Origin: Lachnospiraceae bacterium AC2029
GTDB taxonomy: Bacteria; Bacillota; Clostridia; Lachnospirales; Lachnospiraceae
Length of the DNA stretch: 64,000 bases
Direction of reading: 5' to 3'
Assembly: GCA_000703065.1 (NCBI GenBank)
Contig: JNLK01000001.1
Coordinates: forward strand, 2,006,001-2,070,000
Shown piece after piece: positions 1 through 64,000 of the stretch. The stretch's first letter is position 1. Each line of letters opens with the position of its first letter. The notes below the pieces were generated by a model. The model searched no databases, was not told where the DNA came from, and saw nothing but the letters and a program-made list of their open reading frames with translations. Both the position numbers and the translations under genes were made by a program.

Positions 1-9
1 GGGGCGCCC

Positions 10-531
10 ATGAATCTGATCCAGTTATTATCCAATCCCGTGAAGATGCGGACCCTGCAGTTTCTGCTGATTTCAGGGGAAGCTACCACGAAGCAGATCG
101 CCGAAGCACTTCCGGATATTCCGGTTCCGACTCTGTACCGCCATGTCAATCAGATGATCGACGTGGGGGCCCTGGAGATCCGTGAGGAACGGAAGGTCCG
201 GGGAAGTGCGGAACGCCTGCTGGGCGTGAATTCATCCAAATTCGAGGAGAGCGGGAACATTTCCGATATGGCCTACCAGTTTCTGATCATGATCTACAAT
301 CAGTTCTATCAGTATGATCAGAAGCCGGACCGTGATCCCGTTAAGGATAAGCTGGCATTGGGGACGGTGGTCCTGAATCTCACTGATGGGGAAATGGACG
401 CATTTCTGGCGGAGCTGTCTCCGGTGATCGAAAAATACGTGAAGCTGTCCATGGATGCGGACAGGGCCGGGGATCCCGGGCGAAAGAGAAGAAACTACTC
501 AACAGTCATCTCACCTACGGAGGACATGTAA
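10..531 (+). CDS. Winged-helix transcriptional regulator (ArsR-like)
   Basis: This 173-aa protein probably binds DNA and controls the ABC transporter genes that follow it. Residues 1-75 have an ArsR-like winged-helix layout: a helix around NPVKMRTLQFLL, a recognition segment around VPTLYRHVNQM, and a wing with charged residues (REERKVRGSAER). The remaining 100 residues look helical and may bind a ligand or form a dimer. The gene ends 1 nt before the start of the ATPase gene and its tail carries that gene's ribosome binding site, so the two are co-transcribed. The ATG at 10 is a good family start, but the frame stays open to the window edge, so a longer form cannot be excluded. Confidence 0.8.
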   Translation: MNLIQLLSNPVKMRTLQFLLISGEATTKQIAEALPDIPVPTLYRHVNQMIDVGALEIREERKVRGSAERLLGVNSSKFEESGNISDMAYQFLIMIYNQFYQYDQKPDRDPVKDKLALGTVVLNLTDGEMDAFLAELSPVIEKYVKLSMDADRAGDPGRKRRNYSTVISPTEDM

Positions 532-532
532 T

Positions 533-1240
533 ATGCTGGTTATAGATCATCTGACGAAAATATACAAGGGAACTAAGAAGGGTGTGAGAGACATCACCAT
601 CCATGTGGAACCGGGGGACATCTACGCCTTTATCGGTCATAACGGAGCAGGAAAGACCACACTGCTGAAGGCGGTCACCGGGATTCATTCCTATGACAGC
701 GGAGAGGTACGGATCGACGGGCTGCAGCTCCGGGAGGAACCGGACGAGGTAAAACGCAGGATCGCCTATATCCCGGACAATCCGGATATCTATGATTTCC
801 TTACCGGGATCCAGTATCTGCAGCTGATCGCGGATGTCTTCGGCGTGTCCGCAGCGGATCGGGAGGCAAGGATCTCCGATTATGCGGAGCGTTTCGAGAT
901 CACCGCATCCCTGGGAGATCTGATCTCCTCCTATTCCCACGGTATGAAGCAGAAGCTGGTGCTCATTTCCGCGCTTCTGCATTCTCCGAAGCTGCTGATC
1001 ATGGACGAACCCTTTGTGGGACTGGATCCGAAGGCGGCTTTCGTTCTGAAGGAGCTGATGAGGGAAATGACTGCCGGGGGCGGTGCCATTTTCTTCTCCA
1101 CCCACGTGCTGGAGGTGGCGGAGAAGCTCTGTAACAAGGTGGCGATCATCAAGGACGGAAGGTTGATCGCCGACGGAGCGATGGATAAGGTCGTGAAGGA
1201 AGGGGCTTCCCTGGAAGAGCTGTTCATGGAGACGGTGTAA
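533..1240 (+). CDS. ABC transporter ATP-binding protein
   Basis: A 235-aa cytoplasmic ATPase that would power the ABC-2 permease encoded next. It has a Walker A (GHNGAGKTT, near residue 36), a signature helix reading YSHGMKQK in place of the usual LSGGQ, a Walker B (LLIMDEPFVGLDP) and a switch His (STHV). The ATG at 533 is chosen because ACGGAGGA lies at 517-524; a longer frame opens at 455 but overlaps the regulator gene. The class (short ATPase, Ser-His in the signature) is common in exporters of antibiotics or peptides. The substrate is unknown. Confidence 0.9.
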   Translation: MLVIDHLTKIYKGTKKGVRDITIHVEPGDIYAFIGHNGAGKTTLLKAVTGIHSYDSGEVRIDGLQLREEPDEVKRRIAYIPDNPDIYDFLTGIQYLQLIADVFGVSAADREARISDYAERFEITASLGDLISSYSHGMKQKLVLISALLHSPKLLIMDEPFVGLDPKAAFVLKELMREMTAGGGAIFFSTHVLEVAEKLCNKVAIIKDGRLIADGAMDKVVKEGASLEELFMETV

Positions 1241-1376
1241 TTCTTTACGTATATCATAAAACGTTGTAGCTGCCGGCCGGCAGGGCACAGAAGGGTTGTG
1301 ATGGAATGGATGCAAATGTAACTGTCGGTTACGTGATTGTCGAGAACTGGCTGCTGGACATAAAGAGGTGGGTGTG

Positions 1377-3101
1377 ATGAAAGAATTCGGGGCGATGGCC
1401 CGACTTGAACTTATAAATATTTTCGGGATCAATGAGATCCGTCATACGAAGAATCCCCGGGAGAAGAAGCGGAGGACCATGCTGGTCTTTACTTTGGTGG
1501 CCATATCCGTGCTCCTTCTCGGATATTCGGGGGCGGGAGCCTATGCGATGACCACACTCGGACTGACGGACAGGATACCCATGCTGTACTTTCTTATGGC
1601 AGTTCTCCTTCTGCTGGGGCTGGGACTGATCAAGTCCAGATCCCGGTTATATCGGGAGAAGGATCTGGATATGATATCCGCTCTTCCGGTGCGGGGGATC
1701 CACGTGGTCGGAGCCCGGATCCTGCGGATGTATCTGGAGGGCGTGCTGATCACTCTCGGGATCCTGACTCCTTCCATGCTGGTGTACGGAATCAGCAGCG
1801 GAGCAGGAGCCGCATTTTATCTGAGTATCCTTCCGGCAGCTGTCGTTCTGGCAATCCTTCCAACGGCTCTTTCGGCATGGATCGGGATCCTGATCGCGGG
1901 AGTGATCGCAAAGAGCCGGCATAAGGTGCTGGCTGAGATCCTGATCACGGTGGTACTTGTGCTGGGGATGGCGCTTTTCATGTCGCTGGTATCCGTGAAC
2001 GAATCCGGCGGGACGGAAGGCGGCTCAGAAAGCTCTGTAACTTCTCAGAGTTCGGCAGAGGAAAAACCGGCAGAAAAGAATACAGCAGAGAAGACCACTG
2101 AGCCGAAATCCGTGAGTGAGCTTTCGGAAGAGGAAATGAAGGCGAAAATGGCGGTGACCATGAGAAATGCCATGGATATGGTGGAGGAATTCTTCCCGCC
2201 GGCACGGGTCATGGGAGAAGTGCTGTGCAAACCTGATTTCTCCGGGCTTCTCATCTATGCCGTGATATCGCTGGCAGTACTGATCCTTACGACCCTTGTG
2301 ATCGGAAGCTTATTCTTCCGGATCTCTGCGAAAATGGTCACGGTAACGCGGCATCGGGAATATCAGCTGGAGTCTCTTCGGAGGCAGTCGGTGATGACCG
2401 CTCTGGTGAAGAAGGAGTCAGCGCGGTACTTCTCGACCGGGATCTATGTGGCGAATACCATTGTGGGCCCCGTCCTCGCTGTCGCATTTGCCGTTGCTAC
2501 GGCTTTCTTTGACCCGCAGAAGATCATCGCAGCCTCGGATACAAATAACCTGCCGTTTGATATTCAGATATCAGCAATGCTGCCGTATCTGCTGGGAATG
2601 TTCTTTGTCCTGGTGAGTATTTCCTCCAGCGCGCTTTCCATGGAGGGCCGGAACTGGTGGATCCCCAGAAGCCTGCCTTTGTCCGCAAAGGAGATCCTTG
2701 GATCCAAAATGATATTCAATCTGATGGTGCTGGCGCCGTTCTATGCACTTTCGGAGATCATCCTGCTCTTTACCATGAGACTGAGTCTCCTGGAACGGCT
2801 CTGGCTGTTCCTTATTCCGGGTGTGGGGATCCTCTTCTCGGTACTTCTCGGAATGACCCTGAATCTGAAGTTCCCGAAGTTCCGCTGGGATAATGCAACT
2901 GAGGTGGTAAAGCAGAGTGCCGCTACCGGTCTCAGTATTCTGGGCGGCGTGGGGCTTGTTCTGCCGGGGGTGGCAGCCATGATCATTCCGGAGGCATACC
3001 GAAACTATCTGAATCTGGGAGTTCTGGTGATCCTCTGTCTGATCTGTCTGTGGTTATACAGAAAGATCTGCAGGACACGTCTTGAAAAGCTGGATGGGTA
3101 A
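1377..3101 (+). CDS. ABC-2 type permease (multi-TM membrane protein)
   Basis: A 574-aa integral membrane protein, likely the channel partner of the preceding ATPase. It has about 10-12 hydrophobic segments in two halves, separated by a hydrophilic stretch near residues 205-265 that is rich in Ser, Glu, Lys and Thr (2010-2170) and probably lies in a loop. The ATG at 1377 follows AAAGAGG at 1362-1368; a GTG at 1368 overlaps that site and is less likely. The gap to the ATPase is 136 nt and holds no obvious terminator. With the regulator it forms a regulator-ATPase-permease operon. The substrate cannot be read from sequence. Confidence 0.8.
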   Translation: MKEFGAMARLELINIFGINEIRHTKNPREKKRRTMLVFTLVAISVLLLGYSGAGAYAMTTLGLTDRIPMLYFLMAVLLLLGLGLIKSRSRLYREKDLDMISALPVRGIHVVGARILRMYLEGVLITLGILTPSMLVYGISSGAGAAFYLSILPAAVVLAILPTALSAWIGILIAGVIAKSRHKVLAEILITVVLVLGMALFMSLVSVNESGGTEGGSESSVTSQSSAEEKPAEKNTAEKTTEPKSVSELSEEEMKAKMAVTMRNAMDMVEEFFPPARVMGEVLCKPDFSGLLIYAVISLAVLILTTLVIGSLFFRISAKMVTVTRHREYQLESLRRQSVMTALVKKESARYFSTGIYVANTIVGPVLAVAFAVATAFFDPQKIIAASDTNNLPFDIQISAMLPYLLGMFFVLVSISSSALSMEGRNWWIPRSLPLSAKEILGSKMIFNLMVLAPFYALSEIILLFTMRLSLLERLWLFLIPGVGILFSVLLGMTLNLKFPKFRWDNATEVVKQSAATGLSILGGVGLVLPGVAAMIIPEAYRNYLNLGVLVILCLICLWLYRKICRTRLEKLDG

Positions 3102-3116
3102 AATCCGACAAATGTG

Positions 3117-3144
3117 TTGTCATTTGCATTTTTTTAACTATAAT
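3117..3144 (+). promoter_or_regulatory. Putative sigma-A promoter for the potassium uptake genes
   Basis: TTGTCA at 3117-3122 and TATAAT at 3139-3144 are separated by 16 nt. The promoter lies just after the permease stop codon and would give a leader of about 205 nt before trkH, into which the hairpin elements at 3148-3330 fall. Confidence 0.6.
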
Positions 3145-3147
3145 ATG

Positions 3148-3330
3148 ATGATAGGGTCAGAAAGGCCCGGGCGACACGCCTGCGTGATCGCCTGAGGCCT
3201 TGGCTGACCCGCAGAACACGAACAGCGATAGCTGTGAGTGTTTTAGCAGCACGAAGCACACGAAGTGTGCGTGCTGCGCATCATCATGATAGGGTCAGAA
3301 AGGTCCGGGCGACACGCTTGCGTGATCGCC
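3148..3330 (+). repeat. Leader hairpin element, two copies, upstream of trkH
   Basis: Two copies of a roughly 44-nt element (3148-3192 and 3286-3330) share the core GGGTCAGAAAGG-CCGGGCGACACGC-TGCGTGATCGCC. In the first copy the element extends to 3210 and closes on itself: GGGTCAG (3154-3160) pairs with CTGACCC (3204-3210), AGGCC with GGCCT, GGCGA with TCGCC, and CACGC with GCGTG around a short loop. Between the copies are further palindromes with GAA loops (GCACAC-GAA-GTGTGC at 3256-3270, nested inside GCAGCAC and GTGCTGC). A third copy follows a -10 box at 48369. Confidence 0.7.
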
Positions 3331-3356
3331 ATCATTCTGAGGTTTATAAGACGGAT

Positions 3357-4724
3357 ATGATACGGAAAAAATGGAAACTGACATCTGCAAAGCTGCTTCC
3401 CATCAGCTTTATCGCGGCGATCCTGATCGGAACACTGCTTCTGATGCTGCCGGCGGCAAAGGCGGGAGAGGGCAGTGCGGATTTTACAACTGCATGCTTT
3501 ACCTCCACCACTTCGGTCTGCGTGACCGGGCTTGTTGTGGTGGATACCTTTGCGTACTGGAGTCTGTTCGGGAAGATCGTTATTCTGATCCTGATCCAGA
3601 TCGGAGGTCTGGGCGTGATCTCGATCACATCGATCCTGATGCTGATGATCCAAAAGAAATTTTCACTGTCCCGGTCCTTGCTGATACACGATGCATTTAA
3701 TATGAATTCCATTTCCGGGGTCCTGCATTTCCTTTTGGTGGTGTTCAAGGGAACCCTGATGGTGGAGCTGTTCGGTGCGCTGCTTTATATGTTCTGCTTT
3801 GTCCCGAAGTTCGGACCGGTGGGAATCTGGTATTCCGTCTTCACCGCTGTCTCAGCCTTCTGTAATGCCGGGATCGATATCCTGGGGCCGGACAGTCTGA
3901 TCAGCTACCAGAACGAGCCCTATGTATTATTCGTGACGATATTCCTTATCGTCATGGGCGGGCTCGGATATGTGGTTTGGCTGGATGTGTTCCGTACCTT
4001 CCGGAGGGGCATCCGACAGAGGCTCTCCCCTTACGCGATCCTGAAACGGCTGAACGAGCATTCGAAGCTGGTTCTCATGCTGACCTTCAGTCTGATCGTG
4101 AGCGGAGCGGTATTAGTATTTATACTGGAATCGGATAACCCGGCAACCATCGGTAACATGTCTTTCGGTAACAAAACCGTCAACAGTGTATTTCAGTCCG
4201 TCACCTTCCGAACGGCCGGCTTTGCCTCGGTGCCGCAGGACGGACTCAGGGAAAGCACCGGAATTGTCGGTTGCATATTGATGTTTATCGGAGGTTCCCC
4301 GGTTGGAACCGCGGGCGGTGTAAAGACGGTGACCTTCTTTATCGTTTTACTGAATGCGGCCTCTTTTATACGAAATCGAAAGGAAAATGTGGTTTTCGGA
4401 AGAAAGGTCACATCGGATATGATCCACAAGGCAACGGCCATCATTGTGGTGAGCTTCTTCATCACGGTGAGCTTCATGCTCGCGCTGATGGTTTCCGATC
4501 ACGTGAACCTGATGGATGGAATGTACGAGACCTTCAGTGCCACGGCAACGGTGGGACTGTCCAGGGCGGTAACGCCGACGTTGAGTATTCTCGGGCGCTG
4601 GATCATTATTATGGCCATGTACCTGGGAAGGATCGGACCCATTTCCATGGCGTTGTTCTTTGACTATAATACGGATGCGAAGAATAAAGTCAAACATGCG
4701 AGAGGAAGATTTTTCATTGGATAG
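3357..4724 (+). CDS. Potassium uptake membrane subunit, TrkH/KtrB family
   Basis: This 455-aa membrane protein is the ion-conducting subunit of a K+ (or Na+/K+) uptake system. It shows the four-fold M1-P-M2 plan of the TrkH/KtrB family, with selectivity-filter-like segments TSVCVTGL, VSAFCNAGI, SVTFRTAGF and ATATVGLS, and the conserved GGSPVGTAGGVKT region. The length fits KtrB better than TrkH of Proteobacteria. The ATG at 3357 is chosen because family members start close to the first hydrophobic helix; an open frame to 3234 runs through the hairpin repeats and would add 41 non-conserved basic residues. The regulatory subunit gene follows after 18 nt. Confidence 0.93.
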   Translation: MIRKKWKLTSAKLLPISFIAAILIGTLLLMLPAAKAGEGSADFTTACFTSTTSVCVTGLVVVDTFAYWSLFGKIVILILIQIGGLGVISITSILMLMIQKKFSLSRSLLIHDAFNMNSISGVLHFLLVVFKGTLMVELFGALLYMFCFVPKFGPVGIWYSVFTAVSAFCNAGIDILGPDSLISYQNEPYVLFVTIFLIVMGGLGYVVWLDVFRTFRRGIRQRLSPYAILKRLNEHSKLVLMLTFSLIVSGAVLVFILESDNPATIGNMSFGNKTVNSVFQSVTFRTAGFASVPQDGLRESTGIVGCILMFIGGSPVGTAGGVKTVTFFIVLLNAASFIRNRKENVVFGRKVTSDMIHKATAIIVVSFFITVSFMLALMVSDHVNLMDGMYETFSATATVGLSRAVTPTLSILGRWIIIMAMYLGRIGPISMALFFDYNTDAKNKVKHARGRFFIG

Positions 4725-4742
4725 AGGATCGGAGGAAGAGAT

Positions 4743-5387
4743 ATGGCAAAGTCTATAGCAGTGATCGGCCTTGGCCGTTTTGGAAAGAAGACGGCGGAAA
4801 GCCTGTATGAGATGGGAGCAGATGTCCTGGCGGTAGATAGGAATCCGGAGATCATTGCATCAGTGGCGGATCATGTGACCTACGCGTTGGAGGTGGATGT
4901 GACAAGCGCCGACGCCCTGAAGGGGATCGGCCTGGAGACGATGGATGTGGTGGTTGCGGCCATGGGTTCCGATATGGTGGCCAGCATCATGGCCGTCATG
5001 GTTGCAAAGGAGCAGGGTGTCCCCTACGTGGTGGCAAAGGCTTCGGACAGCCGGATGGGACAGATCCTGACCCGGATCGGTGCCGACAAGATTATCTATC
5101 CCGAGGAGGAGACCGGAGTCCGCACGGCAAGAAAGCTGGTGATGGATACCTTCCTGGAATTCTTCGATATCGATAAGAATCTCTGTCTTCTGGAAATGAA
5201 ACCAAAGCCGGAGTGGATCGGAAAGAACCTGATCGAACTGAAGCTTCGTGATAAGTATAATATGAATGTGGTGGCCATAAAGGATCACAATGAGATGCGT
5301 TCCTACATAGATCCGAACCGTCCGCTGGAGGCGGAAACGGAGCTTCTCGTGATCCTGGAGAAGGCGGATCTGAAGAAATTTCAGTAA
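4743..5387 (+). CDS. Potassium uptake regulatory subunit, TrkA/KtrA family (RCK)
   Basis: A 214-aa cytoplasmic protein that gates the adjacent K+ channel subunit. Residues 1-130 are an RCK-N Rossmann domain with a nucleotide-binding loop (GLGRFGKKTAESL) and the acidic residue ending strand 2 (AVDRNPE). Residues about 135-214 form the RCK-C (TrkA-C) domain, which in relatives binds small ligands including c-di-AMP. One RCK-N/RCK-C unit is the KtrA arrangement. GGAGGAAGAG at 4731-4740 is the ribosome binding site. Co-transcribed with the membrane subunit; a terminator follows at 5416. Confidence 0.93.
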   Translation: MAKSIAVIGLGRFGKKTAESLYEMGADVLAVDRNPEIIASVADHVTYALEVDVTSADALKGIGLETMDVVVAAMGSDMVASIMAVMVAKEQGVPYVVAKASDSRMGQILTRIGADKIIYPEEETGVRTARKLVMDTFLEFFDIDKNLCLLEMKPKPEWIGKNLIELKLRDKYNMNVVAIKDHNEMRSYIDPNRPLEAETELLVILEKADLKKFQ

Positions 5388-5415
5388 CAGGATAACAGGG
5401 TTTTGAACATGACCG

Positions 5416-5440
5416 GAGGCGGGATTCCCGCCTCTTTTTT
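5416..5440 (+). terminator. Rho-independent terminator after the K+ uptake operon
   Basis: GAGGCGGGA and TCCCGCCTC form a hairpin at 5416-5434, followed by six T residues. Confidence 0.9.
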
Positions 5441-5576
5441 AATGGTCGTTTAATCTAATGTTAATCTTTTGCAAAGGATGAATTAAGAAACCTCCTTTAT
5501 AGTAAAACCATGCTGAGCACGGCGCACGGATGTGCGGCCGGAAGAAAATGCAAAGGGTAAGAAGGAGGTCGAAACG

Positions 5577-8039
5577 GTGAAGGTTTTTTTGAAGTACATT
5601 TCAAAAAACATGCTTGAGAAGAAGGGAAGATTCTTCCTGCTGCTCTTCTCAATCGCGATCAGCGCCGCACTGCTGGTGGCGAGCACAGGAATGGTCGATG
5701 TCATTATCGACAGTTTCAGCGGTGAAGCTGCAAAGGTTGCGGATGTTACGATCGTCTCAAAAGCAGACGATCCGTACATGAAACAGGAAAATGTAGATAC
5801 TGCCGGCCTGAAGGATGTGATTTATGAATTACAGACAACCGGCATCAAGAATGAAGATGACAAGATCAAGTACGTAGGACTGCACGGCAGGAAGAGCTAC
5901 GACGGAGCCATGGTGGAAGGAAATTCAGATTTCCTCGGTTCCGAAACTCAGCCCTCCTGTATCCTGTCGAAGCGGATCGCCGACGAACTTGGTCTGAAGA
6001 CCGGGGACAGCCTGAAGCTGTTCCTGGCCGGAGAAGAGATCAGCTTCAGGGTAAAGGCACTCAGCGCAAATGAGAATCTCTTCTACGGAGATACGAAGAC
6101 ACAGTACAGCATTCTGGTCCCGTATGAATACATGGATCAGAAGCTGCAGGCAGAAGGCGGATACAATGCCATTCTGGCAAATGTGGAGGAAGGAACCTCA
6201 GCGGATTTTGTAAAGAGCTTCAATGAAGCCAATAAAGATCTGGAAGCCATCGATCATCAGTCGGTCGTAGTGGTGGACAGCTCCCTGAATATCGGCCTTT
6301 ATTCGATGATGGCCATCGTGGTGATCGTAAGCTGCATCATCATCCACGGAGTGTTCAAGCTGATCATGACCGAACGGCTTTCGGTGATCGGAACCTTTAT
6401 GAGCCAGGGAGCAACAAAGAAGAAGGTGGAACGCATCGTTCTTCTGGAAGGTCTCCTCTACGGAGTCCTGGGAGGCATCGTCGGATGCGCCATCGGAGAG
6501 GTTCTCCTCTTCGTGATCGGACGGATGACTTCTCCGCTTGCGGACTACGGCATCTACAATGAATTTAAGATCAACCCCACATTTATTGCGATCGGTATGA
6601 TCTTCTCCATCGTCCTTTCCGTTGCATCGGCCTACTTCCCGGTACGTTCGGTAAGAAAGCTGGAGGTAAAGGATGTGATCCTGAATCGAGCGGAGCAGAA
6701 GCGAAGCAATCGGATCGTAAAGCCCATCATCGGGGCCGTGCTCCTGGGATTCTCCGTCCTGGTGTTCTTCCTGAATGACACAGTGATCAATGCAACGGCA
6801 CTCCTCGGTTTCTTCGCAGCCTACGCAGGCATCGTACTTCTGGTACCGACAGTCGTAAAATGGATCACCGGCCTGCTGGCAGGAGTGTTTAAGGGAAATG
6901 CAACCATTTTCCTGGCCCTGAACAATATCAGAAGCTCCAAGCTCCTTCGAAACAACATCGTACTGATCGTGGTTTCCCTGGGTTCCGTTCTGATGATCGG
7001 ATCCTTCGGAACAAGCATGACAAAGCTGGTGAAGGATGCCTACGAAAAGATGGCATATGACTATGATATCAACGGCATCATGTCCATCGACCCGAATCAT
7101 GCGACCACAGATATGCTTATGGAGAAGCTGGAAACAACAGAAGGGATCGAGAAGAAGTCCATCAGTCCGGAGTACTATGCGGAAGCAAAGGTGGACGGAG
7201 AACTGGCAGTCGCAACCGGAGTGGATCCGAAGGCCCATGAAAAACTGCTGGACGGATATTTCGGCTTTGCATCGAATGAAGGCTATCAGGATTTCCTGAG
7301 ATCAGAAGGAAATGTGGTGGTTCTGACCTCAAAGATCGCGAACAAGATCGAAAAGAAGATCGGAGATACCGTAACACTGGATGTGAATTCCCATGAGGTT
7401 TCCTTCCGGGTGATCGGAATCTATGACGGAAAGGCTTATAACAACGGACTCTCCATCCTGATCAACCAGGACGTAATGAAGAAGGAGTTCAACATCAGGG
7501 AAGCAAACAACATCTACTTCAGCGTATCCGGTGATCCCGTAAAGGTAGAGAACAGCATCAAGTCGTATCTGGCATCTCTGGGATCCACCTATATGACCAG
7601 AGACGAGGAAGCAAAGCAGAATGATGACAACAACCAGCAGATGGTAATGCTCTTTGAAATCATTTCCTATCTGGCCATGATCATCGCATCCATCGGAGTC
7701 TTCAACAATATCACGATCTGCTTCCTGCAGAGAAAGAGGGAGCTGGCGGTGATGTCCTCGGTAGGAATGAATAAGGGCGGACGGAGGCGTCTGATCCTTG
7801 CGGAAAGCCTGATCTGCGTGGTGCTCAGTATCCTGATCGCAACACCGTTTGCCTTCCTGTTGGCAGACCTGATGACGGGCTTCTGTTACTTCATCGGAAT
7901 AGCGATGGATGTATTCTTCGACTGGAGCACGGTACCGCTGTACGCAGCAGTCATTACCGGGATCATTTTCATCGCATCACTCTCTACGATGATCAAGAGC
8001 AGAAAGCTCAGCATCGTACAGGAGCTGAAATACGAATAA
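5577..8039 (+). CDS. FtsX/MacB-type ABC permease (long form)
   Basis: An 820-aa membrane protein of the FtsX/MacB-like family: an N-terminal TM helix, a large extracytoplasmic domain (residues about 45-230), three TM helices, then a second unit of TM helices, outer domain (about 475-690) and three more TM helices. Such permeases work mechanically on lipids, peptides or cell-wall factors. The GTG start at 5577 follows AAGGAGG (5562-5568) with 8-nt spacing; an ATG at 5532 has no such site. The partner ATPase is encoded downstream, after a 217-nt hairpin-rich spacer; permease-first order is the reverse of the more usual arrangement. The substrate is unknown. Confidence 0.85.
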   Translation: MKVFLKYISKNMLEKKGRFFLLLFSIAISAALLVASTGMVDVIIDSFSGEAAKVADVTIVSKADDPYMKQENVDTAGLKDVIYELQTTGIKNEDDKIKYVGLHGRKSYDGAMVEGNSDFLGSETQPSCILSKRIADELGLKTGDSLKLFLAGEEISFRVKALSANENLFYGDTKTQYSILVPYEYMDQKLQAEGGYNAILANVEEGTSADFVKSFNEANKDLEAIDHQSVVVVDSSLNIGLYSMMAIVVIVSCIIIHGVFKLIMTERLSVIGTFMSQGATKKKVERIVLLEGLLYGVLGGIVGCAIGEVLLFVIGRMTSPLADYGIYNEFKINPTFIAIGMIFSIVLSVASAYFPVRSVRKLEVKDVILNRAEQKRSNRIVKPIIGAVLLGFSVLVFFLNDTVINATALLGFFAAYAGIVLLVPTVVKWITGLLAGVFKGNATIFLALNNIRSSKLLRNNIVLIVVSLGSVLMIGSFGTSMTKLVKDAYEKMAYDYDINGIMSIDPNHATTDMLMEKLETTEGIEKKSISPEYYAEAKVDGELAVATGVDPKAHEKLLDGYFGFASNEGYQDFLRSEGNVVVLTSKIANKIEKKIGDTVTLDVNSHEVSFRVIGIYDGKAYNNGLSILINQDVMKKEFNIREANNIYFSVSGDPVKVENSIKSYLASLGSTYMTRDEEAKQNDDNNQQMVMLFEIISYLAMIIASIGVFNNITICFLQRKRELAVMSSVGMNKGGRRRLILAESLICVVLSILIATPFAFLLADLMTGFCYFIGIAMDVFFDWSTVPLYAAVITGIIFIASLSTMIKSRKLSIVQELKYE

Positions 8040-8066
8040 TCACTATTCCCGTCATTCACGAATCCG

Positions 8067-8215
8067 CTGCAGATACGTGCTTGCACGTAGATCTGCAGGC
8101 GGATCCGGGAATCCTGCGAAGCAGGGATTCCAGACATCGCGGTGGTATCAAGCGCCGCAGGCGCGGCATACGCACGAAGTGCGGATGAGCCGCCGCCGAT
8201 GTGTGGAATCAGGGA
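8067..8215 (+). repeat. Hairpin array between permease and ATPase genes
   Basis: At least four palindromes are packed here. At 8067-8098, CTGCAGAT arms enclose CGTG-CTTG-CACG. At 8108-8131, GGAATCCTGC pairs across a GAA loop (core GCGAAGC) with one bulge. From about 8130 to 8215, an outer stem (ACATCG near 8144, CGATGT near 8207) encloses two small hairpins, GCGCCGCAGGCGCGGC and CGCAC-GAA-GTGCG, giving a branched fold. There is no T-run, so it is not a simple terminator. It may be an mRNA processing or stability element or a repeat insertion. Confidence 0.65.
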
Positions 8216-8256
8216 ATATAACAAACTATCATACGAATATAACGGAGGAATATAAA

Positions 8257-8961
8257 ATGAGTATCATTGAAGTAAGAAATGTAAGCAGAGCATTCAATAA
8301 CGGCAAGCAGGTAACAGAGGTTCTGAAGGATATCAACCTCACGGTGGATGAAGGCGATTTCGTCTCCATCATGGGACCGTCCGGAAGCGGAAAGTCCACA
8401 CTTCTGTACCTTCTCGGAGGACTGGATACCCCCACTACAGGTTCCGTCTCCATTCACGGCAGAGATCTTTCCACCTTATCAGACAAGCAGCTCAGCAGCA
8501 TGCGTAATGAGGAGATCGGTTTTGTATTCCAGTTCTATAACCTGGTTCCGAATCTGAATGTTGTAGATAATATCTCCCTTCCCCTGATGCTGGCCGGAAA
8601 GAAGCAGTCGGCCTATAAGGACAAGATCGATGAATGTCTGGAGCTGATCGGCATGCAGGATAAGCGAAAGCTGACACCGCGCGAGCTGTCCGGCGGACAG
8701 CAGCAGAGAGTTGCCATCGCCCGTTCTCTGGTCTTTGATCCCGAGGTTCTGTTCCTTGACGAGCCCATCGGTAACCTGGACAGCAAGTCCGGTACGAAGA
8801 TCATGGAGCTCTTCCGCCGGATCAATCGGAAATACGGTAAGACCATCGTTCAGGTAACTCACTCCGAAGAGGCTGCACGTTATGGTACACGACTGATCCG
8901 CATCGTGGACGGTGAGATCGCTTCGATGGAAGCCGTAAAAAGCAACATTCGTTCTGCTTAG
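8257..8961 (+). CDS. ABC transporter ATP-binding protein, LolD/MacB/FtsE type
   Basis: A 234-aa ATPase, predicted partner of the FtsX-type permease upstream. Walker A is GPSGSGKST, the signature is LSGGQQQR, Walker B is VLFLDEPIGNLDS, and the switch His is in QVTHS. The DEP.GNLD form is typical of the MacB/LolD/BceA subgroup; here Ile replaces the usual Thr or Ala. The ATG at 8257 is preceded by CGGAGGA; the frame open from 8077 runs through the hairpin array and is not used. A terminator follows 12 nt after the stop. Confidence 0.92.
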   Translation: MSIIEVRNVSRAFNNGKQVTEVLKDINLTVDEGDFVSIMGPSGSGKSTLLYLLGGLDTPTTGSVSIHGRDLSTLSDKQLSSMRNEEIGFVFQFYNLVPNLNVVDNISLPLMLAGKKQSAYKDKIDECLELIGMQDKRKLTPRELSGGQQQRVAIARSLVFDPEVLFLDEPIGNLDSKSGTKIMELFRRINRKYGKTIVQVTHSEEAARYGTRLIRIVDGEIASMEAVKSNIRSA

Positions 8962-8972
8962 CTCATAGACGG

Positions 8973-8996
8973 CGCCCTCCTCCGGGAGGGCGTTTT
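8973..8996 (+). terminator. Rho-independent terminator after the ABC ATPase gene
   Basis: CGCCCTCC and GGAGGGCG form a tight stem at 8973-8992 followed by TTTT. Confidence 0.85.
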
Positions 8997-9061
8997 CATG
9001 TGCTATGAAGAATGCATGCCGGTCAACAGCGCGAATACACCGGCAGATTGCAAAAGGTTTT

Positions 9062-9089
9062 TTGCCTAAGGCGGGTTTTGTGTTATAAT
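9062..9089 (+). promoter_or_regulatory. Putative promoter for the MATE/ATP-grasp/SpoIIE operon
   Basis: TTGCCT at 9062-9067 and TATAAT at 9084-9089 are 16 nt apart, about 80 nt before the first gene. The -10 box is perfect; the -35 box is partial. Confidence 0.6.
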
Positions 9090-9167
9090 AAAACGGATAG
9101 ACTGCTGTGACAGAGAGAGTGGTAGAAAATACTGCAGATAACACTAAAGTAAAGGGAAGACGGAAGG

Positions 9168-10922
9168 ATGAATGATAATAAGATCCTCATGAAAAAATAT
9201 AAGCAGTATCTGCTGCCGTCGATCCTGACATCTCTGGCATTGGCGCTGAATGAGTTTGTGGATTGTATGCTGGTATCGAATCTTCTGGGAAGCGACGCCC
9301 TGGCGATTGCGAATATCGGCTGCCCCGTGATCCTTCTTATCGCGGCGTGCTATGTGCTTCTGGGAAACGGCGGATCCATCCTGTATGCGATCTGTCTCGG
9401 AAGATGGGATAAGGAAACTGCAGGCAAGGTCTTCCGGCTTTCGCTGATCCTGTCTGCTGTGGGTGGTGTTCTGTTCTTCGCGATCGGTATGCTCTTCAAG
9501 GGGACATTTACGGAGATCCTCTGTGCAGATAAGGAGCTGCTACCTACATTTCAATCCTACTACCATGTGCTTCTCTATTCCGCACCGGTACTGATGCTGA
9601 CACTTACCTTTGTGTCCTTCCTTCCGCCCTCGGGCGCACCGGTGATCGCCACCATCGTGAACATCGTTGCCAACGGAACAAACCTCGTCATGGATGTGGT
9701 GTACATCAAATTCCTGAAGATGGGAGTAGAAGGAGCCGGATATGCCACCATTACCGGATATCTGATCGGCTTTATCGTGATGCTGGTCCTGATGAAGGTA
9801 CGAAAGGTGAGACCTGTATCCGTACCGCTTACGCGCCGGTCTTCAGCAAAAAGAAAAGGAGGCGTCCTGTGGCTGATAGGAAGGATCGTTGCCCAGGGAG
9901 CACCTGCCGCCATGCTTCAGGTATGCTTTGCCATCAAGTACGGCTTCAGTAACGGCCTGGCAGTGAATTACGGCGGCAGAGACGGAGTGGTTGCATTTTC
10001 CCTCTGTCTCCAGACCTTCTCCATAGCTTCGGTATTTCTGCTGGGCGTGGCGGACACGGCACAGCCGCTTCTGGCCATGCTGTACGGACAGAAGGATTAT
10101 AAGGGAGAACGGACCGTGCTGAAGCACTCCTTCTTCCTGCAGATCATATTTGCCCTGGGACTCATCGCATTTTTCGAGATACTTCCCCAGACCATCGCCG
10201 GGATGTACGGCGTAAATGATCCCGAGGTTCTCCGACTGGGCAAGACGGGGATCCGGCTCTTCGCCCTGACCTACCTTCCGCGGGGGATCGGCATCCAGTT
10301 TATGCGTTTCTTCCAGGTAGAGCAGAGGAGAATATACGCCTTCTTCATAAGTCTGATGGATGGGCTGCTGGTACTTCCGGTAGGATACTTCCTCTGCGAG
10401 CTGGCAGGTCTGAACGGAGTCTTTATCTCGTATCCGATTTCCGCGGCGCTCATGCTTTTGGTGATCGTCATAATTAATGCAAGGATCTACATGAAGCGTC
10501 CCAAGGACTACTGCGGGATCTCACTGGTCCGTAAGGATTCGGGAAGTATTGCCAATAAGAGCTTTACGATCACGGACGCTTCGGAGGACATCTCCAATGC
10601 AAGCGAGCAGATGATCGATCTTTGCTCGGAGCAGGGCGTGCCCAGGAAGCTGGCTTTCCGTGTGGGACTTCTCATTGAGGAGATGGCAGTCTATACCAGG
10701 CAGCACAGGACAGATGAGGGAGATATAGATATCACCCTCCGGTTGACGGAGCGGGAGATCACCATCAACTTCCGGAGTATCGGAACACCGTTTGATCCCA
10801 CCACCGGTAAGGAGGGAGATATCCCGGAGAATATCCTGATGTTGAAGAGCATGGCGTCAAGAATATCCTATGACTATATCATGGGTATGAACAGTACGCA
10901 GATACTGATAGAGAGGAGTTAG
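9168..10922 (+). CDS. MATE-family transporter fused to a C-terminal RsbW-like ATPase domain
   Basis: This 584-aa protein joins two parts. Residues 1-450 form a MATE exporter with about 12 TM helices. Residues about 465-584 resemble the HATPase fold of RsbW/SpoIIAB anti-sigma kinases: the helix LAFRVGLLIEEMA in the N-box position, the segment SIGTPFDPTTG where anti-sigma kinases have D-x-G-x-PFDP, and a final helix-strand (ILMLKSMASRISYDYIMGMNSTQILI). Key ATP-site residues look changed: no Asn in the N-box, Ser for Asp before G.PFDP, and no Gly-rich lid. The domain may therefore bind a partner rather than hydrolyse ATP. The next gene starts 2 nt after the stop, and the third gene encodes a SpoIIE-type phosphatase, the usual opponent of RsbW-type kinases. 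Export substrate unknown. Confidence 0.85.
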   Translation: MNDNKILMKKYKQYLLPSILTSLALALNEFVDCMLVSNLLGSDALAIANIGCPVILLIAACYVLLGNGGSILYAICLGRWDKETAGKVFRLSLILSAVGGVLFFAIGMLFKGTFTEILCADKELLPTFQSYYHVLLYSAPVLMLTLTFVSFLPPSGAPVIATIVNIVANGTNLVMDVVYIKFLKMGVEGAGYATITGYLIGFIVMLVLMKVRKVRPVSVPLTRRSSAKRKGGVLWLIGRIVAQGAPAAMLQVCFAIKYGFSNGLAVNYGGRDGVVAFSLCLQTFSIASVFLLGVADTAQPLLAMLYGQKDYKGERTVLKHSFFLQIIFALGLIAFFEILPQTIAGMYGVNDPEVLRLGKTGIRLFALTYLPRGIGIQFMRFFQVEQRRIYAFFISLMDGLLVLPVGYFLCELAGLNGVFISYPISAALMLLVIVIINARIYMKRPKDYCGISLVRKDSGSIANKSFTITDASEDISNASEQMIDLCSEQGVPRKLAFRVGLLIEEMAVYTRQHRTDEGDIDITLRLTEREITINFRSIGTPFDPTTGKEGDIPENILMLKSMASRISYDYIMGMNSTQILIERS

Positions 10923-10924
10923 CC

Positions 10925-12268
10925 ATGAAGATTGCATTTTACAGTTCAGGCGGTGTGGAACCGGATTCGGCTGTATCTCCCCGGCATTTTTTGTTTCCGA
11001 AGAAGAAGGAAGAGTGGGACGCCCTGGCGGAGAGTCGTCCGGAGGATGAGATATCGGTTTATTGCACGGCCTCCGCGACACACATGATCGACATAGCGGG
11101 GGGAGAACTGCTGGCGTCGCCGGATAAGGTGAAGTATCATTTCTTTCCCTTCACGGATTCTATCGAGGAGGTGGCTGACCGGATGTTGAAGGACGGTGTG
11201 GAGGCTGCCATAGCGTATGGTCTGCCGGATGTTCCGTATGACTGGTATTCCGTCCGGGATGCGCTGGTGGGAGATGCCCTGAGGAAGCGGGGGATCCGGG
11301 TGATATCACATACGGCGAGGACGGCGCAGTACTGCCTGGAAAAATGGACCTTCGGACGGATCCTCCGGGAGAACGGGTTCCCGGCGGCAAAAGGGATCCA
11401 TGTCCATGGCGGTATGTTTCATGCAGAACGCAGGGTCTCCGAGATCCGGAACAATGTATATCAGGAATACATACGCAGCCGGCTGGAGGAGCTGACCTAT
11501 CCCGTGATCCTGAAGGCAGCGGCCGGAAGCGGCTCCGTGGGACTTCAGGTGGCCGGATCAGCGGAGGATGCCTTTCGGAGATTGAAGGAATGTACCGATG
11601 AGGCGGATGTTCTTGTGGAGGAACGTATAGACGGCATGAATTTCGGCGTGGAGATCTACGGTGATCCCGACGGATATGTGGTATCCGATCCGATCATTTT
11701 CTCCACCGGAAAGGACGGAGTAACGGATCCCTTCAACAGTGTAAAATACGGGCCCATCCGGGATGAGTCATATCACGTAGATGAGTTGAAGGAACAGGTT
11801 ATGCGGCTGGGCCGTATTCTGGGACTCTGCGGCATCGCGGAACTGGATCTGATCTTCAGTAAGGGGACATGGTATATCCTGGAGGTGAACCCGAGATTTT
11901 CGCGTCTGTCCCAGCCGGTGGCCCTGATGGAGGGATGGGATCCGTTCCATCCGCTGCTTCAGACAGTGCTTCCGGCAGAGCAGAGAGTATTCCGGATAAA
12001 GGAAAGAAACTATATCCTTGATTTTAAGACGAAGTTCCTTTCGGATGAGCTGATCCGGGAGATAGAGAGGCAATTTCCCCAGGTACGTCACGTGCTGAAA
12101 TTTCAGTATGGTATTTCGGGAAGTGGAGAGATTAACCATTGTGAATGGGTCCTTGCGGCAGAAAGCAAGGAAGAGGTGGCAGAGGGACTGCAGGCCCTGC
12201 GGGAGGCATATCCGGAGGTAGTCAGTACAGCCGTGATGGAAGCCGCAAAGGAAATGATGGAGGAGTAA
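10925..12268 (+). CDS. ATP-grasp ligase-like enzyme
   Basis: A 447-aa cytoplasmic protein of the ATP-grasp superfamily, whose members join a carboxylate to an amine or thiol through an acyl-phosphate. An N-terminal Rossmann-like pre-grasp region (1-125) is followed by the grasp core: YPVILKAAAGSGSVG (nucleotide lysine and Gly-rich loop), VLVEERIDGMNFGVEIYG (acidic metal and hinge region), and GIAELDLIF..GTWYILEVNPRFS with the metal-binding Glu and Asn. The last 100 residues are an extra domain. It is closest in style to carboxylate-amine ligases making small peptides or modified amino acids; the substrates cannot be named. The 2- and 4-nt gaps to its neighbours make it the middle gene of a tight operon with an exporter and a phosphatase. 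Confidence 0.85.
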   Translation: MKIAFYSSGGVEPDSAVSPRHFLFPKKKEEWDALAESRPEDEISVYCTASATHMIDIAGGELLASPDKVKYHFFPFTDSIEEVADRMLKDGVEAAIAYGLPDVPYDWYSVRDALVGDALRKRGIRVISHTARTAQYCLEKWTFGRILRENGFPAAKGIHVHGGMFHAERRVSEIRNNVYQEYIRSRLEELTYPVILKAAAGSGSVGLQVAGSAEDAFRRLKECTDEADVLVEERIDGMNFGVEIYGDPDGYVVSDPIIFSTGKDGVTDPFNSVKYGPIRDESYHVDELKEQVMRLGRILGLCGIAELDLIFSKGTWYILEVNPRFSRLSQPVALMEGWDPFHPLLQTVLPAEQRVFRIKERNYILDFKTKFLSDELIREIERQFPQVRHVLKFQYGISGSGEINHCEWVLAAESKEEVAEGLQALREAYPEVVSTAVMEAAKEMMEE

Positions 12269-12272
12269 GCCT

Positions 12273-14297
12273 ATGGACAGAGGAAAAAGGAAACCGATCA
12301 AAAAGATGATGCGCCGGTCGGTAATGCTCATTTCTGCGTTATCACTGCTGCTCCTTATGATCGGAGCATCGTTGACCATGCTCTATATCCGGGCGCGAAG
12401 CAAGTCGGCGCTGATCTCACAGGCAGAGCAGAATCTGAAGAATACGGTTTCGGAACGTGCAGACCTGGTGGATTCCAAGTTGCAGCGGTATGCAGAAAAG
12501 GTGACTCTTTTTGCCGACTATATCAAAAAGCTGTATTCGGATCCGGATGCCGTAAAGAAGGTGGAGGTTCCTCCCCTTTCGGCAGAAAACAAGGGTATCC
12601 TTGTTCTGCAGCCCAACAAGATCAGTGAGGATATCAAGGACGAGGCGATCGCAGAAGAGAAAGCGCTCCTTGGTAATATGGACATGATCTTATATCCCGT
12701 ATTCACCGAAAATGAGGATGTGATCACCACCATCTATTTTGCTACGGAAAGCGGATTGCTCATGGCCTATGACCGGCAGTCTGATATCAAACCGGATGCT
12801 TGCTACAATGCGCATGAGACCGATTGGTACAAGCTGGCAAAGGAGCAGGGAAAGGCCGCCTTTACGGATGTCTATCTGGATTCTTTTGACCGGGGGCTTA
12901 CCATCACCTGCGTGGCCCCGTTCTATAAGCCGGATGGCTCCTTCGCAGGCGTGATCGGTATGGATATCCTGATCTCGGATCTGTATGAAGATGCGGTTGC
13001 CATGGATCTGGAAGAGGATTCCTACGCCTTCCTGGTGGATAATAAGGGAAATGTGATCTCTCCGAAGATGGAGGAGAGGTCCCTGGATGCAGAAGATGGT
13101 ATGGATCCGGATGTATCCAAGAAGATCCTTTCAGGAGTAACCGGCATAACGCTGTCCGGTGACCGGATCTATTTCGCCTATTCCACCGTATCCAGTACGG
13201 ACTGGAAATTCTGTATCCGTTGTCCGGAGGAGGTGGTTCTTGCTCCGGTCAGCGACATGAATCAGAGTATTGTGACGGCGATCCTTATCTTTGCTGCGGT
13301 ATTCTGGATCTCAAACCTGGCTATTCTGATCAACTCGAAACGGTTCGCCGATTCCGTGACACGGCCCATCCTCGCACTCGGAAATGATGCGAAGGTGATC
13401 TCCGAAGGTAATCTGGAACACCGGGCCGTAGCCGAGACAAATGATGAGATCGGAGACCTGGCCATCAACTTCAACAAGATGGCTGAGGAGCTGAAGGAGT
13501 ATATAGAGAATCTGACCCGTGTGACGGCGGAGAAGGAGAGGATCGGCGCCGAGCTGAATGTAGCTACCCAGATCCAGGCGGATATGCTGCCCCGGATCTA
13601 TCCTGCATTTCCGCAGTTCACGGAATTTGACATCTATGCAACCATGGATCCTGCAAAGGAGGTAGGTGGAGACTTCTACGACTTCTTCCTTGTGGATCAG
13701 GATCACCTGGGTCTGGTCATGGCGGACGTCAGCGGCAAGGGAGTGCCGGCGGCGCTGTTCATGGTCATCGCCAAAACCCTGATCAAGAACCGGGCACAGA
13801 TGGGCGGAACTCCGTCCGAGATCCTGGGCTTCGTGAACGAACAGCTCTGCGACGGAAATGAGGCACAGCTCTTCGTTACTGTCTGGTTCGCAATCCTTGA
13901 CATCCGTACAGGTAAGGGTATTGCTGCCAATGCCGGACATGAGCACCCTGTAATCAAACGTGCCGGCGGGCAGTATGAGCTGGTGGTATACAAGCATTCA
14001 CCGGCAGTCGCAACCATGGAAGGTCTTAAGTTCAGAGAGCATGAATTCGAGCTGCATCCCGGTGATACCCTTTTTGTTTACACCGATGGCGTTCCGGAGG
14101 CGACGAATGCAGACAATGTACTCTTCGGTACGGACCGCATGCTTGACTCGCTGAACCGTGATCCGGATGCGGATCTGAAGACGCTGCTGAAGAATGTACG
14201 GGAGGATATCGACGGCTTCATGCTGGATGCACCGCAGTTTGACGATATCACCATGCTGGGACTTACGTACTCCGGCAAGACGGAAGAAAAGGAATAA
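12273..14297 (+). CDS. Membrane dCache-HAMP-SpoIIE (PP2C) phosphatase
   Basis: A 674-aa receptor phosphatase. The order is TM helix (about 15-40), an extracellular dCache-like sensor (about 60-330, with an ETDWYKLA...TDVYLD segment typical of the family), a second TM helix (about 330-350), HAMP (about 360-415), a coiled linker ending in AEKERIGAELNVATQIQADMLP, and a SpoIIE/RsbU PP2C domain. Metal-binding motifs GGDFYDFF, ADVSGKGVPAALFM, YTDGVPEATN and FDDITML are intact, so the enzyme should be active on phosphoserine proteins. In partner-switch pathways this type dephosphorylates a STAS protein; no STAS gene lies in the window. Its best local partner is the RsbW-like domain of the MATE fusion two genes upstream. 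Confidence 0.9.
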   Translation: MDRGKRKPIKKMMRRSVMLISALSLLLLMIGASLTMLYIRARSKSALISQAEQNLKNTVSERADLVDSKLQRYAEKVTLFADYIKKLYSDPDAVKKVEVPPLSAENKGILVLQPNKISEDIKDEAIAEEKALLGNMDMILYPVFTENEDVITTIYFATESGLLMAYDRQSDIKPDACYNAHETDWYKLAKEQGKAAFTDVYLDSFDRGLTITCVAPFYKPDGSFAGVIGMDILISDLYEDAVAMDLEEDSYAFLVDNKGNVISPKMEERSLDAEDGMDPDVSKKILSGVTGITLSGDRIYFAYSTVSSTDWKFCIRCPEEVVLAPVSDMNQSIVTAILIFAAVFWISNLAILINSKRFADSVTRPILALGNDAKVISEGNLEHRAVAETNDEIGDLAINFNKMAEELKEYIENLTRVTAEKERIGAELNVATQIQADMLPRIYPAFPQFTEFDIYATMDPAKEVGGDFYDFFLVDQDHLGLVMADVSGKGVPAALFMVIAKTLIKNRAQMGGTPSEILGFVNEQLCDGNEAQLFVTVWFAILDIRTGKGIAANAGHEHPVIKRAGGQYELVVYKHSPAVATMEGLKFREHEFELHPGDTLFVYTDGVPEATNADNVLFGTDRMLDSLNRDPDADLKTLLKNVREDIDGFMLDAPQFDDITMLGLTYSGKTEEKE

Positions 14298-14355
14298 AGG
14301 AAGGTTCGGAATACCCCGGGACGTTTTTGTCCGGCGGGGATGAGAGTAACCTCAG

Positions 14356-14404
14356 GGACGGTTTCTGCCCGGCGGGATCAACGCCGGGTGGGAACCGTCC
14401 TTTT
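14356..14404 (+). terminator. Strong terminator after the SpoIIE phosphatase gene
   Basis: Arms at 14356-14374 and 14382-14400 (GGACGGTT..GCCCGGCG with CGCCGGGT..AACCGTCC) pair through all 19 positions if G-T wobbles are allowed, followed by TTTT. The GGACGGTT/AACCGTCC ends match the hairpin units that flank the CotH gene. Confidence 0.9.
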
Positions 14405-14611
14405 ATGATCGAATATGACGAAAGTCACATGCATTTCATTTCTTTTTTCACTACTAAGGAGATGATGGACATGATATCTTATGATCAGAAAGAAAGCCGG
14501 CACGCCGCAAGGGGTGAAGCTGCCGGTCATGCAGAGCAGATGAAGGATCAGATAAAGGAACAGATAAAGGAACAGAAAGAAGCACAGATGAACGATCAGA
14601 AGGAGAAAAGC

Positions 14612-15364
14612 ATGGATACGATCTTGAAAACAGTGGATCTCACGAAAAAGTACGACAACAGGACCGTGGTGGACAACCTGAATATCGAGATAGAACGCGG
14701 AGAGATCTTCGGTCTTCTGGGACCGAACGGAGCCGGAAAGAGCACCACCATGAATATGATCTGCAACCTGGTGAAGCCGGATCTCGGTACCGTGGAATTC
14801 GAAAGAAAGGATTTCCGGAAGAACAAAAGGGAACTCAGCTCCAAGCTGGGATACATTCCCCAGCACCTGGCGATCCACGGAAGCCTGAAGGCCTGGGAGA
14901 ATGTGGAACTCTTCACCTCCCTCTACGGCATCAAAGGAGCGGAGTTAAAGGAAAGGATCGATGAATCCCTGGAGTATGTAGGACTCTCCGAGCGGAGAAA
15001 TGATTACGCGAAGAAGTTCTCCGGAGGAATGAAGCGAAGACTGAATATCGCCTGCGCCATCGGTCATCATCCGGATCTTCTGATCTTCGATGAGCCCACG
15101 GTGGGCATCGATCCCCAGTCCAGAAACTTCATCCTTGAGAAGATCAAGGAATCCAACCGAAACGGAGCGACGGTCATCTACACCAGTCACTACATGGAAG
15201 AGGTGGAAGCCATCTGCACCAGGATCGCCATCATGGATAACGGCAAGATCATCGCCAGCGGAACCTCGGAGGAGCTGAAGAAGCTGGTGGTAGATGATAC
15301 AGAGTCCATAACCCTGGAGGAGGTATTCCTGACACTGACCGGCAAGAAGCTGAGAGATGTCTGA
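14612..15364 (+). CDS. ABC-2 exporter ATP-binding protein
   Basis: A 250-aa ATPase (DrrA/CcmA-like) that would power the two ABC-2 permeases encoded next. Walker A is GPNGAGKST, the signature is FSGGMKRRL, Walker B is LLIFDEPTVGIDP, and the switch is YTSHYMEE. The ATG at 14612 follows AAGGAG at 14600-14605. A second plausible start is the ATG at 14471, which also has an AAGGAG 8 nt upstream and would add 47 residues very rich in Lys, Gln and Glu; this may be a real N-terminal extension or a translated leader. The operon continues through permeases and a two-component system. Confidence 0.92.
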   Translation: MDTILKTVDLTKKYDNRTVVDNLNIEIERGEIFGLLGPNGAGKSTTMNMICNLVKPDLGTVEFERKDFRKNKRELSSKLGYIPQHLAIHGSLKAWENVELFTSLYGIKGAELKERIDESLEYVGLSERRNDYAKKFSGGMKRRLNIACAIGHHPDLLIFDEPTVGIDPQSRNFILEKIKESNRNGATVIYTSHYMEEVEAICTRIAIMDNGKIIASGTSEELKKLVVDDTESITLEEVFLTLTGKKLRDV

Positions 15365-15427
15365 TGCCATCCAGAGTAAAGCGATAAAGACGAATAACCA
15401 GATAATCATACAGAAAAGAGAACAGAA

Positions 15428-16492
15428 ATGATTCGATATCTGATAAAAAACAATTTCAAGATCATGTTCCGCAGTCCGGTCAACATCCTGCTGTACATGT
15501 TCTGCCCGTTCCTGATGGCAGCTATCCTGATCAGCGCATTTTCCTCGCTGCTGGAGAGCTATAAGGCACCGGATGACTTTGATGTGGGTTACCGGGTAGA
15601 GGCGGGGAGCGTCTACGGTGAGGCTGCGAAGGCATTGGAACAGGTGGGGAAGGAATCGGGCGTGACCTTTGTCCTTTATGAATCGGGGGATCCGGAGGAA
15701 CTGGTAAAGCAGCATAAGCTGAGTGCCTTCGTGGAGTTTACCGGGGGCGGATATAAGATCTACGAAACCGAGGAGGCAAAGACCGAGGGAGCAAAGCTGG
15801 AATATATGATCTCGGCAGTCTTCAATGGCAGTCTCAGCGGGGATGTGTCGGATATTTCCGTACCTGTGGAAGTGAAGGAGGTTGCACCTGCAGTCAATTC
15901 CACGGACTATTACGGGATCGTATTTATCATCTATTTCGGATGGTGCGCCATCGTCTGTGCGGCAGGGCTGTTTGCACAGGAGAAGAAGCACAGGATCCTG
16001 GAACGGCTTCAGGTTTCGGATCTGTCACCCTTTCAGACCTACCTGGGCAGAGTGATCCCGCTGATCTCCGTGGTGGCCATCGGGATCGGAGTCGCAGCCG
16101 TTCTTGCGGGAGTGCTTCTGGGGGTTCATTGGGGAAATGTCGGAATAACGGCGCTGCTGATCCTGCTTACGGTCATTGCAGCCTCCACCTTTGAAATGAT
16201 GATCTACGAGATCACCCGAAGCATGCTTGCCACGATCATCATCTCCTTCATCATCGTCTGGATCTTTGGATACATCGGCGGTACATTTGAAACCTACCTC
16301 TTCTCGGCGTGGCCGGAGAAGGTAAAACTGATCTCTCCGCTGTATCATACCAACCGGGCACTGGTAGAGTTCTCCACCGCAGGAAGAAGCGACTATGTGG
16401 TCAGCAGTATCATATATCTGGCAGCCATTACCCTGGTATCTTCACTGATCGGGGTGCTGGCAGGAACCATTCGGAGAAAGGACAGAGCATGA
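15428..16492 (+). CDS. ABC-2 type permease, first subunit
   Basis: A 354-aa membrane protein with one N-terminal TM helix, an outer domain of about 130 residues, then five or six TM helices, which is the ABC2_membrane_3 plan. The segment near residues 185-200 (FAQEKKHRILERLQVSDL) is the conserved coupling region of this family (E-K-x-x-x-x-E-x-L). Its stop overlaps the start of the next permease gene (ATGA at 16489). Likely forms a heterodimer with that protein. Substrate unknown; the linked sensor system suggests response to envelope stress or a drug. Confidence 0.88.
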   Translation: MIRYLIKNNFKIMFRSPVNILLYMFCPFLMAAILISAFSSLLESYKAPDDFDVGYRVEAGSVYGEAAKALEQVGKESGVTFVLYESGDPEELVKQHKLSAFVEFTGGGYKIYETEEAKTEGAKLEYMISAVFNGSLSGDVSDISVPVEVKEVAPAVNSTDYYGIVFIIYFGWCAIVCAAGLFAQEKKHRILERLQVSDLSPFQTYLGRVIPLISVVAIGIGVAAVLAGVLLGVHWGNVGITALLILLTVIAASTFEMMIYEITRSMLATIIISFIIVWIFGYIGGTFETYLFSAWPEKVKLISPLYHTNRALVEFSTAGRSDYVVSSIIYLAAITLVSSLIGVLAGTIRRKDRA

Positions 16493-17745
16493 AGACCATT
16501 ATCAATTCCACAATCAAATTATTGTTCCGGAGTCCGGGATTCTGGTTCTTCCTGTTCTTCACTCCCCTGATTTCCACACTGATCCTGAGGACGGAGCAGA
16601 CGAATCTGTCCGCCTATGAGATCTCAGGTGCGGAGGGTGCCTCCAGTATTGTTGAGGTGGAGAAGGAGGATGACAAGGTCGCTTATTACGGCGGAAAGGG
16701 CCGCTATGTCATCAAGGTGTACGATGCCTCCGGAAGTGACCTGTCGGAGTACATGCTGAAGAAACTGTCGGAGAGCGGAGCCTTCCTGATCTGCAGAGTG
16801 AAGGTGTCCCCCATGACGAAGGAAGTACTGGATGCCCGTATCGATGCCGATATCGACGGCGACAGAATGGGAGCAGCCATGTATCTGGGCGAGAGCTTCG
16901 ATGCCGAGGCGCTTACAGGTACCGTGAAGAACGGAGTGAAGGTCTTTATCCTGTCCGATGATGCAAGAAAGGACATTTTCGAAAATGAGATGAAAATGAT
17001 CCTGGGCCAGATCCGGAATGCGGCCGGTATGGCGGGTGAGGGAAATGTAGCAGAAGTGCTCACTGAGATGAACAGACGCCTCCCCGTAAAATCCGTGGAG
17101 ACCATTTCCGGAAAGGACTCACCGGTCCTGACGAATGAGCAGGTAGACAAGAGAACGATGGTAGGCTATGCCTTTGCCATCCTGACTCTGGGATTCGTCT
17201 TTGGCGGAGCATTTGTGGCACATACCGTGATCAATGAAGAGAAGGACATGGTCCTGACCCGGATCCGCCTGACAGAGCTCAGTGATGTGAAGTACTTTGC
17301 CGCGAAGCTTCTCTCCGGCGGGATCGTATCCATGATGCTGACGCTTGTGATGGGAGGCTGCACCTTCCTGATCCCGGAGGAGCGGATGGCAGTGGACCGC
17401 CCCATTTTCCTCCTGATGGTCTTTTGCCTGGGACTGATCTTCTGTTCCCTCACGCTGTTGCTGGGAATCCTGCTGGGAAATGTGATGAGTGCAAACATCG
17501 GCGCATTTACCATATGGAGCCTTTCCTCCATGCTGGCTGGTCTTTACTTCCCGCTGGACAGCACTACGGATACGGTGAAGACGATCTCGTACATCATGCC
17601 GCAGAAATGGTTCCTGAATATCACGGAATTGCTGATGACAGGAGACAACAAAGGCTATATAATGTTAGTAGGTGTCACAGTTGCTTATTTGGTTGTTGTC
17701 TTAAGTCTGGGAAGCGTGGGGATCAAGTTCAGGAATCATGAGTGA
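16489..17745 (+). CDS. ABC-2 type permease, second subunit
   Basis: A 418-aa membrane protein with the same plan as the preceding one: an N-terminal TM helix, a long outer domain (about 35-215), and six TM helices with the coupling segment NEEKDMVLTRIRLTEL. The start at 16489 overlaps the previous stop by 4 nt; an upstream frame opening at 16309 lies inside the first permease gene and is a shadow. The stop overlaps the kinase gene start at 17738 by 8 nt, showing translational coupling. Confidence 0.88.
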   Translation: MKTIINSTIKLLFRSPGFWFFLFFTPLISTLILRTEQTNLSAYEISGAEGASSIVEVEKEDDKVAYYGGKGRYVIKVYDASGSDLSEYMLKKLSESGAFLICRVKVSPMTKEVLDARIDADIDGDRMGAAMYLGESFDAEALTGTVKNGVKVFILSDDARKDIFENEMKMILGQIRNAAGMAGEGNVAEVLTEMNRRLPVKSVETISGKDSPVLTNEQVDKRTMVGYAFAILTLGFVFGGAFVAHTVINEEKDMVLTRIRLTELSDVKYFAAKLLSGGIVSMMLTLVMGGCTFLIPEERMAVDRPIFLLMVFCLGLIFCSLTLLLGILLGNVMSANIGAFTIWSLSSMLAGLYFPLDSTTDTVKTISYIMPQKWFLNITELLMTGDNKGYIMLVGVTVAYLVVVLSLGSVGIKFRNHE

Positions 17746-26048: not shown

Positions 26049-29000
26049 ATGATACAGAGGAAAAGGATAGCGATCCTGGTCGGGCAGGCTGACGAGGATT
26101 ATCAGAGAAGATTCATAGAAGGTTTTCTCCGGCATGGCTTTCAGGCAGACTTTGACGTCTGTATCTTTTCCATGTACCGGAAATATCAGAATTCGATGGA
26201 CCGTGAAGTGGGAGAAAGCAGCATTTTCTCGCTGGTGGATCCGGAGGCATTTGACGGGATTGTGATCCTGAAGGATACGATACAGATCGCCGGAAAGCCT
26301 CAGGAGATTGAGGAGAAGCTGCATAAGGATTTCAAGGGAAAGGTTCTGATCATCGAGCAGAGCAGCGATTATTTCCCCAGCGTATCCACCGACGGTTACA
26401 CCGGTATGCGCAGAGTAGTCGAGCATTTAGTGAAGGATCATCAGTACAGGGACGTGGCGTTTCTGAACGGAAAGAGATGGCACAGTCACTCCATTCAACG
26501 TCTTCAGGCGTTTCAGGATGTCATGAATGACTATGGGCTTCCGGCGGATGAGGACCGGATCGTTCACGGAGATTTCTGGTATACCAGCGGAGAGGTCTGT
26601 GTGGAACAGCTGCTCTCCAAAAGTAAGAAACTGCCGGAGGCCATCGTCGTGGCAAATGACTGCATGGCCATCGGACTCTGTAACGCACTGACAAAGCGCG
26701 GTTATCGGGTTCCGGAGGATGTTGCCGTGGCCAGCTATGATTCTACCGAAGAAGGCAGAACCAGCCCGAGCCCCATTACGTCCGTGCTGATTCCCGCAGG
26801 TGAGTGCGGAGAGTATGCGGCGGACTATATGGCAGCAGTCCTGGCCGGAGGAGAGCCGGAACCGTTCCGGGTGGAACCGAAGTTGATCCGCGGACTTAGC
26901 TGTGGCTGTAGTGACTGTGTGTCATATATGAAGGATATCCGGAGGCAAAACTGGGATACGGAGATCTACGAGGAGGGCTATTTCTCGGTAAATTCCACAA
27001 CGCCTGATGATCTGATGCTTCAGAACAACATTTCCGGATTCCTCAGTATGCTCTATTCCTATGTATATCAGATCCCGGATGCGGAAAGCTTCCATTTCTG
27101 TCTGAATGATACCTGGCAGAATATGGATACCGAGCCGGACGTGCTTTTTGATGCAAACGGATACTCCGACCGCATGCTTCATGCGATCCGGTATTACAGA
27201 AACGGAAGTGACGGGGAAGTAAGTCTGACCCGCTTCTTCCCAACGAAGGAACTGATTCCGGATCTCGGTCTGGAAAGCGAGACTCCCCGTGCCTTCTTCT
27301 TTACACCGCTTTATTCCGAGGCGAAATGCTTCGGATACGCAGTAGTCAGCTATGGTTCGGAGATCAGAAGCTATGATGAGGTCTACCGGCTCTGGATCCG
27401 TTCTGCGGCCCGCCATCTGGAGGCACTCCGCCGGATCACGTTGCAGCGATATATGCACGAGAAGAATGAACAGGATCGTGTATGGAGAGTGATCGGAAGT
27501 TCCTCAGGTTCCGAAGTGGTTCTGACGGAGGAGGAGAAGAGGGAACTTGAGCTTGTTGAACAGATCCTGGACGGAAATCTTTTCGAGTATTATTTTCAGC
27601 CGATCGTTCGTGTTTCGGACGGAGAGATCTACTCCTATGAGGCGTTGATGAGATCAAAGACAGAACAGAGGATCTCACCGCTGAAGATCATAAAATATGC
27701 GGAAATGCTGAATCGACTGGGAGATGTGGAGCGTTATACCTTCCGGAATGTTCTCGATATTGTGGACGCAGAGAAGGACTTCCTGGATGAGAAGAAGATC
27801 TTTATCAACAGTATTCCGGGCATTCGTCTGGAACCGGATGATGCATCAAAGGTGATGAGGCTGCTGAAAAAGCATAAGAATACGATGGTTGTGGAACTGA
27901 CCGAGGAGGCGGAACTGAAACAGGAGGATCTGGACAGACTGCAGCAGCAGATCCGCGACGTCGGGATCGAGATCGCCGTGGATGATTACGGTACGGGCTA
28001 TTCCAATGTCAGCAACCTGCTCCGATACATGCCGAACTACGTGAAGATCGACCGGTCGCTGCTGTCCGAGATCCAGTTCCATCCCCAAAAGCAGCATTTC
28101 GTCAGAGAGATCATAGAGTTCTGTCATGAGAATAAGATCATGGCGCTGGCGGAGGGAGTTGAGACCGCAGATGAGCTTCGCGCGGTGATCCATCTGGGAG
28201 CTGATCTGATCCAGGGTTACTATACCGCAAGGCCTGCGGACAGGTTCATTCCGGCAGTGGATGAGAAGATCCGGAAGGAGATCCGGGATTATGTCCAGGA
28301 GAGCCAGGACGGTGTGACCAAGAGGATCTACACAGCGGGAAAAACGAACAGAGTGCTCCTCAGCAACCTGAAGAAGCACGGTGTCACGGATATCGTGGTA
28401 CCGGCGGAAAATGTAGTGTACAAGGATATCGCCATCATCGGTACTCCGGGACTGGAAACCGATATTCATATGAGGATCGAAACGGGATACCAAGGGCAGA
28501 TCACGCTGGAAAATGTCTGCTTCTCCAACATTAAGGACAGGCCCTGTATCGAGCTTGGCAGCGGAGCGGAGGTGACACTGGTCCTGAAGGGGGAAAACTT
28601 CCTGAAGAACGGAGGGATCCAGGTTCCGCAGGGTGCGTCATTGATGACAGAGGGTGCAGGCAACCTCCAGATCCGGATCTTCGGATCGGCCTATTATGGG
28701 ATCGGAAACGGGATGGAGGATACACACGGAACACTGCATTTTAACCAGGAGGGTACGATAAAAATTATTGCAGGAGGATCCGTCGGCGTAGGGATCGGTG
28801 CCGGCAAGGGAGGTACCGTCATGATCAGCCGGGGACGATATGACTTCGAGACAAGGGGCGGTAACAACATATGCATCGGCGCACTGGAGGGAGAAACCAT
28901 GCTCCTGCTGATGAACTGCATGATCAATGCGGATCTTTCAATGGTGAAAGGTCTCTGTATCGGTTGCATGCAGGGAGAAGCGGATGTGACCATGCGCCAC

Positions 29001-29396
29001 TCCACCTTCGATCTCTACATTGGCGCTACGGAGTGCGTCGGAGTCGGTACCCTGGATGGAGGTGACCTGATATTAAATATGAATGATACCATCGGAATCC
29101 TGAATCTGAGAGGCGAAGAGTCCACATGCATCGGAGCGCTCCGGGGATCCACAGAGATCCATATGAAGCACGGCAGTCTTCAGCTGGAAAATGTCGGAGT
29201 CAGGGCGCTCGGTATCGGGGGATATTCCGATGAAACCTCCTTCCTTCTGGAAGGCGGAGACATCAAGGAAGTGATCCACAACGAGATCAATGTTGACACC
29301 TACGCAAAGCCGGAGAACTTCCGTATCGTGAACGGAAGAACTCGGTTCACTCTGAACGGTGAGGCCCTGAGACGGGAAGATGAGAACGAGTTCTGA
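26049..29396 (+). CDS. LacI-type sensor domain / EAL phosphodiesterase / beta-repeat fusion
   Basis: A 1115-aa protein without signal peptide or TM helix. Residues 1-285 resemble the ligand-binding half of LacI/GalR regulators (RKRIAILVGQ..., VVEHLVKDHQYRDVAFLNG, AIVVANDCMAIGL, VAVASYDSTEEG) but lack the HTH. A middle region (about 285-490) is GAF-like. An EAL domain follows (about 500-750): EALMR near 532, VELTEEAE, AVDDYGTGYSN, VKIDRS, LAEGVET and LIQGYY keep the acidic, Lys and Gln residues needed to cut c-di-GMP. The last 330 residues are Gly-rich repeats with I-G-I/V-G-x-L-x-G motifs, probably a beta-helix. GAGGAGG precedes the ATG. It is presumably a cytoplasmic sugar-sensing c-di-GMP phosphodiesterase; the tail is unexplained. 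Confidence 0.82.
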   Translation: MIQRKRIAILVGQADEDYQRRFIEGFLRHGFQADFDVCIFSMYRKYQNSMDREVGESSIFSLVDPEAFDGIVILKDTIQIAGKPQEIEEKLHKDFKGKVLIIEQSSDYFPSVSTDGYTGMRRVVEHLVKDHQYRDVAFLNGKRWHSHSIQRLQAFQDVMNDYGLPADEDRIVHGDFWYTSGEVCVEQLLSKSKKLPEAIVVANDCMAIGLCNALTKRGYRVPEDVAVASYDSTEEGRTSPSPITSVLIPAGECGEYAADYMAAVLAGGEPEPFRVEPKLIRGLSCGCSDCVSYMKDIRRQNWDTEIYEEGYFSVNSTTPDDLMLQNNISGFLSMLYSYVYQIPDAESFHFCLNDTWQNMDTEPDVLFDANGYSDRMLHAIRYYRNGSDGEVSLTRFFPTKELIPDLGLESETPRAFFFTPLYSEAKCFGYAVVSYGSEIRSYDEVYRLWIRSAARHLEALRRITLQRYMHEKNEQDRVWRVIGSSSGSEVVLTEEEKRELELVEQILDGNLFEYYFQPIVRVSDGEIYSYEALMRSKTEQRISPLKIIKYAEMLNRLGDVERYTFRNVLDIVDAEKDFLDEKKIFINSIPGIRLEPDDASKVMRLLKKHKNTMVVELTEEAELKQEDLDRLQQQIRDVGIEIAVDDYGTGYSNVSNLLRYMPNYVKIDRSLLSEIQFHPQKQHFVREIIEFCHENKIMALAEGVETADELRAVIHLGADLIQGYYTARPADRFIPAVDEKIRKEIRDYVQESQDGVTKRIYTAGKTNRVLLSNLKKHGVTDIVVPAENVVYKDIAIIGTPGLETDIHMRIETGYQGQITLENVCFSNIKDRPCIELGSGAEVTLVLKGENFLKNGGIQVPQGASLMTEGAGNLQIRIFGSAYYGIGNGMEDTHGTLHFNQEGTIKIIAGGSVGVGIGAGKGGTVMISRGRYDFETRGGNNICIGALEGETMLLLMNCMINADLSMVKGLCIGCMQGEADVTMRHSTFDLYIGATECVGVGTLDGGDLILNMNDTIGILNLRGEESTCIGALRGSTEIHMKHGSLQLENVGVRALGIGGYSDETSFLLEGGDIKEVIHNEINVDTYAKPENFRIVNGRTRFTLNGEALRREDENEF

Positions 29397-29455
29397 GCAT
29401 AGCAAAGGATCATTACGGCCCTATGAGGCCGAAAAAAATAAAAGGAGAGATAATT

Positions 29456-29980
29456 ATGGATTTAATACCCAGCTTTAGTGTGGATCATACAAGGATCGTG
29501 CCCGGCATTTTCATCAGCCGGCAGGATCAGGTGGGAGACGGCATAGCAACGACCTATGATGTAAGAGTTACGAGGCCGAACCGTGAGCCTGCCGTCGATG
29601 TGTCAGCCATGCATTCGCTGGAGCATATCATTGCCACCTATCTCCGGAACAATCCGGAGTGGAAGGATGAGGTGATCTACTGGGGGCCTATGGGCTGCCT
29701 GACCGGATTCTACCTGATCCTGAAGGGGGGACGTAAGCCGGAAGAGATCTATGATCTGCTCCTTGCAGCCTTCCGTTCCGTTGCAGATGCAGAGGAGGTT
29801 CCAGGAGCAACCCCGGAGAACTGCGGCAATTACAATCTGCATAATCTGGAGATGGCAAAATGGTATGCTGCAGGATTTGCAGACTACCTGGCCGCCAACG
29901 AAGGAAAGCGGGAGATCTTCGATTATCCGAAGGGAGAACGGCTTGTGACGGATGACGGCAGACAGTTCTTTGATTCGTAG
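29456..29980 (+). CDS. luxS: S-ribosylhomocysteine lyase LuxS
   Basis: A 174-aa iron enzyme of the activated methyl cycle that cleaves S-ribosylhomocysteine to homocysteine and DPD, the AI-2 precursor. The metal site is intact: HSLEH (His-x-x-Glu-His) near residues 54-58 and the Cys of GNYNLHNLEMAKWY region (ENCGNYN). Length and order fit the family; divergence from the Bacillus form (for example VDHTRIVPG and YDVRVTRPNREP) is as in clostridial members. The ATG at 29456 follows AAGGAG; an ATG at 29423 is further upstream without family support. Confidence 0.95.
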   Translation: MDLIPSFSVDHTRIVPGIFISRQDQVGDGIATTYDVRVTRPNREPAVDVSAMHSLEHIIATYLRNNPEWKDEVIYWGPMGCLTGFYLILKGGRKPEEIYDLLLAAFRSVADAEEVPGATPENCGNYNLHNLEMAKWYAAGFADYLAANEGKREIFDYPKGERLVTDDGRQFFDS

Positions 29981-30015
29981 TAATAGTCAGGTTCTAAATA
30001 CACATGGCACAACAT

Positions 30016-30043
30016 CGGTGAGGAGGCAGTTGTCTCCTCACCG
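30016..30043 (+). terminator. Hairpin after luxS, probable terminator
   Basis: CGGTGAGGAG and CTCCTCACCG form a perfect 10-bp stem with an 8-nt loop. The 3' side (ATTATAC) is AT-rich but lacks a clean T-run. Confidence 0.6.
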
Positions 30044-30143
30044 ATTATACTATGAGACATATTTTCCGCATACCTCCATGTATGATAAAGTCAGTAACGG
30101 ACAGAAACAAAGATGAAGTAAGAATCGCATGGAGGGAATGCAA

Positions 30144-31418
30144 ATGAGAGAACTGGATAAGGTTATTGGGTATGAACATGTAAAAAGAGAGCTGTACCGG
30201 ATCATCGATATGTTCCATAATCCGGAGAAATATAAGGCGCTGGGCGTAAAGATCCCGAAGGGCGTGGTCCTGTCAGGAGAACCGGGGATCGGAAAGACCC
30301 TTATGGCCAAAAGCTTCATGAAGGAGAGCGGGCGTAAGGAGTTTATTATCAGAAAAGACCGGCCCGACGGAGACTTTGTGGAGCACATCCGTAAGACCTT
30401 TGATGAGGCAGCCGAGAACGCTCCGGCCATCCTGCTTCTGGATGATATGGATAAATTTGCCAATGATGACAGATATCACCGGAATTCGGAGGAGTATGTT
30501 ACGGTACAGACCTGCATTGACGCTATCAAGGATAAGGACGTCTTCGTGATCGCCACCTGCAACGATACGGACAATCTTCCGGGCTCGCTGCTGCGAAGCG
30601 GAAGGTTTGACAAATCCTTTGAAATGGAATTCCCGAAGGGTGAGGATGCAGAGAAGATCATTTCCTTCTACCTGGAAGGGAAGATGGTATCGGATGATAT
30701 CGACGTGAAGGAGATCGCCCGCTTCTGTGAGGGTCACTCCTGTGCGGATCTGGAAACCATCGTAAATGAGGCGGGGATCTATGCAGGATATGATAACAGA
30801 GAGCGGATGGATCAGAATGATCTGAAGAGATCCTGTCTCCGGATGATCTATCACACACCGGAGGAGACGGTTCCCGTAGATGAAAAACTGCTGCGGCTCA
30901 GAGCTGTCCACGAGGCCGGCCATGCAGTACTGGCAGAGGTGGAGGATACCGGCTCGGTAAGCTTCGTTACCATTTCCATGAATGAGAGCGGCCAGTGCGG
31001 AGGCATGGTCCTGAGAAAGGAATCCCCCGTTCTGGGTTCCAACTTCGGCGGATGGGAGACCAAGATCATGGTGGCTCTGGCCGGAAAGGCAGCCACGGAG
31101 ATCGTGCTGGGTGAGGTGGATATGGGTTCCAACTCCGATCTGCACAAGGCTTACAGCTTCATGAGACGTCTGCTTGATGACAGAGCAGCCTATGACTTCC
31201 ACTCCTGGTGTCACGGAGAGGAAACCTCAGGCCGGATCTATGACCACCTGGATACCATTACGGGTGCCGAGCTGAGCCGTTACTATCTGCGGACAAAGCA
31301 GATCCTCAGCAGAAACAGGGCCTTTCTGGACAACCTGATCGAACAGCTGATGGAGAAGAAGACCCTCTCCTACAAGGAGATCGCACCACTCCGTGAGAAG
31401 CTCATGGTGGCGGCGTGA
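30144..31418 (+). CDS. Soluble FtsH-like AAA+ metalloprotease
   Basis: A 424-aa protein with an AAA+ domain followed by a peptidase M41 domain, the FtsH order, but without FtsH's N-terminal TM helices and periplasmic domain. Walker A is GEPGIGKT (45-52), Walker B is LLLDDMD (about 97-103), the arginine finger is in RSGRFD, and the zinc site is HEAGH (256-260) with a downstream Asp in SNSDLHKA. All catalytic parts look intact, so it should be an ATP-driven cytoplasmic protease. The pore motif differs from the usual aromatic-Val-Gly. The ATG at 30144 has GGAGGG 7 nt upstream; ATGs at 30129 and 30138 are too close to or upstream of that site. Stand-alone gene with its own terminator. Confidence 0.85.
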   Translation: MRELDKVIGYEHVKRELYRIIDMFHNPEKYKALGVKIPKGVVLSGEPGIGKTLMAKSFMKESGRKEFIIRKDRPDGDFVEHIRKTFDEAAENAPAILLLDDMDKFANDDRYHRNSEEYVTVQTCIDAIKDKDVFVIATCNDTDNLPGSLLRSGRFDKSFEMEFPKGEDAEKIISFYLEGKMVSDDIDVKEIARFCEGHSCADLETIVNEAGIYAGYDNRERMDQNDLKRSCLRMIYHTPEETVPVDEKLLRLRAVHEAGHAVLAEVEDTGSVSFVTISMNESGQCGGMVLRKESPVLGSNFGGWETKIMVALAGKAATEIVLGEVDMGSNSDLHKAYSFMRRLLDDRAAYDFHSWCHGEETSGRIYDHLDTITGAELSRYYLRTKQILSRNRAFLDNLIEQLMEKKTLSYKEIAPLREKLMVAA

Positions 31419-31484
31419 GACGGATCCCGGTACATTTTCGTGCTGACGGAGAAAGATTTGAAAAGGATTAAAAACATGAAAAAG

Positions 31485-31530
31485 GAGCCCGGACCATGGG
31501 GGATTTATCCATGATCCGGGCTCTCTATTA
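31485..31530 (+). terminator. Rho-independent terminator after the AAA protease gene
   Basis: GAGCCCGGA-CCATGG pairs with CCATG-TCCGGGCTC (31485-31523), followed by TCTATTAT. Confidence 0.8.
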
Positions 31531-31662
31531 TCGGTTCACCGATTTACAGTTGAGATATGAGGCTTTCTCTTGCAAATTGCGGGGTTATTTGGTTCAATAA
31601 TGTTATATAGCAGATGAGTCCTACAAACATGATCACTAGACAAATGATCCGAGGAAAACAGG

Positions 31663-32337
31663 ATGAAATACAGGAATATAACAAAGGCGGTCTTCCTCTC
31701 CCGGCCGAACAGGTTTGTGGCGGAGGTGGAGCTGCAGGGCAGGAAGGAAACCGTTCATGTAAAGAATACCGGAAGATGCAGGGAACTCCTGATCCCGGGA
31801 TGCGAGGTGTGGCTCACCGCTCCCGGAACCCCGGGCCGAAAGACGACATACGACCTGGTGGCGGTACGGAAGAGTACAGGCGTTCTCTTCAATATCGACA
31901 GCCAGGCGCCGAACGCAGTTATGAAGGAAAGGCTTGCGAAGGAGGATTACACCAGGGTCATTCCGGAATACAGGTACGGAGAATCCCGGATTGATTTCTA
32001 CATGGAGAAGGACACAGAGAAGGGGACTCAGCGGTACCTCATGGAAGTAAAAGGCTGTACCCTGGAGGTGGACGGGATCGGTTTCTTTCCGGATGCCCCC
32101 ACTGAGCGAGGCGTGAAGCATATCCGGGAACTGATCCGGGCTAGGGAAGAAGGCTACGAAGCCATCCTTGCTTTTGTGATCCAGATGGATGGAGTGACGG
32201 AAGTCCGACCGAACATGGAAATGCATCCTGAGTTCGGCGAGGCGATGGAGGAAGCCCGGGCTGCGGGAGTGGAGATCCGGTTCTATCCCTGTCATGTGGA
32301 GCCGGACAGTGTTACATGTAACAGAGAAAGAACATGA
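31663..32337 (+). CDS. sfsA: SfsA family nuclease-like protein
   Basis: A 224-aa protein of the SfsA family, first described as a sugar fermentation stimulation factor and built around a PD-(D/E)xK-nuclease-like core with an OB-like N-terminal part. Family signatures are visible: RPNRFVAEVEL, HVKNTGRCRELLIPG, YDLVAV, IDSQAPNAVMKE, RIDFYM, LMEVKGCTL and FPDAPTERGVKH. The length is within the normal range. GAGGAAAACAGG precedes the ATG. No operon partner is evident; the biological role is unsettled for the whole family. Confidence 0.93.
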   Translation: MKYRNITKAVFLSRPNRFVAEVELQGRKETVHVKNTGRCRELLIPGCEVWLTAPGTPGRKTTYDLVAVRKSTGVLFNIDSQAPNAVMKERLAKEDYTRVIPEYRYGESRIDFYMEKDTEKGTQRYLMEVKGCTLEVDGIGFFPDAPTERGVKHIRELIRAREEGYEAILAFVIQMDGVTEVRPNMEMHPEFGEAMEEARAAGVEIRFYPCHVEPDSVTCNRERT

Positions 32338-32424
32338 CAGAGAAGGGATCTGAGGAGATGGAGGGAAGTGTCAACCCGTACATTTTCTCCGCTCTAATAT
32401 AAATGTTACAAGGGGGATGTGCAT

Positions 32425-33411
32425 ATGAATCTGATCAAATGTGTTGCCGGACATTTTTATGATGGTGATACCTATGGGGTCTGCCCGCATTGCGCCGGAA
32501 AGCGGAAGGAGGCATCCGAAGCGCGGCGGCCGTCCTTTTGGGGGTTCCCTGATACCGGTTTTGAAGGCTTCCAAATGAAGGAAGAGATAAGCAGAGGCAG
32601 TTCCAGACCAATCTATCATGTACAGAAGGTGACGGACTATGCAGTCAAGATCGCCGGCTGGATCAGTCAGGACGGGCGTCAGTCTATCATCCGCGAATAC
32701 GAGATCGCAAGAAAGTTGGAGCAGTGGAACTGTTTTATTCACTACGAAAGGTACGAAGAAAAAGGAAATGAGATATTCCTCCTCCAGGAACTGGCCACGC
32801 CCTGGACGGAGTATGTGAAGCAAAACACCATATCTGTCGGAGATGTACTGAGGGTGGTACAGAATCTCTGCGATGCTCTGTCATATATGCGATATGCCGG
32901 TTTTATTCATCTAAATGTATCTCCGACGAATATCTTTATGAAGGACGGTAAGGTGAAGCTGGGAGATTTTTCGCATGCCATTCCGTTCACGCCGGGCGAG
33001 CGGTATGAGGATTTTAGCGGTAAATTTCCATATCTGGCGCCTGAGATCGGTTCGAACGGATGCTGCAACGGAACGGAGGATATCTATTCCCTGGGTGTCA
33101 CCATGTATTATATGCTGACGGGAGGGAAGCTCCCCTTCCGCTATTACGGGGTGAATATGCCGACCCGAAGCAAATCGGATACGATCAGTACGATGTTCAT
33201 GAATTCGGAACTGCTTGAGATCATGCGAAAGGCTACAGCATATCAGCCCTCCGACCGGTATGCCCTGCCGGAGGAGATGAAGGAAGCGGTCGCAGGGTTT
33301 ATGAACAGCCATGCTATGGAAGTGGCAGAAATCATCCGACCGGAAAAGGAAGGGGATGAGTATGATGATCAACAGAGGATCCGGCAATCCCCTTTCGAAT
33401 TGGAAATATAG
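32425..33411 (+). CDS. Zinc-finger Ser/Thr kinase-like protein, probable pseudokinase
   Basis: A 328-aa protein. Residues 5-26 form a zinc-binding-like segment (C..H..CPHC). The rest has a Hanks-type kinase fold: a poorly kept Gly loop (EISRGSSRP), the ATP lysine in YAVKIA, and an activation-site DFS in place of DFG. The catalytic loop reads HLNVSPTN, so the Asp of HRD is replaced by Asn. That change usually abolishes phosphotransfer, pointing to a pseudokinase or an unusual kinase. A late-lobe segment (DIYSLGVTMYYMLTGGKLPF) is well conserved. AAGGGGG at 32410-32416 supports the ATG at 32425 over a GTG at 32419. Related zinc-ribbon/kinase proteins occur near FHA or PP2C genes; none is adjacent here. 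Confidence 0.8.
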   Translation: MNLIKCVAGHFYDGDTYGVCPHCAGKRKEASEARRPSFWGFPDTGFEGFQMKEEISRGSSRPIYHVQKVTDYAVKIAGWISQDGRQSIIREYEIARKLEQWNCFIHYERYEEKGNEIFLLQELATPWTEYVKQNTISVGDVLRVVQNLCDALSYMRYAGFIHLNVSPTNIFMKDGKVKLGDFSHAIPFTPGERYEDFSGKFPYLAPEIGSNGCCNGTEDIYSLGVTMYYMLTGGKLPFRYYGVNMPTRSKSDTISTMFMNSELLEIMRKATAYQPSDRYALPEEMKEAVAGFMNSHAMEVAEIIRPEKEGDEYDDQQRIRQSPFELEI

Positions 33412-33535
33412 AAAGAAACGTTTAAAATAAACACTTTTTCTGAACTGCAGTTCTGTGGTACGATAGCATTGTATAGTATCGTGTTAACATGGCGCAAAAT
33501 GCGCTTAAGGAGAGAGGTTAAAAGGAGGGTGAGGA

Positions 33536-36500
33536 ATGAAACACATTGATTTTGTGCGTAAGCGAAAATCAATGAGAGTGCTTGCGCTAATGCTGGCATT
33601 CTTCATGACATTTTCGCTCTGCGGCTTTGAAGCCTGGGCCGCGGAAGAAGGAGAAGACGAAGCCACGACCCGCACCTATGGGGATTATACCTTTACGAAG
33701 ATATCAAATCCCACAACTGGCTCCGGGGAGGCGGACGGTATCAACACAAATGATGAGTCGGGATTCCCGGCAAACCGTCTGAACAGTTATGCGTGGGCAG
33801 TTGCATCACGCGGCAATTACATTTATATCGGAACCAACCGGACACTGTTCGGTTCGGCGCTGAATGCGCTTGGTGAGAAAGCCAGAGAGTTAAATCCGAA
33901 TCTCACCGAGGAGAAGCTGCATCTGCTGGTCACGCTGCTTTCGGGCGGTGATGTTCCTGTTGATCTGGAAGAGAAGGATTTTATTCCGCAGATCATCCGG
34001 TTTGATGTGGAGAACGGAACCACGAAGGTGATCTATCAGCCGCAGACTGCTGTAGGTGAGGGCGGAAAGCTTTACTATACCGATAAGGACGGAACCATCA
34101 TTCCGGAGGCGGATGTGACTTCCGAGACGGCATCCTTCCGGTCGGTTGTTGAGTACAAGGGCAACCTTTATTTCGGTTCTCTTGGCACGGACATGCTTCA
34201 GCTGGTACGTGTGGATGAGGACGATAATGCAGAGGTCGTATATCAGACCATCGGACTGATCAGCAGTCTTCGTGCAGGCACGGTTTATGATCCGGGTGAC
34301 GGCGAGACTCTGTTCTACGGTGGACAGGATACCACCTATGCTCCGTGGATCAAGTACAGACGGGAGCATCTGGGCGGAACCTATCCGCTTCCGATCGTGA
34401 TCCGTTATCTGGACCCGGCTACTGCAGGCAGTGCCGAAGAGGACTGGAGCGGTCTGATCGCAGACTACAACGATTTCGGCAAGTATGCGTACACTTCGGT
34501 ATACGCGCAGGGCGGCGGAACCGTATGGGATCTCTGCGACTATAACGGCAAACTGTATCTGATCCTGGCTTACGAAGGTGGCTGGGCTATGTTCAGCGGC
34601 GAAAAGGGCGGGGCGAAACCGAACCAGTTCGGATGGACCTGGACCGAGATCGTCGGTGACAACGGTAAGTACCCGCTGGCTATGAACAGCGAGGTTGCAG
34701 AGCTGAATGCACAGTATGCGGCAGACTACGGCTGTGCTGAAAGAGGCGGAACCTTGAATGGTACGGGACTTCTGGAGTCCACGGCAACTCCGTATGTATA
34801 TAACGGAAAGATGTACATCGGTACATTTGACAATGCAACCATGCTGCAGTCCCAGACGATCAACAAGATTCTGGATAAACTTGGCGCGTTGAAGAATATC
34901 AAGGAAGAGGACGGCGACACAGGGCCGACCTTCGAGCAGATTTATGCGCCGTTCTATGAAGCACTCACTCATCCCCAGCATGTATGGGTAATGGATGAGG
35001 ATGAGAATATCACCGCTGTTGACGGAGCAAATGACCTTCTGGCAAATACGACCAACGATTATGTATGGCGTTATATCGAGTATGACGGCAAGCTGTATAC
35101 GGGAACCTTTGATTCCTCGTCTGCATATAACTATTTTGTGGACCTGAATCTGTCCCGTATTGTGAAGGGTCTGAAGAACGGAAATATTGATATCTCCGGT
35201 TATCTGGTAGATCTGTCGGATGGTTCCTTTGTTGAGAAGCTGAAGGCTCTGCTGCCGGAGGTTAAGGCAAAGGCAGCGGCAACCATAAATGAAGCAGTTG
35301 AAGTCATTCAGGGATTTGTGCAGGGAATCGTTACGGCTGAGGAGCTTCAGGCGGCAATTGAAAAACTGGCGAAGCTGAAGGAGATCGACTGGGACGCAAT
35401 CATCACAGAGGCAAAGATAAAGCTCAGTGCGAAGATCACCGAGGTTACGGCAACCACTAAGGAGAAGATCGCTGAGGCAGAGGAGCTGGCAAAGACCGCA
35501 CTTGCTTCGGCTAAGGAAGAAGCGGCCAAGATCATCGCTGAGGCTAAGGAGTTGGCCGACGAGCTTGTACAGGCAGTGCAGGAGGAGTCTGACGAGAAGA
35601 TCGAAGAGGTCAAGAAGAAGGCTCAGGAGATGATCGACGAGGCCAAGAAGGCAGGCGCCGAGAAGCTGGCAGAGGCAAAGAAAGCCGCTCAGGAAATGAT
35701 CGCGAAGGCGAAGGAAGATGCACAGAAGTGCATCGCAGACGCAAAGGCAAAGGCAGAGGAGAAGATCGCAGCAGCAAAGAAGGCTGCGGAAGAGAAGATC
35801 AAAGCAGCAGAGGAAGCTATTGCAAAGAAGGCGGAAGAGCTTGCAAACTGGGCAACCGATCTGATCGAGAAGGCAAAGAAATGGGTAAATGACGAGATCG
35901 CAGCTCTGAAGGAGAAGATCGCAGAAGCAAAGAAGATGATCGCATGGCTCCTGAAGTACTTCGATATCGAGGGAATCCAGTATCTGATCAAGGTTAGAAG
36001 CATTGTGAAGAATGCAGAGCCCGGCTTTGACCTGATGGTAACAGAGGACGGCGAGAACTGGACGAAGATCACGGGAGACGGACTGGAAGATATCTACAAT
36101 TACGGTGCAAGAACCTTTACCGTTTGCAATGATGAATTGTATCTCGGAACTACGAATCCGTATTACGGTGCACAGCTGTGGAAGGTGACCGAGAATAATG
36201 TGGATCCGCCGGAGAAGGAAGAAGCCAAGATCACAAAGGCTCCGACGGCGAAGAAGCTGAACTACAACGGATCGGCACAGGCACTTGTAACCGCAGGAAC
36301 CTGCGAGGGCGGAACACTTTACTACGCTCTGGGAACAGATGCAAAGAAGGCTCCGGCATTTGACGGAGATAAGTCATCATCGACAAAGAAATGGAGTACT
36401 GCCATTCCGAAGGCAACGAAGGCCGGTACCTACTATGTATGGTATAAGGCAGTCGGAGATTCGGAGCACAAGGATACCAAGGCGAAATGTCTGACCTCCA

Positions 36501-37015
36501 CCATCGTGTCCGGCAAGTGGGTAAAGACCTCCGCCGGCTGGAAGTACCAGGATGTCAAGGGCGTATATGTAACGAACCAGTGGCTTGAGGTAGACGGAAA
36601 GTGGTATTACTTCGACAAGGACGGCATCATGGAGCAGATGTCCTACAGAAAGGGCTGGTATCTGACCAACAGCGGTGCCTGGGACGGAAATAACAAGACC
36701 GCAAAGTGGAAGAAGGATTCCAAGGGCTGGTGGTACAGCCTGCCGAACGGTTCCTGGCTGAAGAAGACCTGGAAGAAGATCGACGGTGTATGGTACTACT
36801 TCAAGGCCGACGGTTACATGGCTGCGGAAGAATATGTGGACGGATATCGTCTCAATCCTGACGGTGCATGGACCTATCAGCCGAAGGCCTCCTGGAAGAA
36901 GGATTCCAAGGGCTGGTACTACAGCGACAGCGCAGGCTGGTATGCTAAGAGCCAGACGCTTGTGATCGACGGAAAGAGCTACACCTTTGATGCAAGTGGA
37001 TACCTGAAGGAGTAG
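33536..37015 (+). CDS. Secreted coiled-coil protein with C-terminal wall-binding repeats
   Basis: A 1159-aa exported protein. The signal peptide (1-36) ends near AWA-AEEG. Residues about 40-560 resemble a beta-propeller-like module in which short YNGKLYIGTF/YKGNLYFGSL segments recur. Residues about 600-805 are a long Ala/Lys/Glu coiled coil (35330-35950). After a GENWTKITGDG segment that returns to the propeller style, a linker leads to tandem choline-binding-type repeats (about 995-1159: WYYFDKDG, WYYFKADG, WYYSDSAG), which usually hold proteins to cell-wall polymers. GGAGGG precedes the ATG. The coiled coil looks inserted into the propeller module. No enzymatic motif was found. Confidence 0.8.
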   Translation: MKHIDFVRKRKSMRVLALMLAFFMTFSLCGFEAWAAEEGEDEATTRTYGDYTFTKISNPTTGSGEADGINTNDESGFPANRLNSYAWAVASRGNYIYIGTNRTLFGSALNALGEKARELNPNLTEEKLHLLVTLLSGGDVPVDLEEKDFIPQIIRFDVENGTTKVIYQPQTAVGEGGKLYYTDKDGTIIPEADVTSETASFRSVVEYKGNLYFGSLGTDMLQLVRVDEDDNAEVVYQTIGLISSLRAGTVYDPGDGETLFYGGQDTTYAPWIKYRREHLGGTYPLPIVIRYLDPATAGSAEEDWSGLIADYNDFGKYAYTSVYAQGGGTVWDLCDYNGKLYLILAYEGGWAMFSGEKGGAKPNQFGWTWTEIVGDNGKYPLAMNSEVAELNAQYAADYGCAERGGTLNGTGLLESTATPYVYNGKMYIGTFDNATMLQSQTINKILDKLGALKNIKEEDGDTGPTFEQIYAPFYEALTHPQHVWVMDEDENITAVDGANDLLANTTNDYVWRYIEYDGKLYTGTFDSSSAYNYFVDLNLSRIVKGLKNGNIDISGYLVDLSDGSFVEKLKALLPEVKAKAAATINEAVEVIQGFVQGIVTAEELQAAIEKLAKLKEIDWDAIITEAKIKLSAKITEVTATTKEKIAEAEELAKTALASAKEEAAKIIAEAKELADELVQAVQEESDEKIEEVKKKAQEMIDEAKKAGAEKLAEAKKAAQEMIAKAKEDAQKCIADAKAKAEEKIAAAKKAAEEKIKAAEEAIAKKAEELANWATDLIEKAKKWVNDEIAALKEKIAEAKKMIAWLLKYFDIEGIQYLIKVRSIVKNAEPGFDLMVTEDGENWTKITGDGLEDIYNYGARTFTVCNDELYLGTTNPYYGAQLWKVTENNVDPPEKEEAKITKAPTAKKLNYNGSAQALVTAGTCEGGTLYYALGTDAKKAPAFDGDKSSSTKKWSTAIPKATKAGTYYVWYKAVGDSEHKDTKAKCLTSTIVSGKWVKTSAGWKYQDVKGVYVTNQWLEVDGKWYYFDKDGIMEQMSYRKGWYLTNSGAWDGNNKTAKWKKDSKGWWYSLPNGSWLKKTWKKIDGVWYYFKADGYMAAEEYVDGYRLNPDGAWTYQPKASWKKDSKGWYYSDSAGWYAKSQTLVIDGKSYTFDASGYLKE

Positions 37016-37055
37016 GTGCCGTTTTGCAGAAACAGTAACATAATAAGAAACATAG

Positions 37056-37081
37056 GGCTGTCCGGACTTGTCCGGGCAGCC
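37056..37081 (+). terminator. Hairpin after the coiled-coil surface protein gene
   Basis: GGCTGTCCGGA and TCCGGGCAGCC pair around a CTTG loop. No T-run follows, so termination is uncertain. Confidence 0.5.
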
Positions 37082-37092
37082 TGGATGCATCC

Positions 37093-37350
37093 GTGGATTC
37101 CAATGAATCTCTATCCGTTAGTGAAGACGTGAAGTCAGAGGCGCGCTCGAAGAAGGGATCGATCATTCCCGTGAATCAATCCGAGAAGATCGTTGAGGAC
37201 AAGAAGAGCCCGCAATCCCGGCAGGCACAAAGCGGTAAGAAGGCTCAGGGAGAAAAGAACGCTCAGACCGGTAAGAATTCTCAGACTGCTGAGAAAATGA
37301 AGGCGGATCAGAAGGTGAAAAAAACCGGGAAGATGGCTGGCAGGCAGTGA
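37093..37350 (+). CDS. Possible small basic low-complexity protein
   Basis: An 85-residue reading frame very rich in Lys, Gln and Ser (repeats such as GKKAQGEKNAQTGKNSQT). Its AAG/GAG/CAG-rich codon use resembles local genes, which favours coding. Against it, the only start is a GTG without a visible ribosome binding site, and the frame is open upstream only to a stop at 37036. It could be a real small protein or a remnant of a gene tail. The 470-bp gap between 37016 and 37486 otherwise holds two hairpins. Confidence 0.3.
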   Translation: MDSNESLSVSEDVKSEARSKKGSIIPVNQSEKIVEDKKSPQSRQAQSGKKAQGEKNAQTGKNSQTAEKMKADQKVKKTGKMAGRQ

Positions 37351-37431
37351 TTCCGGATTTATCGGACAGGAGTATTCATGATGATTGATAGATAGTTGAC
37401 CGAGAAATATGACTGTAAATTATGTGGCATC

Positions 37432-37459
37432 AAAAAGCGGCGCAGGATTGCGCCGCTTT
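37432..37459 (-). terminator. Terminator of the glycolipid operon (minus strand)
   Basis: AAAGCGGCGCA and TGCGCCGCTTT pair at 37434-37459. Read on the minus strand, the stem is followed by a T-run (five A residues at 37432-37436 on the plus strand). It lies 27 nt past the last operon stop codon. Confidence 0.88.
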
Positions 37460-37486
37460 CTCTGTGTCTTCTGAGCCGAAGGGATA

Positions 37487-39328
37487 TCAGTCCTCCGATA
37501 ATCCGTTATCATTGTCGGACTCCATCTCCTCGATATCGGGAACGAAGCCCTTCAGCTGTTCGATGTTGTCACGTGTGGTATAGGAGAGAGGAATGTGATA
37601 CTCGGTCTCGTAGATCTCCTTCCATACCTCATAATTCTTATACATCATTTCTTCCGCCTGCTGCCGGAGAGACAGACCTTTCGTCGGGAAGATCGGCGGG
37701 GATACATGGATGGTGTACTCCTGAACATAGAAGCCGTCCTCGCCCATCACGTCGGAATCCTTCATGGTGATGAAACAGGGAAGCACCGGTGCTGCACTTC
37801 GGGCTGCACACTGGAACGCTCCTCTCTTCAGCGGCTTCGGCTTGCGGTAATTCCACCACATGCTCTGCTCCGGATAGAAGAGTACATAGTCACCGTTGGA
37901 GATGAGTTCCGTAACACCCTTGTAGAACTTCTTCATGGTTGCCGCATTTGATGACAGCGGCAGGGTATTGCAGTGACGCATCAGGAATCCGTAGAATCCG
38001 GGGAAGGAGGTGTAGTTACCTTCGCGGATGACACGCCAGAAGTTTCGGTCCGGCTGCTCGGCAGCTTCATATGCCAGCTGAATGGCGAAGCTGTCGAAGG
38101 CATTGAAGTGGTTGCAGGTGATCACCGCGCCCTGCTCCAGTGTCTTGAAATTCTCGATGCCCTTGATCTCCTTGATGATGAACTTATCCTCCTCGATCAA
38201 CTGGTCGAGGAACTTATGCGCCATCTTGAAGGCCATCTTGGTCTTCAGCTTTTCGGCTCTGGTCTTTCGTACGTACTCGATCTCGTCAGGCATGAGCATA
38301 CGTCCCGGCGGATCGCTCTCCACATCTTCATCAAAGCGTCCTTCACGTTCGAACTGCTCGATCCGGTGAAGGATCTCTACACGGCCCTTATCTCTCTTGT
38401 CCTGATTGATACGGTTCATGAAGTTGTCCTCCCGATGAATCTCGCTGACTGCCAGCTTGATGAGGTTCTCGGAGGACTTGGCGTCTCTTGCCTTTTCCTC
38501 GCTGCTGTAGTTGCGCTGCATGGCCTTCAGCTCATCATAGAATTCGGTTTCCTTTGCGTATTTCCAGAAATAATCGCCGCACATACAGTATTCATAATGC
38601 CACGGCTTGTTGACCATGATATAGTGGATCATTTCCGCCTGATCCAGCGGATAGGGGATCTCGCCGAAGGTCTCGGTGTTCCAGCGCTGATCCAGCCAGT
38701 ATACATGGTCCTTGCAGATGAGATTCAGGTAATCCTCATCCTGCGTAACAACGAAATTGTAGTAGTGCAGATAATCCAGGAACTTGTCCAGCACGAAATG
38801 TAACCGGAACTGCTCGCAGTTGATCAGCATCAGACCTGCATTGAAGAAGTTGTAGCGGGATACGCCCACGACCTTCTCAACGTAGGTACCGAACTCACGG
38901 GTCTGTACCATGACCTGCTCGTGGCAGGCGCCCAGGTAAGCGTCACGGATATCGGTGAGATACAGCTGGCTTACGTCTCCGAGGATAACGGTATCGCTGT
39001 CCAGATAAAGGGCCTTGTTGTACTGCGGGAACATTTCCGCAATGAACAGCCGGTAATATGTGGTCTTGGAATAGTAGTCCCTGAGGGGCAGCTTGTCCCG
39101 GATGGATCGGAGATAGTCGGATACGTCTACAAAACGGATCTCGAAATTCTCATTGGCAAGCCGGTACACCACATCCTTCATCTGATCGGAAATCTCTGTG
39201 TGGAGGATATGCACTATGTACTTGTAATCCTTCGATGCGTTGCTGATCATGGAAGTCATCGAAACAACGGTGAACTTCACAAAAGCATCATCACACGCAT
39301 AGAAGATAGGGATGATAGGTTCCTTCAT
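37487..39328 (-). CDS. GT8 glycosyltransferase fused to PlsC-type acyltransferase
   Basis: A 613-aa two-domain protein without TM helix. Residues 1-290 are a family-8 retaining glycosyltransferase: an N-terminal IPIFYACDDAFV nucleotide-sugar strand, a metal-binding DSD (110-112, in ALYLDSDTVILGD), and FNAGLMLIN. Residues about 365-580 are a lysophosphatidic-acid-acyltransferase-like domain: NHFNAFD (406-412, His-x4-Asp) and FYPEQS (484-489, in place of FPEGTRS). The linker (290-365) is charged and helical. One chain could thus both glycosylate and acylate a lipid precursor. It is the last gene of a four-gene operon, 2 nt after the preceding GT8 gene, and is followed by a terminator. Confidence 0.9.
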   Translation of the reverse strand: MKEPIIPIFYACDDAFVKFTVVSMTSMISNASKDYKYIVHILHTEISDQMKDVVYRLANENFEIRFVDVSDYLRSIRDKLPLRDYYSKTTYYRLFIAEMFPQYNKALYLDSDTVILGDVSQLYLTDIRDAYLGACHEQVMVQTREFGTYVEKVVGVSRYNFFNAGLMLINCEQFRLHFVLDKFLDYLHYYNFVVTQDEDYLNLICKDHVYWLDQRWNTETFGEIPYPLDQAEMIHYIMVNKPWHYEYCMCGDYFWKYAKETEFYDELKAMQRNYSSEEKARDAKSSENLIKLAVSEIHREDNFMNRINQDKRDKGRVEILHRIEQFEREGRFDEDVESDPPGRMLMPDEIEYVRKTRAEKLKTKMAFKMAHKFLDQLIEEDKFIIKEIKGIENFKTLEQGAVITCNHFNAFDSFAIQLAYEAAEQPDRNFWRVIREGNYTSFPGFYGFLMRHCNTLPLSSNAATMKKFYKGVTELISNGDYVLFYPEQSMWWNYRKPKPLKRGAFQCAARSAAPVLPCFITMKDSDVMGEDGFYVQEYTIHVSPPIFPTKGLSLRQQAEEMMYKNYEVWKEIYETEYHIPLSYTTRDNIEQLKGFVPDIEEMESDNDNGLSED

Positions 39329-39330
39329 GG

Positions 39331-40158
39331 TTACTCCTTCGGGTTTCTGTTGATTATGTTCAGGTACTCCTCAAAGATGTCGTCAAACTGTCTGTATCCG
39401 AATATGGAATGGACCTTCTCGATATGCCACTGCTTGATGTTATCCGTGTGGGGATAAGGCAGCCAGAACAGTCGCTTGGAAAAATGACGCACTACCGTAT
39501 GCTTATGCAGGAACTTCTGGTCGTTGAACCGCTGCGGAAGCATTTTCTTCCTTGTGGTGGAACGGATCAGTGCGCTCTGGTCGGCGAAGGTCAGTTTTTT
39601 CTTCTTGATCCACCAGCGGGCCTTCTTGAAGAGTCCTGTCTCACGGGCTTCCTTCATGTTGAAGAGCAGTACGCCGGCATTGATATAGTTGGGCTTGATC
39701 AGATATTTTCCGTAGTGGTCCCGGGCGGCTGCATATTCATAGCCGGTCAGGTCCGTATCCCAGAGCAGGCGGATGTCGCGGTTGAACATGATGTCCGCGT
39801 CCAGATACAGGAGCTTGTCCGGGATCCCCTTTACCACATCGGCGAACAGCCGGATGAGTGTATACGGGGAACAGTAGGCTCCCTCGTTGGGACAGCCGGA
39901 GAAGGCCTTCATGTAGTATCTGGTCACATCGTAGAGCTTTACGGAATTCTCCTCGTTATATTTCTTTACTGCGGTTTCCAGTGAACGGATGCGCTCTTCG
40001 GAGATACAGGTGTACTTCTCATCCAGATGCGAAACATCCATGGTGAAGATATGGAAGCAGAAGGGCTCTTTGGTCTTCGTACGCATAAGGATGGACAGAG
40101 CACAGGTGAGTACTCCGTCATACACTCCGTCATTTCCGCAGAACAGAATATCGATCAT
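39331..40158 (-). CDS. Family-8 glycosyltransferase
   Basis: A 275-aa cytoplasmic or membrane-associated enzyme using a nucleotide sugar and a divalent metal. Motifs are LFCGNDGVYDG at the start, the metal-binding DAD (120-122, in LLYLDADIMFNRD), YINAGVLLFNM, and FADQSAL in the acceptor half. It lacks the acyltransferase half present in its downstream neighbour. Its start overlaps the stop of the acyltransferase gene (ATGA at 40155-40158), so translation is coupled. The sugar and acceptor are unknown; a lipid acceptor is likely from context. Confidence 0.92.
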   Translation of the reverse strand: MIDILFCGNDGVYDGVLTCALSILMRTKTKEPFCFHIFTMDVSHLDEKYTCISEERIRSLETAVKKYNEENSVKLYDVTRYYMKAFSGCPNEGAYCSPYTLIRLFADVVKGIPDKLLYLDADIMFNRDIRLLWDTDLTGYEYAAARDHYGKYLIKPNYINAGVLLFNMKEARETGLFKKARWWIKKKKLTFADQSALIRSTTRKKMLPQRFNDQKFLHKHTVVRHFSKRLFWLPYPHTDNIKQWHIEKVHSIFGYRQFDDIFEEYLNIINRNPKE

Positions 40159-40937
40159 TGGTTCTTCTCCTGTTTGATATATCGGATCTGTACGTGGGTG
40201 GACAGCTCTGCCCGTTTACACATACAGTTATACACCGTATCCCGCAGCTCCTTCTTCCGGGCCTTCATCGGCAGGTCCATATCCGGATAGAAGGGACCGT
40301 CAATGTAGGTAATGATCCTCGGGTGCCTGAATACCCTGCGTTTGTGATAGGTGTTGGTGAAGCAGTATACCGGAGTTCCCTTCTTTGCGGGATAGGCAAA
40401 GGAGGTGTCCGGGAAGTTCCGGATCTTCGTGTAGTAGGGCCAGATATGTGCTTCCGGGTATATGGTCACGGCATGTCCCATCTCTATATGGGTCTCGATG
40501 GCGTCCAGAAAGTTCTTATACGCCTTCATTCCCTCGGGGATCGGGATCGCACCCAGGGAGGGCGTGACCTTTCCCAGTACGGGCATGGACACATTGTTCG
40601 GATGAACCACCATATACACTGTTTTGTTAAATGTGCTCATGTTCGGGATGAACGCATCTCCGATATCCTGTGTATGGTTGCCGAACAGATAGTAGCCGTC
40701 GCGGCGGTGCTTCTTCAGCTTCTCCCTGCCTTTGGTCCTGTGCCCGAACACAAGCTTCATATAGAAGAAGGCGATGGGCGTCGCGATGATCCTGTACCAG
40801 AAGAAGTGCGTAAAACGCTTGAAGAGCGAGGTGTGGATATAGACATAGTTCTCATCGATCTTACGTGGCGTGATCTCGGCGATGGAGAATTCGTCATTCA
40901 GTTCGTCGGTATAGTAAATAACCGTTCGCTTGTCCAT
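40155..40937 (-). CDS. PlsC-type 1-acyl-glycerol-3-phosphate acyltransferase-like protein
   Basis: A 260-aa acyltransferase of the PlsC/LPLAT fold. It has a membrane-dipping helix (about 42-62) and the two usual motifs, with changes: NHTQDIGD in the NHx4D position (Asp at +3 and +6 from His instead of +5) and IYPEAH in place of FPEGTR. Substrates such as phosphatidic acid precursors are possible, but the operon context with two GT8 domains and an LtaS-like enzyme suggests a glycolipid. The start codon at 40937 is ATG; a TATAAT on the minus strand at 40990-40995 could give a second promoter within the 104-nt gap after the sulfatase gene. Confidence 0.88.
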   Translation of the reverse strand: MDKRTVIYYTDELNDEFSIAEITPRKIDENYVYIHTSLFKRFTHFFWYRIIATPIAFFYMKLVFGHRTKGREKLKKHRRDGYYLFGNHTQDIGDAFIPNMSTFNKTVYMVVHPNNVSMPVLGKVTPSLGAIPIPEGMKAYKNFLDAIETHIEMGHAVTIYPEAHIWPYYTKIRNFPDTSFAYPAKKGTPVYCFTNTYHKRRVFRHPRIITYIDGPFYPDMDLPMKARKKELRDTVYNCMCKRAELSTHVQIRYIKQEKNQ

Positions 40938-41041
40938 ATTTCCTGCTCGCTGTGTTCAATATCTGGTATCGGCATGATACACATCCAAAATTATAACACA
41001 CTATTTATTAAAAATCCTTAACAATTGTAAATCTTTTTTTG

Positions 41042-43090
41042 TTACTTTTGCTCCGGTGTCAGGACATTGTCATAGAAGTCACTGTCCTGTTCCATCTGTT
41101 TCCTGTATTCCTCCTCGCCCAGCGCTTCGCAGAGGGTGGGGGTGGCGGAGAAAAGGTCGGTTCCCAGACCGAGACGGTCCCCCTTGATCTCCACGCCGAT
41201 GGCGGAAAGAGTGGTGGGGAACATGTCCAGAGAGGAGAACTTGCGGTTCTTCGTATTGACCGGTGTCTTTGCGGGATTGATGAAGCAGTTGAAGGTGGTT
41301 CTTGTGTAGTCGTCATCAATGTCCACCAGAGCGGTTTTCTTATTACCCAGGTGGTCGCCCACCAGGATGATGGTCGTATTCTCATAGAAGGGCTGCTGCT
41401 GAACCCATTTTACGAAATCGGCGGTCTGCCGCGCGGTGCAGTTGATGGCTGCCAGATAGTCGTTGCCGATGCTTTCGTCGCACAACGGACAGCGGTGACC
41501 GCATTCGTAGGAGTGGGTATCCATGGTGTACATGGTGACAAAGAACGGTTTCTCCTCCTCGGAGGCCTTCGTGATCAGCTGCTTGGTGATATCGAAGAGC
41601 TTCCGATCCTCGATGCCCCATTTCCACATATAATCCTCACTTTCGGAGGAGTAGCCCTGCTCCGAGAGGGCGATCCGGTCGTAGAGCTTACTGTCATCGT
41701 AGCGTCCCACATACTCGTCGTACATGGAGAATTCGCCCTTCGAGCCCTCGATATAGAGCTGGTTGTAGCCGTTGTCATGCAGAATGTCCTCCAGACGGAC
41801 CATGGTGGGATATTCCACCTTCCCGTTCTGGGGGAAGATCTTGGTATTCAGGGAAATGCCGGAGGTCTGGGCTACCGTGGATCCCTGAGTGAAGGTGATG
41901 GAGGGTACGAAGACAGAGGCACCGCCCACCTTCTCGGTATTTGAAAAATGTACCGCATCCTCCTCCTGCGCCAGCTCCGTAAGGGGGGAAATGTAGTTCT
42001 TGTCCTGGGAACCGCCTTCCTCCACGGAAGCGTAGGAGCTTTCGAAGGATTCCAGATAGATGAAGATCAGATTGCGCTTCTTCTCGGGGAAGGTCATTAC
42101 GCTTTCATCCGGCTTCACGTAATAGGTCTCATAGATCGTGGACTTGTCGCTCTTCATGGTCATGTAGTGCAGGAAGTTGGTCTGAAGGGAGAAGAAGGTA
42201 ACGCATCCGAACACCAGAAGAACGGACAGGACGATGTGAAGCGCACGCTTTCCCCGGGTCATCACCAGGGTATACTGTCCTTCCTCGTTTGTATCCGCAA
42301 CGATCACCTTGTCGTTTCGGAAGCATTTGACCAGATTATAAAGAATGTAGCCTGCAATCAGGAGGAAGATCAGGGTGTATTCCACGCCTGCGATCACATC
42401 CTCGATGGCAAGACCGCCCTTGGCAAAGCGGACGGTGAAAAGGATCCCTTCAAACTCCATGTTGGAGTAGACATTATAAAGGAAGAGGGTGACTGCAAAG
42501 AGAAATACCGCCGGTGCCACAAACAGCATGATCAGTACGACGGAAACCCATTTGCTGCGGCCTTCCCGCTTCTCGGTGCTGAGTGTCTTCTGAGGTGTGT
42601 ACATGACTGCCAGGTCACGGATAAGAGCCGGATCGGAGTTTTTTCCTGCCAGAAGCTTTGTCGAGGCATATTCCATCAGTTTCAGGAAGAGATAGACCAC
42701 GATCAGACCCAGCCACCAGATGGCTGCCCAAACCGGAAGGAACCGGTTGAAGAAGTTCTCGGTATAGTAGGCTGCCTGACTTCGTGCGAAGAAGATCGGA
42801 AGCCAGAGGATCGGGATCGCCGGTGCTCCCAGGCAGTAAAGCCCTTTGATGAACCAGAAGACGGAATGCTCCGGTCTTCGGATCAGCATAAAGAACAGAA
42901 ATAGTGCCGAGAAGGGAGAGAAGATCAGCATGATCCACCCGGGTACGGAAAGATCGGAAAGGTTCAGAGGTGCGCTGAGCACTCCGCAGCCCGTGATGAT
43001 CAGGGTTATGAATAACGCCAGAAGGATGTGTTTTACTGATATCTTTCTCTTTGTATATAGTTTGTTATCGCTAACTTTGTTCGATTCCAT
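41042..43090 (-). CDS. LtaS/MdoB-like phosphoglycerol transferase (membrane sulfatase family)
   Basis: A 682-aa membrane enzyme with about five N-terminal TM helices (residues 15-250) and a C-terminal extracytoplasmic sulfatase-fold domain (about 330-660). Metal and active-site segments are LIFIYLESFESSY (first Glu ligand), FTQGSTVAQTSG (nucleophile region) and ILVGDHL (Asp-His). This family moves glycerol-phosphate groups from phosphatidylglycerol to a growing lipoteichoic acid, glycolipid or glucan. A Cys-rich segment (ECGHRCPLCDES) resembles that of MdoB-type enzymes. It is the first gene of the minus-strand operon and stands back-to-back with the feo operon. Confidence 0.9.
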   Translation of the reverse strand: MESNKVSDNKLYTKRKISVKHILLALFITLIITGCGVLSAPLNLSDLSVPGWIMLIFSPFSALFLFFMLIRRPEHSVFWFIKGLYCLGAPAIPILWLPIFFARSQAAYYTENFFNRFLPVWAAIWWLGLIVVYLFLKLMEYASTKLLAGKNSDPALIRDLAVMYTPQKTLSTEKREGRSKWVSVVLIMLFVAPAVFLFAVTLFLYNVYSNMEFEGILFTVRFAKGGLAIEDVIAGVEYTLIFLLIAGYILYNLVKCFRNDKVIVADTNEEGQYTLVMTRGKRALHIVLSVLLVFGCVTFFSLQTNFLHYMTMKSDKSTIYETYYVKPDESVMTFPEKKRNLIFIYLESFESSYASVEEGGSQDKNYISPLTELAQEEDAVHFSNTEKVGGASVFVPSITFTQGSTVAQTSGISLNTKIFPQNGKVEYPTMVRLEDILHDNGYNQLYIEGSKGEFSMYDEYVGRYDDSKLYDRIALSEQGYSSESEDYMWKWGIEDRKLFDITKQLITKASEEEKPFFVTMYTMDTHSYECGHRCPLCDESIGNDYLAAINCTARQTADFVKWVQQQPFYENTTIILVGDHLGNKKTALVDIDDDYTRTTFNCFINPAKTPVNTKNRKFSSLDMFPTTLSAIGVEIKGDRLGLGTDLFSATPTLCEALGEEEYRKQMEQDSDFYDNVLTPEQK

Positions 43091-43273
43091 CGTTTAAATT
43101 TCACCTTGAAATGTGTTTTTTTGCCTGTCCACTCGTGAACAGTCTTTTTGTATCCTACCACATTTCTTTGCGGAACGCACGTATTTTCTACGCAAAATCG
43201 TAGATTGCGGTGCGAACGGAGATGTCGGTAAGGTTCATTCGGACGAGGAGACTTTGTACTTATAAAAATATAC

Positions 43274-43302
43274 TTGACAGGTTAGCCTGAACTAACTATA
43301 CT
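43274..43302 (+). promoter_or_regulatory. feo operon promoter
   Basis: TTGACA (43274-43279) and TATACT (43297-43302) are separated by exactly 17 nt, 87 nt before the first feoA start. The first operator fills the spacer. Confidence 0.88.
43281..43296 (+). promoter_or_regulatory. Operator 1, DtxR/IdeR-like inverted repeat
   Basis: GTTAG-CCTGAA-CTAAC lies between the -35 and -10 boxes of the feo promoter. The half-sites match those of DtxR/IdeR-type iron repressor boxes (TTAGGTTAG/CTAACCTAA). Confidence 0.85.
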
Positions 43303-43309
43303 GTTTATG

Positions 43310-43325
43310 GTTAGTTTGGGCTAAC
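43310..43325 (+). promoter_or_regulatory. Operator 2, DtxR/IdeR-like inverted repeat
   Basis: GTTAG-TTTGGG-CTAAC, just after the expected transcription start; extended by one more base pair (G before, C after). Confidence 0.85.
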
Positions 43326-43343
43326 CTTATTTTTGGACATAGG

Positions 43344-43359
43344 GTTAGGAAACGCTAAC
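43344..43359 (+). promoter_or_regulatory. Operator 3, DtxR/IdeR-like inverted repeat
   Basis: GTTAG-GAAACG-CTAAC in the feo leader, 34 nt centre-to-centre from operator 2; operators 1 and 2 are 29 nt apart. Confidence 0.8.
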
Positions 43360-43388
43360 TAGATAAGGGAAAAGGGAGGAGTACCGTG

Positions 43389-43598
43389 ATGCCATTGACT
43401 TATGCAGATCAAGGGCAGCCTCAGACCATCAAAAAGATCGGAGGTACCCCTGAAGTGAAGAAGCACCTGACGGATCTTGGATTTAATGTCGGAGGAGAGG
43501 TCAGCGTTGTGAGCTCGGTGGGAAGAAACCTTATTATAAAGGTAAAGGAAAGCCGGGTGGCTGTCAGCGAGGAGCTGGCACGAAAGATATTGGTTTAG
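43389..43598 (+). CDS. feoA: FeoA family protein (first copy)
   Basis: A 69-aa SH3-like FeoA-domain protein that assists the ferrous iron permease FeoB on the cytoplasmic side. The pattern IKKIGGTPEVKKHLTDLGFNVGGEVSVVS and a final hydrophobic strand fit the family. The ATG at 43389 follows AGGGAGGAG with normal spacing; a GTG at 43386 is too close to that site. It is the first gene of the iron operon and its stop codon overlaps the ribosome binding site of the second feoA. Confidence 0.92.
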   Translation: MPLTYADQGQPQTIKKIGGTPEVKKHLTDLGFNVGGEVSVVSSVGRNLIIKVKESRVAVSEELARKILV

Positions 43599-43610
43599 GA
43601 GGAATCGGAG

Positions 43611-43832
43611 TTGAAGACACTGAGAGATGTAAAGATCGGTGAAACGGCCACTGTAGTTAAGCTGCAGGGGGAAGGCGCCATAAGACGCCGGATCATGGAT
43701 ATGGGGATCACCAAGGGCGTGGAGCTCTATGTGCGAAAGGTCGCACCCCTGGGAGATCCTGTGGAGATCACCGTACGAGGCTATGAGCTTTCCGTTCGAA
43801 AGGCGGATGCGGAGATGATCCTGGTACAGTAG
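43611..43832 (+). CDS. feoA: FeoA family protein (second copy)
   Basis: A 73-aa FeoA protein, distinct in sequence from the first copy (RDVKIGETATVVKLQGEGAIRRRIMDMGI, then DPVEITVRGYELSVRKADAEMI). It uses a TTG start at 43611, supported by AGGAGG at 43597-43602 with 8-nt spacing and by the lack of any in-frame ATG before the family start. A rare start codon may lower its amount relative to the first copy. feoB follows after 108 nt, a gap with a weak inverted repeat (AAGGTC/GGACCTT). Confidence 0.9.
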   Translation: MKTLRDVKIGETATVVKLQGEGAIRRRIMDMGITKGVELYVRKVAPLGDPVEITVRGYELSVRKADAEMILVQ

Positions 43833-43940
43833 GTGAAGACTGTAAACTTAGAATAATAAGGTCTCAGGTGGCCACGCAGGTGTGTCGATCGGACCTTTTG
43901 ACCCCATCATCATATTAATGAAGAAAGTGAAGGAACTACT

Positions 43941-46355
43941 ATGAGCATACGTATCGCTCTCGCAGGAAATCCGAACTGCGGTAAGACAACATTATTCAAT
44001 GCACTGACCGGTGCCAACCAGTATGTAGGTAACTGGCCGGGCGTTACGGTGGAGAAGAAGGAAGGTAAGTTGAAGGGCAACAAAGAGGTTAAGATCGAGG
44101 ACCTTCCCGGAATTTACTCCCTGTCACCCTACACCCTGGAGGAAGTGGTGGCACGGAACTACCTGATCGGACAGAGACCGGACGCGATCATCAATATCGT
44201 GGACGGTACTAATCTGGAGCGGAACCTGTACCTTACGACACAGGTACTGGAGTTGGGAATCCCGGTGGTCGTGGCTGTCAACATGATGGACCTGGTGGAG
44301 AAGAACGGAGATAAGATCAATACGAAGGCCCTGTCGGACAAGCTGGGCGTTCCTGTGATCGAGATCTCCGCCATGAAGGGCAGAGGCATAGACAAGGTAG
44401 TGGAGAAGGCCATCGACCTCGCGAAGAAGGGCGATGTGGCAGAGCGTAAGCATTCCTTTGCTCCCGAGGTAGAGGAGTATATACAGCAGGTTGAGGACAG
44501 ACTTCCTTCGGAGATCGCAGAGGAAGAGAAGCGTTTTTTTGCCATCAAGCTTCTGGAGCGGGACGACAAGGTCAGTGAGATGGCAAAGGATCTTCCGGAT
44601 GTATCCGCGGAGATCGCGGAAATGGAGAAGGCCTTCGACGATGACACTGAGAGTATCATTACAAATGAGCGGTACAATTATATCTCCTCCATCATTTCCG
44701 GCGTTTTAAAGAAGAAGCATACCGGAACCAAGATGAACACCTCGGATAAGATCGATAAGATCGTGACCAACCGCTGGCTGGCACTGCCGATCTTCGCGGT
44801 GATCATGTTCATCGTATACTATGTATCCATATCCACCGTGGGGGCATGGGCCACAGACTGGACCAATGATAATCTGTTCGGCGACGGCTTCCACCTCTTC
44901 GGCATGAACGGAAACCTGGATGAGGATACAGACAAATGGGCCGAGGAGCATGTCTTTGTGGACAGCGTGAAGGCGGTGATCGATCAGGCGGCAGAGGACA
45001 AAAATGTAATCGGTGCTGACGAGCTGCAGGGGGCCTTTGAGGACGGAGACCTGGATGGCTTCTCGGAAGCATATGGTACCTATGTAGATGATCTGACGGA
45101 GAAGGGTTACGCCATAGATGAAGCGCTGGAGGCTTCCGGGGCTTTGAATGAAGACGGTGAGTTTGACACGCCGGATCCCTCCGAGTACGGAACCTGGGTG
45201 CCGAGTATTCCGGCGCTGGCGGAGAAGGGGCTGGACGCTATCAACTGTGCGGACTGGCTGAAGAGCCTGATCCTGGATGGTATCATAGGAGGTGTGGGTG
45301 CAGTTCTCGGATTTGTTCCCCAGATGCTGATCCTCTTTATCTTCCTGGCGATCCTGGAGGAGTGCGGCTACATGGCCCGTGTGGCATTTATCATGGACCG
45401 TATCTTCCGGAAGTTCGGCCTTTCCGGTAAGTCCTTCATTCCGGTCCTCATCGGAACCGGCTGCGGCGTGCCGGGTATCATGGCAAGCCGGACCATTGAA
45501 AATGAAAGAGACCGTCGCATGACCATCATGACGACCACATTTATCCCCTGTGGAGCGAAGCTGCCCATCATTTCCCTGATCGCGGCTGCACTGTTCCACG
45601 GCTCCGGACTGGTGGCATGGAGTGCATACTTCATCGGTATCGCAGCCATCATCCTCTCCGGTATCATCCTGAAGAAGACAAAGATGTTCGCAGGTGACCC
45701 GGCTCCCTTCGTTATGGAGCTGCCGGCTTACCACCTGCCGAAGGTGGGCGCAGTGCTTCGTTCCATGTGGGAGCGCGGCTGGTCCTTCATCAAGAAGGCC
45801 GGTACCATCATCCTTCTTTCCTCCATCGTAATCTGGGCAGGCAAGTCCTTCGGATGGGTAGACGGAGCCTTCGGTTTCAATCCGGATGTTGCCCTGGAGG
45901 ACAGTATCCTCGGCAAGATCGGAAGCGGTATCGCATGGATCTTCGCGCCTCTTGGCTTTGATAATATCCGTGCAACCATCGCGACGGTTATGGGTCTGGT
46001 TGCAAAGGAAGAGGTTGTCGGAGTGTTCGGTGTCCTTGATTTTGAGGGCCTGACCAGACTGGCAGGATATTCCTTCCTGCTGTTCAACCTGCTGTGTGCA
46101 CCCTGCTTTGCGGCTATCGGTGCCATCAAGAGGGAAATGAACTCGGGTAAGTGGACCTGGTTCGCCATCGGTTATCAGTGTGCATTTGCATACTTCGTAG
46201 CGCTCTGTGTATATCAGATCGGAATGCTGATCACCGGAACCTTCAGTGTATGGGCTATAGTAGCCATCCTGCTGCTGATCGGATTCGCGTATCTGTTGTT
46301 CCGCCCCTATAAAGAGAGCCAGAAACTGGACATCAAAATGAAAAAGTCGGCGTAG
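43941..46355 (+). CDS. feoB: Ferrous iron transport protein B
   Basis: An 804-aa membrane GTPase that imports Fe(II). The N-terminal G domain has G1 GNPNCGKTT, G3 DLPGIYSL, G4 NMMD and a helical GDI region (about 165-250). The membrane part has the two Gate motifs with conserved Cys (GTGCGVPGIMASR and IPCGAKLP) and eight or so TM helices. Between the first TM helix and the first Gate is an acidic insert of about 120 residues (near 44890-45230: DEDTDKW, FEDGDLDGF, DPSEYGTW), likely extracytoplasmic; inserts of this kind occur in other clostridial FeoBs. The stop is immediately followed by a tandem repeat array. Confidence 0.96.
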   Translation: MSIRIALAGNPNCGKTTLFNALTGANQYVGNWPGVTVEKKEGKLKGNKEVKIEDLPGIYSLSPYTLEEVVARNYLIGQRPDAIINIVDGTNLERNLYLTTQVLELGIPVVVAVNMMDLVEKNGDKINTKALSDKLGVPVIEISAMKGRGIDKVVEKAIDLAKKGDVAERKHSFAPEVEEYIQQVEDRLPSEIAEEEKRFFAIKLLERDDKVSEMAKDLPDVSAEIAEMEKAFDDDTESIITNERYNYISSIISGVLKKKHTGTKMNTSDKIDKIVTNRWLALPIFAVIMFIVYYVSISTVGAWATDWTNDNLFGDGFHLFGMNGNLDEDTDKWAEEHVFVDSVKAVIDQAAEDKNVIGADELQGAFEDGDLDGFSEAYGTYVDDLTEKGYAIDEALEASGALNEDGEFDTPDPSEYGTWVPSIPALAEKGLDAINCADWLKSLILDGIIGGVGAVLGFVPQMLILFIFLAILEECGYMARVAFIMDRIFRKFGLSGKSFIPVLIGTGCGVPGIMASRTIENERDRRMTIMTTTFIPCGAKLPIISLIAAALFHGSGLVAWSAYFIGIAAIILSGIILKKTKMFAGDPAPFVMELPAYHLPKVGAVLRSMWERGWSFIKKAGTIILLSSIVIWAGKSFGWVDGAFGFNPDVALEDSILGKIGSGIAWIFAPLGFDNIRATIATVMGLVAKEEVVGVFGVLDFEGLTRLAGYSFLLFNLLCAPCFAAIGAIKREMNSGKWTWFAIGYQCAFAYFVALCVYQIGMLITGTFSVWAIVAILLLIGFAYLLFRPYKESQKLDIKMKKSA

Positions 46356-46990
46356 GTTCCGTTTCGCCATCAGGCGAAACGAGAACCGTAGGGGTCCATC
46401 ACCGAAGGTGATGCCCGAGCAGAGCGAGGGTTGCGCGGCGGCCACCTAAGCCGTCGCGCAAGATAATGGTTCCGTTTCGCCATCAGGCGAAACGAGAACC
46501 GTAGGGGTCCATCACCGAAGGTGATGCCCGAGCGGAGCGAGGGTTGCGCGGCGGCCACCTTAGCCGTCGCGCAAGATAATGGTTCCGTTTCGCCATCAGG
46601 CGAAACGAGAACCGTAGGGGTCCATCACCGAAGGTGATGCCCGAGCAGAGCGAGGGTTGCGCGGCGGCCACCTTAGCCGTCGCGCAAGATAATGGTTCCG
46701 TTTCGCCATCAGGCGAAACGAGAACCGTAGGGGTCCATCACCGAAGGTGATGCCCGAGCAGAGCGAGGGTTGCGCGGCGGCCACCTTAGCCGTCGCGCAA
46801 GATAATGGTTCCGTTTCGCCATCAGGCGAAACGAGAACCGTAGGGGTCCATCACCGAAGGTGATGCCCGAGCAGAGCGAGGGTTGCGCGGCGGCCACCTT
46901 AGCCGTCGCGCAAGATAATGGTTCCGTTTCGCCATCAGGCGAAACGAGAACCGTAGGGGTCCATCACCGAAGGTGATGCCCGAGCAGAGC
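46355..46990 (+). repeat. 113-bp tandem repeat array, about 5.6 copies, with hairpins
   Basis: Units start at 46355, 46468, 46581, 46694, 46807 and 46920 (partial). They are nearly identical; the differences seen include CTAAG for TTAG in copy 1 and CGGAG for CAGAG in copy 2. Each unit can form three strong hairpins: GGTTC-CGTTTCGCC around ATCA, CATCACC-GAA-GGTGATG, and TTGCGCG..CGCGCAA enclosing CGGC/GCCG. There is no T-run. The array fills the gap between the feoB stop and the gene for the FeoB-associated Cys-rich protein. The near-identity points to recent expansion and likely length variation. Confidence 0.95.
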
Positions 46991-47045
46991 GTACGTTATT
47001 GAAAGACAGGAAGCCACGTGGTATAACAGAGAGGAGGACATGACA

Positions 47046-47423
47046 ATGAACGAAATATTCGGAACCATGATAGTACTCATGATCCTCCTTGCGATCGTGG
47101 GACTAATCATACGTGGCATGATCCGTGACAGGAGAGCCGGAAAGTCTGTGATATGCGGAGGGTGCTGTGAGAGCTGCGGCGGCTGTGCCGCTCATGGCAG
47201 TGCTGGCAGTGCGCACGCGTCATACAACGGATCCGGGACCTCGCATAGTGGTATGCATGCATCTGTTGGAAGCGGGAGTGTATCAGCTGTCAGTGGGCGT
47301 GTATCCGCCGGCAGCATCCATGCATCCGCCAGCAGGGACAACGCTTCCTGCAGTGGGGCGTGTGCCTCCTGTAGCAGTTCCTGTGCGTATTTCAGCAGAT
47401 GCCCAAGGAGCAAAAACGGTTAG
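47046..47423 (+). CDS. FeoB-associated Cys-rich membrane protein, extended form
   Basis: A 125-aa protein with one TM helix (about 4-26), a basic stop (RDRRAGK), then CGGCCESCGGC, as in the small FeoB-associated Cys-rich proteins of Firmicutes, which are usually about 50-60 residues. Here the chain continues with a Ser/Ala/Gly/His-rich stretch (about 50-100) and a second Cys cluster (CSGACASCSSSCAYFSRC). The ATG at 47046 is 8 nt after GAGGAGG; an ATG at 47040 would be only 2 nt away. It probably handles or hands over iron next to FeoB. The GC-rich, repetitive tail may be recently expanded. Confidence 0.82.
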   Translation: MNEIFGTMIVLMILLAIVGLIIRGMIRDRRAGKSVICGGCCESCGGCAAHGSAGSAHASYNGSGTSHSGMHASVGSGSVSAVSGRVSAGSIHASASRDNASCSGACASCSSSCAYFSRCPRSKNG

Positions 47424-47497
47424 CTGCCGTCATTGCCCGAGAAGCAATAATAGTTAATTAAAGTTATGGCAGGAGACGCCTCGGGAGGTGAGAATAG

Positions 47498-48280
47498 GTG
47501 AATGGTGACGTTGTTTTAGGTCTTATGATCCCATTTGCCGGAACTGCGCTGGGATCGGCCTGTGTCTTCCTGATGAAGAAGGAACTGGGGGCGTTGGTCC
47601 AGAAGGCGCTGACAGGCTTCGCCAGCGGCGTCATGGTTGCGGCATCCATCTGGAGTCTGCTGATCCCTGCCATGGATCAGACCGAGGATATGGGAAAGCT
47701 GAGCTTTCTCCCAGCATTTATCGGATTCTGGCTGGGCATCCTTTTCCTTCTGTTGCTGGATTCGGTGATCCCGCATCTGCATATGAATGCGGAGAAGGCG
47801 GAGGGACCGAAGGCAAAACTCCGGAAGACCACCATGATGGTTCTTGCCGTTACATTACACAATATCCCGGAGGGTATGGCAGTGGGCGTTGTATATGCAG
47901 GCTTTCTTTCCGGAAATACCACCATTACCTCCGGAGGTGCCCTGGCGTTGGCCATCGGTATCGCCATTCAGAACTTCCCGGAGGGTGCTATCATTTCCAT
48001 GCCTCTTCGGGCGGCCGGACGAAGCAAGGGAAAGGCGTTTCGGGACGGAGTGCTGTCCGGAGCCGTGGAACCGGTGGGAGCGCTGCTGACGATCCTCGCG
48101 GCGGGCACCATCATTCCGGCGATGCCGTATCTGCTGAGCTTTGCGGCAGGTGCGATGATGTATGTGGTTGTGGAAGAACTGATCCCGGAAATGTCTTCCG
48201 GAGAGCATTCCAATATCGGCGTGGTCATGTTTGCGGTGGGCTTTACTCTGATGATGGCGCTGGATGTTGCGCTTGGATGA
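47498..48280 (+). CDS. ZIP family metal transporter
   Basis: A 260-aa, eight-TM metal importer of the ZIP/ZupT type, for Zn(II), Fe(II) or Mn(II). The metal-binding helices carry TLHNIPEGMAVG (TM4) and AIQNFPEGAIISMP (TM5), both with the HN/QNxPEG motifs. The loop between TM3 and TM4 is charged but short of His. The GTG start is preceded by GGGAGG. It lies 74 nt after the Cys-rich gene, so the Fe operon may extend into it; a strong terminator follows. Confidence 0.9.
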   Translation: MNGDVVLGLMIPFAGTALGSACVFLMKKELGALVQKALTGFASGVMVAASIWSLLIPAMDQTEDMGKLSFLPAFIGFWLGILFLLLLDSVIPHLHMNAEKAEGPKAKLRKTTMMVLAVTLHNIPEGMAVGVVYAGFLSGNTTITSGGALALAIGIAIQNFPEGAIISMPLRAAGRSKGKAFRDGVLSGAVEPVGALLTILAAGTIIPAMPYLLSFAAGAMMYVVVEELIPEMSSGEHSNIGVVMFAVGFTLMMALDVALG

Positions 48281-48334
48281 TATGATGCCCGGCCAGGCCG
48301 GGTCAGAGATGGCATCAGATCGATCAGATATCAG

Positions 48335-48365
48335 GAGCGGTGCAGTTGATTGCACCGCTCTTTTT
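48335..48365 (+). terminator. Terminator after the ZIP transporter gene
   Basis: GAGCGGTGCA and TGCACCGCTC form a perfect stem with a 6-nt loop, followed by five T residues. Confidence 0.93.
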
Positions 48366-48368
48366 GCG

Positions 48369-48415
48369 TATAATGATGATTGGGTCAAAGGATCCGGGCA
48401 ACACGCTTGTGTGCT
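48369..48415 (+). repeat. Third copy of the leader hairpin element, after a -10 box
   Basis: TATAAT at 48369-48374 is followed at once by a diverged copy of the trkH leader element (GATGATTGGGTCA..AGG..CCGGGCAACACGCTTGTGTG). The inner hairpin CACG-CTTG-TGTG keeps its CTTG loop. A TTGATT at 48346-48351 is 17 nt upstream of the -10 box but lies in the preceding terminator. Confidence 0.6.
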
Positions 48416-48452
48416 GTAGATCATCAGTTGGGGAAAAGATTGGAGGCATACC

Positions 48453-49127
48453 ATGTTTCATATCCTGATCGTAGATGATGATAAGAATACCCGCCTCTAT
48501 ATCCGGACGGTTCTGGAAACAAACGGATATATGGTGAGTACCGCGGAGGACGGAGAGAAGGCGCTGGGGGTTCTGGAAAAGGAAAAGATCGACCTGGTGG
48601 TCCTGGATATCATGATGCCGGTGATGGATGGCTACGAATTTACCCGGATCCTTCGGGAGGGAGACAACAGCCTTCCTGTTCTTATGGTGTCTGCAAAGCA
48701 GCTTCCGGCTGATAAGCATAAGGGGTTCCTGGCGGGAACGGATGATTATATCACCAAACCCATCGATGAGACGGAAATGCTCCTCCGCATCAAGGCTCTG
48801 CTGCGCCGGGCAAAGATCGCAAATGAACGGCGGATCGAGATAGGAAATGTGGTCCTGGATTATGACAGCCTTTCCGTGACCAGAGGGGAGGAGGTTCAGA
48901 TGCTTCCCCAGAAGGAATTCCAGCTGCTCTTTCTACTGCTGTCCTATCCGGGCAAGATCTTCACCCGGATCCAGCTGATGGATGAGATCTGGGGAACGGA
49001 GAGCGAGACCGGCTGGGAGACGGTAACGGTACATATAGGAAGACTCAGAAAGAGATTCGAGGGCTGGGAGGAATTCTCCATCGAATCCGTTCGGGGATTA
49101 GGATACAGGGCGGTGAAAAAGGTATGA
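48453..49127 (+). CDS. Response regulator, OmpR/PhoB class
   Basis: A 224-aa regulator. The receiver domain (1-120) has VDDDKN, the phospho-acceptor in LVVLDIMMPVMDG, Ser-Ala-Lys in MVSAKQ and Lys in YITKPI. The C-terminal winged helix (about 130-224) has FQLLFLLLSYPGKIFTR and VTVHIGRLRKRF..VRGLGYRAV. TTGGAGG precedes the ATG. Its stop overlaps the kinase start (ATGA at 49124), so the two are made together. Targets are unknown. Confidence 0.94.
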   Translation: MFHILIVDDDKNTRLYIRTVLETNGYMVSTAEDGEKALGVLEKEKIDLVVLDIMMPVMDGYEFTRILREGDNSLPVLMVSAKQLPADKHKGFLAGTDDYITKPIDETEMLLRIKALLRRAKIANERRIEIGNVVLDYDSLSVTRGEEVQMLPQKEFQLLFLLLSYPGKIFTRIQLMDEIWGTESETGWETVTVHIGRLRKRFEGWEEFSIESVRGLGYRAVKKV

Positions 49128-50206
49128 ATGTAAATAAAAACAGACTGGAAAATTCAAAAAAGAACATCTCACTGGTCATCTCGCTTTCCATGGTGGTCAT
49201 GGGACTGCTTCTGGTAACGATGACCATCGTGGGAGTTATCGTTTTCTTTTTTATCTATCGTGGGACGCTGAAGTTGGATGCATCGGAGATCAGTGCAACC
49301 CAGCTCTTTTTTATTTTTATCGCTCTTTGCCTGTTCTTCGGGGCGATACTGTCCTTTGTTATGGTCCATTTCCCTCTGAAACCGGTGACCAAGATCATGG
49401 ATGCCACTAACCGTCTGGCTTCCGGGGATTACTCCGTGCGTCTTTCCTTCAAGGGATCCTTTTCGAAGCTACCGCCCATCCGGGAGATGACCGACAGCTT
49501 TAATACCATGGCGGAGGAGCTGGGACAGATCGAGATGCTGAGGACGGATTTCATCAATAATTTCTCCCACGAATTCAAGACGCCCATCGTTTCCATCGCA
49601 GGCTTTACAAAACTGCTGAAACAGAAGGACCTTCCGGAGGAGACCAGGGACGAGTATCTGGACATCATCGAGGAAGAATCCCTTCGGCTGGCTGCGCTGG
49701 CCACAAATGTACTGGATCTTGCAAAGGTGGAGAATCAGAGTATTCTTTCGGATACCGCGGATTACAATCTGTCCGAGCAGCTGAGGAACTGTGTGCTCCT
49801 GCTGGAGTCCAAATGGAGCAGGAAGAATATCGAGCCCGTGCTTCCGGAGGAGGAGTGTCAGGTCCACGGAAATGAGGAGCTTCTGAAGCAGGTTTGGATC
49901 AATCTTCTGGACAATGCCATCAAGTTCTCGGAAGAATACGGTACCATAGAGGCCCGGATCGAGGAGGGGGAAGAGGAGCTTCAGGTAATGATATCGAATT
50001 TCGGAGAACCGATCCCGGAGGATAAGAGGAAGAGGATCTTCGGAAAGTTTTATCAGGCGGATGAGTCCCACGCCACCGAAGGAAACGGTGTCGGTCTTGC
50101 CATTGTGAAGAAGATCACGGAGCTCCATAAGGGCAGCGTGGAGGTGGAATGCAAAGACGGAAAGAACACATTTATCGTTACATTGCCAAAAAATGAACGG
50201 GCATAG
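49124..50206 (+). CDS. Sensor histidine kinase (HAMP-HisKA-HATPase)
   Basis: A 360-aa membrane kinase with two TM helices (about 14-45 and 55-78) and almost no outside loop, then HAMP (about 80-130), the H-box FINNFSHEFKTPIVSIAGF, the N-box NLLDNAIKFSE, and G2 GNGVGLAIVKKI. The usual D-x-G-x-G of the G1 box reads ISNFGEPI; this variant occurs in active kinases. The lack of a sensor domain suggests intramembrane sensing or a partner protein. Pairs with the OmpR-type regulator. Confidence 0.93.
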   Translation: MNVNKNRLENSKKNISLVISLSMVVMGLLLVTMTIVGVIVFFFIYRGTLKLDASEISATQLFFIFIALCLFFGAILSFVMVHFPLKPVTKIMDATNRLASGDYSVRLSFKGSFSKLPPIREMTDSFNTMAEELGQIEMLRTDFINNFSHEFKTPIVSIAGFTKLLKQKDLPEETRDEYLDIIEEESLRLAALATNVLDLAKVENQSILSDTADYNLSEQLRNCVLLLESKWSRKNIEPVLPEEECQVHGNEELLKQVWINLLDNAIKFSEEYGTIEARIEEGEEELQVMISNFGEPIPEDKRKRIFGKFYQADESHATEGNGVGLAIVKKITELHKGSVEVECKDGKNTFIVTLPKNERA

Positions 50207-50317
50207 TCTCATTTTCCTGAATTTCCATGATCAGTTTCGTTTCAGTTTAGAAATGTGTGATAGAATACGTATTTGGGAGAATGGGTCTTCCGTATTAAAA
50301 TGAAAGGGATTAATAAC

Positions 50318-51211
50318 ATGCGAAAGGTACAGATCATTACGGACACCTGCAGCGATCTGACTCCGGAGCTTATGGAGCGTTACGGGATCGATTATGCAAG
50401 AATGAACACCGTGTTTGAGGGAAAGGAATCTCCGGCGGAGCTTTCCTGGACTAAGGATGAGATCCATAAGTTTTATGAGACCATACGTCAGGGCGGTCGT
50501 TATACCACGACACAGGTTCCTGTAGAGGAATATGACAGAGTGTTCCGGAAATATCTGGATCAGGGCTGCGATATCGTATACGTTGCATGTTCCACCAAGC
50601 AGTCCGGTTCTGTGAATACCGCAAAGGTTCTTGCAAAGAAGCTGGAGGCGGAATACGAGGGTGCGAAGATTATCTGCATCGATTCCATGAGATCTGCTTT
50701 CGGAGAAGGGCTTCTGGCCATGGAAGCCTCCAGGCTTGCTTCCTCCGGGAAGACAGCGGAGGAGGTTGCATCCACCATTATGGGAATGAGAACCACGGCA
50801 CTGCAGTTCTGTGCGGTTCATACGCTGGAATACCTTCGCCGTGCAGGAAGAGTCAAGGGCTCAGCCGCATTTTTCGGAAATCTTTTCGGCGTAAAGCCCA
50901 TCCTGATCGCTGATGCGGAGGGCAATCAGGCAGCCTACAAAAAGGTAAAGGGAAGAGATGCTTCCATCACGGAGATCGTGAAGCTGCTGAAGGAGAGTAT
51001 CACGAATCCGGAGGAGCAGACGGTATACCTTGGTCATGCGGACTGCAAACAGGAAGAAGTGGATGTATTAAAAGAGAGAATAGAGAAGGAGATCCCCTGC
51101 AAGGACGTTTATGTATGTTCCATCGGACCGATCATCGGAGCTTCTGTGGGACCGGACGCAATATCAGTATTTGCCTTTGGTAAAGCGGTCACCTTTGTAG
51201 GTGGGGAGTAA
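50318..51211 (+). CDS. DegV family fatty-acid-binding protein (FakB-like)
   Basis: A 297-aa DegV-fold protein. In Firmicutes such proteins (FakB) hold a fatty acid for phosphorylation by FakA. Family motifs are IITDTCSDLTPELMERY, TTTQVPVEEY, ACSTKQSGSVNTA, IDSMRSAFGEGLL, and LEYLRRAGRVKGSAAFFGNLFGVKPIL. The ATG at 50318 begins the family core (MRKVQIITDT); the frame is open to 50273. The FakA-like gene follows 4 nt after the stop codon, a strong sign that the two form a functional pair. Confidence 0.92.
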   Translation: MRKVQIITDTCSDLTPELMERYGIDYARMNTVFEGKESPAELSWTKDEIHKFYETIRQGGRYTTTQVPVEEYDRVFRKYLDQGCDIVYVACSTKQSGSVNTAKVLAKKLEAEYEGAKIICIDSMRSAFGEGLLAMEASRLASSGKTAEEVASTIMGMRTTALQFCAVHTLEYLRRAGRVKGSAAFFGNLFGVKPILIADAEGNQAAYKKVKGRDASITEIVKLLKESITNPEEQTVYLGHADCKQEEVDVLKERIEKEIPCKDVYVCSIGPIIGASVGPDAISVFAFGKAVTFVGGE

Positions 51212-51215
51212 AGAG

Positions 51216-52871
51216 ATGGAAAAGACGACGATAAGCAGTAGGGAGCTTGCTGAGCTGCTCAGCGGAGGAATCCAGAATCTACTGCTTCACAAAGATGAGG
51301 TAAATGATCTGAATGTATTTCCGATCCCGGATGGGGATACCGGCAGTAATATGCTGATGACCATTCAGGGCGGAGAGAACATCAGGCCTTACGAGAACGA
51401 AGGGATCGGTGACTATGCCCGGCGTACTGCGGACAGTATGCTCTTTTCTGCCCGGGGTAACTCCGGAGTCATCCTTTCACAGATCGCCGACGGGATCGCC
51501 GAGGGACTGGAAGGTGTGGAGTGTGCCAGCGTAGAGGATACCGCAAGAGCATTTAAATGCGGCGTCGCTCATGCATATTCTGCAGTGGCCGAACCGGTTG
51601 AGGGAACGATCCTTACGGTAGTCCGTGAAGCGGCTGAGTATGCTGCTTCCCTGAAATGTGCGGATATCCGGGAGTATCTGGACGCCTTTATCGTTCAGGC
51701 AAGGGAGTCGCTCCGACACACACCGGAGCTGCTGGATGTCCTGAAGAAATCCGGCGTGGTTGATTCCGGAGGGGCAGGGCTGATCTACATTATTGAGGGT
51801 GCCCTTTCCGTATTGAAGGGGGAGACCATCGAAGGTACCGGTGACTTCACGGGGCATATGGCGCCTGCCGCACCCGGCGCGACGCTGAATTTTGATCTTT
51901 TTGATGAAGACAGTGAACTGGTCTACGGATACTGTACAGAGCTTCTGCTGAGACTGCAGCGGAAGAAGACGGATATAGACAATTTTGATCTTCCGGCATT
52001 CCGTGAATTCCTCCAGAGTATCGGAGATTCCGTGGTTTGTCTGAAGACCGGAAGCGTGGTCAAGCTTCACGTACATACTAAGGAGCCTTATCGGGTTCTG
52101 CAGTATGGTCAGCAGTTCGGGGAATATCTGACGGTGAAGATCGAGAACATGTCCCTTCAGCACAACAATCTGCCTGCGGACAGCAGGCTGGCGCATCCGG
52201 AGGAGCATAAGCAGTTTGCGATCGTGGCTGTGGCATCCGGAGAAGGGATCAAGGAGAATTTCCGGGAAATGGGAACCGACCGGATCGTACAGGGCGGTCA
52301 GACCATGAATCCCTCTGCGGATGATTTCATAGATGCTTTCCGCAGGGTCAATGCCGATACGATCTTCGTTCTGCCGAACAACAGCAATGTGATCCTCGCT
52401 GCGCAGCAGGCGGCGAAGCTGTATGATATGGCAGACGTACGTGTGATCCCCACACATTCCATCGGAGACGGCTATGCAGTTCTCTCCATGCTGGATCTGG
52501 ATTCCGGAAATGCGGACGAGATAGAACAGGATATGATCCGTTCCATGGAGGGCGTGGTTACGGGCAGTGTGACCCGCTGTATCCGGGACACGGAAATGGA
52601 CGGCTTCCATCTGAGGGAAGGTCAGTACCTGGGCATCGTGGGCAAGGATATCGTATCTGCGGATAACGACAGAAGAGATACCGCATGTATGCTGACAGCC
52701 AGGATGGATTTCACGGATCATCAGATCTGCATCCTGATCCGGGGAAAGGATTCCACGGAGGAGGAGGCAGAGGAGATCGCATCCATGCTTCGGAAGGAGC
52801 ACAGGGATTGTGAGATCTATGTGCTGAACGGAGGACAGGAGATCTACAGCTATTACATTATTCTTGAATAA
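51216..52871 (+). CDS. Fatty acid kinase FakA-like (DAK2 domain) protein
   Basis: A 551-aa cytoplasmic protein of the YloV/FakA family. The DAK2 domain (1-200) keeps the metal-binding NVFPIPDGDTGSNM and ARGNSGVILSQI motifs and DSGGAGL. A middle linker domain (about 240-320) and a C-terminal DegV-like domain (about 330-551) complete the usual layout. In known systems FakA phosphorylates fatty acid bound to FakB, making acyl-phosphate for PlsX/PlsY. GGGGAG upstream supports the ATG at 51216. A terminator follows. Confidence 0.93.
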   Translation: MEKTTISSRELAELLSGGIQNLLLHKDEVNDLNVFPIPDGDTGSNMLMTIQGGENIRPYENEGIGDYARRTADSMLFSARGNSGVILSQIADGIAEGLEGVECASVEDTARAFKCGVAHAYSAVAEPVEGTILTVVREAAEYAASLKCADIREYLDAFIVQARESLRHTPELLDVLKKSGVVDSGGAGLIYIIEGALSVLKGETIEGTGDFTGHMAPAAPGATLNFDLFDEDSELVYGYCTELLLRLQRKKTDIDNFDLPAFREFLQSIGDSVVCLKTGSVVKLHVHTKEPYRVLQYGQQFGEYLTVKIENMSLQHNNLPADSRLAHPEEHKQFAIVAVASGEGIKENFREMGTDRIVQGGQTMNPSADDFIDAFRRVNADTIFVLPNNSNVILAAQQAAKLYDMADVRVIPTHSIGDGYAVLSMLDLDSGNADEIEQDMIRSMEGVVTGSVTRCIRDTEMDGFHLREGQYLGIVGKDIVSADNDRRDTACMLTARMDFTDHQICILIRGKDSTEEEAEEIASMLRKEHRDCEIYVLNGGQEIYSYYIILE

Positions 52872-52887
52872 CGGGATACATTAAGAG

Positions 52888-52911
52888 GAGCGCCGGCATA
52901 TGCCGGCGCTC
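52888..52911 (+). terminator. Hairpin terminator between convergent genes
   Basis: GAGCGCCGGCA is followed by its mirror TGCCGGCGCTC with almost no loop, then CTTATC. The weak T-run makes efficiency uncertain; it lies between converging operons and might serve both. Confidence 0.7.
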
Positions 52912-52943
52912 TTATCAGTTGCGCGATAAATGAGGCATGCAGG

Positions 52944-53064
52944 CTTGCTTCGACATCGCTTTGTGTGAGCTTGCTCACAGGCAAAGCGATGTCGAAGCAA
53001 GACTATACGGCGAAGCCGCGACATCGAGGATTGCGGCGCAATCGGAGATGTCGGCATGGCTCGT
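52944..53064 (-). repeat. Long perfect hairpin and related palindromes
   Basis: Perfect 20-bp arms (52944-52963 and 52982-53001, sharing CGACATCGCTTTG and its complement) enclose TGTGAG-CTTG-CTCACA, giving a nearly continuous hairpin of 58 nt. Next to it are CGGC-GAA-GCCG (53009-53019) and a nested palindrome in which CGACATC and GATGTCG enclose GATTGC-GGC-GCAATC. It fills the space after the last gene of two converging operons. Confidence 0.85.
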
Positions 53065-53074
53065 ATGATTGAGC

Positions 53075-55675
53075 CTACTCTGACGGGATTCCCAGCTGGT
53101 CCTCAACCTCGTCATAGATTTTCTGGATCGTCTGGGCTTTTGTAGGAATGGTTCCGTCGATATACTGTTCAGTGGCGTCTTTAACGATCTTTTCCACTCC
53201 ATAGCCATAATCATATTCATAAGAATAGTCCGCCGGCTGATGGATCCTTGATGAAACTCCGGCCCATACGGCGTAGGGGTTCTGACTCTTGAAGAACTTC
53301 TTCTGTTCAAGGGAATTCGATAATTCTCCGTTTTGCAGTCGCTGGTTTGCCTTTTTGTTGTTTACTGCATCTCCTGTCCGGTTGGTGATCTTCACGCCGA
53401 TATCCGGATCGCAGGTCAGTTCGGCCAGAAGGAATGCACAGAGCTCTTTATTCGGTGTCTTGGCCCCGACGCTAAGGTAGGTTCCTCCCCAATAGTAATC
53501 GGTGGGTCCGTTGCAGATTCCCCAACTTCCGTTTGTGGCACCATTTCCCTGGAAGACCCCGGTCATCCACGTACACCCGAAATAGCAGAATACGTTATCC
53601 CCGTCCTTCATGCTGTCTGCCCAGTTTCCATCCCACATTTCAGTATTATTTGTATAATCTCCGTCACCGAGTCGTTTTGCCAGCTCGATATAGGTTTCTA
53701 TAGAGGAATCGACCTTAAAGGTCTCATTTCCGTTCTTATCCTTGGAGACCCAGGGGGTGGTGCGGGCGTTGGTCACGGCGTAGTAGATATCTCTCGGACC
53801 GGATACGATCTTATATCCCTTCTGCTTCAGAGCCTCTGCGGCTTCAAAGAAGGAATCCCAGTCCTTCAGCTTCGCCTGGATCTTACTCTGATCATCCGTG
53901 CCGAATACTTCCTTTGCGATCCTGCGGTTATAGAAGACGGAACCGGCTGTGGACTGCCAGGTGACAGCCTTCAGCTTCTTCCCGTAGGTACCGAAATCGA
54001 TCGCATACTGATAGGAATTCTTTAAGACATCTGAATTGAAACCGATATTATACAGGTTTAATGTTTTGTCACTTTCGACCCAATACCTTGTCTGATTGGC
54101 ATCACATGATATGATCGAGGGATATCTGCTTCCGTAGGAGAGTGCGTATTCGATCTCACTGACGGCGTCATTGGAACTGCACCAGAGAGTCACAAATTCT
54201 ACATAGTCCTTAAACTGAGGATACTGATCCAGCACGATCTTCATTTTCTTCTCAAGGTCGTCATCCCAGGAATAGACGTATATTTTCTTTGAGGAAGTCC
54301 AGTTGGAGGTGTCCGGGATCGCAATTCCTGCCTTGGTATAGGTGATCAGGGTTCCGTTGCTTCGGAACTGATAGGTCTTTCCGTCGATCACCTTTTTCCC
54401 GGTGACCATGGCTCCGTCCTTGGTAAAGTAGTACCATTCTCCGGAAAGCCGCTTCCATCCGGTCTGCATGTCTCCGTTATTACCGAAGTAGTACCATATT
54501 CCGGAAATCTTCTTGCATCCGGTCTGCATCACTCCGCCGGTTCCGAAGTAGTACCATTTTCCGGAGATCTTCTTCCAGTTGGTCTGCATCACTCCGCTGG
54601 TTCCGAAGTAGTACCACTTGCCGGAAATCTTCTTCCAATCGGTCTGCATGGCTCCGCCGGTTCCGAAGTAGTACCATTTTCCGGAGATCTTCTTCCAATC
54701 GGTCTGCATCACTCCGTTTGTCCCGAAATAGTACCATTTTCCGGAAAGCTTTGCCCATCCGGTCATCATGACACCGCTCTTGGCGAAGAAGTACCATTTA
54801 TTATCGATCTGCTTCCAGCCTGTGGCCGGTGTATTTCCGATATAATAATACCAGGAGCTGCCCTTCTTCTCCCAGCGGTCATAGGTCGAGATCTCGAAGC
54901 TCTTGGTGATCTTTCCCGTAAAACCGCCCTTTCCGGTTATTGTTATGGTTGCGGTTCCAAGTTTGGTATTGTTGGAATAGGATACCGTATAATCCTTATT
55001 CAGAACCAGGGACTTGCCGCCGCTGGCATAGATCGAACCGATCTTGGGTGTGACCTTCTTTCCGGTATAGTAATACGTGTTGTATGACTTGGCGCCGGTC
55101 TGATCCAGGTAGACGGTTACCAGATTCATGGACATGGGTGAAGTCAGATCCCCGTATCTCGCATAATAGGATAGATTGGAGGATTCTCCGCCGGTGGAGT
55201 AATAACAGATATGTCTGTATTTGTCCAGGATAAAACAACCGGGCAGATTGATGCTGCTACTGTAGCAGCCGCATGAATACAGAGCAGACCACATGACGTT
55301 ATTGTTTGTCAGTGATGCCGGAACAAATATCACATTTGTATATTTCCGGGCCAGAGAATAGATCCCCGAATCAGAGGAATCAACTCCGAGAAATACGACA
55401 GTCGTATCCACGCCGGAACTCTTCAGGTTGGCAGCGGTGCTCAGCATACTGGTTGACAGCGAGCATCCGGATCTTCCATAAAGCAGGATCACGGATTTGG
55501 TCTTAAAATCCTCCACATCGTAGGATTTGCCGTTGATATCCGTGAATCTGAAGTCTCTTGCTTTCTTTACACTGGTCATGGCCATGGTGTCCCCGCCTGT
55601 TCCGCAGAACAGGGCTATAAAAAACAGCACGGCCAGAAGTGAAAGAAAGCCTTTTCGTTTCATCGTTCGTATCAT
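53075..55675 (-). CDS. Mosaic secreted protein: thioredoxin-like, wall-binding repeats, solute-binding domain
   Basis: An 866-aa exported protein. After a signal peptide (about 1-33), residues about 38-185 resemble a peroxiredoxin/TlpA thioredoxin fold (FRFTDINGKSYDVEDF..ILLYGRSGCSLS) with Cys-x-x-Ser in place of Cys-x-x-Cys. An Ig-like strand-rich segment (about 200-270) leads to about nine choline-binding-type repeats (about 275-450: GKWYYFGTNGVMQTDWKKIS). The last 400 residues resemble an ABC extracellular solute-binding protein (family 1). GGAGG at 9-nt spacing supports the ATG at 55675; a GTG at 55681 is too near. No ABC permease genes are adjacent. The binding domain is held in the wall rather than as a lipoprotein, which is unusual. 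Confidence 0.82.
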   Translation of the reverse strand: MIRTMKRKGFLSLLAVLFFIALFCGTGGDTMAMTSVKKARDFRFTDINGKSYDVEDFKTKSVILLYGRSGCSLSTSMLSTAANLKSSGVDTTVVFLGVDSSDSGIYSLARKYTNVIFVPASLTNNNVMWSALYSCGCYSSSINLPGCFILDKYRHICYYSTGGESSNLSYYARYGDLTSPMSMNLVTVYLDQTGAKSYNTYYYTGKKVTPKIGSIYASGGKSLVLNKDYTVSYSNNTKLGTATITITGKGGFTGKITKSFEISTYDRWEKKGSSWYYYIGNTPATGWKQIDNKWYFFAKSGVMMTGWAKLSGKWYYFGTNGVMQTDWKKISGKWYYFGTGGAMQTDWKKISGKWYYFGTSGVMQTNWKKISGKWYYFGTGGVMQTGCKKISGIWYYFGNNGDMQTGWKRLSGEWYYFTKDGAMVTGKKVIDGKTYQFRSNGTLITYTKAGIAIPDTSNWTSSKKIYVYSWDDDLEKKMKIVLDQYPQFKDYVEFVTLWCSSNDAVSEIEYALSYGSRYPSIISCDANQTRYWVESDKTLNLYNIGFNSDVLKNSYQYAIDFGTYGKKLKAVTWQSTAGSVFYNRRIAKEVFGTDDQSKIQAKLKDWDSFFEAAEALKQKGYKIVSGPRDIYYAVTNARTTPWVSKDKNGNETFKVDSSIETYIELAKRLGDGDYTNNTEMWDGNWADSMKDGDNVFCYFGCTWMTGVFQGNGATNGSWGICNGPTDYYWGGTYLSVGAKTPNKELCAFLLAELTCDPDIGVKITNRTGDAVNNKKANQRLQNGELSNSLEQKKFFKSQNPYAVWAGVSSRIHQPADYSYEYDYGYGVEKIVKDATEQYIDGTIPTKAQTIQKIYDEVEDQLGIPSE

Positions 55676-55711
55676 AACCACTCACCTCCGTTACTATTGA
55701 TACGCCTATGC

Positions 55712-55748
55712 TTTTGCTTCGCAAAATCATGCATCTGCTTCGCAGATG
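55712..55748 (-). repeat. Pair of GAA-loop hairpins upstream of the mosaic protein gene
   Basis: Two palindromes, TTTTGC-TTC-GCAAAA (55712-55726) and CATCTGC-TTC-GCAGATG (55732-55748), lie 37-73 nt ahead of the start codon, on the leader side. On the transcribed strand the loops read GCGAAGC. Confidence 0.75.
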
Positions 55749-56052
55749 TACGCTGCTCTCTTCGCTTGGGCAATCCCCCTGTCTATAGTATCATAATTTA
55801 GCGCTGATTAAAATCATGGAAATTCTGACGACTCTGTCAAGCAATCGTTGGCACGATTTCTATCACACAAATTATCCTCGGCACTATGGCTGGTCACAGA
55901 TGCCTTTCTCGGCCCGGCTCGCGCCTTATTTGCGGGTACCCCTAGCGGTACTAAGCGACTCACGTCGCTTCGCTCGTGACTCGCCAAGTACCGAGACCCG
56001 CTATGACCTCGAAAGGCATCGTGCCCATTTTTCATAGTGCCTCGTCGAATGG

Positions 56053-57474
56053 TCAATCTATAGATACGCCGGTTATAACCTTCCACGCTTGTCTTGCTGG
56101 CTTAATCTGTGAGTTTATATTCGGAACACTTCCTTGTACAGGGTATGTATATCCTTTTCCGACCTTCTTATTCGCCTCGTATGCCGAGAGTATATGTGCC
56201 TTGATTTGTTCAACTATCCGTCTTTCAAATGTCGGCTTTTTCAGTTTGTTTACGACTTCATTTAATCTTCCAGATCCTTTCTTTGCAAGGATCTTCGCCA
56301 GATTGTTTCCGCCACGAATACTCCAGCTTGCATGATTATGCTTCATCCGTCTTGCTATCACGCTACCAATGTGATTTTCCATCGTTCCAAGATTTCGATA
56401 TTCTAAGTTCTCTGGACTGTCTGGTATCAGAAGATCTCGTTGATTATATGGGATTAATCCGTGTCGATTGTTGGAAAAATAAGCAATCAACCGTTCAGCC
56501 TTTTCAATCTCATCACCATCGATCAGGCTGTTCCTGTATATCTCGAGATATTTAAACAATTCATCCAGTTCTTTCTGCTCCAGCAACGAATGGATTCGTT
56601 TTGCATGTTCCGGGTATGGCACATTTTCTTTGATGGCCTTGTTTCTATGAAACGGATCCAGCTGAAATACCGTATCAGAATCACAGATATTCTTTACCCA
56701 TTCAGCTCCGTCTGCATTCATGATCCGAAGCTCAACCTCATCCATGTTATATATCTCTGCGATAGCCGCTTCTCTGTAGGCCTGAAATTCAGACGATGTT
56801 GAGAAACCTGCCACAACAACCTTTCCATCCAGGCTGTATCGGTTTTTCCCGGTCTTTTTCCATCCGTCATAGGCTATGCCAACCTTGATCTCACCCTTTG
56901 TGTTTCTTTCGCGCTGGAGCCTGACATAGACACCATCCGTTTCCTCAAAGAGCACGGGGGTTTCTTTTTCTCCGGATACATTTCCTGCTTTGTGCTCCTT
57001 CACAAGCTGCCGTTCATCTTCGCAAACGGCCTCGCCTAACGACTGGATCACGTTCCATACACCCATAGCACTTATGGATTGTCCAGTCATCTCAGTGATC
57101 CTGCTTGCAGTTTCACGATAGGACGTCTCCGTGATCGAAGAAACCATCTGCTCAGCCATGTTCATTGAGATCAGGCCGACTCCGGATATCTCGAGCTGCT
57201 CATCCAGCAGATGGACAAACTCTTTCAGTCCGTCCTCTCTGGTAACCTCATAAACCCGACGTCCGTACTCAACCTCACCATACACGGTCTTTACGGTTGT
57301 TTTTCGCTTCCCCTTATTCCGGTATGCCCCCTTATCTCTGGTTTCCATGAGATAGTCATCGTATCGTTCCAGAAACTCCTTGGTATAATCCCTTGCCCAT
57401 TCACATACCATCCGGAAAGTATTTTGTTCAAAAGCCTTGAAAGTCAGCTCGGTTTCATTTAACATAGTATTCAT
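56053..57474 (-). CDS. ISLre2 family transposase (UPF0236)
   Basis: A 473-aa transposase. It follows the UPF0236/ISLre2 pattern: RYRNKGKRKTTVKTVYGEVEYGRRVY near the start, SAMGVWNVIQ, the acidic core VLFEETDGVYV and IMNADGAEWVKN, FQLDPFHRNKA, and GTMENHIGSVIARRMKHNHASWSIRGGNNLAKIL near the end, with the Asp, Asp and Glu residues of an RNase-H-type site. AAGGAG 7 nt upstream supports the ATG at 57474 over one at 57504. The reading frame is full length, so the element may still be active. Confidence 0.93.
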   Translation of the reverse strand: MNTMLNETELTFKAFEQNTFRMVCEWARDYTKEFLERYDDYLMETRDKGAYRNKGKRKTTVKTVYGEVEYGRRVYEVTREDGLKEFVHLLDEQLEISGVGLISMNMAEQMVSSITETSYRETASRITEMTGQSISAMGVWNVIQSLGEAVCEDERQLVKEHKAGNVSGEKETPVLFEETDGVYVRLQRERNTKGEIKVGIAYDGWKKTGKNRYSLDGKVVVAGFSTSSEFQAYREAAIAEIYNMDEVELRIMNADGAEWVKNICDSDTVFQLDPFHRNKAIKENVPYPEHAKRIHSLLEQKELDELFKYLEIYRNSLIDGDEIEKAERLIAYFSNNRHGLIPYNQRDLLIPDSPENLEYRNLGTMENHIGSVIARRMKHNHASWSIRGGNNLAKILAKKGSGRLNEVVNKLKKPTFERRIVEQIKAHILSAYEANKKVGKGYTYPVQGSVPNINSQIKPARQAWKVITGVSID

Positions 57475-57535
57475 CACATAGCTCCTTATCGATTTTGTCT
57501 GCAAACTAAATAATAAGGTTAATTTATGTGATTGT

Positions 57536-57562
57536 GAAGAGGCTTCGGCCTCTTCTTTTTTT
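57536..57562 (+). terminator. Terminator at the right end of the insertion element
   Basis: GAAGAGGC-TTCG-GCCTCTTC with a UUCG tetraloop and seven T residues. It points outward from the element on the plus strand, blocking antisense or read-out transcription. Confidence 0.88.
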
Positions 57563-57646
57563 ATTATTCATGCCAATGATAATTATACTCTATGAATTCT
57601 GACGATAACTGCTCAGATAGTTGCTTCGATAACTGTCGGCAACTCC

Positions 57647-57668
57647 TTTGTGTGATGTTTGTGTGACA
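57647..57668 (+). promoter_or_regulatory. GTGTGA direct-repeat motif, copy 1
   Basis: TTTGTGTGATGTTTGTGTGA carries GTGTGA twice at an 11-bp period and is followed by CA. Eleven-bp direct repeats are typical of OmpR-type regulator sites. It lies 160 nt before the first VOC gene. Confidence 0.5.
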
Positions 57669-57827
57669 TATAAAATGTTAATATGCATAAGAAGTGAAGC
57701 AGATGGGGAATTCAGGTTTTGCATTTGCTTCCACAGGATAATCGTAGTAAAATGGAAATGGTGACAGGCATTTTCGTCACATTTTCATAATGGTTCTACA
57801 AAATTTTTTTATGATAGGAGGAAACAT

Positions 57828-58205
57828 ATGAAGATCACAACATTTAACCCGCTTATCATCACCAGAGATGCAGAATCCGCAATTAAGGTTTTTGAAGATC
57901 TGGGCTTTGAGAGACACCATACCAAAGAGGGTATCGGTGAAACGAGTGTTACCGATGTTCGGATGAAGCATCCGGGTGGATACTATGTTGACATTGCGGA
58001 TGGAGACGGCGAATACACCATGATCCGAATGAACGTGGATGATTTCGAAGAGACCGTTGAATTCCTGCTGGCACATGGCTTCAGAAAGCCCAGACACGAA
58101 AGGGCAAGTAAGACGGTCGACACCGGTTCGTCCACATATACCATGCTGGTATCTCCGTCAGGATACATTATGGCGGTCTCCCAGCATATTAAAAATCGGG
58201 ATTAA
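57828..58205 (+). CDS. VOC family (glyoxalase/bleomycin-resistance fold) protein, first paralogue
   Basis: A 125-aa single-unit protein of the vicinal-oxygen-chelate fold (beta-alpha-beta-beta-beta twice). The signatures are FNPLIITRDAESAIKVFEDLGFERHHT, RMKHPGGYYVDIADG and LVSPSGYIMAVSQH. Candidate metal ligands are few (His at 49 and Glu residues), so it may be a binding rather than catalytic protein. ATAGGAGGA precedes the ATG. A clear paralogue is encoded 160 nt downstream with its own leader. Substrate unknown. Confidence 0.88.
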   Translation: MKITTFNPLIITRDAESAIKVFEDLGFERHHTKEGIGETSVTDVRMKHPGGYYVDIADGDGEYTMIRMNVDDFEETVEFLLAHGFRKPRHERASKTVDTGSSTYTMLVSPSGYIMAVSQHIKNRD

Positions 58206-58266
58206 CTATTCACGTATATCATAAAAATGCTGCAGCCATGTGTCGGTACGCAGGGCTGCAGATATT

Positions 58267-58288
58267 TTTGTGTGACGTTGGTGTGACA
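58267..58288 (+). promoter_or_regulatory. GTGTGA direct-repeat motif, copy 2
   Basis: TTTGTGTGACGTTGGTGTGA, the same motif with the same 11-bp spacing as at 57647, 77 nt before the second VOC gene. A TACAAT at 58299-58304 could be a -10 box, though its spacing to a -35 is not ideal. Confidence 0.5.
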
Positions 58289-58365
58289 AAGCCTGTGATA
58301 CAATTCAAGCTGTCTGACAGAGGATATCAGGTGATACATTTTTCATTAACAGGAGGATTATAATA

Positions 58366-58740
58366 ATGAAGATTACAACGTTTAACCCGTCTGTTTTGAC
58401 CAATGATGCAGAAAGTACCATCGAGCTTTTTAAGTCTCTGGGCTTTGAACAGACCCATAATAAGGCAGAGAATGTTGATGTGGAGTTCTCGGCGCACCGG
58501 ATGAAAAACGAGGGTGGCTTCCATGTAGATGTGGTTGAGGTTCCGGCTCTCCAGCAGACCTATACTGCGATCCGGATCAATGTGGACAATTATGAAGAGG
58601 CATATGATTTCTTCATGTCCAAGGGCTTCAGAGAGGCAAGAGGCTTTGCCCCCAGCACCACCGCAAGCAGCAAGTATGCTTATCTGGTGTCCCCGTCCGG
58701 GTTTATCATTGATGTATGCCAGCATGTCAGGAAAAACTAG
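58366..58740 (+). CDS. VOC family protein, second paralogue
   Basis: A 124-aa paralogue of the preceding protein, with the same start (MKITTFNP) and end (LVSPSGFIIDVCQH). It differs in the middle (VDVVEVPALQQTYTAIRINVD for the polar loop), so the pair may bind different ligands or form heterodimers. CAGGAGGA precedes the ATG. The duplication includes the upstream GTGTGA motif, which suggests joint control but separate transcription. Confidence 0.88.
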   Translation: MKITTFNPSVLTNDAESTIELFKSLGFEQTHNKAENVDVEFSAHRMKNEGGFHVDVVEVPALQQTYTAIRINVDNYEEAYDFFMSKGFREARGFAPSTTASSKYAYLVSPSGFIIDVCQHVRKN

Positions 58741-58747
58741 TGCAATA

Positions 58748-58862
58748 CAGGGACGGTTCTGGTTTGATCAGAACCGTCCCTGGTCGATCAGACCTGTCCC
58801 TGCAATTCGGGGACGGTTCTGGTTTGATCAGAACCGTCCCCGGTCGATCAGACCTGTCCCCG
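58748..58862 (+). repeat. Two hairpin units left of the CotH gene
   Basis: Two units at exactly 60-bp period (58748-58802 and 58808-58862). Each begins with a perfect stem (GGGACGGTTCTG and its complement) around the loop GTTTGAT (58762-58768, 58822-58828), followed by GGTC-GATCA-GACC and a GTCCC end that mirrors the unit's start. The second unit runs into the left inverted repeat. Confidence 0.9.
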
Positions 58863-58878
58863 GATTGACGGAACCGAC
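58856..58878 (+). repeat. Left inverted repeat of the CotH cassette
   Basis: The core ATTGACGGAACCGAC (58864-58878) recurs inverted at 61123-61137. Extended over 23 bp (58856-58878 against 61123-61145) the match has one mismatch. Confidence 0.85.
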
Positions 58879-58920
58879 TTTGTGTCAGAATGCGATAAAT
58901 GGAAATGTGAGAGGAAGAGT

Positions 58921-61113
58921 ATGCAGATTCAACACAGGAAGCAATTCATCGGAATCGGAAGAGCAGTGCTTCTGCTCATGGTTTTCATCGCAGTGCTTTT
59001 TGCAGCAACGCCGGAGGTTCATGCGGACGAGCCGACAGAGGGAGACCCGGCCGGGACTCCTTTGCCGGTGATCAACATCACGATAGACGAGTCGAGGGGC
59101 ACCATTGATGCAATGAACAACAGTGAAGATCACAGTGTGTCCTGCTATGGAACACTCAGCATTACGGTGCCGGAAGGCTTCCGTTACAGTGAAAAACCTG
59201 ACTTGGAGCTGACGGAGGTGACGGATCTTCCCATGTCGATGCACGGGAGGGGCAATTCCACCTGGCAGCAGGCGAATAAGAAGCCCTACAAGATCAAGCT
59301 GGACAAGAAGGAAAACCTTCTGGGACTCGGGAAGAACAAGCATTATGTACTTCTGGCAAATGCCATGGAAAGTTCGCTGATGCGGAACCGGCTCGCGTCC
59401 TACCTGGCCGGGCAGATGGGCATGGAATACACGCCGCAGTGCCAGCCGGTGGATGTTTATATGAATGGAGAGTACCTTGGGAACTACACTCTGTCCGGTG
59501 GCGTCCGGGTGGGGGAGAACCGGGTGGATATCGATGACCCGAAGGAGACTGCCACGGACCCTGCAGAGATCACCGGAGGATACCTGGTGCAGGGCGGTCA
59601 GCAGAAAGACCCGGATTCGCCGTCTTATTTTTCTACGGAACGGGGAGAAAGCTTCGCCAACCATACGCCGAACTTTGATCCCGAAGATGGGGGCTATGAA
59701 AATGATGCACAGAAATCCTACATCCGGAACTATTTGCAGACGGTTGAGGATGCGCTCTTCTCACCGGACTATACCGACACGGACGGAAGGCGTTACAGTG
59801 ACAGGATGGATCTTACCTCCGGTGCGGCGTATTGGCTGATCCAGCAGGTGTCAGCGAATCCGGACGCATTTTTGACGGGAAGCACCTATCTGTATAAGAA
59901 GAAGGATACCGAAACGGGAGAAGGCAAGCTCTATTGGGGACCTGCCTGGGACTTTGATGTGGCCTGGGGTGCCACCAGCTCGGACTGGGATCCGGAAGAA
60001 CCGGAAGATGCGGATGAGCACGTCATCCAGGATTATGACGGTTTCTTCCTGGGAACCTGCTGGGTGGATGCCATGCTTTCGGATCCCGAATTCCGTAAGG
60101 AAATCTATGCCCAGTGGCCCGTGGTCAGGGATACGCTGAGCGCAGCAACGGCAGATGGCGGGATGATCGATGTCTGGTATCAGGAAATGAAGGCGTCTCA
60201 GACGAAGGACTTTGAGAAATGGCATCCCGGAAGAGAGGATCGTTATCAACTGCATGTGGACATCCTGAAAAAATGGATCAATGCCCGGGTAGATTGGATG
60301 GACCAGCATTTGTCGGAACTGGAGGATGCAGTCTGCAGAATCACGCTGAAGGCTGATGGACAGCCGGATCGCATTTTTTATAAGCCCACAGGCAGGGACT
60401 TCTACCTGGAATATGTTGATAAGGTTGAAAAGGAAGGGTACCTGTTCCTTGGCTGGCTGGACGAAGAGGGAAATCCTGTTTCCGAAAGTGTAATTGCGGA
60501 CCGTGACAGGATCCTCACGGCGGACTTGGTTCGGGTGGACGGAGTTTCCTATAGCTGTAAGGACGGTGCGAATGCATCCTGGAAGAAGGATAGCGGAAAA
60601 AAACTTGTGATCAAGTTTGAACGGTCATATCAGGATGAGGAAACCATGCGGCTTTTCACCGGGATCACTGTGGACGGGAAGAAGCTTGAGACTTCCCTGT
60701 ATACAACAGCTGAAGGATGTGTAGAGATCCAATTATCCTCCGAATTCCTGGAGACACTGGAAACCGGAAAGCATACCCTGACAGCGGAATTCCTTGACGG
60801 AACCGGAAAGACGGATTTTACGGTTCTGGCAGCGGATGAACAAAAGGACGATCCGAAGGAAAAAGAAGAGAAGGACAAAGAGAAGGGGAAGGAAGAAGAG
60901 AAAGAGGAGAGAAGGGAAACTGAAACTCCGGAGGAACAGGAAAGTCCGAAAGACGGGACAGACCAACACGAAGATAAGAAACAGGACACGAAGGAAGAGA
61001 AGGTTCAGCCCGTGACCGGAGACGACAGCCCGATCGAACTGTGGGCCGGCATTTTCATTCTCTCACTGGCAGGAACAGCCGGGGTCCTGGCTCTGAAACG
61101 TTACTGGAGGTAA
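58921..61113 (+). CDS. CotH kinase-family surface protein with sortase-like tail
   Basis: A 730-aa exported protein. The signal peptide ends near VHA-DEP. The CotH domain (about 50-420) has MHGRGNSTWQQANKKPYKIKLDKK, NAMESSLMRNRLASYLA, VDVYMNGEYLGNYTL and WGPAWDFDVAWG. In spore coat CotH these motifs support a secreted protein kinase activity. A segment with a GWLDEEGNPV pattern (about 480-515), a binding-like domain (about 540-640), an acidic Lys/Glu linker, and the end QPVTGDDSP plus TM helix and RYWR tail follow. The tail is like a P-x-T-G-D sorting signal. It is bracketed by inverted repeats and hairpin units on both sides. AGGAAGAG is its ribosome binding site. Confidence 0.87.
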   Translation: MQIQHRKQFIGIGRAVLLLMVFIAVLFAATPEVHADEPTEGDPAGTPLPVINITIDESRGTIDAMNNSEDHSVSCYGTLSITVPEGFRYSEKPDLELTEVTDLPMSMHGRGNSTWQQANKKPYKIKLDKKENLLGLGKNKHYVLLANAMESSLMRNRLASYLAGQMGMEYTPQCQPVDVYMNGEYLGNYTLSGGVRVGENRVDIDDPKETATDPAEITGGYLVQGGQQKDPDSPSYFSTERGESFANHTPNFDPEDGGYENDAQKSYIRNYLQTVEDALFSPDYTDTDGRRYSDRMDLTSGAAYWLIQQVSANPDAFLTGSTYLYKKKDTETGEGKLYWGPAWDFDVAWGATSSDWDPEEPEDADEHVIQDYDGFFLGTCWVDAMLSDPEFRKEIYAQWPVVRDTLSAATADGGMIDVWYQEMKASQTKDFEKWHPGREDRYQLHVDILKKWINARVDWMDQHLSELEDAVCRITLKADGQPDRIFYKPTGRDFYLEYVDKVEKEGYLFLGWLDEEGNPVSESVIADRDRILTADLVRVDGVSYSCKDGANASWKKDSGKKLVIKFERSYQDEETMRLFTGITVDGKKLETSLYTTAEGCVEIQLSSEFLETLETGKHTLTAEFLDGTGKTDFTVLAADEQKDDPKEKEEKDKEKGKEEEKEERRETETPEEQESPKDGTDQHEDKKQDTKEEKVQPVTGDDSPIELWAGIFILSLAGTAGVLALKRYWR

Positions 61114-61122
61114 TTAATCCAG

Positions 61123-61145
61123 GTCGGTTCCGTCAATTCGGGGAC
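61123..61145 (+). repeat. Right inverted repeat of the CotH cassette
   Basis: Core GTCGGTTCCGTCAAT, inverted relative to the left copy. It begins 9 nt after the CotH stop codon. Confidence 0.85.
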
Positions 61146-61240
61146 GGTTCTGGTTTGATCAGAACCGTCCCCGGTCGATCAGACCTGTCCCTGCAAATCA
61201 GGGACGGTTCTGATCAAACCAGAACCGTCCCCGGTCGATC
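61139..61240 (+). repeat. Two hairpin units right of the CotH gene, one with inverted loop
   Basis: A full unit (61139-61193, loop GTTTGAT at 61153-61159) and a shorter one (about 61199-61240). The last has the loop ATCAAAC (61213-61219), the reverse complement of the loop in the other three units. Confidence 0.9.
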
Positions 61241-61265
61241 ACGGAAAATGAAGGAGGAGGAATTT

Positions 61266-61991
61266 ATGAGCGATCAGAACAGAATGTACCAGGTTTCAAC
61301 CTTACAGGCGCTAGCGCTTGGATATACAAAGAAGGTGATCACGGTCAGTGAACTGCTGCAGAACGGTGATACGGGACTTGGTACCTTTGAGGATGTGAAC
61401 GGAGAGATGATCATCATGGACGGGCACTGTTACCAGGCCAGATCGGACGGCTCCGTTATGGAGGCGGATCCGAATGCCGGAGTGCCGTTCTCGGCTGTGG
61501 CAAGGCTTTTGGGGACGAGACAGTTTGAAATGACAGACAAGCAGGATATCGAATCGATCCGTACGGAACTGACACAGCGGATAGAAGAGCATTTCGGTTT
61601 GAACAGCATGCATGTGGTCAGGATCGACGGGGAATACGAGAAGGTAGATGCGAGGTCCGAAGAGCCGTACAAGTCACATCACATCACCCTGAAGGAAGTT
61701 TTGGATCAGAATCAAACCTCCTTTGTGTTTGAAAATATCCGGGGATCTCTGGTGGGAGTATACTTCCCCGATCACATGGACGGGATCAACATGCCGGGCT
61801 GGCACCTTCATTTCCTGTCAGAGGACAAGACCAAGGGCGGTCATGTCTTTAATGTCATCCTGAAGAAGGGAACGGTCCGTCTGGATAAGATCACCAGGAT
61901 CGAGATCGACCTGCCGAAGGCAGCGGCCTTTGACACCTACTCTTTGAAGCAGGCATCGGAGGAAGAGATCAAGAAGGTTGAGAAGGGTTGA
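61266..61991 (+). CDS. budA: Alpha-acetolactate decarboxylase
   Basis: A 241-aa cytoplasmic enzyme that converts 2-acetolactate to acetoin, a pH-neutral fermentation end product. Family motifs are GTFEDVNGEMIIMDGHCYQA, VPFSAVARL, FENIRGSLVGVYFPDHM and PGWHLHFLSEDKTKGGHV, the last with the zinc-binding His pair. The length is normal. AAGGAGGAGG precedes the ATG at 61266; a frame opening at 61041 runs through the CotH tail and hairpin units. No acetolactate synthase gene is adjacent. Single gene with terminator. Confidence 0.94.
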   Translation: MSDQNRMYQVSTLQALALGYTKKVITVSELLQNGDTGLGTFEDVNGEMIIMDGHCYQARSDGSVMEADPNAGVPFSAVARLLGTRQFEMTDKQDIESIRTELTQRIEEHFGLNSMHVVRIDGEYEKVDARSEEPYKSHHITLKEVLDQNQTSFVFENIRGSLVGVYFPDHMDGINMPGWHLHFLSEDKTKGGHVFNVILKKGTVRLDKITRIEIDLPKAAAFDTYSLKQASEEEIKKVEKG

Positions 61992-62031
61992 CAGATCCTG
62001 AAAACATGATAGATTGATAACCAGAAGCAAG

Positions 62032-62065
62032 GGCGTTTCATCCAATGGAGATGAAGCGCCTTTTT
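62032..62065 (+). terminator. Terminator after acetolactate decarboxylase
   Basis: GGCGTTTCATC pairs with GATGAAGCGCC (one wobble), followed by five T residues. The remaining 250 bp up to 62315 show nothing else I can assign. Confidence 0.88.
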
Positions 62066-62315
62066 GTCTGCACAATAATGGCACCGAACTGGTATTGCGC
62101 CTGCTGCGACGTCGAACGTATCAGGATGGCGCTCACCTTGATCTGACGATATATTGTAGAAAAAAACAGGTATACGGGAATTTACCATCTGTGGTACCCT
62201 TTACACATGTTGTGTGCGCTCCTTCGAGGATTCTCCAAAAGAATCGGAGCATGGGAGCGGGGGAAACGGAAAAACAGTCCGTAAGACGAAGTGAAGAAAG
62301 GAAATTAGGGGTAGT

Positions 62316-64000
62316 ATGGATTTTGAAGCAAAAGAGATCCTCTTTCATGAGTTTATAAATGTATTGTCGATCAAATATCCTTATGCTCCGGCATTAACAT
62401 ACAATGGTCAGACCATGAATTACACTGACCTTAGAGTAATGTCTGACAGATGCAGTATTCTGCTTCGTAAAGCCGGAGTAAAAAAAGGAGATAAGGTTGC
62501 GATCTGGGGCTATAACAGCAGTTCCTGGGTTGTGACATTTCTTGGGATCACCGGAGCGGGTGCGGTCGCAGGATTTATGAATTATGCCCTGAAGGCAGAT
62601 GACATCACGGCACTCTTAAAGAGCATTGACGCATCATGGATGGTCCTTGGAAATAATACCGTATCCATGCAGTCGGAAGAGAAGGCCGTTGAAGCTGCAG
62701 CCAATGCCGGAATTCCAAAGGACAGGATCATCAAAATGTCCGATCTGATCAATGAATGCACCACAATGGAGCTTTATACGGAGGATATGGACAATCTTTT
62801 CGAGATCCGAAGTGAGATAAAGCCCCGTGATACTCAGCTTATCATATTTACCACCGGAACCAGCTCCTTCCCGAAGGCGGCTCAGTTGTCTTCCTATTCC
62901 TGCATCAATGATGCCAGGTGTTTTGCGGAATACCTCTTTCGCCATGGAAAGAGAGAAGACAGCGGTATCCTGATCGCGCTTCCCATGTTCCACAGCTTTG
63001 GCCTGTTAATGCTCCTCTTTGCGTTGACGAAGGGAAACCATATCTATCTCCCTGTTGATTTTATGTCGGATTCGATCATAAAAATACTGGGAGAAAACCA
63101 GGTTTCGGATATGGTTGCAGTCGGTGCAATCTATGGAAGACTGATCGAGCATCCGGATTTTGACGCAAAGGTTGCCGGGAAAATGAGATACTGCGTTGTA
63201 GGCGGTTCATTTTCCACAAAAGCAATGTTCCTTCGTTATGAAAATGCATTCTGTGGCACAAAATTCCTGAACGGTTACGGCCAGACAGAGACTTCACCGA
63301 TGATATCCGTTGGTTTGCCGGGTGAGTCACTTGATCTGCGTGCGACCAGGGTAGGACATCCCCTTCCGGGACTGGATGTCCGTATCTGGTCGAAGGAAAA
63401 GGGCTTCCTTCCTGCCGGTGAAGAGGGAGAGATCGTCGTAAAGGGCTATAACGTAATGAATGGTTATTATGGCCTTCCGGAGGAGAGCCAGCCCTTTGAT
63501 GAAGACGGTTATCTGCATACCCAGGATCTTGGAGTCATCGATGAAGAGGGATTCCTTCAGATCACCGGACGCATCAAGGATATCATTATCCGATGCGGAG
63601 AGAATATATCTCCATCAGAGATCGAAATGATATTAATGGAGGACGAGAATCTGACTGCGGTCAAGGTTATGGGAGCACCCCACAGCGAATGGGGAGAGAG
63701 TGTGGAGGCCTGCATCGTTGTCAGGGATGAGGGAACGTTTGATGAAGAGGCAACGAAGGCCAAACTGAAATCAAGGATCGCATCCTTCAAGATACCGTCA
63801 CATTTCTTTATATATTCCGGTTTTCCGTATAATTCCAATGAAAAACTGGATCAGAGAAGCCTGAGGGATGATATGATGAAGAGACTGAATGTCTGCCATA
63901 TGCAGGAGACCCTTGTAAAAGGAATTCAGATCCTGAGTCTGTCATTAAATGAACAGATTTACTCGGTCAGCTTCTTAGGTCCTATGGTCCGTGGACTGAT
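62316..64000 (+). CDS. AMP-binding acyl-CoA synthetase/ligase (3' end beyond window)
   Basis: At least 561 residues of an ANL-superfamily enzyme that activates a carboxylic acid as acyl-AMP. The P-loop reads FTTGTSSFPKAAQLS (usual TSGTTG-PK), followed by ALPMFHSFGL, LNGYGQTETSP (A5), GEIVVKGYNVMNGYY, DGYLHTQDLGVID (A7), GRIKDIIIRCGENISPSEIE (A8), and the catalytic-Lys region near SNEKLDQRSL. After about residue 520 a new segment starts (VKGIQILSLSLNEQIYSV), so another domain may follow. No stop codon occurs before the window end. GAAAGGAAATTAGGGG supports the ATG at 62316. Substrate could be a fatty or aromatic acid. Confidence 0.9.
   Translation, partial: MDFEAKEILFHEFINVLSIKYPYAPALTYNGQTMNYTDLRVMSDRCSILLRKAGVKKGDKVAIWGYNSSSWVVTFLGITGAGAVAGFMNYALKADDITALLKSIDASWMVLGNNTVSMQSEEKAVEAAANAGIPKDRIIKMSDLINECTTMELYTEDMDNLFEIRSEIKPRDTQLIIFTTGTSSFPKAAQLSSYSCINDARCFAEYLFRHGKREDSGILIALPMFHSFGLLMLLFALTKGNHIYLPVDFMSDSIIKILGENQVSDMVAVGAIYGRLIEHPDFDAKVAGKMRYCVVGGSFSTKAMFLRYENAFCGTKFLNGYGQTETSPMISVGLPGESLDLRATRVGHPLPGLDVRIWSKEKGFLPAGEEGEIVVKGYNVMNGYYGLPEESQPFDEDGYLHTQDLGVIDEEGFLQITGRIKDIIIRCGENISPSEIEMILMEDENLTAVKVMGAPHSEWGESVEACIVVRDEGTFDEEATKAKLKSRIASFKIPSHFFIYSGFPYNSNEKLDQRSLRDDMMKRLNVCHMQETLVKGIQILSLSLNEQIYSVSFLGPMVRGL

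Follow-up and report, generated by a model that had tools for sequence, protein, structure and literature searches.

The window, which is the whole 64,000-nucleotide stretch of DNA that we analysed, holds a unit of three plus-strand genes encoding a MATE exporter, an ATP-grasp ligase and a dCache-HAMP-SpoIIE phosphatase. Gaps of 2 and 4 nt separate the genes, and the tight spacing that an earlier sequence-only reading had reported is exact, with open reading frames at 9168-10922, 10925-12268 and 12273-14297. The unit and its flanking signals comprise the following features:

9062..9089, + strand: promoter-like site TTGCCT-16-TATAAT, with TG preceding the second hexamer (10 of 12 matches)
9168..10541, + strand: MATE exporter part, residues 1-458 (MatE, 96.4 bits)
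10542..10922, + strand: C-terminal RsbW-like pseudo-HATPase domain as predicted from profiles, model and dN/dS, residues 459-584 and stop codon
10925..12268, + strand: ATP-grasp ligase of 447 aa, beginning 2 nt past the exporter gene (Pfam)
12273..14297, + strand: dCache-HAMP-SpoIIE (PP2C) sensor phosphatase of 674 aa, beginning 4 nt past the ligase gene (Pfam)
12633..13217, + strand: dCache_1 sensor domain of the phosphatase, residues 121-315 (80.5 bits)
13698..14267, + strand: SpoIIE/PP2C domain of the phosphatase, residues 476-665 (147.6 bits)
14355..14401, + strand: terminator-like stem of 20 pairs followed by Ts, 3′ of the third gene (strong stem)

A consensus promoter scan returned 5 promoter-like sites against a mean of 5.4 after shuffling, that is, no excess.

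The exporter matched MatE in two stretches (96.4 bits, Pfam cut-off 24.9), and it scored far under the cut-offs of the drug-MATE equivalogs among the NCBIfam models listed. The Pfam match of its C-terminus to HATPase_c_2 is weak by itself (E = 0.016, 15.7 bits, below the cut-off of 27.4). An HMM built from the HATPase_c_2 domains of the same genome matched residues 477-576 at 9 × 10−9, and the alignment of a profile of 26 MATE C-termini with 11 RsbW-like proteins by hhalign reached a probability of 99.4 (E = 1.7 × 10−21). Against the PDB, the 26-sequence profile matched RsbW (6m36) at an E-value of only 0.0015 and SpoIIAB at 0.06-0.08. When a low-confidence AlphaFold2 model of the domain, computed from the single sequence (pLDDT 63, pTM 0.60), was submitted to Foldseek, 19 of the best 21 PDB matches were RsbW, SpoIIAB, UsfX, SigF-anti-sigma or Rv1364c, and the remaining two were one Leptospira response regulator. 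The best of these matches, RsbW and SpoIIAB, had a prob of 1.00, and RsbV/RsbW and SpoIIAB complexes figured among the 21; RsbV and SpoIIAA are STAS proteins. As modelled, the last 126 residues of the exporter have the RsbW/SpoIIAB fold. The RsbW-like domain that the sequence-only reading had placed here is thus backed by the own-genome HMM, hhalign, the PDB profile search and the AlphaFold2 model, and the structural check that it had proposed returned a HATPase-like model, with RsbW/SpoIIAB types in 19 of the 21 best matches.

The loss of ATP-site residues that had been noticed in this domain was also confirmed. Tyr509, Ser537 and Asn555 occupy the positions at which the N-box Asn, the G1 Asp and the G2 Gly are expected, the ATP-site motif was not recovered in the exporter, and the three substitutions are common to both of its orthologues. 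The G2 Gly-Gly pair was present in none of 51 MATE C-termini versus 18 of 22 RsbW-like domains. The N-box Asn is retained in 31 of the 51 C-termini, so loss of kinase character is not a general property of MATE-HATPase proteins. The Tyr and Ser replacements occurred together in all 10 MATE-HATPase exporters found near a window-type ATP-grasp or ATP-grasp_4-like gene, which they adjoin except in one case, where the two are spaced one gene away. Loss of the ATP site was not associated with partner-switch neighbours (12/24 versus 9/27, p = 0.27). Between the three exporter orthologues, dN/dS was 0.05-0.08 for the C-terminal domain versus 0.16-0.19 for the membrane part, values that are rough, with dS near saturation. 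Purifying selection is stronger on the C-terminal domain than on the membrane part, which therefore argues for a maintained pseudo-kinase domain. Given the predicted RsbW-like fold and the lost ATP-site residues, control through protein binding, as suggested earlier, remains the best reading of sequence and model.

The ligase scored above the Pfam cut-offs for PF07478, PF02655 and PF02786, its PDB relatives are 4dim, 2pn1 and 3k3p, and none of the 25 NCBIfam models listed out of 41 was above cut-off. Membership in the D-alanine-D-alanine ligases (Ddl) was rejected (TIGR01205, 33.2 against a cut-off of 245.65), as was membership in the PRK12767 carbamoyl-phosphate-synthase-like family (NF009406, 57.8 against a cut-off of 271). 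The phosphatase matched SpoIIE at 147.6 bits (PF07228, cut-off 25), dCache_1 at 80.5 bits and HAMP at 37.1 bits, and GGDFYD, DVSGKG, YTDG and FDD, which we take to be PP2C motifs, were found in all three phosphatase orthologues. Its PP2C half is 83% identical to both orthologues; no other part of the unit is conserved as little as its N-terminal sensor half, with 59-60% identity between the window and the orthologues. The solved structure closest to the sensor domain is that of the chemoreceptor PctA. Despite this closeness we do not claim that the dCache domain senses amino acids, because the Arg of the amino-acid motif aligns with a Thr.

All three genes, in unchanged order, were found in 3 of 61 genomes of the genus, namely in the window and at loci L218 and L219, with identities to the window of 72-76% for the exporter, 61-63% for the ligase and 70% for the phosphatase. 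The flanks of the window trio are unlike those of both other loci, and L218 and L219 have a common downstream flank (93-100% identical). Because this flank is shared, L218 and L219 represent one context and are not independent. Because the trio is conserved in three species and the flanks of the window differ, the adjacency of the three genes is not due to chance, which bears out their earlier interpretation as one unit. The window-type ATP-grasp is present in 2 of 299 genomes of the family, and its sole relative among these genomes does not adjoin a MATE-HATPase gene. At 14 loci with relatives of the ligase, a STAS or SpoIIE gene was found at 11; a MATE-HATPase gene was absent from the stretches examined, several of them only 3-5 kb long, and 8 of the loci bear one or two ABC-exporter-like genes instead. 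Because the exact ligase is rare elsewhere, the literal trio is not general, and the consistent adjacency of MATE-HATPase genes to ATP-grasp and SpoIIE genes that had been proposed as a check did not hold (3/61 genus genomes).

To characterize the neighbourhoods of related exporters, we assembled 51 MATE-HATPase genes by similarity to the window domain, including two paralogues of this genome from a MatE search; four of them (L051, L052, L112 and L139) had no HATPase HMM match and were retained for length, and L051 and L052 do match the A4 profile. Open reading frames came from our own greedy caller, which sometimes chose a wrong-strand frame, as in L219. The controls were 40 regions chosen by hand from among the best-scoring MatE matches with frames of up to 502 residues, in 22 genomes that hold cases; three of the regions (L181, L191 and L202), in which the caller returned no MATE gene, were removed. 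Partner-switch genes (SpoIIE, STAS or RsbW) were located at most 3 kb from 21 of the 51 MATE-HATPase genes versus none of the 37 plain MATE genes, a control set that is not random (Fisher, 1.4 × 10−6), and the other 30 MATE-HATPase genes had no partner-switch gene within this distance. In a second, hand-picked set of 20 regions, which was reduced to 18 by dropping L232 and L233 (no MATE gene) and includes two (L225 and L236) without a HATPase HMM match, partner-switch genes lay at most 3 kb from 10 of the 18.

A candidate for a carboxylate-activating or amide-forming enzyme (NRPS, GH3 or ATP-grasps) was found by hand count near 20 of the 51 MATE-HATPase genes. The Pfam tally of 126 same-strand neighbouring proteins (132 minus one duplicate and 5 NRPS left out for size; the 126 include 3 genes that precede the unit in the window) gave STAS 10, SpoIIE 9, GH3 5, ATPgrasp_ST 3 and ATP-grasp_3 3, and all five were missing from the families with at least 2 members among 129 control proteins. 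Two-module NRPS genes with a terminal reductase domain adjoin MATE-HATPase genes at L105 (by Pfam) and at L110, L121, L137, L222 and L223 (by similarity). In one further family, a STAS domain is fused to the N-terminus of an NRPS condensation domain, encoded beside MATE-HATPase-type genes; these fusions were seen at 5 loci, of which three were found through their MATE neighbour and only L243 and L244 are independent. The literal trio is rare, but the theme of an exporter with an amide-forming enzyme and partner-switch genes is general. The expected association of MATE-HATPase genes with SpoIIE, STAS or RsbW genes (21/51 versus 0/37) and their recurrence beside ligases therefore stood, and the association with the exact ligase of the window did not. 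Likewise, homologues without a partner, which the sequence-only reading had named as evidence against itself, do exist and refute the exact trio as a rule; they do not refute the wider theme.

A STAS HMM recovered no STAS gene from the first 26 kb of the window or from the orthologous 18-kb loci L218 and L219, and these regions likewise showed no RsbW gene. STAS genes, which the sequence-only reading had proposed to look for near relatives, thus occurred among the neighbours of MATE-HATPase genes and not at the two orthologous loci. The host genome has 11 STAS places and 9 HATPase_c_2 places over the cut-off, so partners in trans exist. Because no STAS gene is located nearby, the middle link of the pathway proposed below is either supplied in trans or absent altogether.

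We consider the chances evenly poised that the unit is a synthesis-and-export cassette under partner-switch control, with a sensing phosphatase and a pseudo-RsbW receiver for a STAS protein; in this reading, we infer the product, the ATP independence, the STAS partner and its binding, the sensing and the direction of control. The ATP-grasp enzyme would form a small compound from a carboxylate and an amine (probably amino-acid or peptide-like), and the MATE protein would then export it. The RsbW-like domain of the exporter would be a pseudo-kinase that abandoned ATP and was retained as a surface on which a STAS protein docks. The membrane phosphatase would detect an extracellular small molecule via its dCache domain and dephosphorylate the STAS protein, which RsbW-type kinases encoded elsewhere in the genome would rephosphorylate. 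Once bound, the unphosphorylated STAS protein would gate the exporter or recruit the synthetic enzyme to it. This reading predicts that STAS proteins bind the C-terminal domain of the exporter. A broader form of it is possible, though we hold it only tentatively: partner switching would serve as a connector, controlled by phosphorylation, between a biosynthetic enzyme and its exporter. A STAS domain borne by an amide-forming enzyme or encoded near it would dock on the pseudo-RsbW domain of the MATE protein, with the docking state set by the sensor phosphatase. The making, export and sensing of a small compound, possibly an autoinducer, would then form one circuit, which would recur across several families of the phylum, the enzyme being exchangeable among NRPS, GH3, several ATP-grasps and STAS-condensation fusions.

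We weighed four other explanations. The exporter could act as a transceptor, with information flowing in the opposite direction: its C-terminal domain would bind or release a STAS or sigma-like protein according to the status of transport or substrate, and the output would be gene expression instead of gated export, which we regard as unlikely. SpoIIAB- and UsfX-type domains do bind STAS proteins and sigma factors, as in PDB complexes among the best matches, and, as the operon lacks both STAS and RsbW genes, the partners would have to be supplied in trans. However, the fusion of STAS to a condensation enzyme at 5 loci points to the enzyme or the exporter as the output, and no sigma-factor family was among the 25 of 146 neighbour families listed, weak evidence in that rarer families fall outside these 25. 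Somewhat less probable again is self-protection, in which the MATE protein would be an efflux pump, the ligase would modify a toxic compound and the phosphatase would serve general stress signalling. Many MATE proteins export drugs, and a sensor domain is present in the phosphatase, but the related exporters adjoin NRPS, GH3 and several ATP-grasp families, a biosynthetic and not a detoxifying set, and the score of the window exporter falls far short of the listed drug-MATE equivalog cut-offs.

A C-terminal domain in decay, left over from an RsbW fusion and without a present role, is nearly refuted: the window protein has lost all three of the ATP-site positions that were scored, but the dN/dS of the domain, 0.05-0.08, is below that of the transporter part, and the same Tyr and Ser replacements recur in 10 of 10 ATP-grasp-associated exporters. 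Least probable of all are functionally unrelated genes that merely share a promoter. The rarity of the ligase (2/299 family genomes) and of the trio (3/61 genus genomes) and the common flank of two of the three trio loci, which are not independent, would fit such an arrangement; it is largely refuted by the conserved trio, whose members and order are the same in the other two species in surroundings unlike those of the window, and by the partner-switch enrichment over plain MATE controls.

To our knowledge, partner switching is known mainly for sigma factors and the Sia diguanylate-cyclase pathway. RsbU/RsbV/RsbW and SpoIIE/SpoIIAA/SpoIIAB are the sigma-factor switches, and the unit resembles them in having two of their three domain families (a SpoIIE-type phosphatase and, by prediction, the RsbW fold), with STAS genes near many related exporters. 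It differs from them in that no STAS gene was found near the unit and the RsbW-like domain is on a transporter and has lost its ATP-site residues. Guo et al. (2017) reportedly described NRPS clusters of gut Clostridia that make dipeptide aldehydes or pyrazinones. The reductase-ended two-module NRPS beside some MATE-HATPase genes is similar, whereas the window encodes a stand-alone ATP-grasp enzyme and lacks an NRPS. In SiaABCD of Pseudomonas aeruginosa, according to PMC7647112, a small partner protein is the target of a PP2C phosphatase and of a kinase that oppose each other, an arrangement described as partner switching. Of the NCBIfam models, SiaA scored highest against the window phosphatase (76.7 bits), yet far under the equivalog cut-off of 700, and membership was rejected. 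In contrast to SiaABCD, the unit has no separate kinase, partner-protein or cyclase gene, and its kinase-like domain is fused to the exporter and lacks the ATP-site residues.

No description of a MATE-HATPase/ligase/phosphatase unit or of STAS-condensation fusions was found in a literature search that covered subscription journals thinly and is weak evidence of absence in both cases. The unit and the related loci may represent an undescribed mechanism by which small molecules are produced and exported in response to a signal. If so, partner switching would also govern small-molecule synthesis and export, and the MATE-HATPase gene would be a search key for undescribed metabolite clusters of gut and rumen, many of them with enzymes such as GH3 or ATP-grasp that may, we expect, escape standard cluster finders. 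Gut NRPS-like clusters for fatty-acid amides have a stand-alone condensation enzyme, OaaC, according to PMC13142362, in whose main text the terms STAS, anti-sigma and transporter have 0 occurrences. As a free-standing, amide-forming condensation enzyme of gut Clostridia, OaaC resembles the condensation enzymes beside MATE-HATPase genes, while those found here have an N-terminal STAS domain.

The 3.86-Mb genome is a single contig, of which the window covers positions 2,006,001-2,070,000. The three ORFs have the coordinates and the gaps of 2 and 4 nt that the sequence-only reading had assigned to them, and Pfam identified MatE in the first, ATP-grasp in the second, and dCache_1, HAMP and SpoIIE in the third.

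Features of the three-gene unit (window coordinates)
Promoter-like TTGCCT-16-TATAAT, ending 78 bases 5′ of the first gene
9168-10922, MATE exporter with RsbW-like C-terminal domain
10925-12268, ATP-grasp ligase
12273-14297, dCache-HAMP-SpoIIE phosphatase
Terminator-like stem of 20 pairs, 3′ of the third gene

The HATPase_c_2 match of the exporter C-terminus (E 0.016, below the cut-off) is by itself not enough to assign the domain. An HMM built from the HATPase_c_2 domains of the same genome matched it at 9e-9, and a 26-row profile of MATE C-termini matched an 11-row RsbW-like profile with a probability of 99.4; in the PDB, this profile found RsbW with E 0.0015. In a structure search with an AlphaFold2 model predicted without an alignment (pLDDT 63), RsbW, SpoIIAB and UsfX entries came first, and all 12 matches with E ≤ 0.001 were of these kinds. 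The RsbW-like assignment made from the sequence is thus upheld by the HMM, the profile comparison and the best PDB matches of the model.

We aligned 51 MATE C-termini with 22 RsbW-like domains and compared their ATP-site residues. The N-box Asn is retained in 31/51 versus 19/22, the G1 Asp in 39/51 versus 21/22, the later G2 Gly in 37/51 versus 20/22, and the G2 GG pair in 0/51 versus 18/22. The window exporter lacks all four, in agreement with the loss of ATP-site residues noted earlier. Of the exporters found next to an ATP-grasp gene of the window type or an ATP-grasp_4-like one, all ten (window, L103, L104, L218, L219, L220, L221, L224, L225, L226) have an N-box Tyr and a G1 Ser; in L225 the ATP-grasp gene is one gene off, and the exporter there has no HATPase HMM match. 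Among three orthologues, constraint on the C-terminal domain exceeds that on the membrane part (dN/dS 0.05-0.08 versus 0.16-0.19), these ratios being rough because dS is near saturation.

The C-terminal domain matched in 33 of 299 family genomes (E ≤ 0.001); some matches are SpoIIE-HATPase or stand-alone HATPase proteins, and by our own count 26 of the 33 genomes carry a MATE-HATPase gene. With loci taken from the places among the domain matches listed, we compared 51 MATE-HATPase genes (four from the same genome) with 37 plain MATE genes. A SpoIIE, STAS or RsbW gene lay within 3 kb of 21/51 versus 0/37 (p 1.4e-6), within 1 kb of 13/51 versus 0/37, and within 5 kb of 23/51 versus 1/37. Consistent adjacency of ATP-grasp and SpoIIE genes to MATE-HATPase genes, as raised by the sequence-only reading, was not borne out, given that 3-kb count of only 21 and the presence of the window-type ligase in 2/299 family genomes (E ≤ 1e-20). 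A second set, hand-picked from genus and phylum searches, had a partner-switch gene within 3 kb in 10/18 cases. In the phylum sample, the domain profile matched 36/398 genomes (E ≤ 1e-6), many in other HATPase proteins. The window exporter clusters first with L104, next with L110 and after that with L118 in a FastTree tree (approximate maximum likelihood; support values not considered).

Read most economically, the exporter's C-terminal domain would act as a receiver of STAS, the phosphorylation state of which would be set by the SpoIIE-type phosphatase, with RsbW proteins resetting STAS. RsbW-like genes occur near some MATE-HATPase exporters, with intact motifs in the alignment (L052, L108, L125) or outside the motif check (L228, L230, L231), and elsewhere in the window's genome; the STAS and RsbW partners of the window's unit would have to act in trans. 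The output of such a switch could be transport gating, enzyme recruitment or a report to transcription, among which the sequence does not choose. SiaABC of Pseudomonas aeruginosa has been described as a partner switch controlling aggregation (PMC7647112), so the target of a partner switch need not be a sigma factor. A literature search aimed at the trio found no description of this unit.

Two observations concern other MATE loci. A stretch of the same genome (C1:1177488-1177820) that matches part of SpoIIE (profile positions 58-167) lies directly upstream of another MATE gene (L051:5644-7377) with a degenerate C-terminal HATPase-like domain, and the pair may be what is left of a comparable unit. 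Two related proteins, at L148:8595-9461 and L126:8227-9150, each lie directly 3′ of a MATE-HATPase gene, the former matching HD-CE in Pfam.

A carboxylate-activating, carrier-reductase or amide-forming candidate was found beside or near 20/51 MATE-HATPase genes, a hand count in which three (L106, L108, L116) rest only on a weak AMP-binding match of neighbour cluster c8, below the cut-off (1.7e-5 and 1.9e-5), the remaining 31 genes were not all scanned singly and controls were left out.

Enzymes near MATE-HATPase genes
NRPS (two adenylation domains plus single condensation and reductase domains): L105 (Pfam); L110, L121, L137, L154 (similarity)
GH3: L115 (Pfam); L106, L108, L114, L126, L140 (similarity)
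ATP-grasp_4: L102 (not adjoining a MATE gene), L104 (Pfam); L103 (similarity)
ATPgrasp_ST: L115, L140 (Pfam); L113 (similarity)
Mur-ligase middle domain: L114
Carrier-protein reductase: L107
Aminotransferase with GH3 C-terminal domain: L118

Cases and controls were put on an equal footing in a Pfam tally of neighbours on the same strand, which for the MATE-HATPase genes (n=126 neighbours) gave STAS 10, SpoIIE 9, ABC_tran 6, GH3_C 6, GH3 5, APH 4, and ATPgrasp_ST, ATP-grasp_3 and HATPase_c_2 3 each. Among control neighbours (n=129), families with at least two members included none of these except ABC_tran (3).

Three proteins adjoining or one gene from a MATE-HATPase gene join an N-terminal STAS to an NRPS condensation domain. 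Their profile found five places in 4/398 phylum genomes, all of one family.

STAS-condensation fusions
L234:1354-2946, L235:5251-6843, L237:9540-11144 (Pfam)
L243:7101-8696, L244:7786-9390 (profile match)

Each of the five adjoins a MATE-HATPase-type gene, with one NRPS gene intervening in L234; L243 and L244 are the only two that do not depend on the way in which the set was collected. The order in L244 is SpoIIE, STAS-condensation, MATE, this MATE having no HATPase HMM match and being assigned from length and aligned motifs.

Among 61 genus genomes (31 with completeness ≥ 90% and contamination ≤ 5%), seven had exporter matches at E ≤ 1e-60, the close ones being the window and two orthologues (76%, 73%). 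In both orthologous loci the exporter is followed by ATP-grasp (63%, 62%) and SpoIIE (70%, 70%), as in the window; the only similarity of their flanking genes to the window was of generic kinds (ABC-domain, MATE, repeat-like).

Orthologous loci with a seemingly exchanged end
L218:4691-9841
L219:4940-10059

Because both carry the same three to four genes after SpoIIE (93-100% identity), these loci represent one genomic context. Between them, protein identity is 97-99% for SpoIIE, 82% for the ligase and 72-81% for the exporter, and no match is seen among the genes on the exporter's far side. In these two close species the phosphatase end seems to have stayed in place while the exporter-ligase end was exchanged.

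We found 14 ligase relatives in named genomes (Lachnospiraceae; Atopobiaceae or Coriobacteriaceae), 11 with a STAS or SpoIIE gene on the same stretch. None of the 14 compared stretches carries a MATE-HATPase gene, and therefore a different exporter may take its place. Eight show, wholly or partially, a recurrent layout of ABC-exporter-like genes, a STAS-bearing gene (STAS plus APH in L102, by Pfam), ATP-grasp, an ATP-grasp_4-like gene and SpoIIE. In L158 the relative is directly 3′ of an NRPS gene, and in L166 it is near a 2,944-residue NRPS-like protein.

Proteins of ~395-500 residues (clusters c168, c169, c170) recur in the ATP-grasp/STAS/SpoIIE cluster of L102, L159-L165 and L170, not all at each locus; the L102 members had no Pfam match. 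The fusion of STAS to an APH-type phosphotransferase (L102:9709-10926; Pfam on L102 only) has similar STAS-bearing proteins in L130, L143 and L150, and these adjoin ATP-grasp in L102, a MATE-HATPase gene in L130 and L150, and a SpoIIE-HATPase gene in L143.
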